Shown here piece by piece: positions 1 through 64,000 of a DNA stretch of 64,000 nt. The stretch comes from Ciceribacter sichuanensis (lineage in GTDB: Bacteria > Pseudomonadota > Alphaproteobacteria > Rhizobiales > Rhizobiaceae): positions 682,001-746,000 of the forward strand of contig NZ_JAMXLX010000001.1 in assembly GCF_024055605.1 (NCBI RefSeq), given 5' to 3'. The position numbers were made by a program, and so were the translations under genes. Below the pieces are notes generated by a model, which was not told the origin of the DNA, searched no databases, and saw only the letters and a program-made list of their open reading frames with translations. Position 1 is the first letter of the stretch; each line of letters opens with the position of its first letter.

Positions 1-282
1 GGGGAGAACAATATCGTCGCCCGCGCCGGCGGGGAAGAATTCTATGCGCTGTTTCCGGGGTTGCTCATTAAGGACGCAGCGGCGATCGCGGATGACATGC
101 GCAGCGAGGTCGAGCGCTTCTGCCGTATCGATACGCTGTCGTCTGTCGCGGGAACTGTCAGCGTTGGCCTCGCCCAGTTCGATCCGGAGTTCGAAAGTCT
201 GGACGAGGCGCTGAAACGTGCCGATTCCGCCCTTTATCTCGCCAAGCGCGAGGGGCGAAACCGGCTCTGCCTAGCCGACTGA
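1..282 (+). CDS. Diguanylate cyclase (GGDEF domain), C-terminal fragment
   Basis: The reading frame is open from base 1 to the TGA at 280-282, so the gene starts outside the window. Residues 10-14 of the visible part are GGEEF, preceded by Ala-Arg-Ala, which is the active-site loop of diguanylate cyclases that make cyclic di-GMP from two GTP. The tail (Ala-Asp-Ser-Ala-Leu-Tyr-Leu-Ala-Lys) is the typical last helix of a GGDEF domain. The inhibitory RxxD site would fall on GENN here, so product inhibition at that site is unlikely. The sensory N-terminus is not visible. It converges on the ABC transporter that ends at 302. The domain call is firm; signal and localisation are unknown. Confidence 0.9.
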   Translation, partial: GENNIVARAGGEEFYALFPGLLIKDAAAIADDMRSEVERFCRIDTLSSVAGTVSVGLAQFDPEFESLDEALKRADSALYLAKREGRNRLCLAD

Positions 283-301
283 GGCGTAGAACCCGCGACC
301 G

Positions 302-2188
302 TCAGATCGCCGGCGCCTTGCGCACCACCACGCCGAGTTCGTCGCTTTCGCGCACCTGCCGCAGATGCTCTTCCGCCTGGGTCGCTTCGCGCTGGCGGTT
401 CCACATCGAGGCGTAGAGCCCGTTCTTTTCCAGAAGCGCCGAATGCGTTCCGCGTTCGGCGATCTCGCCGCCCTTGAGCACGATGATCTCGTCGGCCCCG
501 ACGACGGTCGAGAGGCGATGCGCGATCACCAGCGTCGTGCGGTTTTCCGAAACGATATCGAGCGCTGCCTGGATTTCCTGTTCGGTCGTGGTGTCGAGTG
601 CCGAGGTCGCCTCGTCGAGGATCAGGATCGGCGGCGCTTTCAGCACGGTGCGGGCGATCGCCACACGCTGCTTCTCTCCGCCGGAGAGCTTGAGCCCGCG
701 CTCACCGACCATCGTCTTGAAGCCTTCGGGCAATTCGCGAATGAAGCGGCTGATCTGCGCGATATCCGCCGCCTGTTCGATCTCTGCATCGGTGGCACTC
801 GGGCGGCCGTAGCGGATGTTGTAGGCGATGGTGTCGTTGAACAGCACGGTATCCTGCGGCACCATGCCGATCACCTTGCGCAGGCTTTGCTGGGTGACGT
901 CACGCACATCCTGGCCGTCGATGGTGATCGATCCTTGCTGGATGTCATAGAAGCGGTAGAGCAGACGCGAGATCGTCGATTTGCCCGCGCCGGAAGGGCC
1001 GACCACGGCTACCGTCTTGCCGGCCGGCACCTCGAAGGAAATGCCCTTGAGGATGGGCCGCTGCGGATCGTAGGCGAAGTGGACGTCCTTGAAGGCGATG
1101 CTGCCCTGAGCGATGGCAAGCGCCGGTGCACCGGGCTTGTCGACCACTTCCGCCTGAACTTCGAGGAGGTCGAACATCTGTTCGATGTCGGTGAGACCCT
1201 GCCGGATCTCGCGATAGACGAAGCCGATGAAGTTGAGCGGAATCGAAAGCTGCATCAGCATCGCGTTGATGAAGACGAAATCGCCGATGGTCTGCTCGCC
1301 GCGCTGCACCGCGAGCGCGGACATGACCATCATGACGGCGGTGCCGAGGCCGAAAATCACGCCCTGGCCGAAGTTGAGCCAGCCGAGCGAGGTCCAGACT
1401 TCGGTCGCGGCTTTTTCATAACGCGCCATCGACCCGTCGAACCGCTTGGCCTCCATCTCCTCGTTGCCGAAATACTTGACGGTCTCGAAGTTCAGGAGCG
1501 AGTCGATTGCCTTGGTGTTGGCGTCGGTGTCGCTGTCGTTCATCGCGCGGCGAATGTTGATGCGCCAGTCGCTGGCCTTGATGGTGAACCAGATATAGGC
1601 ACAGACGGTGATGGCTGTGACAGCAAGATACGAAAAGCCGTAGCCCCACCAGAAGATCACAGCCGTCAGCAGGAATTCGATGAGCGTCGGAACGGAATTG
1701 AGAATGGTGAAACGGACGATCGTCTCGATGCCCTTGGTGCCGCGCTCGATGATGCGCGAAAGGCCGCCGGTCTTGCGTTCCAGATGGAAGCGCAGGGAAA
1801 GCCGGTGCATGTGAACGAAGGTCTTGTAGGCAAGCTGGCGCACCGCATACTGCCCGACGCTGGCAAACAGTGCGTCACGCAGCTGGTTGAGACCGACCTG
1901 AGCGATACGGACGACGTTATAGGCGATGACGAGCACCACCGCGCCAAGCAGGAAGGCGGGCAAGAGACCGACCATGTCGAGCTTGCCGTTCAGCGCATCC
2001 GTCGCCCACTTGAAGAAGTAGGGAACGAGGATCAGCACGAATTTTGAGATGATCAGGAAAACGGTGGCCCAGACGACCCGCATCTTCAGGTCGCGGCGGT
2101 CGGCGGGCCACATATAGGGCCACAGATTGACCAGCGTACCCATTGGGTTGCTGCTGTCGGCAGAAACCGTCTTCTTCCTGTCAGCCAT
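302..2188 (-). CDS. Atm1-type ABC exporter (fused permease/ATPase)
   Basis: A half-transporter of 628 residues with six predicted membrane helices in roughly residues 35-330 and one nucleotide-binding domain. Walker A (GPSGAGKST) lies near residue 396, the LSGGEKQRVA signature near 500 and Walker B plus D-loop (LILDEATSALD) near 517. Length and the N-terminal region match the Atm1/ABCB7/HMT1 class. In bacteria that class exports glutathione-related compounds and metal conjugates and, in mitochondria, supports cytosolic Fe-S assembly. The molecule would act as a homodimer in the inner membrane. The substrate cannot be read from sequence. It lies 114 bp downstream of the LysM gene on the same strand, with a strong terminator between them, so it is probably transcribed separately. 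Confidence 0.92.
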   Translation of the reverse strand: MADRKKTVSADSSNPMGTLVNLWPYMWPADRRDLKMRVVWATVFLIISKFVLILVPYFFKWATDALNGKLDMVGLLPAFLLGAVVLVIAYNVVRIAQVGLNQLRDALFASVGQYAVRQLAYKTFVHMHRLSLRFHLERKTGGLSRIIERGTKGIETIVRFTILNSVPTLIEFLLTAVIFWWGYGFSYLAVTAITVCAYIWFTIKASDWRINIRRAMNDSDTDANTKAIDSLLNFETVKYFGNEEMEAKRFDGSMARYEKAATEVWTSLGWLNFGQGVIFGLGTAVMMVMSALAVQRGEQTIGDFVFINAMLMQLSIPLNFIGFVYREIRQGLTDIEQMFDLLEVQAEVVDKPGAPALAIAQGSIAFKDVHFAYDPQRPILKGISFEVPAGKTVAVVGPSGAGKSTISRLLYRFYDIQQGSITIDGQDVRDVTQQSLRKVIGMVPQDTVLFNDTIAYNIRYGRPSATDAEIEQAADIAQISRFIRELPEGFKTMVGERGLKLSGGEKQRVAIARTVLKAPPILILDEATSALDTTTEQEIQAALDIVSENRTTLVIAHRLSTVVGADEIIVLKGGEIAERGTHSALLEKNGLYASMWNRQREATQAEEHLRQVRESDELGVVVRKAPAI

Positions 2189-2221
2189 GAATGCCGGCCC
2201 CGTCCTTGCGCAAACGATAAA

Positions 2222-2250
2222 AGGCGGCGGTCCCGACCGGACCGCCGCCT
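2222..2250 (-). terminator. Intrinsic terminator behind the LysM gene
   Basis: A perfect 12-bp GC-rich stem (2222-2233 with 2239-2250) closes a 5-nt loop. On the minus strand it is followed by TTTATCGTTT. It sits between the LysM gene ending at 2303 and the ABC transporter starting at 2188. Confidence 0.8.
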
Positions 2251-2302
2251 CTCGGCAAATAGGATCTAGCCCCGGCTAATGCAATGGGCGTTTTTCTGAT
2301 CG

Positions 2303-4270
2303 TCAGTTCAGCTTTTCGCCATGCAGTCTCTTGCGGTGCAGTTCTTCCGCATTCGGCAGTGCTTCGTTCGGGACGGAAAAAATCTGGCCCGGTTCGATCC
2401 TGTCCGGATTGGCGATGTCTTTGGCGTTCGCCAGATAGATCGTCGTGTAGCGGACGCCCTGACCATAGACGCGGCGGGAGATCTGCCAAAGCGTATCGCC
2501 ACGCCGGATGATGACGCTGTTGCGGCTTTCCTGTAGCGGAGCCTGCGTGATCGTTTTCGGTTCGGCGATCGCTGTCTCGGTCGACGGGCTCTGCTCCTGA
2601 ACGGCAACGGCAGGCGTGGGCGCTGCCGGTGCAAGAATTGCGTCGATCAGGCTGGCAAGCTGTGGCAGGGCGGTGCCCATTGTCTTGACGTCGCCGGCCG
2701 GAACCGCACGCAGCGCAGAAAGTGCGGTCTTGGCTCCACCTGCGGCCTGCGAAATGAAGTCGATCAGTGCCTGACCCGTCGATGACGGCAGGCGGAAGTC
2801 AGCGATGGACTGGAGACCGATTTCCGTTGCGGAGCGGGCGGCGGCCAGTTCCTCGATCGCGGGCGACTTGCCGTCAGCGTAGAGACCCTTGAGGATGGCG
2901 AAAGCCTTGGTCAGTGCATCGCGCTGCTTTTCGAAGGCGGCCTGTTCCAGAGGAACGAGGGCACCGGCTTCGCCGGAGGCCTGCGCAACGACCGAGACCT
3001 GATCGCCGGCCGGGCGGTCGAACGGTACGGAGGCCTTCACCTTGACGTTGCCGTTCTCGTCCAGCAGTTCGACGGTGATGACATGGCCGCCGACCGGCAG
3101 GTCGATGATGCCTTCGACCACGAAATGGCCGGTTGCGTCCGTCTTGGTTTCTCCGATCCGCGTTTCGTCCGCCAGCGCACGCACGGTGCTTGCTGCAGGC
3201 GCTTCGCCGGCGACGAAGATACGCTTGCCCTCGATTTCCACGGCGCTGACCTGGATTTCGGCCTTCACGGCAGGGGCGGCCGGCGTTGCGGGCGCGGAAG
3301 TCGCGCCATTGTCGGTCGTAGCCGTTGCTGTTTCCGCTGCAACGCGGCTCTGTTTGGCGTCGGAATTCACTGTTTCAGGCAGGGTAATCATGCGGCTCGC
3401 TTCGCCGGGCTTGGTGACCATGGCCAGCAGCTTGCCGTCAGCCGAGTTGGGCACCGATATGGTCGCCATCTCTTCGGATGTGGCGGTCTTGCCGTCCTTG
3501 CCGGTGACGCGTAGCGCCAGCACGTGATCGCCGGGCGGCAGCGGCTGGTCCAGAACAGCCACGAAATCGCCGTTCGGCTCGACCTGTACCGAGGTCACGG
3601 TCTTGTCGCCGTTGACAATGTCGAGCTTGGCACCGGGTTCGGCGCTACCGGCAATCACCGTCGAGCCATCGGGCTCGACGCGCAGAACATCGAAGCGCGG
3701 CAGAGTCGAGGCGCTTTCGTTGGCGGGTGCCGGGGGCGCTGCTTCCGTTGCGAGGTCGGCCGGGGCGGGGGTGCCCTGCAGGGCGTGCTCTATCGGTCCC
3801 AGAAGGGTGCTGGCTGCAGACGGATCCTGCGGAAGCGCTTCGAGCAGCGCCAGCGCCTTGGCGGCATTGTCGCGAGCGCTCGTCAGCGCATCGATGGCTG
3901 ATGTGTCGGGCAATTGCGGAATTTCAAGCGCCGAAAGAGCCGAGAGCGCGGTCTGCGCGGCTGACTTCGCCGACGTGAAAGCCTCGACCGCCGGTGTCTT
4001 TCCATCGGCGAACAGGGCCGACAGGCCTTGAACGGCGGTCGTCGCATCTGCCTTCAGACGATCCATCTTCTCGGCTGCGGACTTGCCGGCTTCGGCAAGC
4101 GTCGTTTCCGCCTTCGCTGCCGTATCCTTGGTTGTGTCGGCTGCCGTCGTCGTCGGCTTCTCGGCTTCCTTGCCGGTCTCGGAAATCCGCGGCAATACGA
4201 AGAACACCATCAGCAGAGTCGCGACGCCCAGCACCAACAAAGCGACCCATCCGGTGCGGTTTTTCATCAT
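2303..4270 (-). CDS. Membrane-anchored LysM protein with Ig-like domains
   Basis: A 655-residue protein. Residues 9-27 form one membrane helix or uncleaved signal anchor; the rest is probably periplasmic. Residues 30-80 are a Thr/Ala/Lys-rich linker. Residues 80-165 form an Ala-rich helical segment, 190-275 and 337-425 look like two Ig-like beta domains, 457-546 is a second helical segment similar to the first, and 585-633 is a LysM domain (RRGDTLWQISRRVYG) that would bind peptidoglycan. The two helical segments share (L)(F/Y)ADGK(T/S)PA(V/I)E, so the protein contains an internal duplication in mirror order. Homologues in Rhizobiaceae are generally named only for the LysM domain. Likely role: cell-wall-bound structural or adaptor protein; function is inferred. 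The gene diverges from the LOG gene. Confidence 0.85.
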   Translation of the reverse strand: MMKNRTGWVALLVLGVATLLMVFFVLPRISETGKEAEKPTTTAADTTKDTAAKAETTLAEAGKSAAEKMDRLKADATTAVQGLSALFADGKTPAVEAFTSAKSAAQTALSALSALEIPQLPDTSAIDALTSARDNAAKALALLEALPQDPSAASTLLGPIEHALQGTPAPADLATEAAPPAPANESASTLPRFDVLRVEPDGSTVIAGSAEPGAKLDIVNGDKTVTSVQVEPNGDFVAVLDQPLPPGDHVLALRVTGKDGKTATSEEMATISVPNSADGKLLAMVTKPGEASRMITLPETVNSDAKQSRVAAETATATTDNGATSAPATPAAPAVKAEIQVSAVEIEGKRIFVAGEAPAASTVRALADETRIGETKTDATGHFVVEGIIDLPVGGHVITVELLDENGNVKVKASVPFDRPAGDQVSVVAQASGEAGALVPLEQAAFEKQRDALTKAFAILKGLYADGKSPAIEELAAARSATEIGLQSIADFRLPSSTGQALIDFISQAAGGAKTALSALRAVPAGDVKTMGTALPQLASLIDAILAPAAPTPAVAVQEQSPSTETAIAEPKTITQAPLQESRNSVIIRRGDTLWQISRRVYGQGVRYTTIYLANAKDIANPDRIEPGQIFSVPNEALPNAEELHRKRLHGEKLN

Positions 4271-4425
4271 TCTTTCTCTCCGGGCGGATAAACCGCCATG
4301 ACCCCAAGGAAATTGCTAGCCTCATCTGACCGTTTTCACAAGCGTTCTCAAGGGATTCCGGGTTTCCGCGCACCGCTTTCCGTCTATTTTGTTGACCTCG
4401 CGCGCCCTGCATAGTTTTTTGGGGC

Positions 4426-5046
4426 ATGAACGAAAACAATTTTCCGATTCGATCCGTCTGCGTCTACTGCGGCTCACAGCCTGGACGCGATCCCGCTTAC
4501 ATTGCTGCTGGCCGTGCGCTTGGCCGCTCCATCGCCACACACGGGATGCGCCTCGTCTATGGCGGCGGCACCAAGGGTATCATGGGGGCGGTTGCAAGCG
4601 GCGTTCTTTCGAACGGCGGCAAGGTGACCGGGATCATCCCGGATTTCCTCGTCGACATGGAGGCGACACGCCATTCCCTCGGTCAGCTCGACGACCTGAT
4701 TATCACGCCGGACATGCATGCGCGCAAGCATGCGATGTTCGAGCGCGCCGATGCCTTCGTGACGCTTCCGGGCGGTATCGGAACGCTTGAGGAGATCGTC
4801 GAGATCATGACCTGGGCCCAGCTCGGACGCCATGAGAAGCCGATGGTCTTCGTCAACGTCAACGGCTTCTGGGACCCCATGCTGGAGCTGATCCGCCACA
4901 TGCGCGATCAGGGCTTCATCCACACCGGGCATCGCGTACAGCCGCTCGTCATCGCAGATGTCGAGGAAGTCGTGCCGACAATCCTCGACAGGCTTGAGGC
5001 TGCCGGCAGAAACGCTGGTTCCGGCGAAGTTATTTCCAAGCTGTAA
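4426..5046 (+). CDS. LOG family protein (cytokinin riboside 5'-monophosphate phosphoribohydrolase)
   Basis: 206 residues with the two signatures of the TIGR00730/LOG family: GGGTKGIMGAVA near residues 46-57 and PGGIGTLEEIVE near 115-126. These form the nucleotide-binding and catalytic loop (Arg and Glu). LOG enzymes split N6-modified AMP into a free cytokinin base and ribose 5-phosphate; many bacterial members instead act on AMP or on pyrimidine/purine monophosphates. They are soluble dimers in the cytoplasm. Start: the ATG at 4426 follows GGGGC, a modest ribosome site. It faces rarD convergently, only 15 bp away. Physiological substrate is not decidable from sequence; in a plant-associated rhizobial lineage a cytokinin role is possible but unproven. 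Confidence 0.88.
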   Translation: MNENNFPIRSVCVYCGSQPGRDPAYIAAGRALGRSIATHGMRLVYGGGTKGIMGAVASGVLSNGGKVTGIIPDFLVDMEATRHSLGQLDDLIITPDMHARKHAMFERADAFVTLPGGIGTLEEIVEIMTWAQLGRHEKPMVFVNVNGFWDPMLELIRHMRDQGFIHTGHRVQPLVIADVEEVVPTILDRLEAAGRNAGSGEVISKL

Positions 5047-5052
5047 GGCAAG

Positions 5053-5072
5053 GCCGGCGCGTCAGCGCCGGC
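5053..5072. terminator. Hairpin shared by convergent LOG gene and rarD
   Basis: A perfect 8-bp GCCGGCGC/GCGCCGGC stem with a GTCA loop lies between the two convergent stop codons and overlaps the end of rarD. There is no clear U-run, so it is a plausible rather than strong terminator. Confidence 0.4.
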
Positions 5073-5970
5073 GGTAATCCCGGATCATCGGCAGGGAGTA
5101 GAGCACGAGCGCTGCCCAGATCAGCGGGAAGGCGACTGTGCGTGCCGTGCCCAGCGGTTCCTTGAACAGGAAGACGGCAATCAGGAAGATCATCGTCGGT
5201 GCGATGTACTGCATGATGCCGATGGTCGAAAGCCTGAGCAGCTTCGCGCCGTTCGCATAGATGATCAGCGGGCAGGCGGTGACGAGACCGCTCGAAAGCA
5301 GCAGTATCGTGTCTGTCGAGCTGGTCGTGAAGAAATGGCTCTGGCCGGAAACGCCGAGATAGATCATGTAGGCGAGCGCCGGTAGGCTGAGCAGCAGCAC
5401 TTCCAGCAGAAAGCCCTGATTGGGGCCGATCGGCAGCGTCTTGCGGAAGAAGGCATAGAAACCCCAGGTCACTGTCAAGCCGAGCGAGACCCATGGAAGC
5501 GTTCCGGCTTCGACTGTCAGGATCGTTACCGCGATTGCCGCCAGCGCGATTGCCGCGATCTGGGTGGGCTTCAGTTTTTCCTTGAGCAACACCGCTCCGA
5601 GAAACACGGAGAACAGTGGATTGATGAAATAGCCGAGCGCGGTGTCGAGGGCGCGGCCCGCGCCGATTGCCCAGACGTAGAGGCCCCAGTTGATGCTGAT
5701 CAGCGTCGCCGTGACCGCCGCCATCAGGATGATGCGCGGCGAGCGAAGGGCCGCTTTCAGATCATCGGTCCGCCGGAGGATGAGAAGCACGCCGGCAGCG
5801 ATCGGAACGGACCAGATGACCCGGTGCGCTATCACCTCCGTTGGCGGGATGTGAGCGACGGCTTTCATGAACAGGGGCAGGAAGCCCCAGATGACATAGG
5901 CCGTCAGCGCGAAGGCGAAGCCCCGCGCACTATCTTCATTCTTCATTGCCGGAGCAACAGGGTCCGTCAT
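5062..5970 (-). CDS. rarD: RarD-type permease of the drug/metabolite (EamA) superfamily
   Basis: 302 residues with about ten hydrophobic helices in two EamA repeats. The stretch from residue ~18 (FAFALTAYVIWGFLPLFMK) is typical of RarD (TIGR00688), as is the INWGLYVWAIGAGRALDTAL region near residues 90-115. RarD was named for a chloramphenicol-sensitivity gene; its true substrate is unknown. It is an inner-membrane carrier. The ATG at 5970 is the only convincing start. Upstream lies a 163-bp divergent region with a perfect 18-bp palindrome. The family name is well supported; substrate is open. Confidence 0.87.
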   Translation of the reverse strand: MTDPVAPAMKNEDSARGFAFALTAYVIWGFLPLFMKAVAHIPPTEVIAHRVIWSVPIAAGVLLILRRTDDLKAALRSPRIILMAAVTATLISINWGLYVWAIGAGRALDTALGYFINPLFSVFLGAVLLKEKLKPTQIAAIALAAIAVTILTVEAGTLPWVSLGLTVTWGFYAFFRKTLPIGPNQGFLLEVLLLSLPALAYMIYLGVSGQSHFFTTSSTDTILLLSSGLVTACPLIIYANGAKLLRLSTIGIMQYIAPTMIFLIAVFLFKEPLGTARTVAFPLIWAALVLYSLPMIRDYRRR

Positions 5971-6024
5971 GGTATTTCCGCCCGAGTTTTTCTTTTTGAT
6001 CCACCCGGTTACCTGAAGGTTTGC

Positions 6025-6042
6025 GAATGAACAAATTCATTC
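6025..6042. promoter_or_regulatory. 18-bp palindrome between rarD and the methyltransferase gene
   Basis: Seven-base arms GAATGAA and TTCATTC are exact inverted copies around CAAA. The site sits in the divergent intergenic region 55 bp from the rarD start and 92 bp from the methyltransferase start. A dimeric repressor operator is the natural reading; the regulator is unknown. Confidence 0.45.
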
Positions 6043-6133
6043 CCGTGAACAATGGCTGATTGCATCTGAACCACCGGTGCGGCAGGGTGACGGGGCATTG
6101 TTGGCGAGGCAGGAGATGCTGCAGGGTTCAACC

Positions 6134-7027
6134 ATGGAACAACGGCGTCACTACGCGATACGGATGCTGGAAAAGGCCGGTGTCTCGTCGGACACCGCCT
6201 TGCTTCATGCTTTCACCCAGGTCCCCCGCGAGGATTTCGTCGGTCCACCGCCCTGGCTGGTCTCCAACCATGGCGGCTATCGTGAAGCGCCATCCGATGA
6301 TGTCGCCCTTCTCTATGATGACGTGTTGATAGCCCTTGATGCGCCGCGCGGCGTCAACAACGGCAGCCCGTCGCTGCATGCTCTGGGGATTCACGCCCTT
6401 GCGCCGAAGCCAGGCGAACGGATCTGTCACATTGGCGCTGGCACAGGCTATTACAGCGCCATCCTCGCCGAGCTCGTCGGCGCCGCCGGGCACGTCAGGG
6501 CCGTCGAATATGACGATGAACTTGCCGCCCGCGCCGAGGCCTGCCTGAGAGGGCGGGAGAATGTCGAGGTTGTCAGGGGAAACGGGCTGGAATGGCCGCG
6601 CGACGACGTCGATATCGTCTACGTCAACTTCGCCGTCGATCAGCCCGCCGGTCCATGGATCGATCGGCTGAAGCCCGGCGGTCGGCTGCTTTTTCCGCTC
6701 GGTGTGCCGATTTTCGAGAAAAGGGGCAAGGGACCGGTCTATTCCGGTATGGCAGGCTATCTCTTTATCCGACGCGAGGAGCAGGGTTATGCCGCGCGCT
6801 TCATCGAGAGCGTTTCTTTCGTCTGGGCAGAAGGCGCGCGGTTTTCCGACTGGGCAAGCCACGCGCGGCTTCGTGCGGCCTTCGGAGATAACTGGCGCGC
6901 CGTCCGCAGCCTGCGCTGGCGGCAACCGGAACAGCCCGGCGAATGGTATTCCGAAGCCGACTGGGGGCTTTCGACCCGTCCGCCAGATGGAAATATAGGC
7001 GAAGCCGTCACCGGGAAGGGCACCTAG
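6134..7027 (+). CDS. Protein-L-isoaspartate O-methyltransferase-like protein
   Basis: 297 residues from the ATG at 6134; an upstream in-frame ATG at 6116 has its AGGAG abutting the codon and is less likely. The SAM-binding motif I reads HIGAGTGYYSAILAELVG near residue 98, preceded by the PIMT-like segment VPREDFVGP near residue 32 and SPSLHALGIHALAP before motif I. PIMT enzymes methylate isoaspartyl residues for repair, using S-adenosylmethionine. The C-terminal third (from ~190) is longer than in classical Pcm (about 210 residues) and differs from it, so this is probably one of the PIMT-like methyltransferases with another substrate. It converges with the LysR gene 24 bp further on. Confidence 0.75.
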   Translation: MEQRRHYAIRMLEKAGVSSDTALLHAFTQVPREDFVGPPPWLVSNHGGYREAPSDDVALLYDDVLIALDAPRGVNNGSPSLHALGIHALAPKPGERICHIGAGTGYYSAILAELVGAAGHVRAVEYDDELAARAEACLRGRENVEVVRGNGLEWPRDDVDIVYVNFAVDQPAGPWIDRLKPGGRLLFPLGVPIFEKRGKGPVYSGMAGYLFIRREEQGYAARFIESVSFVWAEGARFSDWASHARLRAAFGDNWRAVRSLRWRQPEQPGEWYSEADWGLSTRPPDGNIGEAVTGKGT

Positions 7028-7051
7028 CGCCCGGGCCGGAAGATGCCGGCT

Positions 7052-7957
7052 TCAGGACACCCGGCCATGCTCGGAGAGAAAATCCAGCATCACGCGGATT
7101 CGTGCCGGCAGATGCCCGCCCTGGCCGACATAGACCGCATGAAAGGCCTCGCTGCGCCGGGTTCGCGGGTCATCGAGCACCTGCACCAGACGTCCGGCGG
7201 CGATATCCTCGCGCACGGTGAAGGCAGCAAGCCGCGCGAGTCCGGTGCCGCCGATTGCCAGATGCCGGAGCGCTTCGCCATCGCTGGCGCTGACGCGTCC
7301 GGCAACCGGAACGGAGACGATCCCGTCGCCCTGTGGGACATCCCAGTCGGAAAAGGCCCTGACATAGCCGAAGCCCAACCGGCAATGATGCTCCAGATCG
7401 TCGGCCGTCACAGGAATTCCGTGGCGTGCCAGATAGTCTGGGGAAGCGACGATCATCAGTTGGGTATCCCCGAGCTTGCGGGCAATCAGGCTGGAACTGG
7501 TCATCGGGCCGGCGCGGACAGCGATATCCGCCCGCTCGGCCAGAAGATCGACCACGAGGTCCGTCTGTACGATCTCCACAGAGATACCGGGATAGTCGCA
7601 AAGGAAGCGAGACAGAATACGGGAGAGCACGTGGGTGCCATAGGCGGCGCTGGTGTTGATGCGGATCAGCCCGCGCGGATTGTCGAGCGAGGCAGCACTT
7701 CGCTCGGCCTCGTCCATATCCGCGAGGATGCGCACGGAACGCTCGTAGAAGGCACGGCCTTCCGGTGTCAGCAGCAGCTTGCGGGTCGAGCGGTTGACAA
7801 GGCGCGTGCCCAGCCGGGTTTCCAGTCGGGCAACCAGCTTGCTCACAGCCGATGGCGTCATGCGGCTGACACGGGCGGCAGCGGAAAAGCCGCCACGCTC
7901 CACCACCTGCACGAAGACTTCCATCTCTCCGGACCTGTTGATGTCCTGTCTGGCCAT
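7052..7957 (-). CDS. LysR-family transcriptional regulator
   Basis: 301 residues. The N-terminal winged helix (FVQVVERGGFSAAARVSRMT, then SAVSKLVARLETRLGTRLVNR, residues ~15-60) is canonical LTTR; the rest is a periplasmic-binding-protein-like effector domain from ~90. It belongs to the CrgA/DmlR-like subgroup, whose members often lie next to the gene they control. Here it diverges from an MFS transporter gene over a 102-bp spacer, so it probably regulates that gene and itself. The effector is unknown. ATG at 7957 gives the standard N-terminus. Confidence 0.9.
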   Translation of the reverse strand: MARQDINRSGEMEVFVQVVERGGFSAAARVSRMTPSAVSKLVARLETRLGTRLVNRSTRKLLLTPEGRAFYERSVRILADMDEAERSAASLDNPRGLIRINTSAAYGTHVLSRILSRFLCDYPGISVEIVQTDLVVDLLAERADIAVRAGPMTSSSLIARKLGDTQLMIVASPDYLARHGIPVTADDLEHHCRLGFGYVRAFSDWDVPQGDGIVSVPVAGRVSASDGEALRHLAIGGTGLARLAAFTVREDIAAGRLVQVLDDPRTRRSEAFHAVYVGQGGHLPARIRVMLDFLSEHGRVS

Positions 7958-8059
7958 ATTGTGAATTCATCTCATAGATATTGTTCTTCAAGGCAGACTA
8001 TTTCACTGAATATCCCTTGTCTATCTGAAGGGCTCGCTGGCATCAGAAAGGATGATCCA
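7958..8059. promoter_or_regulatory. Divergent control region of the LysR/MFS pair
   Basis: 102 AT-richer bases separate the two start codons. They include ATCT-CAT-AGAT (7969-7979), a short dyad close to the LysR start. Expected to hold back-to-back promoters and the LTTR box; the exact boxes cannot be fixed by eye. Confidence 0.4.
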
Positions 8060-9235
8060 ATGCCACTTGCCCTTTATGCACTGACAGCCGGAGCCTTCGG
8101 CATCGGCGTCACCGAATTCGTCATCATGGGATTGCTGATCGACGTCAGCCGCGATCTCGGCATTTCCATTGCTACTGCCGGCCTGCTGATTTCCGGCTAT
8201 GCGCTCGGCGTCGTTGTCGGCGCGCCGGTGCTGACGGCCTTTTCCGGTCGGCTGAAGCCCCGCACCACGCTGCTGATGCTCATGGTGATCTTCACCATCG
8301 GCAACATAGCCTGTGCGCTCGCCCCCAGCTTCGAGGCGCTGATGGTCGCCCGTCTGGTGACGGCGCTCGCTCACGGCACCTTCTTCGGCGTCGGCTCGGT
8401 TGTCGCCACCGGACTGGTTCCGGAGGATCGCCGGGCCTCGGCCATTGCCGTCATGTTCACCGGCCTGACGGTTGCCAATATCGCCGGCGTTCCGTTCGGA
8501 ACCTGGCTCGGACAGGAATATGGCTGGCGCATGACCTTCTGGGCCGTCGCCGTCGTCGGCGTCATCGCGGTCGCAGTCCTTGCCATCTTCCTGCCGAAGG
8601 AAGAAACCTCCGCCAACAAGCCGGAAGAAGCCGGTTCGCTCTCGGTACTCTTCAGCGAACCGGTGGTGACCAGCCTTGCCATGACGGTACTGGGTTTTGC
8701 CGCGGTCTTCGCCGTCTTCACCTTCATCGCGCCGATCCTGACCCAGATCAGCGGCTTCAGCGAAGCGGCGGTTTCGCCGATCCTGCTGCTCTTCGGCGGC
8801 GGACTGATCGTCGGCAACCTGCTCGGCGGTCGTCTGGCGGATCGCAATCTCGACCGTGCGCTTCTCATGTCGCTTGGCGCCCTCGGTGTCGTCCTGATTG
8901 CGATGGAGTTCCTGATGGGCATTCAGCCGGTCGCAGCCGCCATGGTCGGCCTGCTCGGTGCAGCAGGTTTCGCAACGGTCGCCCCACTTCAGCTTCGTAT
9001 CCTGCAAAAGGCCGAAGGCATGGGGCAGGCGCTCGCCTCCAGCCTCAACATCGCCGCCTTCAACCTCGGCAACGCCATCGGCGCCTGGGTCGGCGGGCTC
9101 TCGATCGACAACGGTCCGGGCCTTGCCCATCTGCCGCTCGTCGCCGCCATCTTCCCGGTAGCCGGCCTGTTGCTGGCCGTCATTGCCATGCGCCGCGACG
9201 CAAGGCGACCGGCTGCCGAACCGGCTCACGTCTGA
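8060..9235 (+). CDS. MFS transporter (DHA1, AraJ/YdhP-like)
   Basis: 391 residues from the ATG at 8060, which follows GAAAGGA. Twelve hydrophobic helices fill the protein. The N-terminus (ALYALTAGAFGIGVTEFVIMG) and the FSGRLKPRTTLL loop after helix 2 are typical of the AraJ/YdhP/CmlA-type DHA1 branch, proton-driven drug or sugar exporters of the inner membrane. The open frame runs far upstream of 8060, but that part is antisense to the LysR gene and lacks transporter features. It is divergent from its probable LysR regulator and followed 58 bp later by an aldo-keto reductase on the same strand, possibly co-transcribed. Substrate unknown. Confidence 0.88.
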   Translation: MPLALYALTAGAFGIGVTEFVIMGLLIDVSRDLGISIATAGLLISGYALGVVVGAPVLTAFSGRLKPRTTLLMLMVIFTIGNIACALAPSFEALMVARLVTALAHGTFFGVGSVVATGLVPEDRRASAIAVMFTGLTVANIAGVPFGTWLGQEYGWRMTFWAVAVVGVIAVAVLAIFLPKEETSANKPEEAGSLSVLFSEPVVTSLAMTVLGFAAVFAVFTFIAPILTQISGFSEAAVSPILLLFGGGLIVGNLLGGRLADRNLDRALLMSLGALGVVLIAMEFLMGIQPVAAAMVGLLGAAGFATVAPLQLRILQKAEGMGQALASSLNIAAFNLGNAIGAWVGGLSIDNGPGLAHLPLVAAIFPVAGLLLAVIAMRRDARRPAAEPAHV

Positions 9236-9293
9236 AAGGGCGCGTGCCCTCTTTCTTCTCGCTTCCATCGATCCACAAGGAAAGGATAGTCAT

Positions 9294-10328
9294 ATGGAAT
9301 ATCGTCGTTTGGGAGCCTCCGGTCTCCGCGTCCCGGTCCTGAGCTTCGGCTGCGGCACCTTCGGCGGCTCCGGCCCGCTGTTCGGCGCCTGGGGCAACTC
9401 CGATGCCGCCGAGGCCCGCCGTCTGGTGGATATCTGCCTCGATGCGGGCGTGAACCTCTTCGATACCGCGGACGTCTATTCCGCCGGCGCATCGGAGGAA
9501 GTGCTCGGTCAGGCGATCAAGGGCCGGCGCGGCGACGTGCTGATCTCCACCAAAACAGGCTTGCCGATGGGCGACGGTCCCGCCGAATGGGGCACGTCTT
9601 CCGCCCGCCTGACGGCCAGCGTCGATGGCGCTCTCCGTAGGCTCGGCACCGATTACATCGACCTGCTGCAGCTTCACGCCTTCGATGCCTCCACGCCGGT
9701 CGAAGAAGTGCTGTCGACGCTCGACCGTCTCGTGAATGCCGGCAAGGTCCGCTACGTCGGCGTTTCCAATTTCGCCGGCTGGCAGATCATGAAGTCGCTC
9801 GCTGCCGCCGACCGTCACGGCTGGCCACGCTACGTGGCAAACCAGGTCTACTATTCGCTGGTCGGCCGCGACTACGAATGGGACCTGATGCCGCTCGGTC
9901 TCGATCAGGGCGTAGGCGCCATGGTCTGGAGCCCCCTCGGCTGGGGCCGTCTCACCGGCAAGATCCGCCGAGGCGTACCCCTCCCGGAAAAGAGCCGTCT
10001 GCATGAAACCGCGGCCTTCGGCCCGCCGGTGGATGACGAGCGGCTCTATCGCGTCGTCGATGCTCTTGAGGCAATTGCAGGAGAAACGGGCAAGACGGTG
10101 CCGCAGATCGCGCTGAACTGGCTTCTGTCGCGCCCGACCGTCTCATCGGTCATCATCGGCGCGCGAAACGAGGAGCAATTGCGCCAGAACCTCGGCGCGG
10201 TCGGCTGGAGCCTGACGGCTGAGCAGATCGCGGTGCTCGATGCGGCAAGCGCCACCGACGCCTCCTATCCGCATTTCCCTTACTACCGGCAGGAGGGCTT
10301 TGCCCGCCTCAACCCGCCGGCTGTCTGA
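9294..10328 (+). CDS. Aldo/keto reductase
   Basis: 344 residues from the ATG at 9294, preceded by AAGGA. The AKR tetrad is visible: Asp and Tyr in LFDTADVYSAGASEE near residues 46-60, Lys in ISTKTG near 85, and His in the DLLQLHAFD strand near 122. The C-terminal NADP-binding segment includes SSVIIGARNEEQL near residue 283. It is a cytosolic NAD(P)H-dependent oxidoreductase of the AKR11/12-like class reducing aldehydes or sugars. It follows the MFS gene and may belong to the same LysR-controlled unit. The specific substrate is not readable. Confidence 0.9.
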   Translation: MEYRRLGASGLRVPVLSFGCGTFGGSGPLFGAWGNSDAAEARRLVDICLDAGVNLFDTADVYSAGASEEVLGQAIKGRRGDVLISTKTGLPMGDGPAEWGTSSARLTASVDGALRRLGTDYIDLLQLHAFDASTPVEEVLSTLDRLVNAGKVRYVGVSNFAGWQIMKSLAAADRHGWPRYVANQVYYSLVGRDYEWDLMPLGLDQGVGAMVWSPLGWGRLTGKIRRGVPLPEKSRLHETAAFGPPVDDERLYRVVDALEAIAGETGKTVPQIALNWLLSRPTVSSVIIGARNEEQLRQNLGAVGWSLTAEQIAVLDAASATDASYPHFPYYRQEGFARLNPPAV

Positions 10329-10342
10329 CACATCTGTTGCGG

Positions 10343-10366
10343 TCGCCGCCGATCACTCGGCGGCGA
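10343..10366. terminator. Shared terminator of the aldo/keto reductase and cimA
   Basis: A perfect 10-bp stem TCGCCGCCGA/TCGGCGGCGA with a TCAC loop lies between convergent genes and overlaps the cimA stop codon. TCTT follows on the plus strand. Confidence 0.5.
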
Positions 10367-11969
10367 TCTTGCCTGCAAGCTGCCGGTTCTTCATCAGCTT
10401 GTAGACGACCGAATCCATCAGTGCCTGGAACGAGGCGTCGATGATGTTTTCCGAAACACCGACCGTCCACCAGCGCACGCCGGTATTGTCGGTGGATTCG
10501 ATCAGGACGCGGGTGATGGCTTCCGTGCCGCCGTTGAGGATACGCACCTTGAAGTCGACCAGTTCGAGATCGTCGATCTCGGTCTGATACTTGCCGAGGT
10601 CCTTGCGCAGCGCAAGGTCGAGCGCGTTGACCGGACCGTCGCCTTCCGCCACCGACATCACCCTGTTGCCGTCGATGACGAGCTTTACGACCGCTTCGGA
10701 AATGGTCTTCAGGTGACCGTTGGCGTCGAAGCGCCGCTCGACCATCACCCGGAAGCCTTCGACAGAAAAGAAACTCGGCACGGTGCCGAGCGTGCGGCGG
10801 GCGAGAAGCTCGAAGCTCGCATCGGCACCCTCATAGGCATAGCCGGAGGCTTCTCGTTCCTTGACGATGGAGATGAGCTGGTCGAGCTTCGGATCGTCCT
10901 TTTCCACGGCGATGCCGCGGCGCTTCAGCTCGTTGATGAAATTGGCCTTGCCGCCCTGGTCCGACACCATGACCTTGCGGAAATTGCCGACGCTCTGCGG
11001 CTCGACATGCTCGTAGGTCTTTGGATCCTTGAGCAGGGCGGAGGCATGGATGCCGGCCTTGGTGGCGAAGGCTGAAGCGCCGACATAGGGCGCCTGATGA
11101 TCCGGCGATCGGTTCAGCAGTTCGTCGAAGGAATGCGAGAGACGGGTCAGTTCGACCAGCTTTTCGGTATCGATCGCGGTGGTGAACCGCGACGCATAGG
11201 TTTCCTTCAGACAGAGCGTCGGGATGATCGTTACCAGATTGGCGTTGCCGCAGCGTTCGCCGATGCCGTTCAGCGTTCCCTGGATCTGCCGCACGCCGGC
11301 CTCGACGGCGGCAAGCGAATTGGCGACGGCCTGTCCGGTGTCGTTGTGCGCATGGATGCCGAGCGAGGAGCCGGGCACGCCCGCCGCGATGACGGCGGCG
11401 ATGATGTCGCGGATCTCGGGTGGCTGCGTACCACCATTGGTGTCGCACAGCACCACCCAGCGGGCACCGGCATCATAGGCGGTGCGGGCGCAGGCGAGCG
11501 CATATTGCGGATTGGCCTTGTAGCCGTCGAAGAAGTGTTCGCAATCGACCATCGCCGTCTTGCCGGCCCCGATGGCTGCCTCGACGCTCTCGCGGATCGC
11601 ATCGAGATTTTCCTCATTGGTGCAGCCGAGCGCCACCTTGACGTGGTAGTCCCAGCTCTTGGCGACGAAACAGATGGCGTCGGCCTTCGCTTGCAGAAGC
11701 TGCGAGATGCCCGGATCGTTTGAGACCGAAACACCGGCTCGCTTGGTCATGCCGAAAGCGACGAAGCCGGCTCGCTCCGTGCGCTTCTTCGTGAAGAAGG
11801 CGGTATCGGTCGGATTGGCGCCGGGATAGCCGCCCTCGACATAATCGAGCCCGAACGCGTCCAGCATGGCCGCAATCGCAATCTTGTCCTCGACCGAAAA
11901 GTCGATGCCCGGCGTCTGCTGGCCATCGCGCAATGTCGTGTCAAAGAGATAGATTTTCTCGCGTGTCAT
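10353..11969 (-). CDS. cimA: (R)-citramalate synthase
   Basis: 538 residues from the ATG at 11969. The catalytic HMGL-like TIM barrel starts with LFDTTLRDGQQTPG (residues ~8-21; Arg and Asp bind substrate and metal) and carries the HNDTGQAVANS metal motif near residue 210. A C-terminal LeuA-type dimerisation/regulatory domain begins near 400. The length and the DYVEGGYPGANPTD segment fit the TIGR00977 citramalate synthase group rather than LeuA. The enzyme condenses acetyl-CoA with pyruvate to citramalate, the threonine-independent entry to isoleucine. The frame continues upstream into a repeat element and that part is not coding. Some family members are only putatively assigned, so activity is inferred. 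Confidence 0.88.
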   Translation of the reverse strand: MTREKIYLFDTTLRDGQQTPGIDFSVEDKIAIAAMLDAFGLDYVEGGYPGANPTDTAFFTKKRTERAGFVAFGMTKRAGVSVSNDPGISQLLQAKADAICFVAKSWDYHVKVALGCTNEENLDAIRESVEAAIGAGKTAMVDCEHFFDGYKANPQYALACARTAYDAGARWVVLCDTNGGTQPPEIRDIIAAVIAAGVPGSSLGIHAHNDTGQAVANSLAAVEAGVRQIQGTLNGIGERCGNANLVTIIPTLCLKETYASRFTTAIDTEKLVELTRLSHSFDELLNRSPDHQAPYVGASAFATKAGIHASALLKDPKTYEHVEPQSVGNFRKVMVSDQGGKANFINELKRRGIAVEKDDPKLDQLISIVKEREASGYAYEGADASFELLARRTLGTVPSFFSVEGFRVMVERRFDANGHLKTISEAVVKLVIDGNRVMSVAEGDGPVNALDLALRKDLGKYQTEIDDLELVDFKVRILNGGTEAITRVLIESTDNTGVRWWTVGVSENIIDASFQALMDSVVYKLMKNRQLAGKIAAE

Positions 11970-12009
11970 GTGTGTGCCTCCCCGGGCAGTATCGTATGCG
12001 TTTGCCGTC

Positions 12010-12200
12010 GCTCCCCCCTCTGACCTGCCGGCCATATCCCCCTCAAGGGGGGAGATCGGCAAGACGCACCCGCTTCCCGAAACAACAGCCGTATCGGGTG
12101 CTGGTCTGGCTGTCTCGGCCTCGCGGTAGAGGCCGTTCCTTGCCGCTATTCGATCTCCTCCCTTGAGGGGGAGATGCCCGGCAGGGCAGAGGGGGGTGGC
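12010..12200. repeat. RIME-like palindromic intergenic repeat
   Basis: Two 50-bp arms (12010-12059 and 12151-12200) are imperfect inverted copies of each other. Each arm contains the shorter dyad CCCCCTCAAGGGGG or a one-base variant. They flank about 90 bp of internal sequence. This architecture, with a terminal CCCCCTCTGccCTGCCGG element, is characteristic of the abundant palindromic elements between Rhizobiales genes (RIME-type). It sits between cimA and pip and can fold into a large cruciform or RNA hairpin. Confidence 0.75.
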
Positions 12201-12216
12201 CAAGGCCACTATCGGT

Positions 12217-13179
<963 letters not shown>

Positions 13180-13644
13180 TCAATCCTCTTCCGGCGGCCA
13201 GACCGCCGTATCATGGTCGGGATGCTGGTTTGAAACCACGGATGCGAAGAAGGCCTCCATCTCAGGCGTTTTCACGGCGGGCTTTTCGAAAAGGTGATCG
13301 ATCCACGGCAGGCGCTTGTCATGGTTGACCTGCACCTGCGGTTCCAGCAGTTCCGGATGGTCGAAAGCGCCGATGGCAAGCTCGATACCTTCTCCGGCAT
13401 GGTAGGAAAGCGGCGTTCCGCATTTCTGGCAGAAGCCGCGCTTCACCTTGGCCGATGAGCGGAACAGGGTGGGCTGGCCGCGTGTCCATGTCAGATGCGC
13501 ATGGTCGGCGGTCACCAGAGCGCCGAAAAAGCCGCCGAATGCCTTCTGGCACATGCGGCAATGGCAGATCGACGGTCGTCCCAGCTTTTCAGCCCGAAAC
13601 CGCACCGCGCCGCACTGGCATCCACCGGTAAATACGCCTTCCAT
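13180..13644 (-). CDS. GFA (CENP-V/GFA) family zinc protein, copy 1
   Basis: 154 residues with the zinc-site pattern of the glutathione-dependent formaldehyde-activating family: GGCQCGAVRF (residues 7-16), CHCRMCQKAFGG (~27-38) and RGFCQKCGTPLSY (~69-81). Gfa was proposed to speed S-hydroxymethylglutathione formation, but most paralogues have no proven reaction. Next to a second GFA gene with the same Cys layout and the same QHPDHDT C-terminal motif, it looks like a tandem duplicate that has diverged. A 39-residue membrane protein lies between them. Cytoplasmic; function inferred only at family level. Confidence 0.88.
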   Translation of the reverse strand: MEGVFTGGCQCGAVRFRAEKLGRPSICHCRMCQKAFGGFFGALVTADHAHLTWTRGQPTLFRSSAKVKRGFCQKCGTPLSYHAGEGIELAIGAFDHPELLEPQVQVNHDKRLPWIDHLFEKPAVKTPEMEAFFASVVSNQHPDHDTAVWPPEED

Positions 13645-13653
13645 GTTCTTCTC

Positions 13654-13773
13654 CTAGCGCAAGGCCACATAGGCGACGACGCCGATGGTGATGACGGCAA
13701 CGAGGACGCCCTTGCCGATGAGGCCGTAGAGCAGCCATTTCGGCATTTTCGTATTGGGGTTATTCCCGGTCAT
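13654..13773 (-). CDS. Small single-helix membrane protein (39 aa)
   Basis: Start codon at 13773-13771 overlaps the TGA of the upstream GFA gene as ATGA, and the stop at 13654 is 9 bp before the next GFA start, so translational coupling is likely. The product starts MTGNNPNTKMPKWLLYGLIG and continues with a hydrophobic stretch (about residues 14-37) of Val, Ile, Ala and Leu, giving one membrane helix with a short polar cytoplasmic or periplasmic N-terminus. I do not recognise a family. Its tight placement within the operon, rather than conservation, is the evidence that it is real. Confidence 0.65.
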   Translation of the reverse strand: MTGNNPNTKMPKWLLYGLIGKGVLVAVITIGVVAYVALR

Positions 13774-14264
13774 CGTGTCTCCTCCTGCGGCCAGCCGCCA
13801 TCGGTGTCATGGTCCGGATGCTGATAGGACACGACATCCAGCACGAAGGGCGCTGATTCCGCATCCTCTTCCGTGCGATGTCCCGGCAGTTCGTGCAGGT
13901 GGTCGACGAAGCCGATCTTGCCTTCCGTCCCGAACTGAACCGTGGGCGGCAGAAGCGACGGATCGTCGAAGGCGCCGGCGGCGATCGCGATGCCGTCGGG
14001 AGCCTCGTAGGTCAGTGGCGTGCCGCAATTCTCGCAGAAGCCGCGCAGCGCGAAATTCGAGGAGCGGAACCTCTTCGGCTCGCCTCGGGTCCATTCGAGC
14101 TTCGCCCCACGGGTGGAGACGAGCGGCGCGTAATAGGCGCCGAAGGCCTTCTGGCACATCCGGCAATGGCAGATGGAGGAATCGGTGAGCGCCCCCGTGA
14201 CGCGGAAGCGCACCGCGCCGCACTGACAGCCGCCGCTATAGGTCGGTTCTAATGCGGCGCTCAT
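13770..14264 (-). CDS. GFA (CENP-V/GFA) family zinc protein, copy 2
   Basis: 164 residues. Zinc-binding clusters GGCQCGAVRF (~11-20), CHCRMCQKAFG (~32-42) and RGFCENCGTPLTY (~74-86) are complete. It is clearly related to the GFA protein two genes downstream, sharing the Cys layout, the WTRG(E/Q)P segment and the C-terminal QHPDHDT motif. It starts 4 bp after the VOC gene and its stop overlaps the start of the 39-aa membrane protein. Likely a cytosolic zinc protein handling a thiol conjugate; the actual reaction is unknown for most of the family. Confidence 0.88.
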   Translation of the reverse strand: MSAALEPTYSGGCQCGAVRFRVTGALTDSSICHCRMCQKAFGAYYAPLVSTRGAKLEWTRGEPKRFRSSNFALRGFCENCGTPLTYEAPDGIAIAAGAFDDPSLLPPTVQFGTEGKIGFVDHLHELPGHRTEEDAESAPFVLDVVSYQHPDHDTDGGWPQEETR

Positions 14265-14268
14265 GGCT

Positions 14269-14664
14269 CTACTCCGGCTTCTGGCAGACGGCTTCGAGAT
14301 TGTGCCCTTCCGGGTCGATCACGAAGGCGGCGTAATAATTGGGGTGGTAATGCTCGCGGATACCCGGCTTGCCGTTGTCCCGCCCACCGGCAGCCATCGC
14401 AGCCGCGTAGAAGGCATCGACCTCGGCGCGGCTTTCGGCTCTCAGCGCCATGTGCAGGGGAGGTACGGTCTTCTCGGTGCCGACCAGCCATAGGAACGGC
14501 TTGTGGCCGCCGAAACCTGCCATGTCGGCATCGCCCGTCATTTCCTTGGTCACCTGCATGACGACGGAAATGCCGAGCGGCGCACAGGCCTTTTCATAGA
14601 AGGCCCGCATGGCCGGAAGATTTGCCACATGCAGCGACATGTGGTCCATCATGCGTTCGCTCAC
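14269..14664 (-). CDS. VOC family protein (glyoxalase/bleomycin-resistance fold)
   Basis: 131 residues from the GTG at 14664, which overlaps the cysS TGA as GTGA; an ATG at 14652 is the alternative. The single vicinal-oxygen-chelate domain begins [20 protein letters not shown] and ends with [17 protein letters not shown], placing His near the N-terminus and Glu near the C-terminus as metal ligands. Such proteins are glyoxalases, dioxygenases or resistance proteins that bind a metal as dimers. The frame extends upstream through cysS, but that is antisense-free shadow sequence. In this operon it precedes two GFA proteins, which hints at thiol/aldehyde chemistry (inference). Confidence 0.85.
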
Positions 14665-16082
14665 CGCTTGACCTCCCATGTGGTGACCCGCTCGCCGGTC
14701 TCCTTGTCCTTGCCGTCCTTGAGCTGGATACCCTGGGCGGCGAGGTCGTCGCGGATCTTGTCGGCTTCCGCGAAGTTCTTCGCCTTCAGCATTTCGAGCC
14801 GCATTTGGACGAGGGCCTCGACCGCAGCCGAGAGATCGTCGCTCACTTCGGCCTTCTTCGGCGTCACGCCGAGAAGTGCTGCGCTTGCCGCGAAAACGCC
14901 GAGCTTGGAGGTATCCGCATTGGCGACCTGCGCAAGCGCATGCAGCGCCTGCACGGCCGAAACGGTATTGAGGTCGTCGCCGAGCGCTTCGATGATGCTC
15001 GCATCCGGCGTGGCATCGTCCGCATCCGCGACGGGCCACTTCGCCAGCAGACGTTCGGCCTCCTCCAGCCGCTTGACGGAGAAGTCGATCGGTTCGCGGT
15101 AATGGGTCATCAGCATGGCGAGTCTCAGCACTTCGCCCGGCCACTGGCGGCCGCCGAACTTCTCGGTTGCCAGCAGTTCGTGGATGGTGACGAAATTGCC
15201 TTCCGACTTCGACATCTTGCGGCCTTCCACCTGCACGAAGCCGTTATGCATCCAGACATTCGCCATGACATGGGTGCCATGGGCGCAACGCGACTGGGCG
15301 ATCTCGTTTTCATGATGGGGGAAGATCAGGTCCAGCCCGCCGCCGTGAATGTCGAACACGTCGCCGAGATAACGGCCGGACATGGCCGAGCATTCGATAT
15401 GCCAGCCGGGACGGCCATAGATCGCAACCTTGCCGCCGTCGATGGTGAAATCGGCCGGCCAGCCTGGCTCGGTCGCAGCCGACGCCTTCCAGAGAACGAA
15501 GTCGGCCGGGTTCTTCTTGTGGACCTCGACGGCGACGCGCGCGCCCGCCTGCTGATCCTCGAGCTTGCGCTTGGAAAGCTGGCCGTAATCCGCCATCGAC
15601 GTGGTGGAGAATAGCACTTCCTGCCCCTCGGACCCGGTCGCCACATAGGCGTGTCCCTTGTCGAGGAGCTTCTGGATGATCTCGATCATCTGCGCGATAT
15701 TGTCGGTCGCGCGCGGTTCCACATCCGGCGACAGGCAGCCGAGGGCCGCCACATCGGCGTGAAACTGGTCCTCGGTCTTTTCCGTGACCGCGCGGATCGC
15801 CTCGTTCAGCGGCAGGTTCGGATAGTCACGCAGCGCACGCGCGTTGATCTTGTCGTCGACGTCCGTGATGTTGCGCACATAGGTGACGTGATCCTTGCCG
15901 TAGATGTGGCGCAGCAGCCGGTAGAGTACGTCGAAGACGATGACCGGGCGGGCATTGCCGATATGGGCATAGTCATAGACGGTGGGGCCGCAGACATACA
16001 TGCGGACATTGTTCCGATCGATCGGTTCGAAATCGATCTTCTCGCGTGTCAGCGTGTTGTAAAGCTTGAGGCCTGCGGCCAT
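14661..16082 (-). CDS. cysS: Cysteinyl-tRNA synthetase
   Basis: 473 residues, the normal length. Cys31 in [18 protein letters not shown] starts the zinc site and contains the class I HIGH signature (HIGN), and KMSKSEGNF lies near residue 290. It charges tRNA-Cys with cysteine in the cytoplasm. The ATG at 16082 gives the standard N-terminus ([17 protein letters not shown]). It heads a minus-strand operon with VOC, two GFA genes, a small membrane protein and pip; the TGA overlaps the next start codon, so downstream genes are probably translated by coupling. The 214 bp upstream contain no gene. Confidence 0.97.
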
Positions 16083-16296
16083 GTCTGTCTCCCGGAATGC
16101 AATTGCCCGGCTGGACCGGGGCGTTTGTCATCTGGGACTTGATCAGGAGACGAAAACGGCCGGGCCAGCGCTTGCGCTAGCGAATAATAGTCCCGCAAAT
16201 AATGCAGATGGTCGTTTTCATGCGCGGTGTTATGGCGCGGGTCGGACGCAAGGTCAAGTGCTCGTGATCGCCGCTCGCAAGCGTCCCTGATGCCTG

Positions 16297-16698
16297 TCAG
16301 GGATAGACGTAGGTGTAGAGCGCACACATGTCTTCGTCGCTTTCCGGAGCGTCCTGCGTTTCGAACACGGCGATCATCGTGACGTCGTCGTCGAGCCACG
16401 AGGCGAGGTAGGTGACGGGGCTTTCTCCGCACAGCCGGTTGCCGTTGAGAAGCTTCGGATTTGCGGTTCCCTTGACGCTGTAGACCGAGGCCGGAACCTT
16501 CTTGCCGCCGACGATGAAATTGTCGGCGATCAGGTCCTCGAACACCAGCTTCTTGCCGTTTTCGAAGACGATTTCGTGGTCATCGAAGCTGATGTCGCCG
16601 GTGATCGATGTCGCGGTCGTGCTCAGTGCCAACAGATCGTCGGCAAGCGTTGGGCTCGCGGCAAGCAACAGGGCGGCGGCATAGGCAAGGGCTTTCAT
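16297..16698 (-). CDS. Hypothetical secreted protein
   Basis: 133 residues with a clear signal peptide (Lys, then an Ala/Leu-rich core, cleavage probably after residue 19, ASPTLA-DD). The mature part of about 114 residues is rich in beta-forming residues and Asp, and has two cysteines, one in NRLCGES and one in EDMCALY, that could form a disulfide in the periplasm. No family was recognised. It is probably monocistronic: cysS lies 214 bp downstream and a diguanylate cyclase diverges upstream. A short CCCTGA/TCAGGG hairpin overlaps its stop codon. Confidence 0.7.
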   Translation of the reverse strand: MKALAYAAALLLAASPTLADDLLALSTTATSITGDISFDDHEIVFENGKKLVFEDLIADNFIVGGKKVPASVYSVKGTANPKLLNGNRLCGESPVTYLASWLDDDVTMIAVFETQDAPESDEDMCALYTYVYP

Positions 16699-17004
16699 TC
16701 GAGATCTCTTCCCGGTTCAACAGTGACGCGCGACGCTAGCCAGATGTTCGGGTGAAGGAAAGGCAGGGACCGTTGCCGAAGAGGGGAAATCCGGCGGAAA
16801 GCCGGACCAATTTTGGCATCAAGGCATGGAGGCAGGAGGACTGCGGCACGGATTCCCAACTCTGGAAGGGGAGGTTCCCGGCCGCCCGGCGATGGCGAGG
16901 GCGCGAGAGGTTTCGTCCGCGGTGCCGTCGGCGTAAGGGTTTCTCAATGAGCCGTCTTGTAGGATGACGCCACAAGGTCTCTTTGAGCGGACACTTATTT
17001 CAGC
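16699..17004. other. Intergenic region without a recognisable gene
   Basis: 306 bp separate the secreted hypothetical protein from the diguanylate cyclase. I see one short hairpin, TCCGGC-GGAAA-GCCGGA at 16790-16806, and no convincing coding sequence, tRNA or repeat. Both divergent promoters should lie here. Confidence 0.5.
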
Positions 17005-18261
17005 ATGAACCATTTCCTGCATCTTCCGACCATCATGGTAATCCATGGGTGTTCGACGTTGATCTCGGCATTGCTGGTCGGAAACCTTTGGCGTCAGCGC
17101 TGGAGCAGCGTGCTGCTCGGCATCCTGACCTTCGCCGCCGCTATCGGTTTTCTCGGGACGGTCGCACATGCCATGCGTCCAATCGTGCCGTTCTGGATGT
17201 CCGCCGGGTTCGCGCCGGGCGCCGGCGCACTGGCACTGGGCCTGTTCTGGCAGGCGATCGCGGTGTTCGAAGGAAAGCGCCCCAACTACGTCCGGGCCGC
17301 GGCCGGGACGGTGATCTGGGTCGTGCTGTATCTGACGCCGATCTTCCATGCCTCGATGACATTCCGCACGGCGTCCGCCGCTCTCATTCTGGGCACCTAT
17401 TCGGTGCTCGGCGGGCGCGAGATCTGGCTTGGCATGCAACGCGAACCGCTACCGTCCCGCAAGCTGGCCGCCTGGGTGCATTGCACCCGCGGCGGCGTTT
17501 GGTACTCGATGCTCGTAGGCTCGTTGTTGCTCGAGCCGCCCTACAAGGCGCCGGGCCAATATGCCGACTGGTTCGTGTTGGCATCCCTGCTGCAGACCCT
17601 GCTTGTCATGCTGTCGATCATTACCCTGCTGATCCTCGCGCTGGAGCGCGACGAGGGTGCAAGCCGCCGTGTCGCGGAACGCGATCCGCTCACCAATCTG
17701 CGCAATCGCCGTTCCTTCGTCGAACATGCCGAGACATTGCTGAAGCTTGAGAGCAATTCTTCGGCGCTGCTGCTCTTCGACATTGATCATTTCAAGCAGA
17801 TCAACGACACCCACGGCCATGCCGCCGGCGACAAGGTGCTGATGGAATTTGCCGCCACGCTGGAAGGGCGGATGCAAGCCGATTGGCTTCTGGCCCGCAT
17901 CGGCGGCGAGGAGTTTGCCTGCCTCATCCCGAACGTCGGGACCAGCGATGCGGCCGACATCGCCGAGGCCATGCGCCGGGCCGTCGAATGCCTGCACACG
18001 ACGATCGACGGAAGGTTCGTTCCAGTTGCCGTCAGCATCGGGGTGGCCGCGACCGACGAGGTGGCATCGAGTCTCGATCCCTTGCTCGCGGCAGCCGACC
18101 TCGCGCTCTATCAGGCGAAAGCCGATGGCCGAAACGCCGTGCGTATCCATCGGCCGGGCCAGTACTTGCGTGATCTGCTCACGCAGGACCAGGCGACACC
18201 CGTTGCCGCGAATGAGGCGGCCCCCTCCGGGCGCTCGTCGCGGGCCAAGAGACGTAGCTGA
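17005..18261 (+). CDS. Membrane diguanylate cyclase (GGDEF)
   Basis: 418 residues. Residues 1-~215 hold about seven hydrophobic helices forming a membrane sensor; the GGDEF domain occupies ~225-390. DPLTNLRNRRSF opens the domain, FDIDHFKQINDTHGH is the metal/nucleotide helix, and residues 300-304 are GGEEF, an intact active site. The inhibitory RxxD motif is not preserved at its usual position. The enzyme should make cyclic di-GMP at the inner membrane in response to an unknown signal. Start ATG at 17005 has only a weak ribosome site; an internal ATG at residue 11 is possible. It stands alone, followed 100 bp later by the GH25 gene. Confidence 0.9.
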   Translation: MNHFLHLPTIMVIHGCSTLISALLVGNLWRQRWSSVLLGILTFAAAIGFLGTVAHAMRPIVPFWMSAGFAPGAGALALGLFWQAIAVFEGKRPNYVRAAAGTVIWVVLYLTPIFHASMTFRTASAALILGTYSVLGGREIWLGMQREPLPSRKLAAWVHCTRGGVWYSMLVGSLLLEPPYKAPGQYADWFVLASLLQTLLVMLSIITLLILALERDEGASRRVAERDPLTNLRNRRSFVEHAETLLKLESNSSALLLFDIDHFKQINDTHGHAAGDKVLMEFAATLEGRMQADWLLARIGGEEFACLIPNVGTSDAADIAEAMRRAVECLHTTIDGRFVPVAVSIGVAATDEVASSLDPLLAAADLALYQAKADGRNAVRIHRPGQYLRDLLTQDQATPVAANEAAPSGRSSRAKRRS

Positions 18262-18361
18262 ACACGGCATGTGGTTTCCCCCGGTGGCGGATGTCTTCTA
18301 CGCGTGGCGGTCCGGCGCTAGGATCCGGGCCGGTCACGGGAAAGCCAGGAGGAGCGCGGCT

Positions 18362-19114
18362 ATGCGCGGTGCGGTCAAGGCGACCATCGTCGGTTCGGTG
18401 ACATTGGCCGCTGCATGCGCGGCTTTTATTCTCTATAAAACGGAAATGGCTCCCTTCCGTTCTCCATCGCTTGAAGATTTCCCGGTCCAGGGCATCGACG
18501 TCAGCCATCATCAGGGCGAGATCGACTGGCGGAAGGTCGCGGCCCTTCCCAATGTCCGCTTTGCCATCATCAAGGCGACCGAGGGCGGCGATTTCAGGGA
18601 TCGCAGGTTTGCGGAAAACTGGAGGCAGGCGAAGGATGCCGGTCTTGTGCGCGGCGCTTACCACTTCTTCACCTTCTGCCGACCGGGGCGAGATCAGGCC
18701 CGGAACGTCATCGCCACGGTTCCAAGGGAGGAGGGGACGCTGCCGATCGCGGTCGACATCGAGTTTCATGGAAATTGCGACAAGGTGCCGACGGTCGACG
18801 AGCTGGCGGGTGAACTGAACGCCTTCATGGATGGGATCAGGGGTACGTTCCCGCAAAAGCCGATCTTCTATGTGACGCAGGACTTCCGCGACCGCTATCT
18901 GAAGGGCAACGAGCCGCTTTTTCCGGAGCATTATCTCTGGCTCCGAAGCATTTCCCGGGAGCCGGAGCAGGAAGGTTGCAAAGAATGGTCCATCTGGCAG
19001 TTCGCCGATAACGGCATCCTCGACGGCATAGAGGGGCCGGTGGACTTGAACGTCCTATGCCCCTCGGAAGCGGGATTTTCCCATCTCTTTGCGCCTGTCG
19101 CCGAGAACAACTGA
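18362..19114 (+). CDS. GH25 family lysozyme (muramidase)
   Basis: 250 residues. The start ATG at 18362 has AGGAGGAG seven bases upstream. Residues 6-25 form an N-terminal anchor or signal helix. The catalytic domain begins GIDVSHHQGEIDWRKV (Asp46) and carries VDIEFHGN (Asp132, Glu134), the acid pair of glycoside hydrolase family 25, which cleaves the MurNAc-GlcNAc bond of peptidoglycan. The WSIWQFADNG segment near the C-terminus is another family marker. With a membrane anchor and no phage genes nearby, it is more likely a cell-wall remodelling enzyme than a phage endolysin. It ends 2 bp from the convergent EamA gene. Confidence 0.9.
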   Translation: MRGAVKATIVGSVTLAAACAAFILYKTEMAPFRSPSLEDFPVQGIDVSHHQGEIDWRKVAALPNVRFAIIKATEGGDFRDRRFAENWRQAKDAGLVRGAYHFFTFCRPGRDQARNVIATVPREEGTLPIAVDIEFHGNCDKVPTVDELAGELNAFMDGIRGTFPQKPIFYVTQDFRDRYLKGNEPLFPEHYLWLRSISREPEQEGCKEWSIWQFADNGILDGIEGPVDLNVLCPSEAGFSHLFAPVAENN

Positions 19115-19116
19115 GA

Positions 19117-20004
19117 TCAGTTCGCCACCTGCGCCTTGGGTTTCAGCGGCAGCAGGCCAAGCACCAGCGAACAGCCGGCGATGATGACCGCTGCGCCGAC
19201 AAGCTGCATCGCCGTCAGCTGTTCGCCAAGCACCAGTGCCCCGATCACGACGGCAACGACAGTTACCGCAAATTCGACGCTGATCGTGCGGGTGGCGCCG
19301 ATGCGGCTGACGAGGCCAAAATAGGCGACATAGGTGAGCGAACTCATGACCCCGGCGAGTACGACGAGATAGAGGTAATCGATTGCGGCGGGCGAGGTGG
19401 GAACCGGGACGAAATAGACCAGTGGCAAGGTCAGCAGCCCGCCCCATAGGAAGGAGCCTACGGTGACCTCCCATGCGCCGGTGTTGCGCAGGTAACGGCT
19501 GGCATAATTGCTGCCGAACGCGGCCGAGAAGGTGGAAAACAGCATTCCTAGGCAGCCGAGCAGGAAGGAGGCATCGATCGGAACCGCGGGGAAACCCACG
19601 AGCATAACGATGCCGACCGTGCCGAGCAGCAGGCCCACGACGCGCGGCGGCGTGATGCGCTCTATGCCCCATAGCTGCCCGATAATCATCGAAAACAGGG
19701 GAATGGCGGCAACGAAGATCGCGGCCATGGCGGTGCCGATCAACGGCGTGGAATAGGAAAGGCCAATGAGCTGCCCCGCAACCGTGGTCGCGCCAACGAT
19801 CAAAAGCGGCAGCCAGCCGACGCTGAAATCCAGTTTGCGCCGGGTAAGCTTGGCCGCGGCCAGTAGGATGAGGCCTGCAAGGAAGCAGCGGAACGTGACC
19901 GCGCCGATCCAGCCGAAGGCATGAACGACTTTCAGCAGCAACAGGAATGACATACCCCAGGCAATCGCGAGGAAACTATAGGCTGCGATGTCTCTGGGTT
20001 GCAT
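19117..20004 (-). CDS. EamA-family drug/metabolite transporter
   Basis: 295 residues, about ten hydrophobic helices in two EamA repeats. The first repeat begins AAYSFLAIAWGMSFLLLLKV and the second follows DYLYLVVLAGVMSSLTYVAYF with the typical GEQLTAMQLVGAAVIIAG end near residue 265. An inner-membrane exporter or importer of an unknown metabolite. It differs from the RarD-type member at 5 kb. It is transcribed away from the SDR gene region on the same strand, 51 bp downstream of it. Confidence 0.86.
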   Translation of the reverse strand: MQPRDIAAYSFLAIAWGMSFLLLLKVVHAFGWIGAVTFRCFLAGLILLAAAKLTRRKLDFSVGWLPLLIVGATTVAGQLIGLSYSTPLIGTAMAAIFVAAIPLFSMIIGQLWGIERITPPRVVGLLLGTVGIVMLVGFPAVPIDASFLLGCLGMLFSTFSAAFGSNYASRYLRNTGAWEVTVGSFLWGGLLTLPLVYFVPVPTSPAAIDYLYLVVLAGVMSSLTYVAYFGLVSRIGATRTISVEFAVTVVAVVIGALVLGEQLTAMQLVGAAVIIAGCSLVLGLLPLKPKAQVAN

Positions 20005-20055
20005 GGGAAACTCTGCAAGGCGGTTGGGACGGCCGTCGGATCGCCCTCGATGGGC

Positions 20056-20796
20056 TCACTCCGGCAGGCGGTAGTCGACGATCCTGTTCTCGCGGACGAC
20101 GAAAAGCTTGCCCGTTTCCGTCTGATCCGGTCCGCAAAGCGGCAGAAGCTTTGCGGCGACCTCGGAGGGGTGCGGCAGGGTTTCCGGATCCTCGCCCGGC
20201 ACCGCCTGGGCGCGCATTGCAGTGCGGGTTGCGCCGGGGTCGATCGAGAGGATGCGTAGCGGCAACCGCTGCGTCTCGGCTGCCCAGGTGCGGGCAAGCG
20301 CTTCGACGGCAGCCTTCGATACCGAATAGGCGCCCCAGAACGGGCGGCACTTGTGGGCCGCGCCGGAAGACAGGATCAGCGCGCGGCCGGCATCGGACTT
20401 GCTGATCAGCGGAGCGACCGACCGGATTAGCCGCCATGTCGCAGTAACGTTGATGTTCATCACCTTTTCGAACACCTTGGCCTCGATGTGATCGACTGGC
20501 GAGATGACGCCGAGCACGCCGGCATTGGCGACGAGAATGTCGAGCTTGCCCCAACGTTCATGGATCGAACCACCGAGCGCATCGATTGCGTTCATGTCAG
20601 CGAGATCGAATGGCACGAGCGTAGCCGAGCCGCCGGCCTTCTTGATTGCGTCGTCGAGTTCTTCAAGCCCGCCGACAGTGCGCGCGCAGGCGATGACATG
20701 AGCACCGGCCTTCGCCAGTTCGAGCGCGGTAAAGTAGCCGATGCCCCGCGAAGCGCCGGTGACGAGCGCGATGCGGCCCTTCAGGTCAACTGTCAT
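20056..20796 (-). CDS. Short-chain dehydrogenase/reductase
   Basis: 246 residues of the classical SDR fold. LVTGASRGIGYFTA (residues ~11-24) binds the NAD(P) cofactor, NAG near residue 90 is the NNAG-type motif, and Ser with YSVSKAAVEALAR (Tyr and Lys near 155-159) is the catalytic set. It catalyses an unknown carbonyl/alcohol redox step in the cytoplasm. In Rhizobiaceae an SDR gene commonly follows purF as here, 27 bp downstream, so the position is probably ancestral. Confidence 0.9.
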   Translation of the reverse strand: MTVDLKGRIALVTGASRGIGYFTALELAKAGAHVIACARTVGGLEELDDAIKKAGGSATLVPFDLADMNAIDALGGSIHERWGKLDILVANAGVLGVISPVDHIEAKVFEKVMNINVTATWRLIRSVAPLISKSDAGRALILSSGAAHKCRPFWGAYSVSKAAVEALARTWAAETQRLPLRILSIDPGATRTAMRAQAVPGEDPETLPHPSEVAAKLLPLCGPDQTETGKLFVVRENRIVDYRLPE

Positions 20797-20823
20797 GATA
20801 TGCCTGTCTCTTGTCTCTGGCGT

Positions 20824-22314
20824 TCAGCCGTTGCTGGCGAGCATCGAGAGCTTGTTGCCCATCGCTTCGCCGTTCTTGTCGAGAAGACGGGTCGGATAGT
20901 CGCCGGTGAAATAGTGATCGGTGAACTGCGGCCGGGCCGCATTGCGATCCTCGCCGCCGACGGCGCGGTAGAGGCCGTTGATCGACAGGAAGGCGAGCGA
21001 ATCGACGCCGATATACTTCGCCATGGCTGCGACGTCCGCATACTGGTTGGCGAGCAGCTTGTCCGCATCCGGCGTGTCGATGCCGTAGAAGTCTGGATAG
21101 AAGATCATCGGCGAGGCGACGCGCAGATGCACTTCCTTCGCGCCGGCTTCGCGGATCATCTGCACGATTTTGAGCGAGGTCGTGCCGCGCACGATGCTGT
21201 CGTCCACCAGCACTACGCGCTTGCCTTCGATCATCGCACGGTTGGCCGAATGCTTCAGCTTTACACCGAAGGCGCGGATCTGCTGGGTCGGCTCGATGAA
21301 GGTGCGGCCCACATAGTGGTTGCGGATGATGCCGTATTCGAAAGGAATGCCGCTCTGCTGGGCGTAGCCGAGTGCCGCCGGCGTGCCGCCATCGGGAACC
21401 GGCACGACGACATCACCCTCAACCGGGGCTTCCTTGGCGAGGTTGCTGCCCATGTTCTTGCGCGTCGTATAGACGTTACGACCGCCAACGATCGAGTCCG
21501 GCCGGGCGAAGTAGACATATTCGAACAGGCAGAGCCGCTCCGGCTGGGTTTTGCTTGGCTTGCGGGCATCGACGGTGATCGAGCCGTCCGGCTGTATCTC
21601 GCAGATGATGACTTCGCCGTTCTCGACGTCACGGATGAACTTGGCGCCGATGATGTCGAGCGCACAGGTTTCCGAGCAGAAGATCGGCTTGCCGTCGAGT
21701 TCGCCCATGACGAGCGGACGGATGCCGATCGGATCGCGGGCGGCGATGAGCTTGGTGCGCGTCATCGCCAGCATGGAATAGCCGCCCTCCATCTGCCGGA
21801 TGGCGTCGATGAAGCGGTCCGATGTGGAGGAGTGGCGTGAGCGGGCGATCAGGTGAAGCACGACTTCCGTGTCGGAGGTCGACTGACAGATGGCGCCGGT
21901 GGCGATGATCTGGCGGCGCAGCGTCAGGCCGTTTGTGAAGTTGCCGTTATGGGCGATGGCGATGCCGCCTTCTTCCAGCTCGGCGAACAGCGGCTGCACG
22001 TTGCGCATGGCGACTTCGCCGGTGGTGGAGTAGCGCGTATGGCCGATCGACATGCTGCCGGGCAGGCGAGCGAGCGTTGCCGGATTGGTGTAGTGGTCAC
22101 CGACGAGGCCCATATGGCGTTCCTGATGGAACCGCTTGCCGTCGAAGGAAACGATACCGGCTGCTTCCTGCCCGCGATGCTGCAGGGCATGCAGGCCGAG
22201 CGCCGTGAGGGTCGCGGCGTCGGGATGGCCCAAAATGCCGAACACCCCGCACTCTTCATGCAGGGTGTCGTCATCGAGACCGAATGCGAAATCGGAATGG
22301 GTGGACTGGATCAT
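20824..22314 (-). CDS. purF: Amidophosphoribosyltransferase
   Basis: 496 residues. Cys22 in HEECGVFGI is the N-terminal nucleophile of the class II glutamine amidotransferase domain after removal of a 21-residue propeptide. The C-terminal half is a PRTase domain with VVLVDDSIVRGTTS near residue 365. The enzyme makes 5-phosphoribosylamine from PRPP and glutamine, the committed step of purine synthesis. The ATG at 22314 precedes a typical short propeptide. It sits between cvpA (125 bp upstream) and the SDR gene; cvpA-purF adjacency is widely conserved. Confidence 0.97.
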   Translation of the reverse strand: MIQSTHSDFAFGLDDDTLHEECGVFGILGHPDAATLTALGLHALQHRGQEAAGIVSFDGKRFHQERHMGLVGDHYTNPATLARLPGSMSIGHTRYSTTGEVAMRNVQPLFAELEEGGIAIAHNGNFTNGLTLRRQIIATGAICQSTSDTEVVLHLIARSRHSSTSDRFIDAIRQMEGGYSMLAMTRTKLIAARDPIGIRPLVMGELDGKPIFCSETCALDIIGAKFIRDVENGEVIICEIQPDGSITVDARKPSKTQPERLCLFEYVYFARPDSIVGGRNVYTTRKNMGSNLAKEAPVEGDVVVPVPDGGTPAALGYAQQSGIPFEYGIIRNHYVGRTFIEPTQQIRAFGVKLKHSANRAMIEGKRVVLVDDSIVRGTTSLKIVQMIREAGAKEVHLRVASPMIFYPDFYGIDTPDADKLLANQYADVAAMAKYIGVDSLAFLSINGLYRAVGGEDRNAARPQFTDHYFTGDYPTRLLDKNGEAMGNKLSMLASNG

Positions 22315-22439
22315 CGAAGCTCGCCTTTGCTCGCACGGGACAGCTGCAATCTGGAATGCGTTACCACGGCGGCACCGGTCTGTCCCGATCCGGCTGCCTC
22401 CGTCATGCGAATTCTTGCGCGGCCGATGGCCGCGCCGTG

Positions 22440-23042
22440 TCAGTTGCTGGTGGCGGGTGCCGGTGCGTCTTCGGCGGGTGCCTGTTCGCCCGGAGCCTGC
22501 TCTGCCGACGGTTCGCCTGCCGACTCTTCCTTGCCGAGGATGCGCGCGCGGATCTGCGGCTCGATATCCTCCGGCAATACTGCCTCAAGTTTTCCGACGA
22601 GACCATCCAGGAACGGCTTCGTCTTGGCATTGTTGACCCAGTCGGGCCGGTGCTTCACATCGACCAGCCAGTTCCAGAAGGCGACCGCGACGACAAGCAA
22701 CAGAATACCGCGTGCGGCGCCGAAGAGAAAGCCGAGCGTTCGGTCGAGTGCGCCGATACGGCTATCGATGATGAAGTCGGCAATCCGGGTCGTGATGAAC
22801 GAAATAACGATCAGCGCGATGAGGAAGATTGCGCCTGCGGAACCGGCGATCGCGATGCGATCGTCGCTCGTGTAGTTTTTAACGTAGGGCACCAGGATCG
22901 GATAGAGATAGTAGGCGGCGGCTACCGCGCCTGCCCAGCTCGCGATCGAGAGCACTTCGCGTGAAAAGCCGCGTACCATGGCGAGTACGGCGGAAAACAG
23001 AACGACGCCGATGACAATACCGTCGAAAATCGTAATGGGCAT
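22440..23042 (-). CDS. cvpA: CvpA family membrane protein
   Basis: 200 residues from the ATG at 23042, which has GGAG nine bases upstream; a TTG five codons earlier is less likely. Four hydrophobic helices in residues ~5-125 (FDGIVIGVVLFSAVLAMVRGF is the CvpA start) are followed by a soluble tail that ends in an Ala/Pro/Glu-rich, low-complexity region from ~165. CvpA was found as a colicin V production factor and affects envelope stress and purF expression; its mechanism is unclear. It lies just upstream of purF, as in many proteobacteria. Confidence 0.9.
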   Translation of the reverse strand: MPITIFDGIVIGVVLFSAVLAMVRGFSREVLSIASWAGAVAAAYYLYPILVPYVKNYTSDDRIAIAGSAGAIFLIALIVISFITTRIADFIIDSRIGALDRTLGFLFGAARGILLLVVAVAFWNWLVDVKHRPDWVNNAKTKPFLDGLVGKLEAVLPEDIEPQIRARILGKEESAGEPSAEQAPGEQAPAEDAPAPATSN

Positions 23043-23131
23043 TAATACCAACTCCAAGAGTTGCAGGCAGGGCCTGCATCAAGTCACCGTCATCACCGTC
23101 TTCGGCACGCAAGGCATATTGCCCCATTCCG

Positions 23132-24538
23132 TCAGTCGCCGTCCTGCTGCTCCTGGCGGGCCTTCAGCCGGGAACCGGCGATCCGCGCCACAAGATCCGG
23201 CAGGCTTTCCACCTCTTTCCACTTTCCCGCCCCGCCTTTCGGCAGTTCGGACGAGGCCGTGGGCAGAACCGCAGACGAGAAGCCGAGCTTCTCCGCTTCC
23301 TTCAGCCGCTGAGCCGTATGCGCAACCGGCCTGACGGCACCCGACAGGCTGACTTCGCCGAAATAGACGCAATCGGCCGGAAGGGCAAGACCGGCCAGCG
23401 AGGAAACCAGCGCCGAGGCGATCGCCATATCCGCAGCAGGCTCTGAGATGCGGTATCCGCCGGCAACATTCAAGTACACGTCGTGCTGACCGAGCCTCAC
23501 GCCGCAATGGGCTTCCAGCACGGCGAGGATCATGGCGAGCCGCGAACTGTCCCAGCCGACCACCGCGCGGCGCGGCGTGCCGAGCGTCGTCGGAGCGACC
23601 AGTGCCTGCACCTCGACCAGAACGGGGCGGGTGCCCTCCATGCCGGCGAAAACTGCCGCACCCGGGGCTTTCTCGTTGCGCTCGCCGAGGAAGAGTTCGG
23701 AAGGGTTGGCGACTTCACGCAGCCCCTTGTCGGACATCTCGAACACGCCGATTTCATCGGTCGGTCCGAAGCGGTTCTTCACCGTGCGCAGGATGCGGTA
23801 GTGGTGGCCGCGGTCGCCCTCGAAATAGAGAACTGCGTCGACCATGTGCTCGACGACGCGCGGGCCGGCGATCTGTCCGTCCTTGGTGACGTGGCCGACC
23901 AGCACCATGGTTGCGCCCGTCTGCTTGGCGAAGCGGATCATCGCCTGCACGCCGGTGCGGACCTGCGTGACAGTGCCGGGAGCCGATTCGGCCGTGTCGC
24001 TCCACAGGGTCTGGATGGAATCGATGATGACGAGATCCGGGCGCTTACCCTCTGATATCGTTGCGAGAATGTCCTCTACATTGGTCTCCGCAGCAAGCAG
24101 CACATCCGTCTGCGCTGCGTCGAGACGTTGCGCACGAAGCCTGACCTGCGCGACCGCTTCTTCACCCGAAACATAGATGACGCGATGGCCCTTGCGCGAG
24201 AGCGCGGCGGCCGCCTGCATGAGAAGCGTCGACTTGCCGATGCCGGGATCGCCGCCGATCAGCACGGCCGAACCGCGCACGAAACCGCCGCCGGTGGCGC
24301 GGTCGAGTTCGCTCATGCCGGTGGGAATGCGGGGCGCTTCCTCGATCTCGCCGGAAAGAGAAGTGAGCGTCACCGGGCGGCCCTTCTTCGGCGCCTTGCC
24401 GGGCCCCGAGCCGATGCCGCCCATCGGATCTTCCTCGACGATGGTGTTCCACTCGCCGCAGCCGTCGCACTTGCCGGCCCAGCGGCTATGAACGGTTCCG
24501 CAATTCTGGCAGATGAATTGAGTCTTGGCCTTCGCCAT
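23132..24538 (-). CDS. radA: DNA repair protein RadA
   Basis: 468 residues. The N-terminal zinc finger is CxxC...CxxC (Cys10, 13, 24, 27). A RecA-like ATPase follows with Walker A GGDPGIGKSTLL near residue 95 and the RadA-specific KNRFG motif near 262. The C-terminal third is a Lon-like fold with no visible Ser-Lys protease dyad. RadA is a branch-migration helicase in recombinational repair. It lies between alr (98 bp upstream) and cvpA (89 bp downstream), all on the minus strand, in an order common to Rhizobiaceae. Confidence 0.97.
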   Translation of the reverse strand: MAKAKTQFICQNCGTVHSRWAGKCDGCGEWNTIVEEDPMGGIGSGPGKAPKKGRPVTLTSLSGEIEEAPRIPTGMSELDRATGGGFVRGSAVLIGGDPGIGKSTLLMQAAAALSRKGHRVIYVSGEEAVAQVRLRAQRLDAAQTDVLLAAETNVEDILATISEGKRPDLVIIDSIQTLWSDTAESAPGTVTQVRTGVQAMIRFAKQTGATMVLVGHVTKDGQIAGPRVVEHMVDAVLYFEGDRGHHYRILRTVKNRFGPTDEIGVFEMSDKGLREVANPSELFLGERNEKAPGAAVFAGMEGTRPVLVEVQALVAPTTLGTPRRAVVGWDSSRLAMILAVLEAHCGVRLGQHDVYLNVAGGYRISEPAADMAIASALVSSLAGLALPADCVYFGEVSLSGAVRPVAHTAQRLKEAEKLGFSSAVLPTASSELPKGGAGKWKEVESLPDLVARIAGSRLKARQEQQDGD

Positions 24539-24636
24539 CAGGAGGCTTCCCGCGTTTCGTTCAGGGAGAACAAAGAGTGAATATTCGTTTTCCAGTTAGG
24601 ACAAACGACGGAAAGATACAAGTCACCCGGTAGTGA

Positions 24637-25815
24637 TCACTCCGTTTCGTTATAATGACGCTCGTAACGCAGCCCGACAGAGGTCAAAAGTTCGTAACCG
24701 ATCGTTCCGGCGGCGCGCGCCACGTCGTCGAGCGGCATGCTGGGGCCGAAGAGCTCGATATAATCGCCGGCGGCAATCGCGTTGGCGGGAACGTCGGTCA
24801 CGTCGAAGATCGTGAGATCCATGGTCACGCGTCCCGCGACCGGCACATTGTGGCCGGCGATAAAGCCGTAGGCGCCGGCAAGACCGGTCTGGCGCAGGCC
24901 GACGCCGCTGCCGGAAGCAGAGCGCTGATAGCCGTCCGCATAGCCGGCGGAAGCGATGGCAAGGCGGCTGTCGCGGGCAAGTTTCAGGCTCGCGCCATAG
25001 CTCACGCTCTCGCCCGCCTTCGCCTCGCGGATCTGCAGGATGCGGGCTTCCGCCTTGATCGTCGGGCGCATCGGATTGGCCACGCCGCTGACAGCTTCGC
25101 CGCCATATATGGCGATGCCGGGGCGGGTGAGGTCGAAGTGATATTCCGGGCCGAGGAAGATTCCAGCAGAAGCTGAAAGGCTTGAATCGATGCCTTCGAA
25201 AGCTGCGCTAACCTGCCGGAATGATTCAAGCTGTTGGCGGTTCATCGGAGAGGAGGGATCGTCCGCGCAGGCGAGGTGGCTCAGCACAAGCACCGGCGAG
25301 AAACTCGCCGGCCGGGATACGTCGTCGGCGAGCGCCAACGCTTCCTCGATGGACAGGCCGAGACGGTTGAAGCCCGTGTCGACATGCAGCGCGCAGGGGT
25401 GGTCGCCATGTTCCGCCACGGCGGACATCCAGAAAGCGAGCTGTTCTTCCGAGGCGAGAACCGGCACGAGATCGTAATCGAAGAAGAAGTGTTCGGCGCC
25501 CGGCCAGATGCCGGACAGCACGAAGATCCGCGCTTCCGGCGCATAGGCCCGGAGCGTGGCACCCTCCGCCGGTACGGCCACGAAGAAATCGCGGGCGCCG
25601 GCGTGATAGAGAGTGCGGCCGACATCCTCGATGCCGAGTCCGTAGGCGTCCGCCTTGACCACGGCGGCGGCGCGCGCTTTGCCGGATCGCTTCGCCATGT
25701 CGCGCCAGTTGTTGGCAACGGCAGTGAGGTCGATGGTCAGACGCGTGGGGGCGGCGAGAAATTCGTCGGAGGCTTCGGAAAGGTCAAAGGGGTCGGTCAT
25801 TTTTGAAAAATGCAT
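24637..25815 (-). CDS. alr: Alanine racemase
   Basis: 392 residues. PLP attaches to Lys54 in VVKADAYGLG; the second catalytic Tyr lies in ESVSYGASLKL near residue 270. The TIM-barrel N-terminal domain and beta-rich C-terminal domain are of normal length. It interconverts L- and D-alanine for peptidoglycan. The ATG at 25815 and an ATG five codons later at 25800 are both possible; neither has a strong ribosome site. In related genomes alr directly follows dnaB; here about 2.6 kb of accessory genes separate them. Confidence 0.96.
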   Translation of the reverse strand: MHFSKMTDPFDLSEASDEFLAAPTRLTIDLTAVANNWRDMAKRSGKARAAAVVKADAYGLGIEDVGRTLYHAGARDFFVAVPAEGATLRAYAPEARIFVLSGIWPGAEHFFFDYDLVPVLASEEQLAFWMSAVAEHGDHPCALHVDTGFNRLGLSIEEALALADDVSRPASFSPVLVLSHLACADDPSSPMNRQQLESFRQVSAAFEGIDSSLSASAGIFLGPEYHFDLTRPGIAIYGGEAVSGVANPMRPTIKAEARILQIREAKAGESVSYGASLKLARDSRLAIASAGYADGYQRSASGSGVGLRQTGLAGAYGFIAGHNVPVAGRVTMDLTIFDVTDVPANAIAAGDYIELFGPSMPLDDVARAAGTIGYELLTSVGLRYERHYNETE

Positions 25816-25889
25816 GTCTGTTGAGGGAGTGGCGGGACCCTATCACTTTTCTTCAAGACTGGAACGGCCGAAGGCGCTAATATTTGGCG

Positions 25890-26747
25890 ATGCACAATAT
25901 CTCTCAGGCACAAGCCGTCAACGACATGCCGCTGACGAAGATCGAGGCGACGCGCTTCTGGCGCGACGAGCGATTTGGCGACATGGAATGCCTGACCGCC
26001 ACGTTCCAGACCCACGAATACGCGCCGCATTCCCACGAGACCTTTTCGATCGGCGCCATCGAGGCCGGAAGCCAGATCGCGCGGATCCGCGGCAGCCGAG
26101 AGGAAACGGGTCCCGGCCATCTTTATCTCATCAACCCGGAAGTCGTGCACGACGGCGTGCCGGGAGACAGCGGCTATCGCTACAGGATGATCTATCCGGG
26201 CGAGGCGCTGTTTCGCGAGGTGTTGGAAGACGTGACGGGCAGGGCCTGCCACACCACTCCGGCTTTCTCTCGGGAATTGCCGTTTGACGGAGAACTGGCG
26301 CAGGCCTTCAACGACGCCCACCGGCAGCTTGAGGAAAAATCCGGCGCGCTGGAGGCAGAGGAGGGGATGTTCCGAATGCTGGCCACGATCTTCGCCCGTT
26401 ACGGCAGCCACAGCATTACCCCGATCGACACGCGCGAGCGGACCGCGATATCGCGCGCCCGCGATTATCTCACCGAGAATTTCGCTTCCGATATCGGGCT
26501 GGAAGAGGTGGCCGAGGTTGCCGGGCTATCGAGGGCGCATCTGATCCGGGCTTTCCGCAAGGAATTTCACATCACACCCCATGCTTTCCTGACGGATGTC
26601 CGTGTCCGTCAGGCGCGCATGCTGCTCAGGCTCGGCCGTCCCATCGCCGAGGTCGCCTTCGATTGCGGCTTTGCCGATCAGGCCCACTTCAGCCGGCATT
26701 TCAAATCCCGCATCGGCGTCACTCCCGGCCAGTTCCGCGTCGCCTGA
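25890..26747 (+). CDS. AraC-family transcriptional regulator
   Basis: 285 residues from the ATG at 25890. The N-terminal cupin-like domain (HEYAPHSHETFSIGAIEAG, residues ~37-56) is of the arabinose-binding type and probably senses a small ligand. The C-terminal 100 residues carry two helix-turn-helix units: IGLEEVAEVAGLSRAHLIRAF and the FADQAHFSRHFKSRIGVTPGQ end motif. It diverges from alr over a 74-bp gap and converges with the GlxA-like gene. No exporter or enzyme is immediately downstream, so its target is unknown. It is the first gene of an accessory segment inserted in the alr-dnaB interval. Confidence 0.9.
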   Translation: MHNISQAQAVNDMPLTKIEATRFWRDERFGDMECLTATFQTHEYAPHSHETFSIGAIEAGSQIARIRGSREETGPGHLYLINPEVVHDGVPGDSGYRYRMIYPGEALFREVLEDVTGRACHTTPAFSRELPFDGELAQAFNDAHRQLEEKSGALEAEEGMFRMLATIFARYGSHSITPIDTRERTAISRARDYLTENFASDIGLEEVAEVAGLSRAHLIRAFRKEFHITPHAFLTDVRVRQARMLLRLGRPIAEVAFDCGFADQAHFSRHFKSRIGVTPGQFRVA

Positions 26748-26772
26748 CGCGCCGAAAGTGCTTCGCGAGCGG

Positions 26773-27777
26773 TCAGGCGGCTTCCGGCTGACTGTTTTCC
26801 TCGATGAAGCGGGTGCGGTATTCGGTCGGGCTGAGGCCGAGCTTTCGCCTGAAGTGGTGGCGGAGCGTATGGGCCGAGCCGAAGCCGACGGCGCTGGCGA
26901 TCTCCTCCATGCGCGCCGCCCCCTGGCAGAGAAGCTGCCTTGCGGCGGCGACCCGTTCGGCGATGATCCAGTCGCCGGGTGTCGCGCCGGTCGCCTCGGT
27001 GAAGCGGCGAAGAAATGTCCGGCTGCTCATGCGGCACTCTTTCGCCATGTCCCCGATCGTCCATTCGCGGACGAGCGACGCCCTGATCGTGTCGAGCAGG
27101 GGGGCGATTTCGCTGCCTTCGCGCCGGGCGACCGGTCGTTCGAGAAACTGCGCCTGCCCACCCGTCCGATGAGCCGGCATGACGAGCCGGCGCGCAACTG
27201 AATTGGCCGCGGCGGCCCCGAAATCGCGCCTGACGATCTCGATCAGCAGATCGATGCCGGCAGCGCTCCCCGCCGCGGTGAAGATGCCGCCATGGGACCG
27301 GTAGAGCGAAGCTTCATCGACAGTCAGTGAGGGATATCGGTTTCGCAGCGTATCCGCATAGCGCCAGTGGGTTGTTGCCACGCCGTTGTCCAGCAAGCCC
27401 GTTGCGGCGAGAACGAAGGCGCCGGAGCAGAGTGAAACGAGACGCGCGCCGCGCGCATGGGCGGCGCGAAGCCGTTCGCACAGCCCGTCCGAAACGGCGC
27501 TGCCGATACTCCGCCAGCCCGGCACGACAATGACATCGGCTTCTTCCAGCAGTTCCGGTCCCGCATCCGCCGTTACCACCAACCCGCCATGGGCGCGCAT
27601 CGGGCCTTCATCGACGGCGCAACTGGAAAAACGGTACCAGCCCGGTCCCATCTCCGGGCGACTGAGGCCGAAGATCTCCGTCACGATACCGAATTCGAAA
27701 GTGCACAACCCGTCATAGACGAGGGCAACGACGAGAGGGCCGCTAAGGGGAGTATTTGTGTTCGTAGGGCTTGTCAT
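26773..27777 (-). CDS. GlxA-like regulator (DJ-1/PfpI domain plus AraC HTH)
   Basis: 334 residues from the ATG at 27777. Residues ~15-190 form a DJ-1/PfpI amidotransferase-like domain with the nucleophile-elbow segment LVSLCSGAFVLAATGLL, and residues ~230-325 are an AraC-type double HTH ending FGSAHTLRHHFRRKLGLSP. This architecture is the GlxA family of transcriptional regulators, many of which respond to quaternary amines, arginine or related metabolites. It diverges from a rhodanese-domain gene over 85 bp that carry a perfect dyad, so it may control that gene and itself. The frame extends upstream, but that part overlaps the promoter region and is not coding. Confidence 0.9.
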   Translation of the reverse strand: MTSPTNTNTPLSGPLVVALVYDGLCTFEFGIVTEIFGLSRPEMGPGWYRFSSCAVDEGPMRAHGGLVVTADAGPELLEEADVIVVPGWRSIGSAVSDGLCERLRAAHARGARLVSLCSGAFVLAATGLLDNGVATTHWRYADTLRNRYPSLTVDEASLYRSHGGIFTAAGSAAGIDLLIEIVRRDFGAAAANSVARRLVMPAHRTGGQAQFLERPVARREGSEIAPLLDTIRASLVREWTIGDMAKECRMSSRTFLRRFTEATGATPGDWIIAERVAAARQLLCQGAARMEEIASAVGFGSAHTLRHHFRRKLGLSPTEYRTRFIEENSQPEAA

Positions 27778-27827
27778 GATCTTTACGCTTATTGTCAATC
27801 TTGCCAGTTTGCAACGGATGGCTTTCG

Positions 27828-27848
27828 TTCGATGTTTGCCGCATCGAA
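27828..27848. promoter_or_regulatory. Perfect 7-bp dyad overlapping the rhodanese ribosome-binding site
   Basis: TTCGATG and CATCGAA are exact inverted copies spaced by seven bases. The right arm touches the AAAGGAG ribosome site (27847-27853) of the rhodanese gene. It may be an operator for the divergent GlxA-like regulator or an RNA hairpin that limits ribosome access. Confidence 0.45.
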
Positions 27849-27862
27849 AGGAGACCACACCG

Positions 27863-28264
27863 ATGACCACCGCCGTAACCGCCGTAAAGCCCGCGCCAAG
27901 CGACATCGCCCGCGAACACTTTGCCGCCGAATTTTCCTTTGAGACCGATTGCTGGGACGTCCATGACAGCATGGCGAAAGGAGCGGATTTCGTGCTGCTC
28001 GACGTTCGCGGCCCGGCACTTTATGCGAAGGGGCATGTTCCCGGTGCGATCAGCCTGCCGCATGGCAAGATCACCGCCCATCGCATGTCGCAATGGCCTG
28101 ACGATACGATCTTCGTGACCTATTGCGCTGGCCCCCACTGCAACGGCGCCGCCCGTGGCGCATTGCGGCTGGCCGAACTCGGTCGCCCCGTAAAGATCAT
28201 GGTAGGCGGAGTAACAGGCTGGCTCGACGAGGGCTTCGAATTGGAAAGAGCTGTGGCGGCGTGA
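27863..28264 (+). CDS. Rhodanese-like domain protein
   Basis: 133 residues from the ATG at 27863 with AAAGGAG ten bases upstream. A single rhodanese domain: LLDVRGPALYAKGHVPGAISLPHG (shown in part, residues ~45-67) is the CH2A-type motif region and the active loop is CAGPHCN with Cys88 as the sulfur-carrying residue; Cys93 lies in the same loop. Such proteins move sulfane sulfur or detoxify cyanide or other thiophiles. Cytoplasmic, no signal peptide. It is divergent from a GlxA-like regulator and ends at a strong terminator, so it is a one-gene unit. An in-frame TTG/ATG upstream lacks domain features. Confidence 0.87.
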   Translation: MTTAVTAVKPAPSDIAREHFAAEFSFETDCWDVHDSMAKGADFVLLDVRGPALYAKGHVPGAISLPHGKITAHRMSQWPDDTIFVTYCAGPHCNGAARGALRLAELGRPVKIMVGGVTGWLDEGFELERAVAA

Positions 28265-28288
28265 TGCTGTTCCGGTCTCAAAACAGAA

Positions 28289-28310
28289 AGAGGCGCCTGT
28301 GGGCGCCTCT
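28289..28310. terminator. Terminator between the rhodanese gene and dnaB
   Basis: A perfect 9-bp stem AGAGGCGCC/GGCGCCTCT with a TGTG loop separates the convergent rhodanese and dnaB genes. It is preceded by AAAACAGAA, which reads as a T-rich tail for minus-strand transcription. Confidence 0.7.
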
Positions 28311-28372
28311 CTATGGACTGTCGATCTGCCCGGGAAAGGCGGCGGCAGAAGAGGTTGCCGCTCAGCCCCGCC

Positions 28373-29869
28373 TCAGGGCTCTTCGTACTGGGTGAAGCTC
28401 GGCTCCGCGAGGTCGGCAAAGCGGGTGAACTCGGCCTGGAAGGCGAGCTTCACGGTGCCTGTCGGTCCGTGGCGCTGCTTGGCGATGATGACGTCCGCCG
28501 TGCCTTTGACCTTTTCCATGTTGGCTTCCCACTCGGCATATTTCGGGTCGGCGGGATCGCGTGGCTCCATGTTCTTCACATAGTACTCTTCGCGGAACAC
28601 GAAGAGCACCACGTCGGCGTCCTGTTCGATCGAGCCGGATTCACGAAGGTCGGAGAGTTGCGGGCGCTTGTCGTCGCGGCTTTCCACCTGACGGGAGAGC
28701 TGTGAGAGCGCGATGATCGGAACGTTCAGTTCCTTGCCCAGCGCCTTCAGGCCCGTGGTGATGGCGGTGATTTCCTGAACGCGGTTCTCTCCGGACTTGC
28801 CGGTGCCGGTCATCAGCTGAACGTAGTCGACCACCAGGCAATCGAGACCGCGTTGGCGCTTCAGGCGGCGCGCGCGCGCTGCAAGCTGCGCAATCGAGAT
28901 ACCGCCGGTCTGGTCGATGAAGAGCGGCACCTTCTGCATGGTCTGCGAGAAGCCGACCAGCTTTTCGAATTCGTGCTCGGTGATATCGCCTCGGCGGATC
29001 TTGGAGGAGGAGACTTCCGTCTGCTCCGACATGATACGGGTGGCGAGCTGTTCGGAGGACATTTCGAGCGAGTAGAAGCCGACGACGCCGCCGTTCTTGG
29101 CCTTGAAGTTGCCGTCGGGCATGACTTCGGGCTCATAGGCGGCTGCGATGTTCCAGGCGATGTTGGTTGCGAGCGAGGTCTTACCCATGCCCGGACGTCC
29201 GGCGAGGATGATCAAGTCGGAGCGCTGCAGACCACCCATCTTGCCGTCGAGCGACATGATGCCGGTGGAGATGCCCGAGAGGTTTCCGTCGCGTTCGAAG
29301 GCGGCACCCGCCATGTCGACGGCGAGAGCCACGGCGTCGTTGAACGACTGGAAGCCGCCGTCGTAGCGGCCGTTCTCGGCGAGCGCGAAGAGCCGCCGTT
29401 CCGTATCCTCGATCTGTGCCTGCGGCGGCATGTCCAGCGGCGCGTCATAGGCGATGTTGACGACGTCCTCGCCGATGGTGATCAGCGAGCGGCGAAGCGC
29501 AAGGTCGTAGATCGCGCGGCCGTAATCCTCGGCGTTGATGATGGTGACGGCTTCGGACGCGAGGCGGGCGAGATACTGCGCCACGGTCAGGTCGCCGACC
29601 TTTTCATCCGATGGCAGGAAGGTCTTGATGGTGACGGGGTTGGCCGTCTTGCCCATGCGAATGATCTCCGAGGCGACCTCGAAGATCTTGCGGTGCAAGG
29701 GCTCGTAAAGATGCTCGGCTTTCAGAAAGTCCGAAACGCGATAATAGGCGTCGTTGTTGACGAGGATGGCGCCGAGCAGCGCCTGCTCGGCCTCGATGTT
29801 GTTGGGAGCTTCCCGATAGAGCGGCTCGGCCGGCTTGATGGGAGCAATCTTGCGCGCAGTGTCGTTCAT
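28373..29869 (-). CDS. dnaB: Replicative DNA helicase DnaB
   Basis: 498 residues. The N-terminal domain (~20-125) mediates primase interaction; the RecA-like domain has Walker A AGRPGMGKTSLA near residue 219 and the Walker-B-like LVVDYVQLM near 345, and ends in the DnaB-type SDLRESGSIEQDADVVLF motif. The hexamer unwinds DNA at the replication fork. ATG at 29869 is unambiguous. In related genomes rplI lies directly upstream; here a marR-efflux operon has come between them. A consensus DnaA box lies 141 bp upstream of the start. Confidence 0.97.
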   Translation of the reverse strand: MNDTARKIAPIKPAEPLYREAPNNIEAEQALLGAILVNNDAYYRVSDFLKAEHLYEPLHRKIFEVASEIIRMGKTANPVTIKTFLPSDEKVGDLTVAQYLARLASEAVTIINAEDYGRAIYDLALRRSLITIGEDVVNIAYDAPLDMPPQAQIEDTERRLFALAENGRYDGGFQSFNDAVALAVDMAGAAFERDGNLSGISTGIMSLDGKMGGLQRSDLIILAGRPGMGKTSLATNIAWNIAAAYEPEVMPDGNFKAKNGGVVGFYSLEMSSEQLATRIMSEQTEVSSSKIRRGDITEHEFEKLVGFSQTMQKVPLFIDQTGGISIAQLAARARRLKRQRGLDCLVVDYVQLMTGTGKSGENRVQEITAITTGLKALGKELNVPIIALSQLSRQVESRDDKRPQLSDLRESGSIEQDADVVLFVFREEYYVKNMEPRDPADPKYAEWEANMEKVKGTADVIIAKQRHGPTGTVKLAFQAEFTRFADLAEPSFTQYEEP

Positions 29870-30009
29870 TGCGGGCTACCGTCTTTTCTCTTCGAAACGT
29901 CGATCAACAAAAAAACCGGTTTGTCGAGTGCTCGCCCAAGAGTCAACGACATCACGGCAACACGCGGGCGCAAAGCGCCGAACGGGCGCTGTCGGGGCGG
30001 TTGTCCCTC

Positions 30010-30018
30010 TTATCCACA
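30010..30018 (+). promoter_or_regulatory. Consensus DnaA box upstream of dnaB
   Basis: TTATCCACA matches the classical DnaA 9-mer at every position. It stands alone, 141 bp upstream of the dnaB start, in a non-coding region. It could let DnaA level influence dnaB expression or merely titrate DnaA. One 9-mer also arises by chance every few hundred kb per strand. Confidence 0.5.
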
Positions 30019-30176
30019 GGCGACAGGAAATCGGCTCGCGAACGATGGATTCCGCTTGCGTCGCCCGGGACGCGAATCAGCACGACATGGTGGCAAATAT
30101 AGCGCGCAAAGAGATCTGCCATGCAGAAATTTCACGGCTCCACTCTTGAGAAATGTCAAGTTTAAAGTTATGTAGT

Positions 30177-30205
30177 ATGACAATAGTTAGGGTGCTAATT
30201 ATAAT
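30177..30205 (+). promoter_or_regulatory. marR promoter with embedded operator-like dyad
   Basis: ATGACA (30177-30182), 17 bases, then TATAAT (30200-30205) is a near-perfect sigma-70 promoter, and TATAAT directly abuts the marR ATG. Between and overlapping these boxes lies the inverted repeat ATAGTTAG-GGTG-CTAATTAT (30183-30202), with seven of eight arm bases paired. That is the usual size and position of a MarR operator that blocks RNA polymerase. Initiation from this promoter would fall a few bases inside the annotated start codon. Confidence 0.6.
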
Positions 30206-30679
30206 ATGACCGATCAATTAAACCGCTCCGGGATCCAGCGCCTGCTGATCCATGAAATGGCAGCCTTCAGTCGCAAGCTGAGGGTACAGTTCGATATTGC
30301 CGTCCGGCAAAAGGGGCTGACCCTTCCGCGGGCGAGGGTGCTGTTTGCGCTTTCTGTCCGTCAGGGCATGACCCAGAGCGAGCTTGCCGCCGAACTCGAT
30401 ATCGAAACGCCGACCCTTGTGCGCCTTCTCGATTCCATGGCGGAAAGCGGCCTTGTCGAGCGTCGCGCGATGGAAGGGGATCGCCGGGTCAAGCAGATCT
30501 ACATGACGTCGGACGGTGAGCGGTTGGCCGACGAAATGAACCTCTTTGCCGACGAGTTCCGTTCCGAGCTGACCGTCGGCCTGAATGACGACGAACTCAA
30601 GGTGGCCCAAACCGTGGTGCACCACCTCTTCGCCCGGCTGCTGGCCATGGGCGCCGGCGCAGGAGGCGAAAGTGAGTAG
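30206..30679 (+). CDS. MarR-family transcriptional regulator
   Basis: 157 residues. The winged helix spans ~30-115: LTLPRARVLFALSVRQG, then the recognition region SELAAELDIETPTLVRLLDSM, and the wing VERRAMEGDRRVKQIYMT with the conserved DRR motif. It is a dimeric repressor, probably of its own operon with the MFS and HlyD genes (emrRAB-like layout). The stop overlaps the GTG start of the MFS gene by 8 bp. The assigned ATG directly follows a TATAAT box, so either another promoter is used, or translation begins at a later codon (ATG at 30257), or the mRNA is essentially leaderless. Confidence 0.9.
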   Translation: MTDQLNRSGIQRLLIHEMAAFSRKLRVQFDIAVRQKGLTLPRARVLFALSVRQGMTQSELAAELDIETPTLVRLLDSMAESGLVERRAMEGDRRVKQIYMTSDGERLADEMNLFADEFRSELTVGLNDDELKVAQTVVHHLFARLLAMGAGAGGESE

Positions 30680-32405
30680 CGTCGCAAGCCTTTCCGACGA
30701 GCCGGTGTCTGCTTCGGTTCCGCGCACGAGCACCACCGACGCGCCGCAGGCGGCAGATGCAGCCAGCACGAGCGCGCCTGCCACTGCGCAGCCTCCAGCC
30801 GAAGCGCCGGCACCCACGCCATTTTTCGTCATGTCGCAGACGCGGGCCTTGGCTTACTTTCTGTCCTCGACGCTGCTCGCCCTGCTGCAGGGCCTGAACA
30901 TGAACTTCGCGTCGGTGAACCTCTACCAGTTGCAGGGTTCGCTTCATGTCACCGTCAACGAGGCCATATGGCTGACGGCGGCCTACATGGCGCCTTACGC
31001 CAGCATGTCGCTGGCGCTGGTTCGCATCCGCAATCACTTCGGCCTGCGTCGCTTCGCCGAGATCAGCATCGCCGTCTTCGTGTTGGCCTCTTTGCTGAAC
31101 CTCGCGGTCAATGACCTGAACTCGGGCATCGTCGTACGCTTCATCAGCGGCATGGCGGCTGCACCTCTGTCCTCGCTCGCATTCTTTTATATGCTGGAGC
31201 CGTTTCCGAGGGAGAGGAAGTTTGCCTATGGCCTGCCGCTTGCGCTGGCCAACACCTCAATCTCCGCACCGCTGGCGCAGCTCGTCTCTCCCCATCTCAT
31301 CAACTTCGGCGGCTGGCAGGGGCTCTACACCTTCGAACTCGCCATGGCACTTATGGCCTTTCCGATCATCTACCTGCTGCCACTGACACCGCTTCCCCAT
31401 GGCAAGGTCATCGAGAAGCTCGATTTCCTGAGCTATCCGCTGCTGGGAATTGGATTCGGCTGTATTGCGGTAACGCTCGCCGTCGGCCGTCTCTACTGGT
31501 GGTTCGAGGCGCCGTGGATCGGCATGCTGCTGGCGGTCGCCTGCGCTTCGCTGACGGCACATGTGCTGATCGAGCTCCAGCGCGAAAAACCGCTGGTCGA
31601 TGTGCGCTGGCTGTTGACCCGCGACAACATCCATCTTGGTCTTGTGCTGCTGGTCTTCCGTGTCATTGCTTCCGAACAGAGCAGCGTTGCAGTCAACTTC
31701 TTCACCAATCTCGGCCTGACCAACGATCTGATGCCGCGCCTCTATGTCATCATGATCCTGTCGGGGCTTGCAGGCGCCTGGAGCTGCTGTTTCTTCCTGC
31801 GGAAGAACTGGATCGCCGGCTCGCACATCTTCGCGCTCGTGCTGATGGCCCTGGGCGCCTTCATGGATTCCCATGCGACGAGCCTGACACGACCGGAACA
31901 GATGTATCTGAGCCAGGCCATGGTCGCTGCCGGTGCGGCGATGTTCCTGCCGACGGCCATGGCCAAGGGTTTCGGCACGGCTCTGGTCAAGGGGCCGCAA
32001 TATGTTCTGACCTTCCTGGTGATCTTCCTGTTCACGCAGTCGATCGGCGGCCTCATCGGCTCCGCGGTGTTCGGCACCTTCATGCAGATCCGCCAGCGCG
32101 TTCACCTGCAGGCGCTTCTCGAAAACTTCGTGCTCATCGACCCCATGGTCGCGGCGCGGGTGCAGACCTATGCGACAGCCTACGGCAAGGTGGTCACCGA
32201 CAAGCTTGCCGCCAATTCCCAGGGGATTTCCGCGGTCTACCAGACGATAAGCCGTGAATCCTACGTGCTCGCATACAACGATACCTTCTTCCTGATCTCG
32301 ATGGTTGCCGTCGCGGCACTCGTCGCGTTGATCGCCCATCTCTCCTTTAATCTCGCCAAGAAACGCATCACGGACGCCGTCCGCCGGCCAGCCGTTGCCC
32401 AATGA
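30672..32405 (+). CDS. DHA2-type MFS efflux permease (EmrB-like)
   Basis: 577 residues from the GTG at 30672, which has AGGAGG five bases upstream and overlaps marR. Residues 1-53 are a Thr/Ala/Pro-rich low-complexity segment with no homology seen; ATG at 30831 (residue 54) is the alternative start. From ~55 on come some 14 hydrophobic helices, including the IWLTAAYMAPYASMSLALVR segment that replaces the usual DHA2 helix 2 region. With the downstream HlyD adaptor it would form an EmrAB-type pump exporting hydrophobic toxins across both membranes. Substrate unknown. Probably repressed by the upstream MarR protein. Confidence 0.88.
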   Translation: MSSVASLSDEPVSASVPRTSTTDAPQAADAASTSAPATAQPPAEAPAPTPFFVMSQTRALAYFLSSTLLALLQGLNMNFASVNLYQLQGSLHVTVNEAIWLTAAYMAPYASMSLALVRIRNHFGLRRFAEISIAVFVLASLLNLAVNDLNSGIVVRFISGMAAAPLSSLAFFYMLEPFPRERKFAYGLPLALANTSISAPLAQLVSPHLINFGGWQGLYTFELAMALMAFPIIYLLPLTPLPHGKVIEKLDFLSYPLLGIGFGCIAVTLAVGRLYWWFEAPWIGMLLAVACASLTAHVLIELQREKPLVDVRWLLTRDNIHLGLVLLVFRVIASEQSSVAVNFFTNLGLTNDLMPRLYVIMILSGLAGAWSCCFFLRKNWIAGSHIFALVLMALGAFMDSHATSLTRPEQMYLSQAMVAAGAAMFLPTAMAKGFGTALVKGPQYVLTFLVIFLFTQSIGGLIGSAVFGTFMQIRQRVHLQALLENFVLIDPMVAARVQTYATAYGKVVTDKLAANSQGISAVYQTISRESYVLAYNDTFFLISMVAVAALVALIAHLSFNLAKKRITDAVRRPAVAQ

Positions 32406-32412
32406 GCCTGTC

Positions 32413-33480
32413 ATGACAAATATCCTGCGTTCCCCCTTTGCAGTCGCTGCTCTCCTCGTCGGTGCGTCCGGCGTCGCCCTCTCGCTTTACTCGTGGCATC
32501 TTCCGCCCTTCAGGACCTCGGTCGAAACCACCGACAACGCCTATGTCCGCGGTTACGTGACGGTGCTTGCACCACAGCTCAGCGGCGATGTCGCCGAGGT
32601 TGCCGTGCAGGACTTCCAGGAGGTGAAGACGGGTGACCTGCTGGTCAGGATCGACGATCGGATCTACACGCAGAAACTCGAACAGGCGAAGGCAAGCCTT
32701 GCCATGCAGAAGGCGACGCTCGCCAACTCGTATCAGGACGAGATGTCGGCCCGCGCCTCGGTTGGTTCGGCGGAGGCGGAGCTTAAGAGCACGCAGGCGG
32801 CGCTTGCTAACGCCGAGGCCAATTGGGACCGCAGCCAGAGGCTTGTCGGCAAGGGCGTGGTGGCCGAAAGCTCAAGGGATAGCGATCGCTACGCGCTGGC
32901 GCAGGCCAAGGCCGGTGTCGCCAAGGCCGAGGCCGCAATCGAGGTCGCACGCCAGAAGGTCGCGACCATTCTCGGCACGCGCGACTCGCTTGAGGCCTCC
33001 GTGGCGAACGCCGAAGCGACTGTGAAGCTTGCCGAGATCGATCTCGCCAACACCCGCATCGTTGCACCTCGCGACGGCAGGGTCGGTGAGGTCGGTGTCC
33101 GCCTCGGGCAGTATGTGACTGCCGGAACCCAGTTGACGACATTGGTGCCGAACGATGTCTGGGTCGTCGCCAATTTCAAGGAAACCCAGATCAATGGCCT
33201 GAAGCCCGGCCAGCCCGTGGTTTTTGCCGTCGATGCACTCGGCGGTACCGTTCTGCATGGGCATATCGAGCGCTTCTCGCCGGCAACCGGTTCAGAGTTC
33301 AGCGTCATCAAGACCGACAATGCGACGGGCAACTTCACGAAGATTGCCCAGCGCGTCGCAACCCGCATCAAGGTCGATCCGGGCCAGGAAGAAAGGGCGC
33401 ATCTGTCGCCGGGCATGTCGGTGGTGGTCCGGGTCGACAAGTCGGTCTCTCCTGATGGCGCCATGACCGGCAGCCTCTGA
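32413..33480 (+). CDS. HlyD-family membrane fusion protein (EmrA-like)
   Basis: 355 residues from the ATG at 32413; a TTG six codons earlier overlaps the MFS stop. Residues ~8-25 are a membrane anchor. TTDNAYVRGYVTVLAPQLSG is the family's first biotinyl-lipoyl half, ~85-200 is a long alpha-helical hairpin rich in Ala, Glu and Lys, and NTRIVAPRDGRVGEVGVRLGQ is the second lipoyl half. It links the inner-membrane pump to an outer-membrane channel, which is not encoded here. It is the last gene of the marR-efflux operon and is followed by a strong terminator. Confidence 0.9.
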   Translation: MTNILRSPFAVAALLVGASGVALSLYSWHLPPFRTSVETTDNAYVRGYVTVLAPQLSGDVAEVAVQDFQEVKTGDLLVRIDDRIYTQKLEQAKASLAMQKATLANSYQDEMSARASVGSAEAELKSTQAALANAEANWDRSQRLVGKGVVAESSRDSDRYALAQAKAGVAKAEAAIEVARQKVATILGTRDSLEASVANAEATVKLAEIDLANTRIVAPRDGRVGEVGVRLGQYVTAGTQLTTLVPNDVWVVANFKETQINGLKPGQPVVFAVDALGGTVLHGHIERFSPATGSEFSVIKTDNATGNFTKIAQRVATRIKVDPGQEERAHLSPGMSVVVRVDKSVSPDGAMTGSL

Positions 33481-33507
33481 GCCTTTCCTTCCCAGCCGCT
33501 CAAAAGA

Positions 33508-33537
33508 AAACGCCCGGTCCGTGAGGACCGGGCGTTT
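33508..33537. terminator. Bidirectional terminator between hlyD-type gene and rplI
   Basis: A perfect 13-bp stem AAACGCCCGGTCC/GGACCGGGCGTTT with a GTGA loop; T-rich ends are present for both strands (GTTT on plus, AAAAGAAAA on the left giving T-run on minus). Confidence 0.85.
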
Positions 33538-33562
33538 CGCAATGCCCCGAAGGGCGGATTGC

Positions 33563-34138
33563 TTATTCTTCGTCGCCGTCGCGATCTGCATCCGGATCGA
33601 AGAAGTCTTCCGGACGAAGAGCGTCTTCGTCAACGCCGTAGATGGCGTCAGCGGAGGTGAGGCTTTCGCCCTTGATCTGACGCTCGGCTTCTTCGGCAGA
33701 ACGGGCAACGTTGATTTCAACGGCGATTTCGACTTCGGCATGCAGGTGCATGGTCACCTTATGCAGGCCGATGGTCTTGATCGGGTGGTTGAGCTCGACC
33801 TGGTTACGGCCGATGTTGAAGCCTTCGGCAGCCAGTGCCTCGATGATGTCACGGGCAGCAACCGAACCGTAGAGCTGGCCGGTTTCGCCAGCAGCGCGAA
33901 CCATGACGAAGGTCTTGCCGTCGAGAACTTCGGCAACCTTCTGGGCTTCCGACTTGCGCTCGAGGTTACGGGCTTCGAGCGTTGCGCGCTCGGCTTCGAA
34001 ACGGACCTTGTTGGCTGCGTTGGCGCGAAGTGCCTTGCCGAGCGGCAGCAGGTAGTTACGTGCAAAGCCGTCGCGGACCTTTACGGTCTCGCCCATCTGG
34101 CCGAGCTTGGCGATGCGTTCGAGAAGAATGACTTGCAT
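33563..34138 (-). CDS. rplI: 50S ribosomal protein L9
   Basis: 191 residues. The N-terminal domain [19 protein letters not shown] with [13 protein letters not shown] (residues ~23-36) is canonical L9, which binds 23S rRNA; a long helix links it to the C-terminal domain (~75-150). The protein is about 40 residues longer than the E. coli form because of an acidic, Asp/Glu-rich tail, as is usual in Rhizobiales. ATG at 34138 is clear. It lies 24 bp downstream of the DUF2232 gene in the rpsF-rpsR-DUF2232-rplI unit. Confidence 0.97.
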
Positions 34139-34162
34139 TGCATTGTTCCTTTCAGTTTGAGT

Positions 34163-35137
34163 TCACGAATTTGGGTTGTCCGAGCCGGTGCCGGGGACAG
34201 TCGGCGTAAGAGCCACGGTCCGCCGCGTGTCGGCGAGACCGAGAATGAACACGATGAAAGCCGGGAAAAGCATCATCATCGAGAGATAGACGAGGATCAG
34301 CGCCGGTACGCGCCAGTCCTTGCCACGGGTACGCAGGTGCAGCGAGGCGAATCCGCTGATCAGGAATCCCGCGCCGAAGGTGCCACAGAGCGTCGCGCCG
34401 ATCAGGGCAGGGGTTCCGCCGGCAAAGCAGCCGAGGATGCCGGCGAGGAAGACAAACAGCGCGTTGCGGTTCATCCTGAGAGCCGAGGGAATGTCTTCCC
34501 GCGGACGCAACGCTCGGCCGGAAGCGGAAACGATCCGAGTGGCGATGTAATAGGCGGCAAACAGCATCATCACCCACGTGCCGCCCTGAACGATCGGAAT
34601 GCCCAAAAGCGTGACGCTTTTCAAACGCGCCACTTCTTCGGCGGTTGTCGCAATCGCCGGGTTCTGCTCGTTCATGGTGGACACAACCAGATCGACGATC
34701 TGGTCGGTCAGTTCCGGGCCGTAGCCGATCATGATGCCGACAAGGATGACGGCGAGCGTCACAAGCGCACACAGGTGCAGCAGGATGTCGGATAGCGGGT
34801 ACCAGGCCGTGAGGTGCGCCGGGCCGCCGATTTCCGATGCCGGGCGGGCGAGGTTGGAAAGATGGGCAAGCCAGCCCGCCGGCAGCAGCATGAAAGCTGC
34901 CATGATGAGGGCGAATATCGGTGAGACCGCAATGGCGCCGATCAAGGACGCGACGGCGATGGCGACGATTGCCGTACGATTTCCCCAGCCGAGGCCGACG
35001 ATCAGGATGGGCATGGCCGATGCGGCATAGAGAACGGAAGACAGGAACGGCTGCGCGTTCGCGCCCAGCACCAGCAGGGCGGCGGTCATGCCGGCAATGA
35101 TGCCGGTCAGCAGCAATTGTCCATTCACCTGTTTCAC
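34163..35137 (-). CDS. DUF2232 multi-pass membrane protein
   Basis: 324 residues with about eight hydrophobic helices. The position between rpsR and rplI and the general composition match the DUF2232 (YybS-like) membrane proteins that are conserved at this locus in Rhizobiales. The start (ATG at 35137) gives a short cytoplasmic N-terminus followed at once by helix 1 (LLLTGIIAGMTAALLVLGA). Function unknown; a link to ribosome or envelope physiology is only suggested by synteny. A terminator precedes it, so part of its transcription may depend on read-through or a local promoter. Confidence 0.85.
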   Translation of the reverse strand: MKQVNGQLLLTGIIAGMTAALLVLGANAQPFLSSVLYAASAMPILIVGLGWGNRTAIVAIAVASLIGAIAVSPIFALIMAAFMLLPAGWLAHLSNLARPASEIGGPAHLTAWYPLSDILLHLCALVTLAVILVGIMIGYGPELTDQIVDLVVSTMNEQNPAIATTAEEVARLKSVTLLGIPIVQGGTWVMMLFAAYYIATRIVSASGRALRPREDIPSALRMNRNALFVFLAGILGCFAGGTPALIGATLCGTFGAGFLISGFASLHLRTRGKDWRVPALILVYLSMMMLFPAFIVFILGLADTRRTVALTPTVPGTGSDNPNS

Positions 35138-35298
35138 GTTCGCTGTCCTGCTACATCAAGCAGTTAGGGGAAAATCCGGAATCAGATCCTGAGTTCCGTG
35201 CCCCAACATGGGATTTCACCTGAAGACGCTCAGACTTCGCTTGAAGTTCGGCTCTTCCGGTATGAGTTCCGATCCGCGCCCAACGCGGAAGGGAGAAA

Positions 35299-35326
35299 CT
35301 GCCCTCCGGTCCAGGACCGGAGGGCA
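35299..35326 (-). terminator. Terminator downstream of rpsR
   Basis: A perfect 12-bp stem CTGCCCTCCGGT/ACCGGAGGGCAG with a CCAGG loop; on the minus strand TTTCTCCC follows. It separates rpsF-rpsR from the DUF2232-rplI pair and may attenuate rather than fully stop transcription. Confidence 0.75.
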
Positions 35327-35337
35327 GAAAATCGTAA

Positions 35338-35586
35338 TTAGGCTACGACGTACGGCAGCAGGCCGAGGAAGCGGGCGCGCTTGATCGCCTGGGCGAGTTC
35401 GCGCTGCTTCTTCTGGGAAACAGCCGTGATGCGGGACGGAACGATCTTGCCGCGCTCGGAGATGTAGCGCTGCAGGAGACGAACGTCCTTGTAGTCGATC
35501 TTCGGAGCGTTTGCGCCGGAGAAGGGGCACGTCTTGCGACGGCGGTGGAACGGGCGGCGTGCCGGGGAGGAAGAAGCGTCAGCCAT
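35338..35586 (-). CDS. rpsR: 30S ribosomal protein S18
   Basis: 82 residues. RRKTCPFSG near residue 17 and the core [20 protein letters not shown] with [20 protein letters not shown] are diagnostic of S18, which binds with S6 on the platform of the small subunit. Two ATGs are present; the one at 35586 is chosen because AAGGAG lies eight bases upstream, whereas the ATG at 35592 would leave only two bases. Thirteen bases separate it from rpsF. Confidence 0.97.
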
Positions 35587-35598
35587 TGTCATATCTCC

Positions 35599-36024
35599 TT
35601 ATGCACGGTCTTCGCGCGGACGGCGCGGGCCACGGTCGCCGAAGCCACCTTCGCGGCGCGGGCCACGATCGTCGCCTTCGCGGCGCGGACGGTCGTCACG
35701 GTCGCGCTTCTGCATCATTGCAGACGGGCCTTCTTCGTGGGCTTCGACAGCGATGGTCATGTAACGAAGAACGTCTTCGTTGATGCGCATCTGACGCTCC
35801 ATCTCGTGGATAGCCGGTGCCGGAGCATCGATGTCCATGAGGGCGTAGTGAGCCTTGCGGTTCTTCTTGATGCGGTACGTCAGGGACTTGAGGCCCCAGT
35901 TTTCGATGCGCCCGACCTTGCCGCCGTTAGCTTCGATGACACCCTTGTACTGTTCTACGAGGGCGTCAACCTGCTGAGCGGACATATCCTGCCGGGCAAG
36001 GAATACATGTTCGTAAAGAGCCAT
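35599..36024 (-). CDS. rpsF: 30S ribosomal protein S6
   Basis: 141 residues. Residues 1-95 are the S6 ferredoxin-like fold ([20 protein letters not shown], then [18 protein letters not shown]). Residues 105-141 form a charged tail with three related units (DRPRRE, DRGPRRE, DRGPRRP), longer than in E. coli and typical of alphaproteobacteria. S6 pairs with S18 (the next gene) in the 30S platform. ATG at 36024 is clear. The 291 bp upstream contain a GGAACC-CTTCT-GGTTCC hairpin (36159-36175) in the probable leader. Confidence 0.97.
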
Positions 36025-36275
36025 GATAAGCTTGCCTTTCTTGCGGTTGTCATCACCCGGGATCCGGCGCTAAGCCTCAACGACTGCTCCTGATTGGGTA
36101 TCCCCAAGGCAAGAAAAGCGTTTGATCGAGACGGTCGAGAGCGGAGACACGGGAGGCCGGAACCCTTCTGGTTCCTGCGGCGATCTTGCGAAAGCCTGCC
36201 CTCCGTTCAGCCACCAGCCATGAGACCGGGTGTTGTGAACAGCGCGCTTATACGCATTTTTGCCGGGAAGGCAAG

Positions 36276-36297
36276 GCCATCAGCGCATTTTGATGGC
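36276..36297 (-). terminator. Hairpin downstream of the RTX-like gene
   Basis: A perfect 7-bp stem GCCATCA/TGATGGC with an 8-nt loop lies 19 bp after the stop codon of the RTX-like gene. No T-run follows, so termination is only possible. Confidence 0.35.
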
Positions 36298-36315
36298 GAC
36301 GATGTCGGGTTTGGT

Positions 36316-37212
36316 TCAGCCGACGTTCAATACGTAGTTGCCACTGTCGAGTGTCCAGCTGAAGTTCGAGGCGTCGCCATCGGTCAGCGTCAGGCTGATC
36401 TGGTCGTCCGAGCCGGCAACTTTCGCGGTCAGCGTATTGCCGCTGACGGAGATTGCGACGTCCTTGTCCGTCAGGCCGGAAAACCGGATCGACAATGCAC
36501 CGTTGCTGGTGACGGTATCGGAGCCGTCGCCCTTGGCAAAGCCGTATTCGGCAACCGCATTACGGCCGGTCTGGGTGAACGTCACCGTATCGTCGCCGGT
36601 GCCGCCAGAAGCGTAGATGCGGTTGCCCTCGAGCGTCATGGTGTCGTTGCCGGCCCCGCCGTTCACGCCGCGAATGGTGTCGGCGGCCACCTTTATAATG
36701 TCGTCGCCACTGCCGCCATCGACGTCGAGCACCAGCTTGCTGGAGATGTTGATCGTGTCGTCGCCGTCGTCGCCATGGATGCCGTTGGCGACATCAGTGG
36801 AAATGTTGAAGGTGTCGTTTCCGGCGCCGCCGGAAATGTTCGCAACCCGGTCCGATCTCGCGGTGATCGTATCGTCGCCTGCGCCCATGTCGATTCCGTA
36901 GACGCTGCGGGTGTCCATCGTTAGCGTGTCCGCATCCGAGGTCCCGGTTGCGCCGGTGATATGGCCGAAGCTTTCGCTGACCGTGGTGCTGGTTTCAGCC
37001 CCGCCGGTATCCTTGCCGAGCGAGACGATCTCGATAATCCGCGCCATGGCGCGTTCGGCCACTTCGTTACGGACATAGCCGGCGTCGCTGTCGTTCTGCC
37101 AATCGCGTGAAGACGAGTTCTTGCCAGGCGTCAGTGGCGTGTTCGCGGTGAACAACTGCGTGACATACTGGCTGACATTCGAATTACGATAGAAGGCGTT
37201 GATGGCGCTCAC
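36316..37212 (-). CDS. RTX-like calcium-binding repeat protein
   Basis: 298 residues without signal peptide. Residues 1-85 are polar (VAERAMARIIEIVSLGKDTGG) with no known domain. Residues ~88-220 hold seven repeats; six carry GG(A/S/T)G(N/D)DT-type loops, with the second Asp at residues 114, 133, 152, 171, 190 and 208. The period is 19 residues, not the usual 9, with one Gly/Asp loop per period and a hydrophobic strand between. Residues 221-298 are a beta-rich capping part ending in GNYVLNVG, as in proteins secreted by type I systems. No type I secretion gene is nearby. Probably an extracellular Ca-binding beta-roll protein; the role is unknown. Confidence 0.8.
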   Translation of the reverse strand: MSAINAFYRNSNVSQYVTQLFTANTPLTPGKNSSSRDWQNDSDAGYVRNEVAERAMARIIEIVSLGKDTGGAETSTTVSESFGHITGATGTSDADTLTMDTRSVYGIDMGAGDDTITARSDRVANISGGAGNDTFNISTDVANGIHGDDGDDTINISSKLVLDVDGGSGDDIIKVAADTIRGVNGGAGNDTMTLEGNRIYASGGTGDDTVTFTQTGRNAVAEYGFAKGDGSDTVTSNGALSIRFSGLTDKDVAISVSGNTLTAKVAGSDDQISLTLTDGDASNFSWTLDSGNYVLNVG

Positions 37213-37384
37213 GTCCGGACCCTGTCGATTGCATGGCCGTCTTCGCTGACCGCGAAGTAAGGCATGTCGTGTTCGCCATCATGTCGAACGATGCTTTAAG
37301 CTAAACCTAATCGCAAGTATCAGGCCCGGCCAGTCGATCCGCGGGAGGCGGTAAGCGAAAGGTAAATACTCGAATATCATTGCA

Positions 37385-37414
37385 ACGGAAGCGGCCCGTT
37401 TGGACCGCTTCCGT
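37385..37414 (-). terminator. Terminator behind the Tas-like reductase
   Basis: A 10-bp perfect stem ACGGAAGCGG/CCGCTTCCGT encloses a 10-nt loop, 40 bp beyond the stop codon of the minus-strand aldo/keto reductase. TTGCAATG follows on that strand. Confidence 0.55.
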
Positions 37415-37453
37415 GTGGCGTTTCTTTGCTCTGTTCAGGTCGCAGCGACAGTT

Positions 37454-38497
37454 TCAGATCGGCGCAGGATACTGGCGATGCACCTTGGCAATTTCCTTGA
37501 GGATCTCGTCGGAGAGCGTGAGGTCTGCTGCGCCGACATCGGTCTTCAACTGTTCCATGCTCGTCGCGCCGAAGATGACCGAGGTCATGAACGGGCGTGT
37601 GAGGCAGAAGGCGAGCGCCATCAGGGCCGGATCGATGCCGTGTTTCCGGGCGATGTCGACATAAGCGCGCACAGCCGGTTCCTGCAACGGCTGCAGCCGC
37701 CCGCCGAGGTCGCCATTGATCGCGCCGCGGGATCCGGCCGGCTTCTGGCCCCCGAGATATTTGCCGGTGAGAAGCCCTGCGGCGAGCGGCGAATAGGCGA
37801 GCAAGCCGACACCTTCATGGCAGGAGAGTTCGGCCAGATCGAGATCGAAGTGACGGTAGAGGAGATTGTACTCGTTTTGAATGGTGGCGACGCGGGGCAG
37901 GTCGCGCTCCTCGGCAAGCGTCAGGTATTTCTGCGTGCCCCAGGTGCTCTCGTTGGAAAGCCCGATGGCGCGGATCTTGCCGGCCTTGACGCAGTCATTC
38001 AGCGCTTCGAGCTTTTCGACCATGTCGGCAACAGTGTTCTCGCGATCCTGTTTGAAGGCGTCGAAGGTCCATGCCTGACGGAAATGGAAGTGCCCGCGAT
38101 TGGGCCAGTGGATCTGGTAAAGGTCGATGTAATCGGTCTTGAGGCGCTTGAGGCTGGCGTCGACGGCTTCATGAATGGTGACGCCGTTGATCGGTCGCCC
38201 CTCACGGATCCACGGGCGGCCCGATCCGGCGATCTTGGTGGCGAGGATCAAATCCTTGCGCTTGCCGCTCTTTTCGATCCAGTTGCCGATATAGCTTTCG
38301 GTCAATGTATAAGTGGCGGCAGACGGTGGCGTGGTCGGATAAAGCTCTGCCGTGTCGAAGAAATTGATGCCCTGGTCGAATGCGTAGTCCATCTGCGCGA
38401 AGGCTTCTGCCTCGGTGTTCTGCGAACCCCAGGTCATCGTGCCCAGGCAGATTTCGGAAACGAAAATGCCGGTGCGGCCTAGTTGATTGTACTTCAT
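37454..38497 (-). CDS. Tas-like NADP(H)-dependent aldo/keto reductase
   Basis: 347 residues from the ATG at 38497; the open frame continues upstream without homologous sequence. The start (MKYNQLGRTGIFVSEICLGT), the FFDTAELYP active-site segment (Asp and Tyr near 50-54), Lys in LATKIAGSGR and the His of DLYQIHWPNRG match E. coli Tas closely in length and order, including KYLGGQKPAGSRG and the C-terminal ATSMEQLKTD. Cytosolic oxidoreductase; physiological substrate unknown (Tas rescues starvation-associated tyrosine auxotrophy in E. coli). It diverges from fabD and seems monocistronic. Confidence 0.9.
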   Translation of the reverse strand: MKYNQLGRTGIFVSEICLGTMTWGSQNTEAEAFAQMDYAFDQGINFFDTAELYPTTPPSAATYTLTESYIGNWIEKSGKRKDLILATKIAGSGRPWIREGRPINGVTIHEAVDASLKRLKTDYIDLYQIHWPNRGHFHFRQAWTFDAFKQDRENTVADMVEKLEALNDCVKAGKIRAIGLSNESTWGTQKYLTLAEERDLPRVATIQNEYNLLYRHFDLDLAELSCHEGVGLLAYSPLAAGLLTGKYLGGQKPAGSRGAINGDLGGRLQPLQEPAVRAYVDIARKHGIDPALMALAFCLTRPFMTSVIFGATSMEQLKTDVGAADLTLSDEILKEIAKVHRQYPAPI

Positions 38498-38713
38498 GAA
38501 AATGATCTCGGACGATAGGAGGCGGGAGGAGGGGTGAGGATTGCCCTGGGCAAATCTAGGGCCGTTTTGCTGCAGTGCAAGCCCAAAGCGGGTGCTAACG
38601 AAGTCTGTGACGTATGCGGCGTTCGGGGCCCACGCACTTGACTCATGCGGCAAGAACGTCAATTGGAAAAGAAAAACGAAGGGTAAACACCCGATCCGAA
38701 GAAGGATAATCCA

Positions 38714-39658
38714 ATGACTTTGGCATTTACGTTTCCGGGCCAGGGCAGCCAGGCCGTCGGCATGGGCAAGGATCTTGCCGATACGTATACGGAGGCGAAG
38801 GCCGTATTCGATGAGGTCGATGAGGCGCTCGGCGAGAAACTGTCCGCGACCATGTTCGACGGACCGGAGGACAAGCTGACGCTGACGGCCAACGCGCAGC
38901 CGGCGCTGATGGCTGTGTCCATGGCGGTCATTCGTGTTCTGGAAGCGCGGGGCCTCGACCTCAAGTCAAAGGTCTCCTACGTTGCCGGTCACTCGCTCGG
39001 CGAATATTCCGCTCTCTGCGCTGCCGGCACCTTCTCGCTGGCCGACACTGCCCGGCTTCTCCGTATTCGCGGCAATGCCATGCAGGCTGCGGTTCCGGTC
39101 GGCGAAGGCGCCATGGCCGCGATCATCGGCCTTGAGCACGGCGATGTCGAAGCCGTCTGCAAGGACGCATCCGCTCTCGGCTCCTGCCAGATCGCCAACG
39201 ACAATGGCGGCGGCCAACTCGTCATTTCCGGCGCCAAGGCTGCCGTTGAAAAGGCGGCGGCACTTGCCAGCGAAAAGGGCGCCAAGCGCGCCATCATGCT
39301 GCCGGTTTCAGCACCCTTCCATTCGGCTCTCATGGCGCCCGCCGCAGACGCCATGCGCGAGGCGCTTGCCGGCGTTGAAAAGAAGAATCCCGTCGTGCCG
39401 CTGATCGCCAACGTGCGCGCCGCTCCCGTAACCGATGCCAATGAGATCGCCGCCCTGCTCGTCGAGCAGGTCACCGGCCAGGTCCGCTGGCGCGAGACGG
39501 TCGAGTGGTTCGGCCGGAACGGTGTCACGACGCTTTATGAACTGGGTTCGGGCAAGGTCCTGACGGGACTTGCCCGCCGCATCGACAAGAATGTCACGGG
39601 CGTAGCCGTCAATACGCCGGCCGATATCGATGCCGCGCTTGCGGCTCTTATCGGCTGA
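38714..39658 (+). CDS. fabD: Malonyl-CoA:ACP transacylase
   Basis: 314 residues. Ser94 in VAGHSLGEYSAL is the acyl-carrying nucleophile and His in SAPFHSALM near residue 201 its partner; FPGQGSQ near residue 7 is the N-terminal signature. The enzyme transfers malonyl from CoA to ACP. First gene of the plus-strand fatty-acid cluster, followed by fabG after 33 bp. ATG at 38714, with AAGGA upstream. Confidence 0.97.
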   Translation: MTLAFTFPGQGSQAVGMGKDLADTYTEAKAVFDEVDEALGEKLSATMFDGPEDKLTLTANAQPALMAVSMAVIRVLEARGLDLKSKVSYVAGHSLGEYSALCAAGTFSLADTARLLRIRGNAMQAAVPVGEGAMAAIIGLEHGDVEAVCKDASALGSCQIANDNGGGQLVISGAKAAVEKAAALASEKGAKRAIMLPVSAPFHSALMAPAADAMREALAGVEKKNPVVPLIANVRAAPVTDANEIAALLVEQVTGQVRWRETVEWFGRNGVTTLYELGSGKVLTGLARRIDKNVTGVAVNTPADIDAALAALIG

Positions 39659-39691
39659 CATCCGGAACCATCAGAACAAGGAACTCGCATC

Positions 39692-40429
39692 ATGTTTGAC
39701 CTGACCGGCCGCAAGGCACTCGTCACCGGTGCAACCGGCGGCATCGGCGAAGAGATCGCCCGTCTGCTGCATGCGCGCGGAGCGACCGTCGGCCTGCACG
39801 GCACCCGCGTCGAGAAGCTGGAGGCGCTGGCCTCCGAACTTGGCGAACGCGTCAAGATCTTCCCGGCTAACCTTTCGGATCGTGAAGAAGTCAAGGCTCT
39901 TGGCGAAAAGGCCGAGGCCGAGCTCGAAGGCGTCGACATCCTCGTCAACAATGCCGGTATCACCAAGGACGGACTTTTCGTCCGCATGAGCGATGCCGAC
40001 TGGGACAGCGTGCTTGAGGTCAACCTTACGGCGGTTTTCCGCCTGACGCGCGAACTGACCCATCCCATGATGCGCCGCCGCTATGGCCGCATCATCAACA
40101 TCACCTCGATCGTCGGCGTTACTGGCAATCCGGGGCAGGCCAATTACTGCGCTTCCAAGGCCGGCATGATCGGCTTCACAAAATCGCTGGCCCAGGAAAT
40201 CGCCACCCGCAACGTGACGGTCAACTGTGTTGCTCCGGGCTTCATCGAGAGCGCTATGACGGGCAAGCTGAACGACAAGCAGAAGGAAGCGATCATGGGG
40301 GCAATCCCGATGAAGCGCATGGGAACGGGCGCTGAAGTCGCGTCTGCCGTTCTCTATCTGGCGTCGTCGGAAGCTGCCTACATGACCGGGCAGACTTTGC
40401 ACGTCAACGGCGGCATGGCGATGATCTGA
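39692..40429 (+). CDS. fabG: 3-oxoacyl-ACP reductase
   Basis: 245 residues, SDR fold. LVTGATGGIGEEIA (residues ~10-23) binds NADPH, NNAG near residue 86 and the Ser-Tyr-Lys set in the ITSIVG and NYCASKAG segments (Tyr near 151, Lys near 155) catalyse reduction of 3-oxoacyl-ACP. The AYMTGQTLHVNGGMAM end is typical of FabG. It lies between fabD and acpP, so this is the housekeeping copy of type II fatty-acid synthesis. Confidence 0.97.
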   Translation: MFDLTGRKALVTGATGGIGEEIARLLHARGATVGLHGTRVEKLEALASELGERVKIFPANLSDREEVKALGEKAEAELEGVDILVNNAGITKDGLFVRMSDADWDSVLEVNLTAVFRLTRELTHPMMRRRYGRIINITSIVGVTGNPGQANYCASKAGMIGFTKSLAQEIATRNVTVNCVAPGFIESAMTGKLNDKQKEAIMGAIPMKRMGTGAEVASAVLYLASSEAAYMTGQTLHVNGGMAMI

Positions 40430-40510
40430 TGTTGCATCGCCTCGCGAAGCGGCGACATGCAATTGTATGTTGACCAATTGGCGACGGCGATTTTCAGGCT
40501 TTGCGCGGAA

Positions 40511-40548
40511 CTTAAACCGTGTTAAGCGGGCCATGACTGTGAACAGTC
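40511..40548. promoter_or_regulatory. Two adjacent dyads upstream of acpP
   Basis: CTTAA-ACCGTG-TTAAG (40511-40526) and GACTGT-GA-ACAGTC (40535-40548) are exact inverted repeats, nine bases apart, 166-203 bp before the acpP start. They may be regulator sites or parts of a promoter. A third hairpin near 40432-40462 follows the fabG stop. Confidence 0.35.
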
Positions 40549-40713
40549 GCCCGGTTTTTAAGGGAAACTGCTGCGCTTTTGATTGCATGGCGGGGTCGAA
40601 GAAAACCGGGCTGAACAAATTTGTCGGCGGGCTAGAAAGACGCCGTCGACGAAATGCAGGGTAGGGACGCCATTACGGCCGCCCTTGAGATAAAGAAGGT
40701 CGAGGAAACCGAC

Positions 40714-40950
40714 ATGAGCGATATCGCAGAACGCGTTAAGAAAATTGTTGTTGATCATCTCGGCGTAGACGCTGAAAAGGTTGTTGAAGGCGCGAGCTTC
40801 ATCGACGATCTGGGCGCGGACTCGCTCGATACCGTTGAACTGGTCATGGCCTTCGAAGAAGAATTCGGCGTCGAGATCCCGGACGATGCCGCTGACTCGA
40901 TCCTGACCGTCGGCGACGCGGTCAAGTTCATCGAGAAGGCTCAGTCCTGA
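40714..40950 (+). CDS. acpP: Acyl carrier protein
   Basis: 78 residues, acidic. Ser37 in GADSLDTVE is the site of the 4'-phosphopantetheine arm; [12 protein letters not shown] is the classic helix III entrance. Start ATG at 40714; an upstream in-frame extension of 20 codons has no ACP features. ACP carries the growing acyl chain for FabD, FabF and others. The 284-bp gap to fabG suggests its own strong promoter, usual for acpP, and a terminator-like hairpin follows before fabF. Confidence 0.98.
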
Positions 40951-40998
40951 TCGATTATCATCATTGCGGGAAGGCTCTCAGGAGCGCTGGTCCCGCTG

Positions 40999-41019
40999 AG
41001 GCCCGCGGAAAGCGGGCCT
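40999..41019 (+). terminator. Terminator/attenuator between acpP and fabF
   Basis: An 8-bp stem AGGCCCGC/GCGGGCCT with a GGAAA loop, ending in TTACTGTATT, 49 bp after acpP. It would let acpP be expressed more strongly than fabF from a shared promoter. Confidence 0.65.
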
Positions 41020-41068
41020 TACTGTATTCAAATGGCATCGGCTGCAAGAGTGGGGTGGGCTACGGACG

Positions 41069-42328
41069 ATGAGACGTGTCGTTATCACCGGTACCGGCAT
41101 GGTATCTCCTCTGGGATGTGGAACTGAACTGACCTGGTCGCGTCTTCTGGATGGCCAGAGCGGTGCGCGCCGCGTTACCGAATTCGAAGTCGAAGATCTG
41201 CCGGCGAAGATCGCCTGCCGTATTCCGACCGGCGAAGGTGAAGGCACATTCAATCCTGACGATTGGATGGAAGCCAAGGAGCAGCGCAAGGTCGACCACT
41301 TCATCATTTACGCGATCGCAGCTGCCGATATGGCGCTGGAGGATGCCGGCTGGCATCCGAAGACGGATGACGAGCAGTGCGCCACAGGCGTTCTGATCGG
41401 TTCGGGCATCGGCGGTCTCGAGGGCATCGTCGAGGCAGGGTTCATTCTGCGCGACAAGGGCCCGCGCCGTCTTTCGCCCTTTTTCATTCCGGGTCGCCTG
41501 ATCAACCTCGCCTCCGGCCAGGTCTCGATCCGCCACAAGCTGCGCGGTCCCAATCATTCTGTCGTTACCGCCTGCTCGACCGGTGCACACGCCATAGGCG
41601 ACGCCGCTCGCCTGATCGCGCTCGGTGATGCCGATGTGATGGTGGCCGGCGGTACCGAATCTCCGATCAGCCGCATCTCGCTGGCCGGTTTTGCCGCCTG
41701 CAAGGCGCTGTCCACCCAGCATAATGACGACCCGACGCGCGCTTCCCGTCCCTACGACAAGGACCGCGACGGTTTCGTCATGGGTGAGGGTGCCGGCATC
41801 GTCGTCCTGGAAGAACTCGAACACGCCAAGGCTCGCGGTGCCAAGATCTACGCCGAAGTCGTCGGCTACGGTCTGTCGGGCGACGCCTTCCACATCACGG
41901 CTCCGTCCGAGGATGGCGATGGCGCGTTTCGCTGCATGACCATGGCGCTGAAGCGCGCCGGCCTGCAAGCGTCGGACATCGACTACATCAATGCCCATGG
42001 CACTTCGACCATGGCGGATACGATCGAGCTTGGCGCGGTCGAGCGCCTCGTCGGCGATTCGGCCTCCCGGATCTCGATGTCCTCGACCAAGTCGGCAATC
42101 GGTCACCTTCTCGGCGCTGCCGGTGCCGTCGAGGCGATCTTCGCCACGCTGGCGATCCGCGACAACGTCGCCCCGCCGACGCTCAATCTCGACAATCCCT
42201 CCGTCGAAACGGCCATCGACCTCGTGCCGCACAAGGCCCGCAAGCGGGACATCAACGTCGCCCTGTCCAATTCCTTTGGCTTCGGCGGCACCAACGCATC
42301 GTTGGTCCTTCGCCGGTACGAAGGCTGA
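41069..42328 (+). CDS. fabF: 3-oxoacyl-ACP synthase II
   Basis: 419 residues, thiolase fold. Cys169 in VTACSTGAHAI accepts the acyl chain; the two His are in NAHGTST (near 310) and IGHLLGAAG (near 345). It elongates acyl-ACP with malonyl-ACP, and KAS II also tunes unsaturated chain length. ATG at 41069 after a GTGGGG-type upstream sequence. It follows acpP by 118 bp, with a terminator between, and precedes mltG by 129 bp. Confidence 0.97.
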   Translation: MRRVVITGTGMVSPLGCGTELTWSRLLDGQSGARRVTEFEVEDLPAKIACRIPTGEGEGTFNPDDWMEAKEQRKVDHFIIYAIAAADMALEDAGWHPKTDDEQCATGVLIGSGIGGLEGIVEAGFILRDKGPRRLSPFFIPGRLINLASGQVSIRHKLRGPNHSVVTACSTGAHAIGDAARLIALGDADVMVAGGTESPISRISLAGFAACKALSTQHNDDPTRASRPYDKDRDGFVMGEGAGIVVLEELEHAKARGAKIYAEVVGYGLSGDAFHITAPSEDGDGAFRCMTMALKRAGLQASDIDYINAHGTSTMADTIELGAVERLVGDSASRISMSSTKSAIGHLLGAAGAVEAIFATLAIRDNVAPPTLNLDNPSVETAIDLVPHKARKRDINVALSNSFGFGGTNASLVLRRYEG

Positions 42329-42457
42329 GCGATCCAGGGATCGCCAGAAACGATGTGAGAGAGGTTCTCCGTCCCTTGCAGGGACGGGTGACCTTACCTG
42401 TATTTTGCCGCATTGCTTGGCCAGATAGCAGCGATACCGAACTGAAGAGGATTGCCG

Positions 42458-43675
42458 GTGAGCGACAATAGCCAGAACAGCGGTGTTTCCTTCGGCCGTG
42501 GCTCGGAAGGCCAGCCGAAAGGCCCGATCATCCCGAAGTCGCCCAATGAGGCGCTTCGGCCGGAACGGGTGCCCGCTCCGCCGCGCCGTTCGCGCAAGGC
42601 CCGCAGCCAGCTTGTCATTTTCCTGAATTTCATCATGACCATGGCGGTCGCCGTCTGCATCGCGGCCGTAGCCGGTTTCTACTATGTCATGTCCGCCTAT
42701 CAGGATCGGGGACCGCTGACGGTGAACACGAATTTCGTGGTTCGCAGCGGCGCCGGCCCGTCGGAAATCGGCAACAACCTTGAGCGCAACGGTATCGTCA
42801 GCGACGGCCGTATCTTCCGCTACGTTTCCGATATCTATCTGGAAGAAGGCGAAACGCTGAAGGCTGGCGAATACGAGATCAAGGCGGGCGCCTCAATGAA
42901 GGAGATCATGGAACTCCTGAAGTCGGGCAAGTCCATTCTTTATTCGGTCTCCATGCCGGAAGGCCTGACGGTCCAGCAGATGTTCCGCAAGCTTGCGGAG
43001 GATACGGTTCTCGAAGGCGGTCTGCCGTCGGAACTGCCCATTGAGGGCACCCTGCGGCCTGACACCTACAAGTATTCGCGTGGCACCAAGCGTACCGAGA
43101 TCGTCAGCCAGATGCTGGCGGCTCAGGAGAAGCTCGTAGACCAGATCTGGGAGCGCCGCGATCCGGACCTGCCGATCAAGACCAAGGAAGAATTCGTCAT
43201 TCTGGCGTCCATCGTCGAGAAGGAAACCGGCAAGGACGACGAGCGCGCCCACGTCGCTTCCGTCTTCATCAATCGCCTGAAGAAGGGAATGCGCCTGCAG
43301 TCCGATCCGACCATCGTCTACGGTCTCTTCGGCGGCGAAGGGAAGCCTTCCGACCGGCCGATCTATCAGTCGGACCTGCAGAAGGAAACGCCCTACAACA
43401 CCTATGTGATCAAGGGCCTTCCCCCGGGACCGATCGCCAACCCCGGCAAGGCGGCGCTTGAAGCTGTCGCTCATCCGTGGAAGACCTCCGACCTCTACTT
43501 CGTGGCCGATGGAACCGGCGGCCATATTTTCGCCCCGACGCTTGACGAGCACAACGCCAATGTACGGCGCTGGCGCAAGCTGGAAGCGGAGAAGGGCTCC
43601 GATCCGAACATCGCGGTCGACGGGCAGCCCGAGGGCGAGCCGGAAGCTTCGGCGCCCAAGAAGAAAAAGAACTGA
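42458..43675 (+). CDS. mltG: Endolytic murein transglycosylase
   Basis: 405 residues from the GTG at 42458, seven bases after GAAGAGG; the TTG at 42452 is too close to that site. Residues ~52-75 are one membrane helix, preceded by a basic/proline-rich cytoplasmic segment. The YceG domain follows, with the catalytic Glu near residue 254 in ILASIVEKETG and the conserved LQSDPTIVYG and LPPGPIANPG segments. MltG cuts nascent glycan strands and sets their length. Conserved position between fabF and yicC in Rhizobiaceae. Confidence 0.95.
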   Translation: MSDNSQNSGVSFGRGSEGQPKGPIIPKSPNEALRPERVPAPPRRSRKARSQLVIFLNFIMTMAVAVCIAAVAGFYYVMSAYQDRGPLTVNTNFVVRSGAGPSEIGNNLERNGIVSDGRIFRYVSDIYLEEGETLKAGEYEIKAGASMKEIMELLKSGKSILYSVSMPEGLTVQQMFRKLAEDTVLEGGLPSELPIEGTLRPDTYKYSRGTKRTEIVSQMLAAQEKLVDQIWERRDPDLPIKTKEEFVILASIVEKETGKDDERAHVASVFINRLKKGMRLQSDPTIVYGLFGGEGKPSDRPIYQSDLQKETPYNTYVIKGLPPGPIANPGKAALEAVAHPWKTSDLYFVADGTGGHIFAPTLDEHNANVRRWRKLEAEKGSDPNIAVDGQPEGEPEASAPKKKKN

Positions 43676-43698
43676 CAGCACAGCCGGGAGTAAATGCT

Positions 43699-44589
43699 AT
43701 GGCGCTGCAATCCATGACCGGCTTCGCCCGCGCCGAAGGCACGAGCGGGCGATACCGCTGGGCCTGGGAGCTGCGCTCGGTTAATGGCAAGGGTCTCGAC
43801 ATCCGCATGCGTCTGCCGCAGGGGATGGAAGGTTTCGAAGCGGAAGTTCGCCGGTTGCTCGGGCAGTACCTGACCCGCGGCAACGTGCAGGTCGGCCTTA
43901 ATGTGTCCGTCAGCGAAAACCGGGTCGAGGCCGTACTGAACCGCGACGCTCTCGACGCGGTTCTGCGCCTGCGCGACGAACTTGGCACAGCTCTCGTCGA
44001 TCCCACACCGCTGCGCCTCGATGCTCTGCTGGCGATCCGCGGACTTGTCGATTTTCGTGAAACCCAGGATGACGAGGCGGCACTCGCTGCCCGCGACGCC
44101 GATATCCTGGCCGGACTGGAGCAGGCGGCGCGTGCCCTTTGCGATATGCGCAAGACCGAGGGAGATGCTCTCTGTCGCGTGCTTTCCGACCACGTGTCGA
44201 ATATCCAGGACCTCGTACAGAAGGTCGAGGCCGATCCGTCCCGTCAGCCGGAAGAGATCGCCCGCAAGCTGGTGGCCCAGCTCGCTGCACTTCTCGACGC
44301 TTCCCCCTCGCTCGACCGCGACCGGCTCCATGCCGAAGCAGCGCTTCTCGCAACCAAGGCGGATCTGCGCGAAGAGATCGACCGGCTGAAGGCCCATGTG
44401 ACTGCGGCGCGTGACCTGCTTGCCATGGGCGGCCCGATCGGCCGCAAGCTCGATTTTCTGGCGCAGGAATTCAATCGCGAATCGAATACCATCTGTTCCA
44501 AGTCGAATGCCGTGGCGGTTACCTCGGCCGGTATCGAATTGAAGGTTGTCATCGACCAGTTCCGCGAACAGGTCCAGAATTTGGAGTAG
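43699..44589 (+). CDS. YicC/YloC family endoribonuclease
   Basis: 296 residues. The start SMTGFARAEG and ELRSVNGKGLDIRMRLP (residues ~26-42) are the YicC N-terminal signature; the end GRKLDFLAQEFNRESNTICSK is the DUF1732 part that includes conserved Glu and His/Asn residues. YicC proteins are metal-dependent endoribonucleases acting in small-RNA turnover in E. coli. It is 23 bp downstream of mltG and ends 3 bp before gmk, the conserved neighbour. Confidence 0.93.
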   Translation: MALQSMTGFARAEGTSGRYRWAWELRSVNGKGLDIRMRLPQGMEGFEAEVRRLLGQYLTRGNVQVGLNVSVSENRVEAVLNRDALDAVLRLRDELGTALVDPTPLRLDALLAIRGLVDFRETQDDEAALAARDADILAGLEQAARALCDMRKTEGDALCRVLSDHVSNIQDLVQKVEADPSRQPEEIARKLVAQLAALLDASPSLDRDRLHAEAALLATKADLREEIDRLKAHVTAARDLLAMGGPIGRKLDFLAQEFNRESNTICSKSNAVAVTSAGIELKVVIDQFREQVQNLE

Positions 44590-44592
44590 GAA

Positions 44593-45258
44593 ATGAGCCC
44601 GGTAACCCCGTCCTCGCCTGTAAAGATCGCCCGGCGCGGGTTGATGCTGGTGCTGTCGTCGCCTTCCGGCGCCGGAAAGTCCACGATTGCGCGCAACCTG
44701 CTGGAAGACGATCCGACACTGGGCATTTCCGTGAGCGTCACCACGCGCGCCAAGCGGCCGAGCGAGATCGCGGGCAAGCACTATCATTTCATCAGCATTC
44801 CGCAGTTCGAACGCATGCGTGAATCCGACCAGCTGCTGGAATGGGCTGAGGTTCATGGCAACTTCTATGGAACGCCGCGCGAGCCGGTCGAGCAGGCGAT
44901 GTCCGAAGGCCGGGACATGCTGTTCGACATCGATTGGCAGGGCGCTCGCCAGCTTCAGGAGAAGATGAAGGCCGACGTCGTTTCGATCTTCGTGCTTCCG
45001 CCGAGCATGACCGAACTACAGTCCCGCCTGCACCGCCGGGCAGAGGACACCGAAGAGGTTATCCGCACCCGCCTTCATAATTCGCGCTCAGAAATCGAGC
45101 ATTGGCGGGAATATGACTATGTGATCGTCAACGATGATTTGGATAGTGCGTTTCGCGCGGTGGGCAGTATTGTTGGCGCCGAACGTATCCGTCGTGACCG
45201 CCGCTACGGCCTCTTCAATTTCGTGGAGCAACTGTTGACGGAAGAGCCGAAGCTCTGA
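44593..45258 (+). CDS. gmk: Guanylate kinase
   Basis: 221 residues. P-loop [10 protein letters not shown] at residues 22-31, the GMP-binding segment [20 protein letters not shown] near 50-69, and [10 protein letters not shown] near 113. It phosphorylates GMP to GDP with ATP. The start ATG at 44593 leaves a 15-residue N-terminal extension relative to E. coli. Last gene of the fab-mltG-yicC-gmk run; it converges on rsmA with a 93-bp gap lacking a strong terminator. Confidence 0.97.
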
Positions 45259-45351
45259 TCGTCGGCGCGTGCCGCGATCAAGCGGCTTCGCATTCGCGCT
45301 TTAACCTTAGATCTGGCTTTTCTGTATGCCTCGAACTTTGCGCGGCATGCG

Positions 45352-46179
45352 TCAGATCTGGTTCGCCAGACTGACGAATTCCTCGACGCTCAGCGTTTCC
45401 GCACGTCGGGCCGGATCGATCCCGGCCTTGGACAGAAGAGCCTCGCCGCCAAGGGATTTCACGCTCTGGCGCAACATCTTGCGGCGCTGGCCGAATGCTG
45501 CCTGTGTCACCTTCTCAAGCTTATCCGGATCGCAGGGCAGGGGTTCCGCACGCGGCACCAGATGCACGACGCTGGAGGTGACCTTCGGCGGCGGCGTGAA
45601 AGCCTGCGGCGGTATATCGAACGCCATATGCGCTTGTGTCCGCCAGCCGCAGAGCACACCAAGGCGGCCATAATGGTTGTCGTCTGCGCGAGCGACGATG
45701 CGCTGGCCGACTTCCTTCTGGAACAGCAGCGTCAGTGATTGCCAGAAGGGCGGCCATGACCGTGGCAGCAACCAGTTGACCAGCAATTGCGTGCCGACAT
45801 TGTAGGGCAGGTTGGCGATGATCTTGATCGGGCCTTCGGGCGCAAGCGCCTCGAAATCGGTTTTCAACGCATCGCCCTCGATCACTTCGAGCCGACCGGG
45901 ATAGTGTTCCGCCACTTCGGCGAGAGCCGGCAGGCAGCGCGAATCCCTCTCTACGGCAATGACCTTCTTCGCTCCGAGCGCGAGGATGGCGCGCGTGAGA
46001 CCGCCCGGACCGGGGCCGACCTCGAACACCGTCACATCCTCCAGCGAACCGGCGGTGCGGGCGATCTTCTGGGTCAGGTTGAGATCGAGCAGGAAGTTCT
46101 GGCCGAGAGCCTTGCGGGCGTCGAGACCGTAGCGGGAGATTACATCCCGCAGCGGCGGAAGTCCGTCGAGAGCTGCCAT
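45352..46179 (-). CDS. rsmA: 16S rRNA dimethyladenosine methyltransferase
   Basis: 275 residues. N-terminal [14 protein letters not shown] motif [16 protein letters not shown] (~50-65) and the catalytic motif [12 protein letters not shown] (~119-128) identify KsgA/RsmA. It dimethylates A1518 and A1519 of 16S rRNA late in 30S assembly. ATG at 46179 overlaps the pdxA stop by one base (TGATG), so the two are translationally coupled, as in many proteobacteria. Confidence 0.97.
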
Positions 46180-47204
46180 CAGATCTGTGCTTCGGTGAGC
46201 AGGCTGATTTCAGACGCAAGCTGGATTGCGGCAACGAGGCTTTTCTCGCGTGCTATTCCCTTGCCGGCAATGCCGAAGGCAGTCCCGTGATCGGGAGAGG
46301 TGCGCACGAAAGGAAGGCCAAGCGTCACATTGACGGAATCGTCGAAGCCGAGCGCCTTTGCCGGGATCAGCGCCTGATCGTGATACATGCAGATCGCCAC
46401 GTCGTAACGCCGACGGGCATCATCATGGAACATCGTATCCGCGGGCAGGGGGCCGAAAGCATCGATACCTTCCTCGCGCAACTGCATGATGGCCGGATGG
46501 ATGATGTCCTGGTCCTCGTGACCGATGGCGCCGTCCTCACCCGCATGCGGGTTCAGCCCGGCAACGGCAAGCCGCGGATGCGCAAGCCTGAAGCGCGTCT
46601 TGAGGTCTTCCGCAACGATGCGGCAGGTATCAACGACAAGCGCCTCGGAAAGGGCCGTCGGCACGTCCTTGATCGGGATGTGAATAGTCACAGGCACAGC
46701 CTTGAGCTTCGGGCCTGCGAGCATCATCACCGGGTGGAAGGTCTTGCCCGTCCGCTTCTTGGCAAGATCGGCAAGAAACTCGGTGTGCCCCGGAAAGCCG
46801 AAGCCGGCTTCATAGAGAACGGATTTGGCGATCGGGTTCGTCACCATGCCTCGAACCTTGCCATCGAAGCAGAGCGAAACGGCAGTCTCGATCGAGGCTA
46901 TCGTACCCTTTGCCGTCGCCACATGCGGCTCACCGGCGACGACATCGACACCAACAGGGACCGGCAATACCGGAAAGGCACCGGAGAAGACGGAAGCTGC
47001 ACCCGCGGCATCAGTCTCACGGATCGGGACATCGATTTCAAGTTCCCGAGCGCGGACGGCCAGAACCGCAGGATCGCCGATGAAAATGAACGGTGGCAAC
47101 TGATGCTGGTCGCGGTTGAGCCACGCTGTCAGCGCAATATCCGGCCCGATGCCGGCTGGATCACCTTGACTGAGGGCAAGAGGAAGCATGTCGGCAGCGG
47201 TCAT
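46179..47204 (-). CDS. pdxA: 4-hydroxythreonine-4-phosphate dehydrogenase
   Basis: 341 residues. [12 protein letters not shown] near residue 15, [14 protein letters not shown] near 218 and [20 protein letters not shown] with [18 protein letters not shown] near 275-318 are the PdxA signatures; the His residues bind the divalent metal. The enzyme oxidises 4-phosphohydroxy-L-threonine in pyridoxal phosphate synthesis. It is 14 bp downstream of the SurA-like gene and overlaps rsmA. Confidence 0.97.
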
Positions 47205-47218
47205 ATCGTTTTCCGGAA

Positions 47219-48160
47219 TCAGTTTTCGACAATCTGCGCCTTTGAACGAAGGTCGTCGAGATACTTTTTGGAGTTCGGGTTTTCACCGGTCTCCTTTTCC
47301 TTGCCGATATCCTCGGCGCGGAAGACGACTTCCGCAGCCACGTCGTCGGAAACCTGACGCTGATTGCAGATCGCCAGATACTCTACGCCACGTTCGGTGA
47401 CGCGGGTTCCGGTGGTGCCGCCGCTGGCCTTCTCGATCAGCGGCTTCCAATCCGGCGGAAGTTCCGGCTCCAGCACGCGGCCGAGATTGCGGATGGATAC
47501 GTCGAGATAGTTCTTGGCGAATGCCATGGCGCCGTCGCAGCCCGGGAATTTCGAGCGGGATGCCTCGGCCTCGGCCTTGCGCTTGCCCACGATACCCTTC
47601 TTGGAGGCAGGCACGACGAAGATGACCTGCTTCAGGAAGTATTCGGTGGTGACCGGCTTCTGCTTGTTCTCAAGCAGGCGGCTGACCAGTTCCTGATTGG
47701 AGAGCTTGCCCTTGCTGCCGTACCGAGCATTGACCAGCCTCGGCCAGCTCATCGAAACGGCGATATACGCCTTGAAGTGTTCGGCGCCGACACCTGCCTG
47801 GCCAAGAATGCTGTTGAGCTGTGCGTCGGACAGTTTATTGGAACTCGCGAAGCGGCTGAAGGCGGCATTGACTTCGTCGGTGCTGACCGACATGCCGACG
47901 CGCGCGATCTCCTGACGCTTCAGCGCTTCCTCGATCAGTTCCTGCTTGGCAAGCTTGTTGAGATCGCCCTTACGGCGCTGGAGCCTGAGGAATGCGACGC
48001 GGCGGACAACATCGCCGTTGGTGATTGCCGTCTTGTTGACAACGGCCACCACCTGGCTCGCAGCATTCGCGTTTTCGACAAAAGCAGTGGGGCCAACGCA
48101 AAGGCCGAGCGCCAATGTGCCGGCCAGCAGGGTTCGCAACCCCTTCTTCGCAAAGGTCAT
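47219..48160 (-). CDS. SurA N-terminal domain periplasmic chaperone
   Basis: 313 residues from the ATG at 48160 with AAGGAA upstream. A signal peptide ends near residue 33 (NANA-A). [21 protein letters not shown] is the SurA_N start; the chaperone core covers ~35-160. The region 165-270 where a parvulin PPIase domain belongs is weak and lacks the usual motif, while the tail resembles the SurA C-terminal helix. Located between lptD and pdxA, the standard place of surA, so it probably guides outer-membrane proteins such as LptD through the periplasm. The open frame upstream of 48160 is not coding. Confidence 0.87.
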
Positions 48161-48228
48161 CTGTGGTTCCTTCCCTCGGATGCAGTCAGCGTGATCGCCG
48201 GGCATACATCCGCCAATCAAAGTACATC

Positions 48229-48325
48229 TGCCGCATCGATTGCATAATCCATGCGGCAAAACAATGACGCCGAACGAATAGACCCGCCTTTCGCCGGAAG
48301 TCGACAAGAATTCGACGTTCCGGCG
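48229..48325. other. Two hairpins in the lptD to surA-like spacer
   Basis: TGCCGCAT/ATGCGGCA (48229-48236 with 48251-48258) and a longer bulged stem (48292-48304 with 48312-48325: CGCCGGAA-GTCGA against TCGAC-G-TTCCGGCG) occupy most of the 184-bp spacer. No T-run follows on the minus strand, so they may be RNA-processing or attenuation structures. Confidence 0.45.
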
Positions 48326-48344
48326 TTGGTTGCAGCGGAAGATA

Positions 48345-50687
48345 CTATTCGCTGCTTCCGAGCCTGATATCCCCCAGGGTACGGAAGGTCAGGCGGCCGG
48401 CGATGGTCCAGTCGCTCGCGACTTCCGCGTCCGGATCGTATTTGTCTGAGAATGCCACCGTCAGGATCGTGCATTCGTCGGCATAGCTAAGGCCAATGCT
48501 TCTGCGCGAGAAGACATTGTCGTCTATGTCATAGGTCAGCGAACCGAAGACAGACCAGTACTCGTTGACCTTCAACGTGTGCGACGTCTGGACCGCCTGG
48601 TTATCGTTCGTGAAGCCGTATTCCGGCTGGGCATCGAGCTGGGTGAATACCAGTTCGGATTGCAGTCGCTTGTTGCTGTAGGAAATGGCGGCGTCCGTAC
48701 GGCGCAGTTCCAGCGTCTTCTCGTCCAGGCGAACGCTTGTCGAAAGGCTGACACCGTTCGGCATGTCTACGCCTGCCATTGCGACATAGTCGGAGACATC
48801 GGTTTCGAGACCCGAATTGGCGCCCGCATAGACGAGGTCGTCGGTTGCAAAGGAATTCTGCCCCGCCAGATGGTAGGACTGGCCGAAGATGCCGCGCAAG
48901 CCGAAGCCGTTGTCGAACGACCCGGTATATTGCACGCCGATATTGGCGCGGGTGCCGCCCTCTACGCGGTCATAACCGGAGAACTTGTCGCGTTCGAACA
49001 GACTGGTCGCATCGAACACGAAGCTCTGAGCGTCCTCGTTCGGCAGCATACCGGCCAGCTGTTCGTTATTGCGGGCATAGATCTGCGCGATCGGCTCGAT
49101 GATATGGGTGCTGTTGGCGGTCGTCATCAGGATCGGATAACGAGCCTCCAGGCCGGCGGTCAGCATGGCGCGTGTCGCCGTCGCATCGGAATTGTATTCG
49201 CCCGCGTAGCCGGTCGGATTGTTCATGTCGAGGCCAAAGGCATCGCCACGGGCTGCAAGCAATGGTGTGAGCTGTAGGCCGCCGGGTACGGTGAAGCTGC
49301 GCTTCCACTCCACCTCGCCGGTCATACGGCTCATCGTGCCTTCAAGTCCGCGATAGCGCATGAGGTCGTCGATGTCGTCGCCATTGGTATCGACACTTTC
49401 CTCGTCCTGCTTGAAGCGGGAGAGGGTAGTGAAGTTCATCCTGGCAGACAGTTCGCCACCCGCGACCGGTTCGGGCGCGTAATAGCTGTAGTCGATGGAT
49501 GGCAGCACGGTCGGCTGCTTTTTCTCGGCCGTACTGTCGGAGTCGGCGTCCTGCACGTCGAAGTAGAAGGCGCGCGCATCGAAATAGTTACGCTTGCCGA
49601 TGCCAGTCAGATAGACTTGGTTCGTATGGGTCGATTGGTCGAGGCCGGCAAGATCGTAAGTGCGTGCAAAGTTGTTGTCGCTTTGCAGCATGACGTCCCA
49701 GCCGAACGACCAGCGCGGGTTGATCTGGAAGTCGCCCTTGGATGCGACCATGCCGCGCTGATCGCGCTTGGCATCGCTGGTGCCGGCCGTGAAGTTATCG
49801 GAATTCAGCTGGCTGATACCGGCTGCACGTAGCGTGACCGTACCCTTCTCGAATCGCTGGCGATACTCACCTTCGAGCAGAACGCCCTGGCTGGTATAGC
49901 CGGTCGTGGTGATCGTGGCGTCCCTGTCGTTGGCGATCGCGATATAATAGGGAACAGCAAGACCGAAGCCGAGGTTTTCGGACGTCCGCATTTCCGGGAA
50001 CAGGAAGCCCGTTTTGCGTTTCACCGTGTTGTCGGGCACTTCGATGAAAGGCAGGACCGCAAGCGTGCGGCCGAACAGCTGGAAGCGAGCCTTCTCAAGC
50101 CGAACCGTGTGCTTTTGTCCGTTCTGGATAACCTTTTCAGCCTTCACCTGCCAGATTGGCGGCCGCTTCGGATCTTCGGCGCAAGGCAGACATGCCGTGT
50201 AGACGCCCTTGTGCAGGATCATCTCGGTACCGGCTACGCGCTCGCCGCTCTCGGCAGCCATGCGGGTGTTGTCTGTCGTCTCGATGCGTAGCGACTTCAC
50301 GAAGCCGTCGGCAAAGTTGTCGGTGACGTCGAGCGTTTCGGCGTAAATCCGGTTTCCGCCCGGTTCCACCAACTCGATATTGCCGGATGCGAGCACCCGG
50401 CCTGTCTTTTGATTATACTCGACCTTACGGGCAACCATCTGGTAGCCGGCATAGTTGATCTGCACCGCGCCGGCCGCGATCACGCGTTCCGAATCACGGT
50501 CATAAGTCAGTTCGTTAGCCGCAAGCAGAAGCTTGGCGTCTTCGGGAACGACAACATCGGCATAACCCGTCGAATCACTGCTCTGAGCCAATGCGTCGAC
50601 CGCTGGGAGAAGCGGGCCGCACAAAGCTACACCGGTCAGCAGGGCTCGGGTGAGCCTCCTGATATTCTTGCGGTCTTTTACCGCCAC
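48345..50687 (-). CDS. lptD: LPS assembly outer-membrane protein LptD
   Basis: 780 residues. Start GTG at 50687 with AAGGAGG eight bases upstream, overlapping the lptG stop by one base. A signal peptide (cleaved near residue 35, ALAQ-S) precedes a periplasmic OstA/beta-jellyroll domain (~50-190) and a large C-terminal beta-barrel. LptD with LptE inserts LPS in the outer leaflet. The mature protein has only three cysteines: Cys166 and Cys169 (CLPC) and Cys739 near the end; E. coli LptD has four that form two long-range disulfides. Neighbours lptG and lptF are part of the same transport bridge. Confidence 0.95.
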   Translation of the reverse strand: MAVKDRKNIRRLTRALLTGVALCGPLLPAVDALAQSSDSTGYADVVVPEDAKLLLAANELTYDRDSERVIAAGAVQINYAGYQMVARKVEYNQKTGRVLASGNIELVEPGGNRIYAETLDVTDNFADGFVKSLRIETTDNTRMAAESGERVAGTEMILHKGVYTACLPCAEDPKRPPIWQVKAEKVIQNGQKHTVRLEKARFQLFGRTLAVLPFIEVPDNTVKRKTGFLFPEMRTSENLGFGLAVPYYIAIANDRDATITTTGYTSQGVLLEGEYRQRFEKGTVTLRAAGISQLNSDNFTAGTSDAKRDQRGMVASKGDFQINPRWSFGWDVMLQSDNNFARTYDLAGLDQSTHTNQVYLTGIGKRNYFDARAFYFDVQDADSDSTAEKKQPTVLPSIDYSYYAPEPVAGGELSARMNFTTLSRFKQDEESVDTNGDDIDDLMRYRGLEGTMSRMTGEVEWKRSFTVPGGLQLTPLLAARGDAFGLDMNNPTGYAGEYNSDATATRAMLTAGLEARYPILMTTANSTHIIEPIAQIYARNNEQLAGMLPNEDAQSFVFDATSLFERDKFSGYDRVEGGTRANIGVQYTGSFDNGFGLRGIFGQSYHLAGQNSFATDDLVYAGANSGLETDVSDYVAMAGVDMPNGVSLSTSVRLDEKTLELRRTDAAISYSNKRLQSELVFTQLDAQPEYGFTNDNQAVQTSHTLKVNEYWSVFGSLTYDIDDNVFSRRSIGLSYADECTILTVAFSDKYDPDAEVASDWTIAGRLTFRTLGDIRLGSSE

Positions 50688-51769
50688 TAACCATCCTCCT
50701 TGTGGAGCAGGATTGTCGCTCCGAGTGCCATCGCCACGACGACCGGAACCCAGGCCGCAACGAAGGGCGGCACGACACCGCTGCTACCGAATGCTTTGAC
50801 AAGCACGGTGACAACATAAAGCACGAAGCCTGACAGGATTCCACCCAGAATCACGGAACGGGACTGGTTGAACCTGCTGAATTTAAGCGAGACGGTTGCA
50901 GCTATGAGCGTCATTGCGACCAAAAGGAAGGGTAGGGACAACAGGGAATGGAATTGTGTTTCCAGTGCCTTGGTTGAAACACCGAAAGATTTGGCAACTG
51001 CAATTTTCTGAGAAAGCTCATAAAAAGCAACGGTATCAGGCTCAGCGAGCCGCTGTGCGACAAACTCCTTCTTCAAATTGGTAGCCACCTTGTCCGTAGG
51101 CAGGCGCTTTTGTATCTCGCCGGGGCGTGTCTCTAGTACGTCGGTAAGATTCCAGTAACCATTTTCCAATTTTGCCGTGCGTGCGTCCTGTCGTTTTTCG
51201 ATACGTCCATCGTTGTCGAAATAGATCAGGATGACGTCGTTGAGCAGGGTGCCCTCCTCTTCGATCGTCCGTGCGCCGATGATGACGTCGGACTTTCCGC
51301 TGATCTGTCGCATCCAGGGAACGACGGTATTCTTCGGTCTGTCGCTTGCCTCGCGCCAGTTCGCCTCGATCTGCAGAGCCTGTCGTTGTCCCCAGGCTGC
51401 GAGCGGATTGACCACCAGCATCGCGGCCAGGCCGATGACGAAGGCGCCCAGCACGAAAGGCGTCATGAACTGCCAGACGGAGATGCCTGCTGCGCGTGCA
51501 ACGACGAGTTCGGACTTGCGATTGAGGGCGATCAGCGTCGTCATGCCGACGAAGAGCGAAATGAACGGGATCGTCTGCTGCAGGATGAGCGGCAGGCGCA
51601 GGGCTGTCAGCCACAGAACGCCGGCAACCGAATAACCGGTAAAGCCTGCAAACCTGCCCGACGTCTCACTGAAGTCGACCAGATAGGCGATCGCGATGAC
51701 GCCGGCGAAGAACCACAGCGTTGTGATGACATAGCGCCGGAAGAAATAACGGCCAAGGGTGCTGATCAT
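50687..51769 (-). CDS. lptG: LPS export ABC transporter permease LptG
   Basis: 360 residues with membrane helices at each end and a periplasmic jellyroll in the middle (~100-260), the YjgP/YjgQ layout. TLGRYFFRRYVITTLWFFAGV is the typical N-terminus. With LptF and LptB it extracts LPS from the inner membrane. The ATG overlaps the lptF stop (ATGA) and its stop overlaps the lptD start, so lptF-lptG-lptD are translationally linked. Confidence 0.95.
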   Translation of the reverse strand: MISTLGRYFFRRYVITTLWFFAGVIAIAYLVDFSETSGRFAGFTGYSVAGVLWLTALRLPLILQQTIPFISLFVGMTTLIALNRKSELVVARAAGISVWQFMTPFVLGAFVIGLAAMLVVNPLAAWGQRQALQIEANWREASDRPKNTVVPWMRQISGKSDVIIGARTIEEEGTLLNDVILIYFDNDGRIEKRQDARTAKLENGYWNLTDVLETRPGEIQKRLPTDKVATNLKKEFVAQRLAEPDTVAFYELSQKIAVAKSFGVSTKALETQFHSLLSLPFLLVAMTLIAATVSLKFSRFNQSRSVILGGILSGFVLYVVTVLVKAFGSSGVVPPFVAAWVPVVVAMALGATILLHKEDG

Positions 51770-52944
51770 GTCGTGCCTCCCCCGGTCGCATCACTTTTCG
51801 GGGTAAAGCGCCGCATGACCGCCGACAGGCGATCAGCAAGGAAGGTTGTCACGACCGAAGTCTTGTGCGGGTGGCGTCTGCGAATGAGCATGATGGCCGC
51901 AATCAGGCCGCTTCCCAGCGGAACGAGATAGGCAAGGGGCACGAACGCCAGCGAGTTGCCTGCAAGCTCCACCGTATAGTTCGAAAGCCAGAAGAGCGCG
52001 AGCGAGAGCGTGAGGGCAATTGCCATCGGATGCAGCCGCGCTTCGCGGTGAGAACGCGCATCGCTGCATATGACGAGCGAAATCAGCGCAAAGACGAAGG
52101 GGAAAGTCCAGGTACTCAGGCGGCGATGCAGTTCGCTGCGATAATCCTTGAGATTCCGCTGAACGTCGGGGTCGTTCTGATCGGGATTGAGCAGGAAACC
52201 GAGGTCACGATCACCGGCGTGCAGGCGGGCCTGTCCGCGGGACTGGGAGAAGTCGGATAGATCGAAGGAGTAGGAATCGAAACGTACGATCGAAACCTCG
52301 CCGTTCGGCGACTTGCGCTGGACTTCGCCGTCCTTCATCACAAGCGCCGCTCCGCCTTCATCCACGGCGCCTTCGCGTGCGTAATAAATGAGTTCGGACG
52401 CCGGGTCGCGGGAGTCGGCGACAAACAAGCCCTTCAACACGCGGCCTGACAACCGTTCGGAGATCTGGACGTAAAGTCCGTCCTCGATCCGGCGGAAGCT
52501 CTTTTCCTCGATGACGGTCGACAGCAGGTCCGCATAGGCGGCTGCGATCATTTCACGCACGCCGACGCGAAGCTTCGGCTCGACGAAATTCGTCATCAGC
52601 AGGGAGACGACCGCCATGCCCGCGGCGAGCGCCAGAACCGGACGAAGAATGGTGTGTCGGGGCGCGCCGGCAGCGTCGATGACGGCAAGTTCCGAATCGT
52701 TGTTCATCGCCGTCAGCGTCTGGGTGATCCCGATCACGAGCGCGAACGGCAGAACGGCGGGGATGATGGTCGGCAGGATGAATGTGGCAAGCAACATAAA
52801 CGAACCGACGGATTGCCCGCTGTCCGTTACAAGATTGATTCGGGCCAACACCTGCGTCGTCCAGATGATCGCCAGCACCGGCACGAGCGCGGTGAGGAAC
52901 ATCTGCACGGTACGCCGCAGGATGTAGAGTTCGAGTAGTTTCAT
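51766..52944 (-). CDS. lptF: LPS export ABC transporter permease LptF
   Basis: 392 residues, YjgP/YjgQ family, with helices near residues 10-35, 55-80, 100-120 and three more after ~275, and a periplasmic domain between. MKLLELYILRRTVQMFLTAL is the usual start. Partner of LptG. First gene of the lptFGD-surA-pdxA-rsmA run; the promoter must lie in the 109 bp before it or come through from the PAP2 gene. Confidence 0.95.
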   Translation of the reverse strand: MKLLELYILRRTVQMFLTALVPVLAIIWTTQVLARINLVTDSGQSVGSFMLLATFILPTIIPAVLPFALVIGITQTLTAMNNDSELAVIDAAGAPRHTILRPVLALAAGMAVVSLLMTNFVEPKLRVGVREMIAAAYADLLSTVIEEKSFRRIEDGLYVQISERLSGRVLKGLFVADSRDPASELIYYAREGAVDEGGAALVMKDGEVQRKSPNGEVSIVRFDSYSFDLSDFSQSRGQARLHAGDRDLGFLLNPDQNDPDVQRNLKDYRSELHRRLSTWTFPFVFALISLVICSDARSHREARLHPMAIALTLSLALFWLSNYTVELAGNSLAFVPLAYLVPLGSGLIAAIMLIRRRHPHKTSVVTTFLADRLSAVMRRFTPKSDATGGGTT

Positions 52945-53053
52945 GCCTGATCCGGAATAGGGAAAGACGGAGCCATTCCCGTAGAGGAAATCATTCCTTG
53001 TCTACGACGCTCACGGCTTTTTGGCGACGTCCCTGTGCAAATTTTCAGTGTGG

Positions 53054-53839
53054 TCATCGCTGATTTTTTCGTGAGCGCGTTATTTCGAACACGGCGAAGA
53101 TCAGGGCGAAGAGTACGGGCGACGAAAGCCAGCCGAGCAGAACGTCCGAAAGATAGTGGCCGCCGAACGCGACCCGGAAAGCCGAAGTTACCAAGGATAT
53201 GACGACGATTGCCGGCCCCAGGACGGGGCGCAGTCTCTCGGGCAGAAGAAAGATCAGGCATACGAGCCAGCCTGCGCCAGCTGCCTCACCGGAGATGAAG
53301 GAACAGTTATCGTCGCATTGCCCGGCAAAGGACCCGGCGGGAACGAAAGGAAGAGGGCCGGCGAACAGGTCTGTTTCATAGGGCCGGGGCCGTTCGGAAA
53401 CCTGCTTCAGGATCAGGTTCACCAGAACATAGGGGCCGAGCAACAGGGTAATCAGCGATACCGCATAGTTCTTGATGCGCCGGGCGCTATCGGGTGCCTG
53501 GGGATGGCGAAGCGCATGGACCAGCGCGATGACGAGCGCCACCACGCCGATCGCAGGCGCGTAGAACAGGGCTCTCCGCAGGAAGGCGTAAAGTGTGTCG
53601 CGGCCATAGGTAAAGCCGCCGCAGACACGGGTGGCATTCGCCTCGGGGCACGTCTCCGGTGCGAAGAAGGCGCGTGATGCCGCGATATCCAGCTGTGGCA
53701 TGAAATGAAAAAGCGCCAGCATCAGGAACCACAAAAATACCAGCGCTAGCGCGAGCATGGTCCATCGGCGAGCCTGCCGGTCGTGAACGATCGCGTCGTA
53801 GAGGGCGTTCAATCTGGATGTCAAAGCCGGCTGCACCAT
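53054..53839 (-). CDS. PAP2-family membrane phosphatase
   Basis: 261 residues from the ATG at 53839; a TTG two codons earlier is less likely. About five to six membrane helices. The phosphatase motifs are KQVSERPRP (Lys145, Arg152), then SGE at 183-185 where PSGH is usual, then SAFRVAFGGHYLSD (His228, Asp232). The nucleophilic His is thus kept and the His of the second motif is replaced by Glu. Related membrane PAP2 enzymes (LpxE/LpxF type) remove phosphate from lipid A or other lipids at the periplasmic face; its place beside the lpt genes fits that, but the substrate is inferred. Confidence 0.82.
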   Translation of the reverse strand: MVQPALTSRLNALYDAIVHDRQARRWTMLALALVFLWFLMLALFHFMPQLDIAASRAFFAPETCPEANATRVCGGFTYGRDTLYAFLRRALFYAPAIGVVALVIALVHALRHPQAPDSARRIKNYAVSLITLLLGPYVLVNLILKQVSERPRPYETDLFAGPLPFVPAGSFAGQCDDNCSFISGEAAGAGWLVCLIFLLPERLRPVLGPAIVVISLVTSAFRVAFGGHYLSDVLLGWLSSPVLFALIFAVFEITRSRKNQR

Positions 53840-53945
53840 TTGCAAAGAGGGCGCCCGGCCAGCTGGCAGAGCGCCGCGGAAACTAGCGTCACTCGCCCGC
53901 GCTCACAAGGGGGCATGCGGAGGGCTGTGAAATGCCTTGTGCGTT

Positions 53946-53968
53946 AACCCGCAAGTGTCGGGTTTTCC
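53946..53968 (+). terminator. Hairpin plus T-run in the pepA leader
   Basis: AACCCG-CAAGTGT-CGGGTT followed by TTCC resembles an intrinsic terminator, 69 bp before the pepA start. With a promoter upstream in the PAP2/pepA divergent region it could act as an attenuator. Confidence 0.35.
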
Positions 53969-54036
53969 TTGCCTTTGCCGAGGAAAAAGTGAAGATCGCG
54001 CCATCTGCTTTCGTTAATGGACTTCAGGGAGTGCCC

Positions 54037-55536
54037 ATGTCGCTCAAGCTCGATATCGCTTTTACCAAATCCCACCGCGCCTCATCCGGCGTCGCGATCC
54101 TGCTGAAGACAGTTGAAGCTGATCTCCCGGCCGGGGTGGAGGAGGCTGATCCCGCTGGTGTCTATGGACGCGCGGCCAAGGTGGCGAAGTTCACCGGCAA
54201 GTCGCTGTCGACCCTGGATATTGTCGCCCCTCATGGCTCCGACGCCGACCGGATCGTGGTGCTCGGTCTCGGCAAAGTCGAGGCGATCATCGCCCACGAC
54301 TGGCTGAAGGCCGGCGGCACGGCCATGGCCGCTATCAAGGGCGCGGAGAAGGTCATCGTCTATCTAGATGCCCCGGGTCTCGACGTCACCGCAAAGGCCG
54401 CGGCCGATTTTGCGCTCGGCATGCTGCTTCGGGCCTACAAGTTCGACACCTACAAGACGTCGAAGAAGACGGATGACGAAGAGGGGAAGAGCGGCGACAA
54501 GGAAGTGAAGGTCACCATCGTAACGGCGGTGGCCAGCGCGGCGAAGAAAGCATTTGCCGATGTGCAGGCCGTTGCCGATGGTGTCAATCTTGCCCGTGAT
54601 CTCGTCAACGAACCGGCCAACATTCTGGGACCGGAAGAGTTTGCCGCCAAGGCGAAGGAACTCGAAAAGCTCGGCGTCGAGATTGAAATCCTCGGCGAAA
54701 AGGAAATGAAGAAGCTCGGTATGGGCGCTCTTCTCGGTGTCGCCCAGGGTTCCGTGCGTCCGCCGCGTCTCGTCGTGATGCAGTGGAGTGGCGGCAAGGC
54801 CAAGGACAAGCCGGTGGCCTTCGTCGGCAAGGGCGTGGTTTTCGATACCGGCGGTATTTCGATCAAGCCTGCTGCCGGCATGGAGGAAATGAAGGGCGAC
54901 ATGGGTGGCGCTGCCGCGGTGACCGGGTTGATGCATGTGCTCGCGGCCCGCAAGGCCAAGGTCAATGCTGTCGGCATCATCGGTCTCGTCGAGAACATGC
55001 CGGACGGTAACGCCCAGCGTCCCGGCGACATCGTCAAGTCGATGTCCGGCCAGACGATCGAGGTCATCAACACCGATGCCGAGGGACGGCTCGTTCTTGC
55101 GGACGCCCTTTGGTACTGCAACGACCGCTTCAAGCCCGACTTCATGATCAATCTTGCAACGCTGACCGGCGCGATCCTTGTGGCCCTCGGTAACTTGCAT
55201 GCAGGCCTGTTTTCGAATGACGACACGCTGTCCGAGCAACTGCTGACCGCCGGTCTCGTCACCAACGAGCGGCTGTGGCGCATGCCGATGGGTAAGGATT
55301 ACGACCGGATGATCGACTCGAAATTCGCTGACATGAAGAATTCGAGCGGTCGCCATGCCGGTTCTGTTACCGCAGCGCAGTTCCTGAAGCGTTTCGTCAA
55401 GGATACGCCTTGGGCGCATCTCGATATTGCCGGGACCGCCATGTCGTCGCCCTCGGATGAAATCAACCAGTCCTGGGGCTCTGGCTACGGCGTTCGCCTG
55501 CTCGACGAACTCGTTCGCGCCAACTACGAAGACTGA
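54037..55536 (+). CDS. pepA: Leucyl aminopeptidase (M17)
   Basis: 499 residues from the ATG at 54037. The frame is open back to an ATG at 53932, but that stretch lies over a terminator-like hairpin and has no family similarity. [14 protein letters not shown] near residue 345 is the M17 signature; [17 protein letters not shown] and [11 protein letters not shown] carry further zinc ligands. A hexameric cytosolic zinc aminopeptidase that trims N-terminal residues; in several bacteria PepA also binds DNA. An extra Lys/Asp/Glu-rich loop near residues 145-165 follows the N-terminal domain. holC follows 31 bp later. Confidence 0.95.
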
Positions 55537-55567
55537 GCGAGGTAGAGGCAGCGCAAGGGCAGGGCCA

Positions 55568-56017
55568 TTGGCAGACATTCTTTTCTATCACCTGACGGAA
55601 TCGAAGCTCGAGGACGCCCTTCCGCCGCTTCTTGAAAAGAGCTTGGAACGCGGTTGGCGGGTGGCGGTGCAGACCGCCGATACCGCCCGTCGCGACGCGC
55701 TCGACACCCATCTGTGGACATGGCGTGACGAAAGCTTCCTGCCTCATGCCACCGAGGAAGTCGAGGCACCGGAAAACCAGCCGGTGCTGCTCACCTCGCA
55801 CGACGGCAATCTCAATGGCGCCACCGTGCGCTTTCTGGTGGATGGCGCCGAGCCGCCAGAGGATCTCGATTATGAGCGGGTCGTGTTCGTTTTCGATGGA
55901 CACGACCAGACGCAGCTTGAAGCCGCGCGCGGCCAGTGGAAGCGCCTCAAGACGGAAGGCCATGCCCTGACTTACTGGCAACAGACCAGTGAGGGACGAT
56001 GGGAAAAGAAGGCGTAG
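55568..56017 (+). CDS. holC: DNA polymerase III subunit chi
   Basis: 149 residues from the TTG at 55568, preceded by AGGGCAG; the frame upstream overlaps pepA and lacks homology. LADILFYHLTESKLEDALPP and LEKSLERGWRVAVQTAD, then LWTWRDESFLPH, match HolC. Chi binds SSB and psi at the clamp loader. pepA-holC adjacency is widespread in proteobacteria. The unusual TTG start agrees with N-terminal alignment to the family. Confidence 0.92.
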   Translation: MADILFYHLTESKLEDALPPLLEKSLERGWRVAVQTADTARRDALDTHLWTWRDESFLPHATEEVEAPENQPVLLTSHDGNLNGATVRFLVDGAEPPEDLDYERVVFVFDGHDQTQLEAARGQWKRLKTEGHALTYWQQTSEGRWEKKA

Positions 56018-56228
56018 CACCAGATGCTATTGTTTCTGGTTAATCAGTTATGTCCTTGAACAATAACTCTATAATTATCCAGTTTTGACAATCGTCACCA
56101 TTTTCGGCGAGGGATAGACCAATACTGGTCTTATCCGCCAAAGTCGAACCTTCGATGCTCCGGCTTTATTGTTTTTTGATCGTTTCGAGCGCATTTGCGT
56201 TCTGGGATTTTTATCAAGAAACAATAAG

Positions 56229-57560
56229 ATGATCAAACTTGCATTCTTGCTCATCGGCGGCAGAGCCTTTCGCGATGACTGGTGGGAGCCGGCAGCGCTC
56301 GGCAGCGCCATGATTGCATTGGCCTTTGTCATCGTGGCTGACCTCTCGGACGGCCTGACCATGGTAACGGTCCAGCTCTTCGGCCTGCTCTTTCTTTTTC
56401 AGGGGCTTTTCGGACTGCTGTCGACGGTCACGCGTGAGACCAATGCGGGCCGGTTTGCCGATGGCGTCAAGGCGCTGATCATGCTTGCGGTCGCATTCCT
56501 GATCATCGACACGCCGTTGAAGAGCGACTGGCTGCTGTCGTGGCTGTTTGCCCTCGGCTTTGCCTTTGACGGTCTTTCCCGTTTGGCGACGGTGGTGCTG
56601 GTCCGTTTTCGCCGCTGGGGCGTGGCGGCGCTTGCCAGCGGTCTGGAACTGATGCTCGCCATCATGCTCGTACTGAACTGGCCATTTCCGCAGAGGCTCA
56701 ACGTGCCGTTGTGCATCAGCCTCTTCCTCGCGCTCTCCGGCGCAACGATGATCCATTTCGCCCGTGCGCTGCGGCGGCACGACAGTTCGGTTTCGATCTA
56801 TTCCTTCCCCATGCTGTGCGGCCGTGGCTGGAATGAGGAAACGGCCGTCGTCATGCCGGATGACAGCCCGGATGACGATACCATCCAGAGCATGCGTATC
56901 CTCGTCTGGACACCGACCGGTGCGGCGGAGGTCGAGCCGCGACGTCCCCTTGTCGATCGCTACTTCGCGGTCCTTGACAAGGAGGGCAAGGTTTCCACCG
57001 GCCATGCGGCGGTTGAGATGGGATCCGATCTCTATATCAGCCACTGGCCGGCGGAAGAGATCGAACCGGATCGCGAGGAGATCGTCGATACCCTCTTCGC
57101 CGGGGAGGAAAACGATGTGGCCGGCCTCTTCCAGCCGTCCTACGAACAGGAAAAGATCTGCTGGACGGCTGCCGATGAAGAAGTGGCGTTCACCCGGTTC
57201 CACGCATTGCGGCTGAGAGCGTTCTGGCAAGGTTATCGCCGGCATTCCACCTATAACGTCACCAACCGCAACTGCTCGATAGCCGCGGCAGGAGCGCTTG
57301 AAGCAGCGCTCGAGGGTAGCCTCGACTGCCCGCGGCCGTGGCTGCGTCTCCTGCGACTGCTGGTGACGCCTTCCTTGTGGGAGGCCGCTTACATCCGTTC
57401 GCGGGCGGCGCACCTGTGCTGGACGCCCGGCATGGTGCTCGACTATGCGCGCGCGCTGAAGCGCCTGGTCGAGCCGGAAACCGTGCCGTGGCGTGAAAAG
57501 CTGCTTGCCCATCTGCACCATCTCGGTGCCTCGCTGAAGGCGAGGGACTTCGCCCGATGA
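56229..57560 (+). CDS. HdeD-like membrane domain fused to a possible papain-like domain
   Basis: 443 residues from the ATG at 56229 (weak ribosome site; a TTG 20 codons earlier is possible). Residues ~22-180 contain six hydrophobic helices in the DUF308/HdeD pattern. Residues ~220-443 are soluble; STGHAAVEMGSDLYISHWP (His259) and YNVTNRNCSIAAAGALEAAL (Cys349) resemble the His-then-Cys order of circularly permuted NlpC/P60 or LRAT/YiiX-type papain-like enzymes. This second assignment is from motif order only. It overlaps the following MFS gene by four bases (ATGA), so the two are co-translated. Function unknown. Confidence 0.72.
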   Translation: MIKLAFLLIGGRAFRDDWWEPAALGSAMIALAFVIVADLSDGLTMVTVQLFGLLFLFQGLFGLLSTVTRETNAGRFADGVKALIMLAVAFLIIDTPLKSDWLLSWLFALGFAFDGLSRLATVVLVRFRRWGVAALASGLELMLAIMLVLNWPFPQRLNVPLCISLFLALSGATMIHFARALRRHDSSVSIYSFPMLCGRGWNEETAVVMPDDSPDDDTIQSMRILVWTPTGAAEVEPRRPLVDRYFAVLDKEGKVSTGHAAVEMGSDLYISHWPAEEIEPDREEIVDTLFAGEENDVAGLFQPSYEQEKICWTAADEEVAFTRFHALRLRAFWQGYRRHSTYNVTNRNCSIAAAGALEAALEGSLDCPRPWLRLLRLLVTPSLWEAAYIRSRAAHLCWTPGMVLDYARALKRLVEPETVPWREKLLAHLHHLGASLKARDFAR

Positions 57561-58714
57561 GCGCGACGGATCTGTCCGCCGCCTCTGAAACGGGTACGTT
57601 GATTTCCCGCGTCGCAGTGATCCTGACTGTTGCCATGTTCGGGCTGACCTATTCCCTGAGTGCGCCACTGATTGCACTTGAGATGGTTGCAAGAGGCGCA
57701 AGCCAGAGCCTTGTCGGCGCGAATGCCGCCATGCATGCGATCGGTGTCCTCGTGGTGGCGTTGGTGCTTCCGGGCGTCGTGTCGAAGGTGGGGCCGCGAC
57801 GCCTGATCCTGTTGTCGCTCGTCGTATCCGCGACAGTGCTGGTGGCCATCGCCCTGGTCGATAATATCTGGCTGTGGTTTCCCCTGCGCTTGTTGCTCGG
57901 CATGGCCGCGGAAGCGCTGTTCGTGCTTTCCGAAACCTGGATCAACGCGCTCAGCACGGAGAATACCCGCGCCCGGTTCATGGCCATCTACACGGCGACA
58001 CTTTCGCTGGGACTCGCACTTGGTCCCTTGTTGCTTTCCCTGATCGGATCGCACGGTACGCTGCCGTTCATGGTCGGTGCCGTTATCGCCTTGGCGGCTG
58101 CATCCTTCGTGTTGTTGCCGATGGTGCGGGCGCCTGCTTTCGAAAAGCCGAGTTCCGGCAATCCCCTGCGCTTCCTCCGGCTGGCGCCGGTGGCAATCGG
58201 CGCCATTGTGCTGAATGCAGCCGTCGAGACGGCAGGCCTGTCGTTTTTGGCGCTTTATGCCGTGGGTCTTGGCTGGAATGCCGATGACGCCGCGCAACTG
58301 ATGTTCGTGATGATGGGCGGAGCGATCCTGCTGCAGCTGCCGATCGGCTGGCTCGGCGATATGTTCGACCGCCGCAAGCTGGTGCTTGGCTGCGCGCTGG
58401 TGGCTGCAGCCGGTGCCGCGCTGTGGCCCTGGGCCTTGGCTTACCCGTTTGCCACCTATGCGCTGCTGTTCGTCTGGGGCGGTGTTTTCGTCGGTATCTA
58501 CACGCTGACGCTGACGATCATCGGCAGCCGGTTTTCGGGCGGAGATCTCGTCGGCATCTATGCCCTCATGGGGCTGGCATGGGGTGCCGGCGCGCTGGTC
58601 GGACCGCTTGCGGCCGGTGTATCGCTTCAGATCGGCACGCACGGCCTGCCTGTCTTCACCGCCATCGCCTGCCTCGCTTTCGCGTTTGTCGTGGCATTGC
58701 GCCGGGAGGGATGA
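57557..58714 (+). CDS. MFS transporter, YcaD-like
   Basis: 385 residues, 12 hydrophobic helices. ALFVLSETWINALSTENTRAR (near residue 115-135) is the marker of the YcaD branch of MFS carriers, and WLGDMFDRRKLVLG is the second-half loop. An inner-membrane transporter of unknown substrate. Its ATG overlaps the stop of the HdeD/papain-like gene, which suggests a functional link. It converges on the polysaccharide-deacetylase gene 46 bp further on. Confidence 0.87.
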   Translation: MSATDLSAASETGTLISRVAVILTVAMFGLTYSLSAPLIALEMVARGASQSLVGANAAMHAIGVLVVALVLPGVVSKVGPRRLILLSLVVSATVLVAIALVDNIWLWFPLRLLLGMAAEALFVLSETWINALSTENTRARFMAIYTATLSLGLALGPLLLSLIGSHGTLPFMVGAVIALAAASFVLLPMVRAPAFEKPSSGNPLRFLRLAPVAIGAIVLNAAVETAGLSFLALYAVGLGWNADDAAQLMFVMMGGAILLQLPIGWLGDMFDRRKLVLGCALVAAAGAALWPWALAYPFATYALLFVWGGVFVGIYTLTLTIIGSRFSGGDLVGIYALMGLAWGAGALVGPLAAGVSLQIGTHGLPVFTAIACLAFAFVVALRREG

Positions 58715-58760
58715 CGGGAAGGGCGTCCGCTGGAAAGTGTCCGGCGGGACGGCGTCTGTG

Positions 58761-59606
58761 TCAGTCGGCGGACGCCAACAACATTGTTTTTTTGCGCTCG
58801 TGGCGCAGCGTCACGACCTTGTAACCCTCGGCCTTCAGGCGATCGAGCAGCATCGGCAGCATGACAGCGGTGCGCAGGTGCAGGTCGTGCATCAGGATGA
58901 TGCCGCGCCCGCGCCGGTGCAGGGTCTCCATCGTGCGCTCGACGATCTCGGAGGGGGCCGATTTGAAATAGTCCTTGCTGTCGATGGCGACGTCGAGAAC
59001 GACGACGCTACGCTGCGCCATGCGGGTGCGCAGGCTTTTCGAATCGGACAGGTAGGGGAAGCGGAAAAATGCCGGATCGACGCCGGTGCCGGTCTTTACC
59101 GCCAGTTCCCCCTTGGTGATGTCGGTCATGGCCTGATCGAAGCTCAGCTTGTGCAGATCGGCATGGCTCCATGTATGGCTTCCGATGGAGTGGCCGGCAT
59201 CGGCAACCTTGCGGGCGATGGCCGGATGCGCCTTGGCCATCTCGCCAACCATCAGGAACGTTGCCTTCACGTCATAGCGAGCCAGCGTGTCGAGGATGCT
59301 TTCGGTGCGACCGGGAACCGGGCCGTCATCGAAGGTCAGGGCGACTTCCTTCGGTCCGAGCTTGATGTCCTGTATCGATTCGACTTCCAGCGTGCGACCT
59401 GCCAGCCCGCTCTTGGGCCGGTTTGGCTTGAACCACTCCGCAGGCTCCATGGGAACGCGTTCGCCGGCGGAAAGCGGCTTGCCCGCGGGGTTTTCCGGAG
59501 AGGCGACAAAGGCCGTCTTGGCTGACGGCCTTTCCGTCTTGGTGGAGGTGCAAGAAGCCAGGGACAAGGCAAGCAGGGCGCTCGCCGCAACGCGTAAAGA
59601 AAGCAT
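58761..59606 (-). CDS. Polysaccharide deacetylase family lipoprotein
   Basis: 281 residues from the ATG at 59606; a GTG three codons earlier is possible. A lipoprotein signal ends LASC with Cys19 as the lipidated residue, and 20-80 is a polar linker. The NodB homology domain has LTFDDGP (Asp93, Asp94), HSIGSHTWSH (His144 and His148 as zinc ligands) and RFPY near 182. It would deacetylate or hydrolyse an N-acetylated polysaccharide at the envelope, for example an exopolysaccharide or peptidoglycan. Substrate not readable. Monocistronic, convergent with the MFS gene. Confidence 0.88.
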   Translation of the reverse strand: MLSLRVAASALLALSLASCTSTKTERPSAKTAFVASPENPAGKPLSAGERVPMEPAEWFKPNRPKSGLAGRTLEVESIQDIKLGPKEVALTFDDGPVPGRTESILDTLARYDVKATFLMVGEMAKAHPAIARKVADAGHSIGSHTWSHADLHKLSFDQAMTDITKGELAVKTGTGVDPAFFRFPYLSDSKSLRTRMAQRSVVVLDVAIDSKDYFKSAPSEIVERTMETLHRRGRGIILMHDLHLRTAVMLPMLLDRLKAEGYKVVTLRHERKKTMLLASAD

Positions 59607-59707
59607 GAATGCCACTCGAACGGAAAATGATTCGAGTGAAGTTTTATGCAGTTATGGTTAACGGTCGGTTTCCGGTCGACCCGAGAACCTGCCGGATGGA
59701 CGGCGGA

Positions 59708-61594
59708 TCAGCCCGCCATCCCATCCTCGTATTCGGCGGAAAGCTCCAGCCACTGCTCTTCGGCGGCCGAGAGCTTGGCGGCAGCCTCGCCGCGCTGCTT
59801 GGCTTTTTCCGCAGCCTTCGCCGGGCTTTTTTCGTAAAGGGCGGGATCTGCAAGTTCCGCATCAAGCGCCTGAATCAAAGTCTCCAGCTTTTTCGTCAGG
59901 GACTCGATTTCATTGATCTTTTTCTTCAGCGGCGCGAGTGAGGCGCGCTTGTCGGCGGCGGCCTTGCGCTGGTCGGCCTTGTTTACCTGGATGGCGGCGT
60001 CAGTCTTCTCCCGGTCGTCCGTCTTGCGGGCGGAAGAGACGACGAGGCTGCGATAATCCTCCATGTCGCCATCGAAGACGCTGACGGTGCCGTTGTTGAC
60101 GAGCCAGAGGCGGTCGACGGTCGCCTCGATCAGATGACGGTCGTGGGCGATCAGGATCACGGCGCCGTTATAGTCGTTGAGCGCCTCGATCAGCGCGCGA
60201 CGGCTGTCGATGTCGAGATGGTTGGTCGGTTCGTCGAGGATCAGAAGGTTCGGCGCGTGGAAGGCGGAAAGCCCCATCAGCAGACGCGCCTTTTCGCCAC
60301 CCGAAAGATCCTTGGCGGCGGTTGCCATCTTTTCGGTCGCTAGACCCATCTGTGCGACGCGGGCGCGAACCTGCGCTTCGCCCGCAAGCGGCATCAGCCG
60401 GCGCACGTGGTCAACCGGCGTCTCGTTGGGCACGAGATCGTCCAACTGGTGCTGTGCGAAGAAGCCGACGGAAAGGTTGGGCGCGAGCTTCATCTCGCCG
60501 GCCTGAAGGTTGAGCCGTCCTGCGATCAGCTTGGCGAAGGTGGACTTGCCGTTACCGTTCGAGCCGAGCAGGGCGATCCGGTCGTCGGCGTCAATACGCA
60601 GGTTGATGCCCTTGAGGATGGACTTGCCGGGCTCGTAGCCGACGGCACCGCCGCTGATGGCGATGATCGGGGAGGCCGGCTGCTTCTCGGGTTCCGGAAA
60701 GGTGATCGGCTGGACATGGTCCTCGATCACGGCCGCAACCGTTCCCATGCGTTCCAGCGCCTTGATGCGGCTCTGGGCTTGCCGTGCCTTCGAAGCTTTA
60801 TAGCGGAAACGATCGATGTAGCTCTGCAGATGCTTGCGGGCCGCGTCGCTCTTGACCTTGGCCTTCATCTGCAATTCGTCAGCTTCCGCCTTCTGCCGCT
60901 CGAACTGGTCATAGCCGCCGCGATAGAAGGTCAGCTTCTTCTGGTCGAGATGGATGATCGCGTTGACGGCGGTGTTCAGGAGGTCGCGGTCGTGGCTGAT
61001 AATGATGACGGTGTGCGGATAACGCCGGACATAGTCCTCAAGCCAGAGCGTGCCTTCGAGGTCGAGATAGTTGGTCGGTTCGTCGAGCAGCAGCAGGTCC
61101 GGTTCGGAAAACAGCACGGCCGCCAGCGCCACGCGCATGCGCCAGCCGCCGGAGAACGAGGAGGCCGGGCGAAGCTGTGCCTCATGGTCGAAGCCGAGGC
61201 CTGCGAGAATGGTGGCCGCGCGCGCTTCCGCCGAATGCGCGCCGATGTCGGCGAGACGGGTCTGGATCTCCGCGATGCGGTGCGGATCGGTTGCGGTCTC
61301 CGCCTCCTTCAAAAGAGCGGCGCGTTCCTTGTCGGCGGCCAGCACGATCTCGATCAGCGGCTGTTCGGTGCCGGGGGCCTCCTGAGCCACCTGGCCGATC
61401 CGCGCATTCCTAGGGATGGTGATCGTCCCCGTCTCGGAGGCGAGGTCGCCTGTGATGATCTTGAAGAGCGTCGACTTGCCCGCGCCGTTGCGTCCCACAA
61501 GTCCCGCCTTCGTGCCTTCCGGCAGCGAGATGCTGGCATGGTCGATGAGCAGGCGGCCGGCGATGCGGGCGGAGATATCGGTGATCGTAATCAT
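59708..61594 (-). CDS. ABC-F family ATPase (translation factor/Uup-YheS group)
   Basis: 628 residues from the ATG at 61594. Two ABC domains without membrane segments: Walker A GLVGRNGAGKST (~31-42) and LLGSNGNGKSTFA (~340), signatures FSGGWRMRVALA and LSGGEKARLLM, with Walker B LLLDEPTNYLD and LILDEPTNHLD. A linker rich in Lys and Arg joins them, and a coiled C-terminal part (~545-625, many Lys/Ala/Glu) is typical of Uup/YheS. ABC-F proteins act on the ribosome E-site or on DNA structures. The frame upstream of 61594 is not conserved. Confidence 0.93.
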   Translation of the reverse strand: MITITDISARIAGRLLIDHASISLPEGTKAGLVGRNGAGKSTLFKIITGDLASETGTITIPRNARIGQVAQEAPGTEQPLIEIVLAADKERAALLKEAETATDPHRIAEIQTRLADIGAHSAEARAATILAGLGFDHEAQLRPASSFSGGWRMRVALAAVLFSEPDLLLLDEPTNYLDLEGTLWLEDYVRRYPHTVIIISHDRDLLNTAVNAIIHLDQKKLTFYRGGYDQFERQKAEADELQMKAKVKSDAARKHLQSYIDRFRYKASKARQAQSRIKALERMGTVAAVIEDHVQPITFPEPEKQPASPIIAISGGAVGYEPGKSILKGINLRIDADDRIALLGSNGNGKSTFAKLIAGRLNLQAGEMKLAPNLSVGFFAQHQLDDLVPNETPVDHVRRLMPLAGEAQVRARVAQMGLATEKMATAAKDLSGGEKARLLMGLSAFHAPNLLILDEPTNHLDIDSRRALIEALNDYNGAVILIAHDRHLIEATVDRLWLVNNGTVSVFDGDMEDYRSLVVSSARKTDDREKTDAAIQVNKADQRKAAADKRASLAPLKKKINEIESLTKKLETLIQALDAELADPALYEKSPAKAAEKAKQRGEAAAKLSAAEEQWLELSAEYEDGMAG

Positions 61595-61718
61595 GTCTTG
61601 GCTTTTGGCCGAACTGCCGGCCAAAGGCAAGAAGCGGCCGCCGGGCTGCGAAGGGTTTCGCGGCAATCAGGCGGCCAGCGGTGGCACCGGCGCAACATCG
61701 ATACGCCGGCAAGCGTGG

Positions 61719-62819
61719 TCAGGCGACGTTACGCCCCAGGCTGCGCGGGCGTTCCGAGCCGTAACCGGCGATAGGATGGCGAGGGGTGGTGCGGGCAGTC
61801 GCAAGCGCGGACTGGGCATGAGCGATCAGCTCGCTCGGTGTTGTCGTATCGGCGGTCATCGCATAGCCGATCGAAAGGCCGAGGGTGCCCTGGCTGCGGC
61901 CTTGCTCGGTAGCGAAGATCAGATTGTTCTCGACAGCCGTCCGAAGCCGCTCGGCAATCGCCTGAGCCTCGGTTGCGCCGACGTCGCTGAAGAGGAAGGC
62001 GAAGTCATCGCCCTCGATGCGCGCGACGAAATCATGCTTCTTGATCGTCTTGCGGAAAACGGCGGCCAGCCGCCTGAGCAGCTTGTTGCCGGCTTCATCG
62101 CCGAACTGCCGGTTGATTTCCTTGAAATTGTCGATGTCCACCAGCAGCATGGCCGTTCCAAACGGCGCGCTGTCTCGGTCGTAGAGGTCTTCCAGCCGGT
62201 TCATGAAGGCGATGCGGTTGGGCAACTCGGTCAGCCGGTCGGTCAGCACCATGGCGCGGGCGGCTTCCGCCGTGCGCTCGGCGGCCTCGATTTGCGCCAG
62301 TCCCGTCTTGAGCTTCAGTTTGATCTCGGCCTCATCGCGGATGAGATCGCGCGCAGCCGAATCCAGGAAATCGAGTTCCTCCATGATTTCGGAGAGCCCT
62401 CGGGTCTCGTCCTCGCGGATCGACTTGACGATGGATTCCAGTGCGCGGGTGAAGGTCTGCTTGCGTATGAGGCCGAACGATACCTGTTCGGCGAGACGTT
62501 TCAACGCTGCCGTTGCTTCGGACTGAACATGCTCGTCGGCAAGGCCGCAATGGCTGACCAGACGGTGCTTCAGGCCCAGATGGTCCAGTGCGATCTGGCT
62601 GGGCTGTGCCCCGAGAGCGAGGAGGTCGCGGGCGACTTCCGCATTGCGGCTCACCATGGCCTCATAGACGAGTTCGAAATTGCGCGGCAGCCCGGCAATC
62701 TGGTGCTTGGCCATGAAAGCCGTGATCTTCTGCAGGTTGTCCTGGGCGACGGGCGGCTTCTGCTGCTGCGCGTTCAGCGGCTGGATGTGCTGATGGCTGG
62801 CATTGGCATCGGACTGCAT
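61719..62819 (-). CDS. GGDEF-domain protein with altered active-site motif
   Basis: 366 residues from the ATG at 62819, which follows GGGGGAAG; an ATG at 62906 would add 29 low-complexity residues. No membrane helix. Residues ~20-180 form a helical domain of unknown type with Ala/Leu-rich coiled segments. The GGDEF domain starts at LTDRLTELPNRIAFMNRL; the motif reads EGDDF in place of GG(D/E)EF, and the inhibitory site KKHD in place of RxxD. Synthesis of cyclic di-GMP may be lost or weak, and the domain may instead bind GTP. LLVDIDNFKEINRQFGDEAG keeps the metal-binding Asp. It is downstream of dinB-type gene on the same strand. Confidence 0.85.
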   Translation of the reverse strand: MQSDANASHQHIQPLNAQQQKPPVAQDNLQKITAFMAKHQIAGLPRNFELVYEAMVSRNAEVARDLLALGAQPSQIALDHLGLKHRLVSHCGLADEHVQSEATAALKRLAEQVSFGLIRKQTFTRALESIVKSIREDETRGLSEIMEELDFLDSAARDLIRDEAEIKLKLKTGLAQIEAAERTAEAARAMVLTDRLTELPNRIAFMNRLEDLYDRDSAPFGTAMLLVDIDNFKEINRQFGDEAGNKLLRRLAAVFRKTIKKHDFVARIEGDDFAFLFSDVGATEAQAIAERLRTAVENNLIFATEQGRSQGTLGLSIGYAMTADTTTPSELIAHAQSALATARTTPRHPIAGYGSERPRSLGRNVA

Positions 62820-63014
62820 GGCTCTTCCCCCGCCGGATGTGTTCCGGTCTTTCTGCGCGATGAATGTCGTTCGTTTGTTGGGCGCACCATCCGCGAGAGA
62901 GTTCATGATTCCGTTAAGTACGGAGGATCTGAACCCGCCCCGCCTGACTTTCCGCGGAGCAGGGTTAATGCCAGATTGCTGAAGTAGCGGACGCGTCTCC
63001 CCAATAGCCGGGTG

Positions 63015-63524
63015 CTACAGCCACCGTTCGCCTTCGAGGCGCTGAAAGGCGATGAGATCGAGCGAAAGGCTGGGTTTGCCGAGGACTGTGAGGCACATGT
63101 GAGCCTGTCCGCGATGGTGCGTCTGGTGGTTGAAAAAATGCGATATCGCAGGCCCGAACCGATGGGTGATCGGCTTCGGTATCGTGATCGGCGTATAGCT
63201 GATCGACCCGCGAATGGCATCTTCCGTCAGGCCGTCGATCCACTCCAGAATGCGGCGGTCTTCGGAGACACGCGCCACTTCAAGCTCGGGGAAAGTCGTG
63301 TACGGCCTCTCGTTCAGCGCCGAGTGAACAGGCCCTTCGCCGGTGAAGCGCCGGAGCCACACGCGATCCGCAACGAGGATATGGCTGAGTGTTCCGAACA
63401 GCGAACCGAAGAAGGCCCCGCAGTCGCGATTCAATTCCTCCGGCGTCAGATCCCTTGCGGCAGCGTAGACGGCATTGTTGGCCCACTGGTTATAGGCCGC
63501 GAACATCTTGAACGTATCCAGCAT
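63015..63524 (-). CDS. DinB family protein
   Basis: 169 residues. Four-helix bundle of the DinB/YfiT superfamily; metal ligands are His48 (LFGTLSHILVAD) and His133/His137 in FFNHQTHHRGQAH. Members include bacillithiol- or mycothiol-dependent S-transferases and stress-induced proteins of unknown function. The ATG at 63524 gives the typical start FKMFAAYNQWANNAV. Transcribed toward the GGDEF gene and divergent from the GST gene. Reaction unknown. Confidence 0.87.
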   Translation of the reverse strand: MLDTFKMFAAYNQWANNAVYAAARDLTPEELNRDCGAFFGSLFGTLSHILVADRVWLRRFTGEGPVHSALNERPYTTFPELEVARVSEDRRILEWIDGLTEDAIRGSISYTPITIPKPITHRFGPAISHFFNHQTHHRGQAHMCLTVLGKPSLSLDLIAFQRLEGERWL

Positions 63525-63667
63525 ATGGAAATCGTCTCCTTCCCTTAACGCATGACCCTAGCGCGATATTGCGACAAAGGGGCTTATGAAACCCATTAAA
63601 TATAATGATTTGATCGACCGAGAACCGGCATGCATCGTATGGTCGGAACGATAACAAAGGAGAAGAC

Positions 63668-64000
63668 ATGTCCATCACGCTTTATTCCCTTTGCGGAGCA
63701 GACGTCGCCCGCCCGTTCTCTCCCCATTGCTGGAAGACGGTCATGGCGCTTCGCCACAAGGGGCTTTCCTTCTCGGAAAGGCCGCTTGCCTTCACCGCGA
63801 TCCCGGCGGCCGAGAGCGGCTTTTCGAAGACAGTTCCGATCCTGAGGGATGGCGACCGTCTTGTCTCCGACAGCTTCCAGATTGCGCTCTATCTCGAAGA
63901 CGCCTATCCGGATGCGCCGACGCTTTTCGGCGGCGAAGGCGGCCAGGCCATGGCCCGCTTCGTCGAGGCCTATTCCCAGACCACCATTCATCCCGTCGTC
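63668..64000 (+). CDS. Glutathione S-transferase family protein, N-terminal part
   Basis: 111 codons are visible from the ATG at 63668 (AAAGGAGAAG lies seven bases upstream); the gene runs off the window with no stop. The N-terminal thioredoxin-like fold is recognisable: LYSLCGADVARPFSPHCWKT, VPILRDGDRLVSDSF with the cis-Pro and Ser-Asp/Asp-Ser glutathione-binding motif (DS near residues 77-79), then IALYLEDAYPDAPTLFGG leading to the helical domain. Cytosolic; conjugation or reductase activity inferred at family level. Confidence 0.85.
   Translation, partial: MSITLYSLCGADVARPFSPHCWKTVMALRHKGLSFSERPLAFTAIPAAESGFSKTVPILRDGDRLVSDSFQIALYLEDAYPDAPTLFGGEGGQAMARFVEAYSQTTIHPVV

What the first reader, a model, noticed from the sequence alone, without database searches (positions are those of the whole stretch)
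56229..57560. Membrane HdeD-like domain fused to a possible permuted papain-like enzyme
Six N-terminal helices of HdeD/DUF308 type are joined to a 220-residue soluble domain that carries a His in STGHAAVEMG and, about 90 residues later, a Cys in a NRNCS context. His before Cys is the order in circularly permuted papain-like folds (YiiX, LRAT, PPPDE). A membrane-tethered amidase or acyltransferase of this design, overlapping a YcaD-like carrier gene, is not something I can match to a described system. The C-terminal call rests on motif pattern only.
Basis: partly seen in the sequence, partly recalled or inferred. Interest (0 to 1): 0.55.

Follow-up and report, generated by a model that had tools for sequence, protein, structure and literature searches.

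The report
Membrane-tethered permuted papain-like enzyme with transporter
A bacterial membrane protein usually named after an acid-resistance family carries on its predicted cell-inside end a papain-type enzyme of a kind that often handles fatty acyl groups, and it often travels with one particular transporter gene, which suggests an unstudied lipid- or toxin-handling pair.

Summary
Window 56229-57560(+) encodes 443 aa: an HdeD/DUF308-like six-helix membrane part joined to a soluble domain with His259 and Cys349, both invariant in 80 of 80 aligned sequences. The domain is predicted as a permuted papain-like fold: its best structural matches are RID, TseH, a PPPDE deSUMOylase and Aichivirus 2A, with Cys349 opening the core helix. 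Charge distribution puts it in the cytoplasm in 80 of 80 rows. The nearest Pfam family is Lnb_N/DUF4105 (lipoprotein N-acyltransferase of Bacteroides), but the window protein misses that model, and all 15 carriers tested have Lnt. The ATGA-linked MFS gene is a partner: adjacent at 55 of the 80 loci kept, in three arrangements. In two overlapping genome samples (60 and 297), every genome with a close MFS (54% identity or more) has the enzyme beside it; 12 genomes with distant MFS homologues (34-41%) lack the enzyme. Several enterobacterial copies have MASE1 and SMR neighbours. Best reading: a cytoplasm-facing thiol acyltransferase or lipase coupled to an exporter or flippase. Fold and coupling are supported; chemistry and substrate are inferred. 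New variant of a known kind.

The parts
56229..57560 (+). Gene of the fusion protein, 443 aa, HdeD-like membrane part plus permuted papain-like domain
56229..56774 (+). Residues 1-182: short N-terminal helices (2-9, 11-16) and six predicted membrane helices, HdeD/DUF308 type
   Evidence: model; DUF308 matches (sub-threshold); HdeD model; charge pattern
56880..57473 (+). Residues 218-415: permuted papain-like catalytic domain, predicted cytoplasmic
   Evidence: model; structural matches; topology
57003..57005 (+). Codon of His259, at the start of a core strand
   Evidence: 80 of 80 rows; strand 42-47 of the domain model (residue = model number + 217)
57234..57236 (+). Codon of Tyr336, candidate for the conserved NlpC/P60 tyrosine, 13 residues before the Cys
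   Evidence: invariant in A3; same spacing as Tyr115/Cys128 of YiiX as given in PMC3142127 (passages); not superposed in 3D
57273..57275 (+). Codon of Cys349, first residue of the core helix 132-144 of the domain model
   Evidence: 80 of 80 rows; model
57557..58714 (+). Partner MFS transporter gene, 385 aa, ATGA overlap with the enzyme gene
   Evidence: MFS_1 107.4 bits; adjacency; co-occurrence

Best explanation
The protein is an inner-membrane enzyme. An HdeD-like six-helix bundle anchors a permuted papain-like (NlpC/P60-type) thiol enzyme on the cytoplasmic face of the membrane (fold and side rest on prediction). Cys349, activated by His259, most likely takes an acyl group, probably from an inner-leaflet lipid or another amphiphile, as a thioester and passes it to an acceptor or to water (inferred from the families of this fold). 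The MFS protein made from the overlapping gene moves the substrate, the product or the lysolipid by-product across the same membrane (coupling supported by conserved linkage; direction and cargo inferred). It works like an acyltransferase-transporter pair, by analogy with Aas-LplT, and is most likely an accessory lipid-remodelling or amphiphile-tolerance device, since it is patchy, sometimes on plasmids, and present alongside Lnt.
For: Permuted papain-like fold matches on a confident domain model. His/Cys invariant, Cys at helix start, invariant Tyr 13 before Cys as in YiiX. Positive-inside rule favours a cytoplasmic C-terminus in 80 of 80 rows, 0.163 against 0.033 Lys+Arg per loop residue. 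MFS adjacent in 55 of 80 loci: 39 downstream, 8 upstream on the same strand, 8 divergent; convergent in a Pantoea plasmid. Among 60 relatives, 7 of 8 enzyme genomes and 0 of 52 others have the MFS at E 1e-60 or better. Among 297 genomes of the order, 8 of 10 enzyme genomes and 0 of 287 others have it at 54% identity or more. Many permuted members act on lipids or acyl groups: Tox-Act1 and TseH phospholipase, Lnb lipoprotein N-acyltransferase (PMC12994826, passages); fatty acid in the YiiX pocket (PMC3142127, passages); RID N-epsilon-fatty-acylation (PMC10924143, title and start of abstract in the listing).
Against: No enzymatic data. Active-site geometry and pocket could not be inspected. Foldseek gave no significant match, and profile comparison with Lnb_N is weak (E 0.014, 36 columns round the Cys). 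PPPDE enzymes of this fold cut peptide or isopeptide bonds, so acyl chemistry is not forced. The 80 loci are the best 80 of 585 stretches, so the linkage rate in the more distant rest is unknown. Burkholderiaceae, Enterobacteriaceae, Serratia plymuthica and a few others in hand have the enzyme without a close MFS. The 54% line in the order sample was drawn after seeing the gap: 12 genomes without the enzyme hold MFS homologues of 34-41% identity, while partner MFS proteins elsewhere go down to 46-48%. One search scored at most 6 candidates per genome. The MFS has no close characterised relative.
Confidence: 0.5

Rival explanations
1. Detoxification pair: the membrane enzyme acylates, deacylates or hydrolyses a lipophilic toxic compound at the inner leaflet and the MFS or SMR multidrug-type transporter expels the product.
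For: The recurring neighbour differs by lineage but is often a transporter: MFS, or, in 4 of the 9 enterobacterial loci in hand besides the query locus L106, an SMR 60-80% identical to that of L106, plus one of 50% about 4 kb away in L107. The three SMR proteins scanned resemble Qac/EmrE exporters but score below the curated cut-offs. Patchy and partly plasmid-borne distribution. PMC10318531 states from genomic contexts that DUF4105 might support resistance transporters (section 13 read).
Against: No resistance phenotype known; SMR genes are common near mobile DNA (general knowledge); the MFS is more conserved than the enzyme in several pairs, as for a fixed cargo rather than a broad drug pump.
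Confidence: 0.25
2. Membrane protease or isopeptidase: the domain is a PPPDE/YiiX-like peptidase that processes or releases a membrane protein, perhaps the MFS partner, and the HdeD part senses stress.
For: PPPDE deSUMOylase is the third structural match, Z 6.1; database names include 'protease'.
Against: The two best matches, RID and TseH, are an acyltransferase and a phospholipase by the literature. No other gene downstream recurred widely in a crude clustering; upstream genes were not clustered.
Confidence: 0.15
3. A second lipoprotein N-acyltransferase, an Lnb relative working beside Lnt.
For: 24 of 80 members match Lnb_N at E 0.1 or better, best 5e-5; the L107 member passes the Pfam cut-off (22.5 against 22.2 bits); a same-genus genome has an HdeD-type gene next to a separate Lnb_N gene (L009).
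Against: Lnb_N is named a periplasmic domain and Lnt acts at the periplasmic face (recalled), whereas charge distribution puts this domain in the cytoplasm in 80 of 80 rows. Lnt is present in 15 of 15 carriers tested. The window protein scores 11.1 bits to Lnb_N, cut-off 22.2.
Confidence: 0.07

Closest known systems
Lnb / DUF4105 (Pfam PF13387 Lnb_N), lipoprotein N-acyltransferase of Bacteroides
   Same: His before Cys (GHT or AHT, then NCS, NCA or NCT, against GHA then NCS); nearest Pfam family for 24 of 80 members; membrane linked
   Different: Lnb_N is named a periplasmic domain; here the domain is predicted cytoplasmic, lies behind an HdeD-like bundle, and Lnt is also present; the window protein itself has no Pfam match in this domain
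Permuted NlpC/P60 enzymes: RID, TseH, Tox-Act1, YiiX, LRAT
   Same: Predicted fold (RID and TseH matched), order of catalytic residues, Cys at helix start, an invariant Tyr at the YiiX spacing
   Different: Those named are toxin domains, secreted effectors, a YiiX-type protein and a mammalian enzyme; here the domain follows the membrane part in the 79 loci aligned and has a transporter partner
HdeD / DUF308 acid-resistance membrane proteins
   Same: N-terminal six-helix part
   Different: HdeD as I recall it is the membrane part alone; here a catalytic domain follows; no link to acid stress was tested
LplT-Aas lysophospholipid remodelling system (PMC11416262, abstract and opening read)
   Same: A lysolipid-flipping transporter paired with an acyltransferase at the cytoplasmic membrane surface
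   Different: An analogy only; no relation of the MFS to LplT showed among the NCBIfam matches, and neither partner was compared with LplT or Aas directly

Membership tests
Permuted NlpC/P60 (papain-like) superfamily | Papain-like core with permuted order, His strand before Cys helix | tested here: met
   Model; RID, TseH, PPPDE deSUMOylase and Aichivirus 2A head the list, Z 8.9 to 4.7, next row 2.4. By prediction; Foldseek alone not significant.
Permuted NlpC/P60 (papain-like) superfamily | Invariant Cys/His dyad with Cys at the N-terminus of the core helix | tested here: met
   80 of 80 rows, Cys partly selected by the scan pattern; Cys349 is model residue 132, first of helix 132-144.
Permuted NlpC/P60 (papain-like) superfamily | Conserved active-site tyrosine | tested here: inconclusive
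   Tyr336 invariant and 13 before Cys as Tyr115/Cys128 in YiiX, but Tyr245, Tyr269 and Tyr342 are invariant too and no coordinates were available.
Permuted NlpC/P60 (papain-like) superfamily | Third polar catalytic residue | tested here: inconclusive
   Candidates Ser271 (80 of 80) and Glu277 (71 Glu, 9 Asp); position not measured.
Permuted NlpC/P60 (papain-like) superfamily | Hydrophobic S1 pocket for lipid | not testable with these tools
Lnb (PF13387) | Pfam Lnb_N score over the curated cut-off | tested here: not met
   Window protein: no match, 11.1 bits in the genome scan against 22.2. A relative, L107, reaches it.
Lnb (PF13387) | Periplasmic catalytic domain | tested here: not met
   Positive-inside rule, cytoplasmic in 80 of 80 rows; a prediction, not an experiment.
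Lnb (PF13387) | Stands in for a missing Lnt | tested here: not met
   Lnt over its cut-off in 15 of 15 carrier genomes tested.
HdeD / DUF308 | DUF308 or HdeD model match over the cut-off, six membrane helices | tested here: inconclusive
   Window protein sub-threshold, 18.1 against 25 bits, no HdeD model match; 63 of 80 and 52 of 80 members match at E 0.1 and 0.01; six helices.
HdeD / DUF308 | Role in acid resistance | not testable with these tools
   No expression or phenotype data.
YcaD MFS equivalog (PRK03633) | Score over the curated cut-off | tested here: not met
   54.1 bits against 361, though it is the best NCBIfam match.

The most novel reading that the evidence does not exclude
A previously undescribed two-component inner-membrane system of Pseudomonadota: an HdeD-anchored, cytoplasm-facing permuted thiol acyltransferase handing an acylated or deacylated amphiphile directly to a dedicated MFS transporter (SMR/MASE1 versions in some Enterobacterales), a papain-fold counterpart of LplT-Aas, giving the HdeD fold its first enzymatic context.
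Probability: 0.35. Interest if true: 0.72.

Novelty: new variant of a known kind. Interest (0 to 1): 0.52.

Why it matters
The family is common (585 tblastn-confirmed stretches) and hidden behind names such as 'HdeD family acid-resistance protein', 'MFS transporter', 'tripartite tricarboxylate transporter TctB' and 'protease'. It joins two little-understood families, HdeD/DUF308 and the Lnb-like permuted thiol enzymes, and ties them to one transporter subfamily. That makes a direct test possible: does a papain-fold enzyme acylate or deacylate lipids on the inner leaflet, and does an MFS protein flip or export the product? A positive result would give HdeD proteins a biochemical setting and extend the lipid-acting permuted enzymes from toxins and lipoprotein maturation to inner-leaflet membrane chemistry.

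Tried and rejected
Tried without result: PDB sequence searches with the domain and its profiles gave only chance-level hits; the RID entry was among them at E 0.89 and 0.88. Viral contigs: 17 pattern matches, none a relative. BFVD: nothing significant. PHROGs: best 0.0088 in 1 of 15 members, no convincing family. PADLOC: none at E 0.01, so no support for a known defence system. Full-length fold search: varied helical bundles and helical membrane proteins, best Z 9.2 to a designed barrel, no papain-like row among the 50 shown. Profile-profile alignment with Lnb_N (20 of the 30 loci fetched): weak and local (E 0.014 for the joint set, 0.077 and 0.094 for its two halves; reversed-profile controls 0.17 to 0.44), global alignment failed, so I do not file it in that family.

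A crude gene caller missed neighbours that tblastn found; adjacency counts come from tblastn. A clustering of that caller's downstream ORFs showed no other widely recurring gene; small clusters reflect close relatives or SMR genes. Upstream ORFs were not clustered. Rows dropped: L043 (cut by the contig end) from A3 and A4; L048, L076, L085, L095, L101 from A4 because of shifted coordinates; in A3 and the tree the row L076 is the second tandem copy. From, 7 of 17 hits and, 2 of 10 were left out of the enzyme counts: weak hits (E 2.8e-6 or worse) to the HdeD part only. In one search, 23 of the 25 loci without an adjacent MFS were searched (L059 and L085 were not given): 12 of 23 match at E 1e-50, 9 of them at 49-61% identity and 3 at 33-39%; so 14 of 23 lack a close MFS.

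Results against the coupling: those 14 genomes, two genomes of the order sample (G152, G231) and G027 have the enzyme without a close MFS; 12 genomes of the order sample have distant MFS homologues (34-41%) without the enzyme. The Fisher values (2e-8 and 3e-14) ignore relatedness, and the second uses the 54% line drawn after seeing the data. The 80 loci are the most similar of 585. Papers: PMC12994826, PMC10318531 and PMC3142127 by passages (plus section 13 of PMC10318531), PMC11416262 abstract and opening; others by search listing only. The primary Lnb paper was not seen; it is known here only through PMC12994826.

Full report
What is there. Window 56229-57560(+) is a 443-residue ORF, followed by an MFS gene at 57557 with an ATGA overlap. 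Upstream lie a leucyl aminopeptidase-like and a holC-like ORF (my naming from the translations, not searched). The nearest named relative is Rhizobium daejeonense, 97% identical over the full protein.

N-terminal part. Six long helices are predicted between residues 19 and 182. The window protein is only a sub-threshold DUF308 match (18.1 bits, cut-off 25), but 63 of 80 family members match DUF308 at E 0.1 or better and 52 of 80 match the NCBI HdeD model at E 0.01 or better. Lys+Arg are concentrated in the N-terminus, loops 2 and 4 and the segment after helix 6 (mean 9.0 per protein against 0.95 in the other three loops; 0.163 against 0.033 per residue). All 80 rows agree in sign, so both ends should be cytoplasmic (loop limits set by me from the model).

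C-terminal part. Pfam and NCBIfam give no family for this part of the window protein, and the PDB sequence search only chance hits. Alignment of 80 sequences leaves 27 invariant columns, all in this part, among them G258-H259, Y336, Y342-N343, R347-N348-C349-S350, W398-T399-P400-G401 and D405-Y406; the stretches round Cys349 and W398-Y406 were also the patterns of the scan. The domain model (75 sequences, pLDDT 82.1, pTM 0.78) places His259 at the start of a core strand and Cys349 as the first residue of a helix. Of 999 chains re-aligned to the model, 6 reach Z 2. The top four are RID (Z 8.9, rmsd 3.8, 133 aligned), TseH (7.8, 4.3, 135), PPPDE deSUMOylase (6.1, 4.0, 108) and Aichivirus 2A (4.7, 3.4, 89). 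I recall the last as an LRAT-like, H-box/NC protein. The remaining two are at Z 2.4 and 2.1. The tool notes that a best Z of 7-8 is common for models without a clear match; what speaks for this one is that the leading rows share one permuted fold. Foldseek's own E-values were above 1.

Relation to Lnb/DUF4105. Ten of 15 soluble-domain sequences match Pfam Lnb_N at the permissive limit of E 10, best 0.0013; 24 of 80 full proteins match at E 0.1 or better, best 5e-5. One plasmid copy from Pantoea soli just passes the cut-off and is annotated DUF4105. Lnb_N proteins from the same phylum show GHT or AHT and then NCS, NCA or NCT where this family has GHA and NCS, but profile comparison is weak. I read it as a neighbouring group within the permuted superfamily, not a member. 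In Bacteroides this family is the lipoprotein N-acyltransferase Lnb, and Tox-Act1 and TseH show phospholipase activity (PMC12994826, passages). An Lnb-type role here is unlikely: the predicted side of the membrane is wrong and Lnt is present in 15 of 15 carriers tested.

The partner. A homologue of the window MFS lies beside the enzyme at 55 of the 80 loci kept: 39 downstream in the same direction, 8 upstream in the same direction, 8 divergent. These 80 are the best of 585 stretches, so the rate in the rest is unknown. On a quick tree of 80 rows the arrangements are clustered (10 changes in all, shuffled mean 35.3), and MFS presence needs 8 changes, consistent with an old association re-arranged and sometimes lost. 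Of 23 genomes searched among the 25 loci without an adjacent MFS, 9 carry a close one elsewhere (49-61% identity, E 1.5e-106 or better), and in 5 of those 9 it sits next to a second copy of the enzyme. In 60 relatives, 7 genomes have the MFS at E 1e-60 and all 7 are among the 8 with the enzyme. In 297 genomes of the order (an overlapping sample), 8 have it at 54% identity or more and all 8 are among the 10 with the enzyme; a further 12 genomes without the enzyme have MFS homologues at 34-41%. In each of these 7 and 8 genomes the two genes are neighbours by their coordinates (same calls).

Other contexts. Nine enterobacterial loci are in hand (L081, L088, L098, L102, L105-L108, L173). Five have a MASE1 protein directly upstream (L098, L102, L106, L108, L173). 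An SMR transporter is close by in L106, and 60-80% identical ones in L098, L102, L105 and L108; L107 has a 50% one about 4 kb away; Methylobacterium-type loci L083 and L096 have 35% ones. In Pantoea JZ2 (L173) the convergent neighbour is a 46% homologue of the window MFS. The version of the gene in L105 occurs in 3 of 5426 E. coli genomes at megablast sensitivity, all on plasmids, named HdeD family acid-resistance protein. A transporter thus often recurs even where its family differs. This fits the remark that DUF4105 might support resistance transporters (PMC10318531, section 13).

Mechanism. Supported by computation: the fusion, the fold, the invariant dyad, the cytoplasmic side and the conserved transporter linkage. 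Inferred: thioester chemistry at Cys349, a lipid or amphiphile as acyl donor or substrate, and transport of substrate, product or lysolipid by the MFS. The working analogy is LplT-Aas, a lysolipid transporter that binds a cytoplasm-side acyltransferase (PMC11416262, abstract); homology to it was not tested directly.

Novelty. A search for DUF4105 or PF13387 in the held library found two papers. HdeD does not occur in the main text of either, by term look-up. Searches pairing HdeD with DUF308, protease-like domain, papain-like or MFS transporter terms listed no title or abstract opening that describes the fusion or the pair (one search listed 12 of 707 papers and 8 of 11); most subscription journals are not held. 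The pieces are known kinds; the combination and its partner seem undescribed as far as these searches reach.

Noticed in passing
L009 1339-1815 and 1857-2894 (same-genus genome G035): A separate HdeD/DUF308 gene (61 bits) lies directly before a gene for a 345-residue protein with a full Lnb_N domain (161.6 bits): similar modules as neighbours instead of a fusion.
   Followed up: partly
L084 4157-8978 and L108 4066-9478: A stand-alone Lnb_N/DUF4105 gene lies close to the fusion enzyme, with a MipA/OmpV outer-membrane protein gene nearby in both loci.
   Followed up: partly
L105, L106, L108, L173: The fusion protein is named 'MFS transporter' (L105, L106, L173) or 'tripartite tricarboxylate transporter TctB' (L108) in the plasmid collection's annotation, which is misleading.
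   Followed up: yes
L158, L161, L162: Stand-alone Lnb_N genes sit next to an ORF of about 440 codons whose start looks like a lipoprotein signal (my reading).
   Followed up: no
L076 5350-8235: Two tandem copies of the fusion enzyme follow the MFS gene in Dyella sp. ASV24; genome G551 has three copies.
   Followed up: no
L103 3233-4399 (minus strand): A weak MASE1-like match (E 1.7e-9) lies on the opposite strand upstream of a Caballeronia copy.
   Followed up: no
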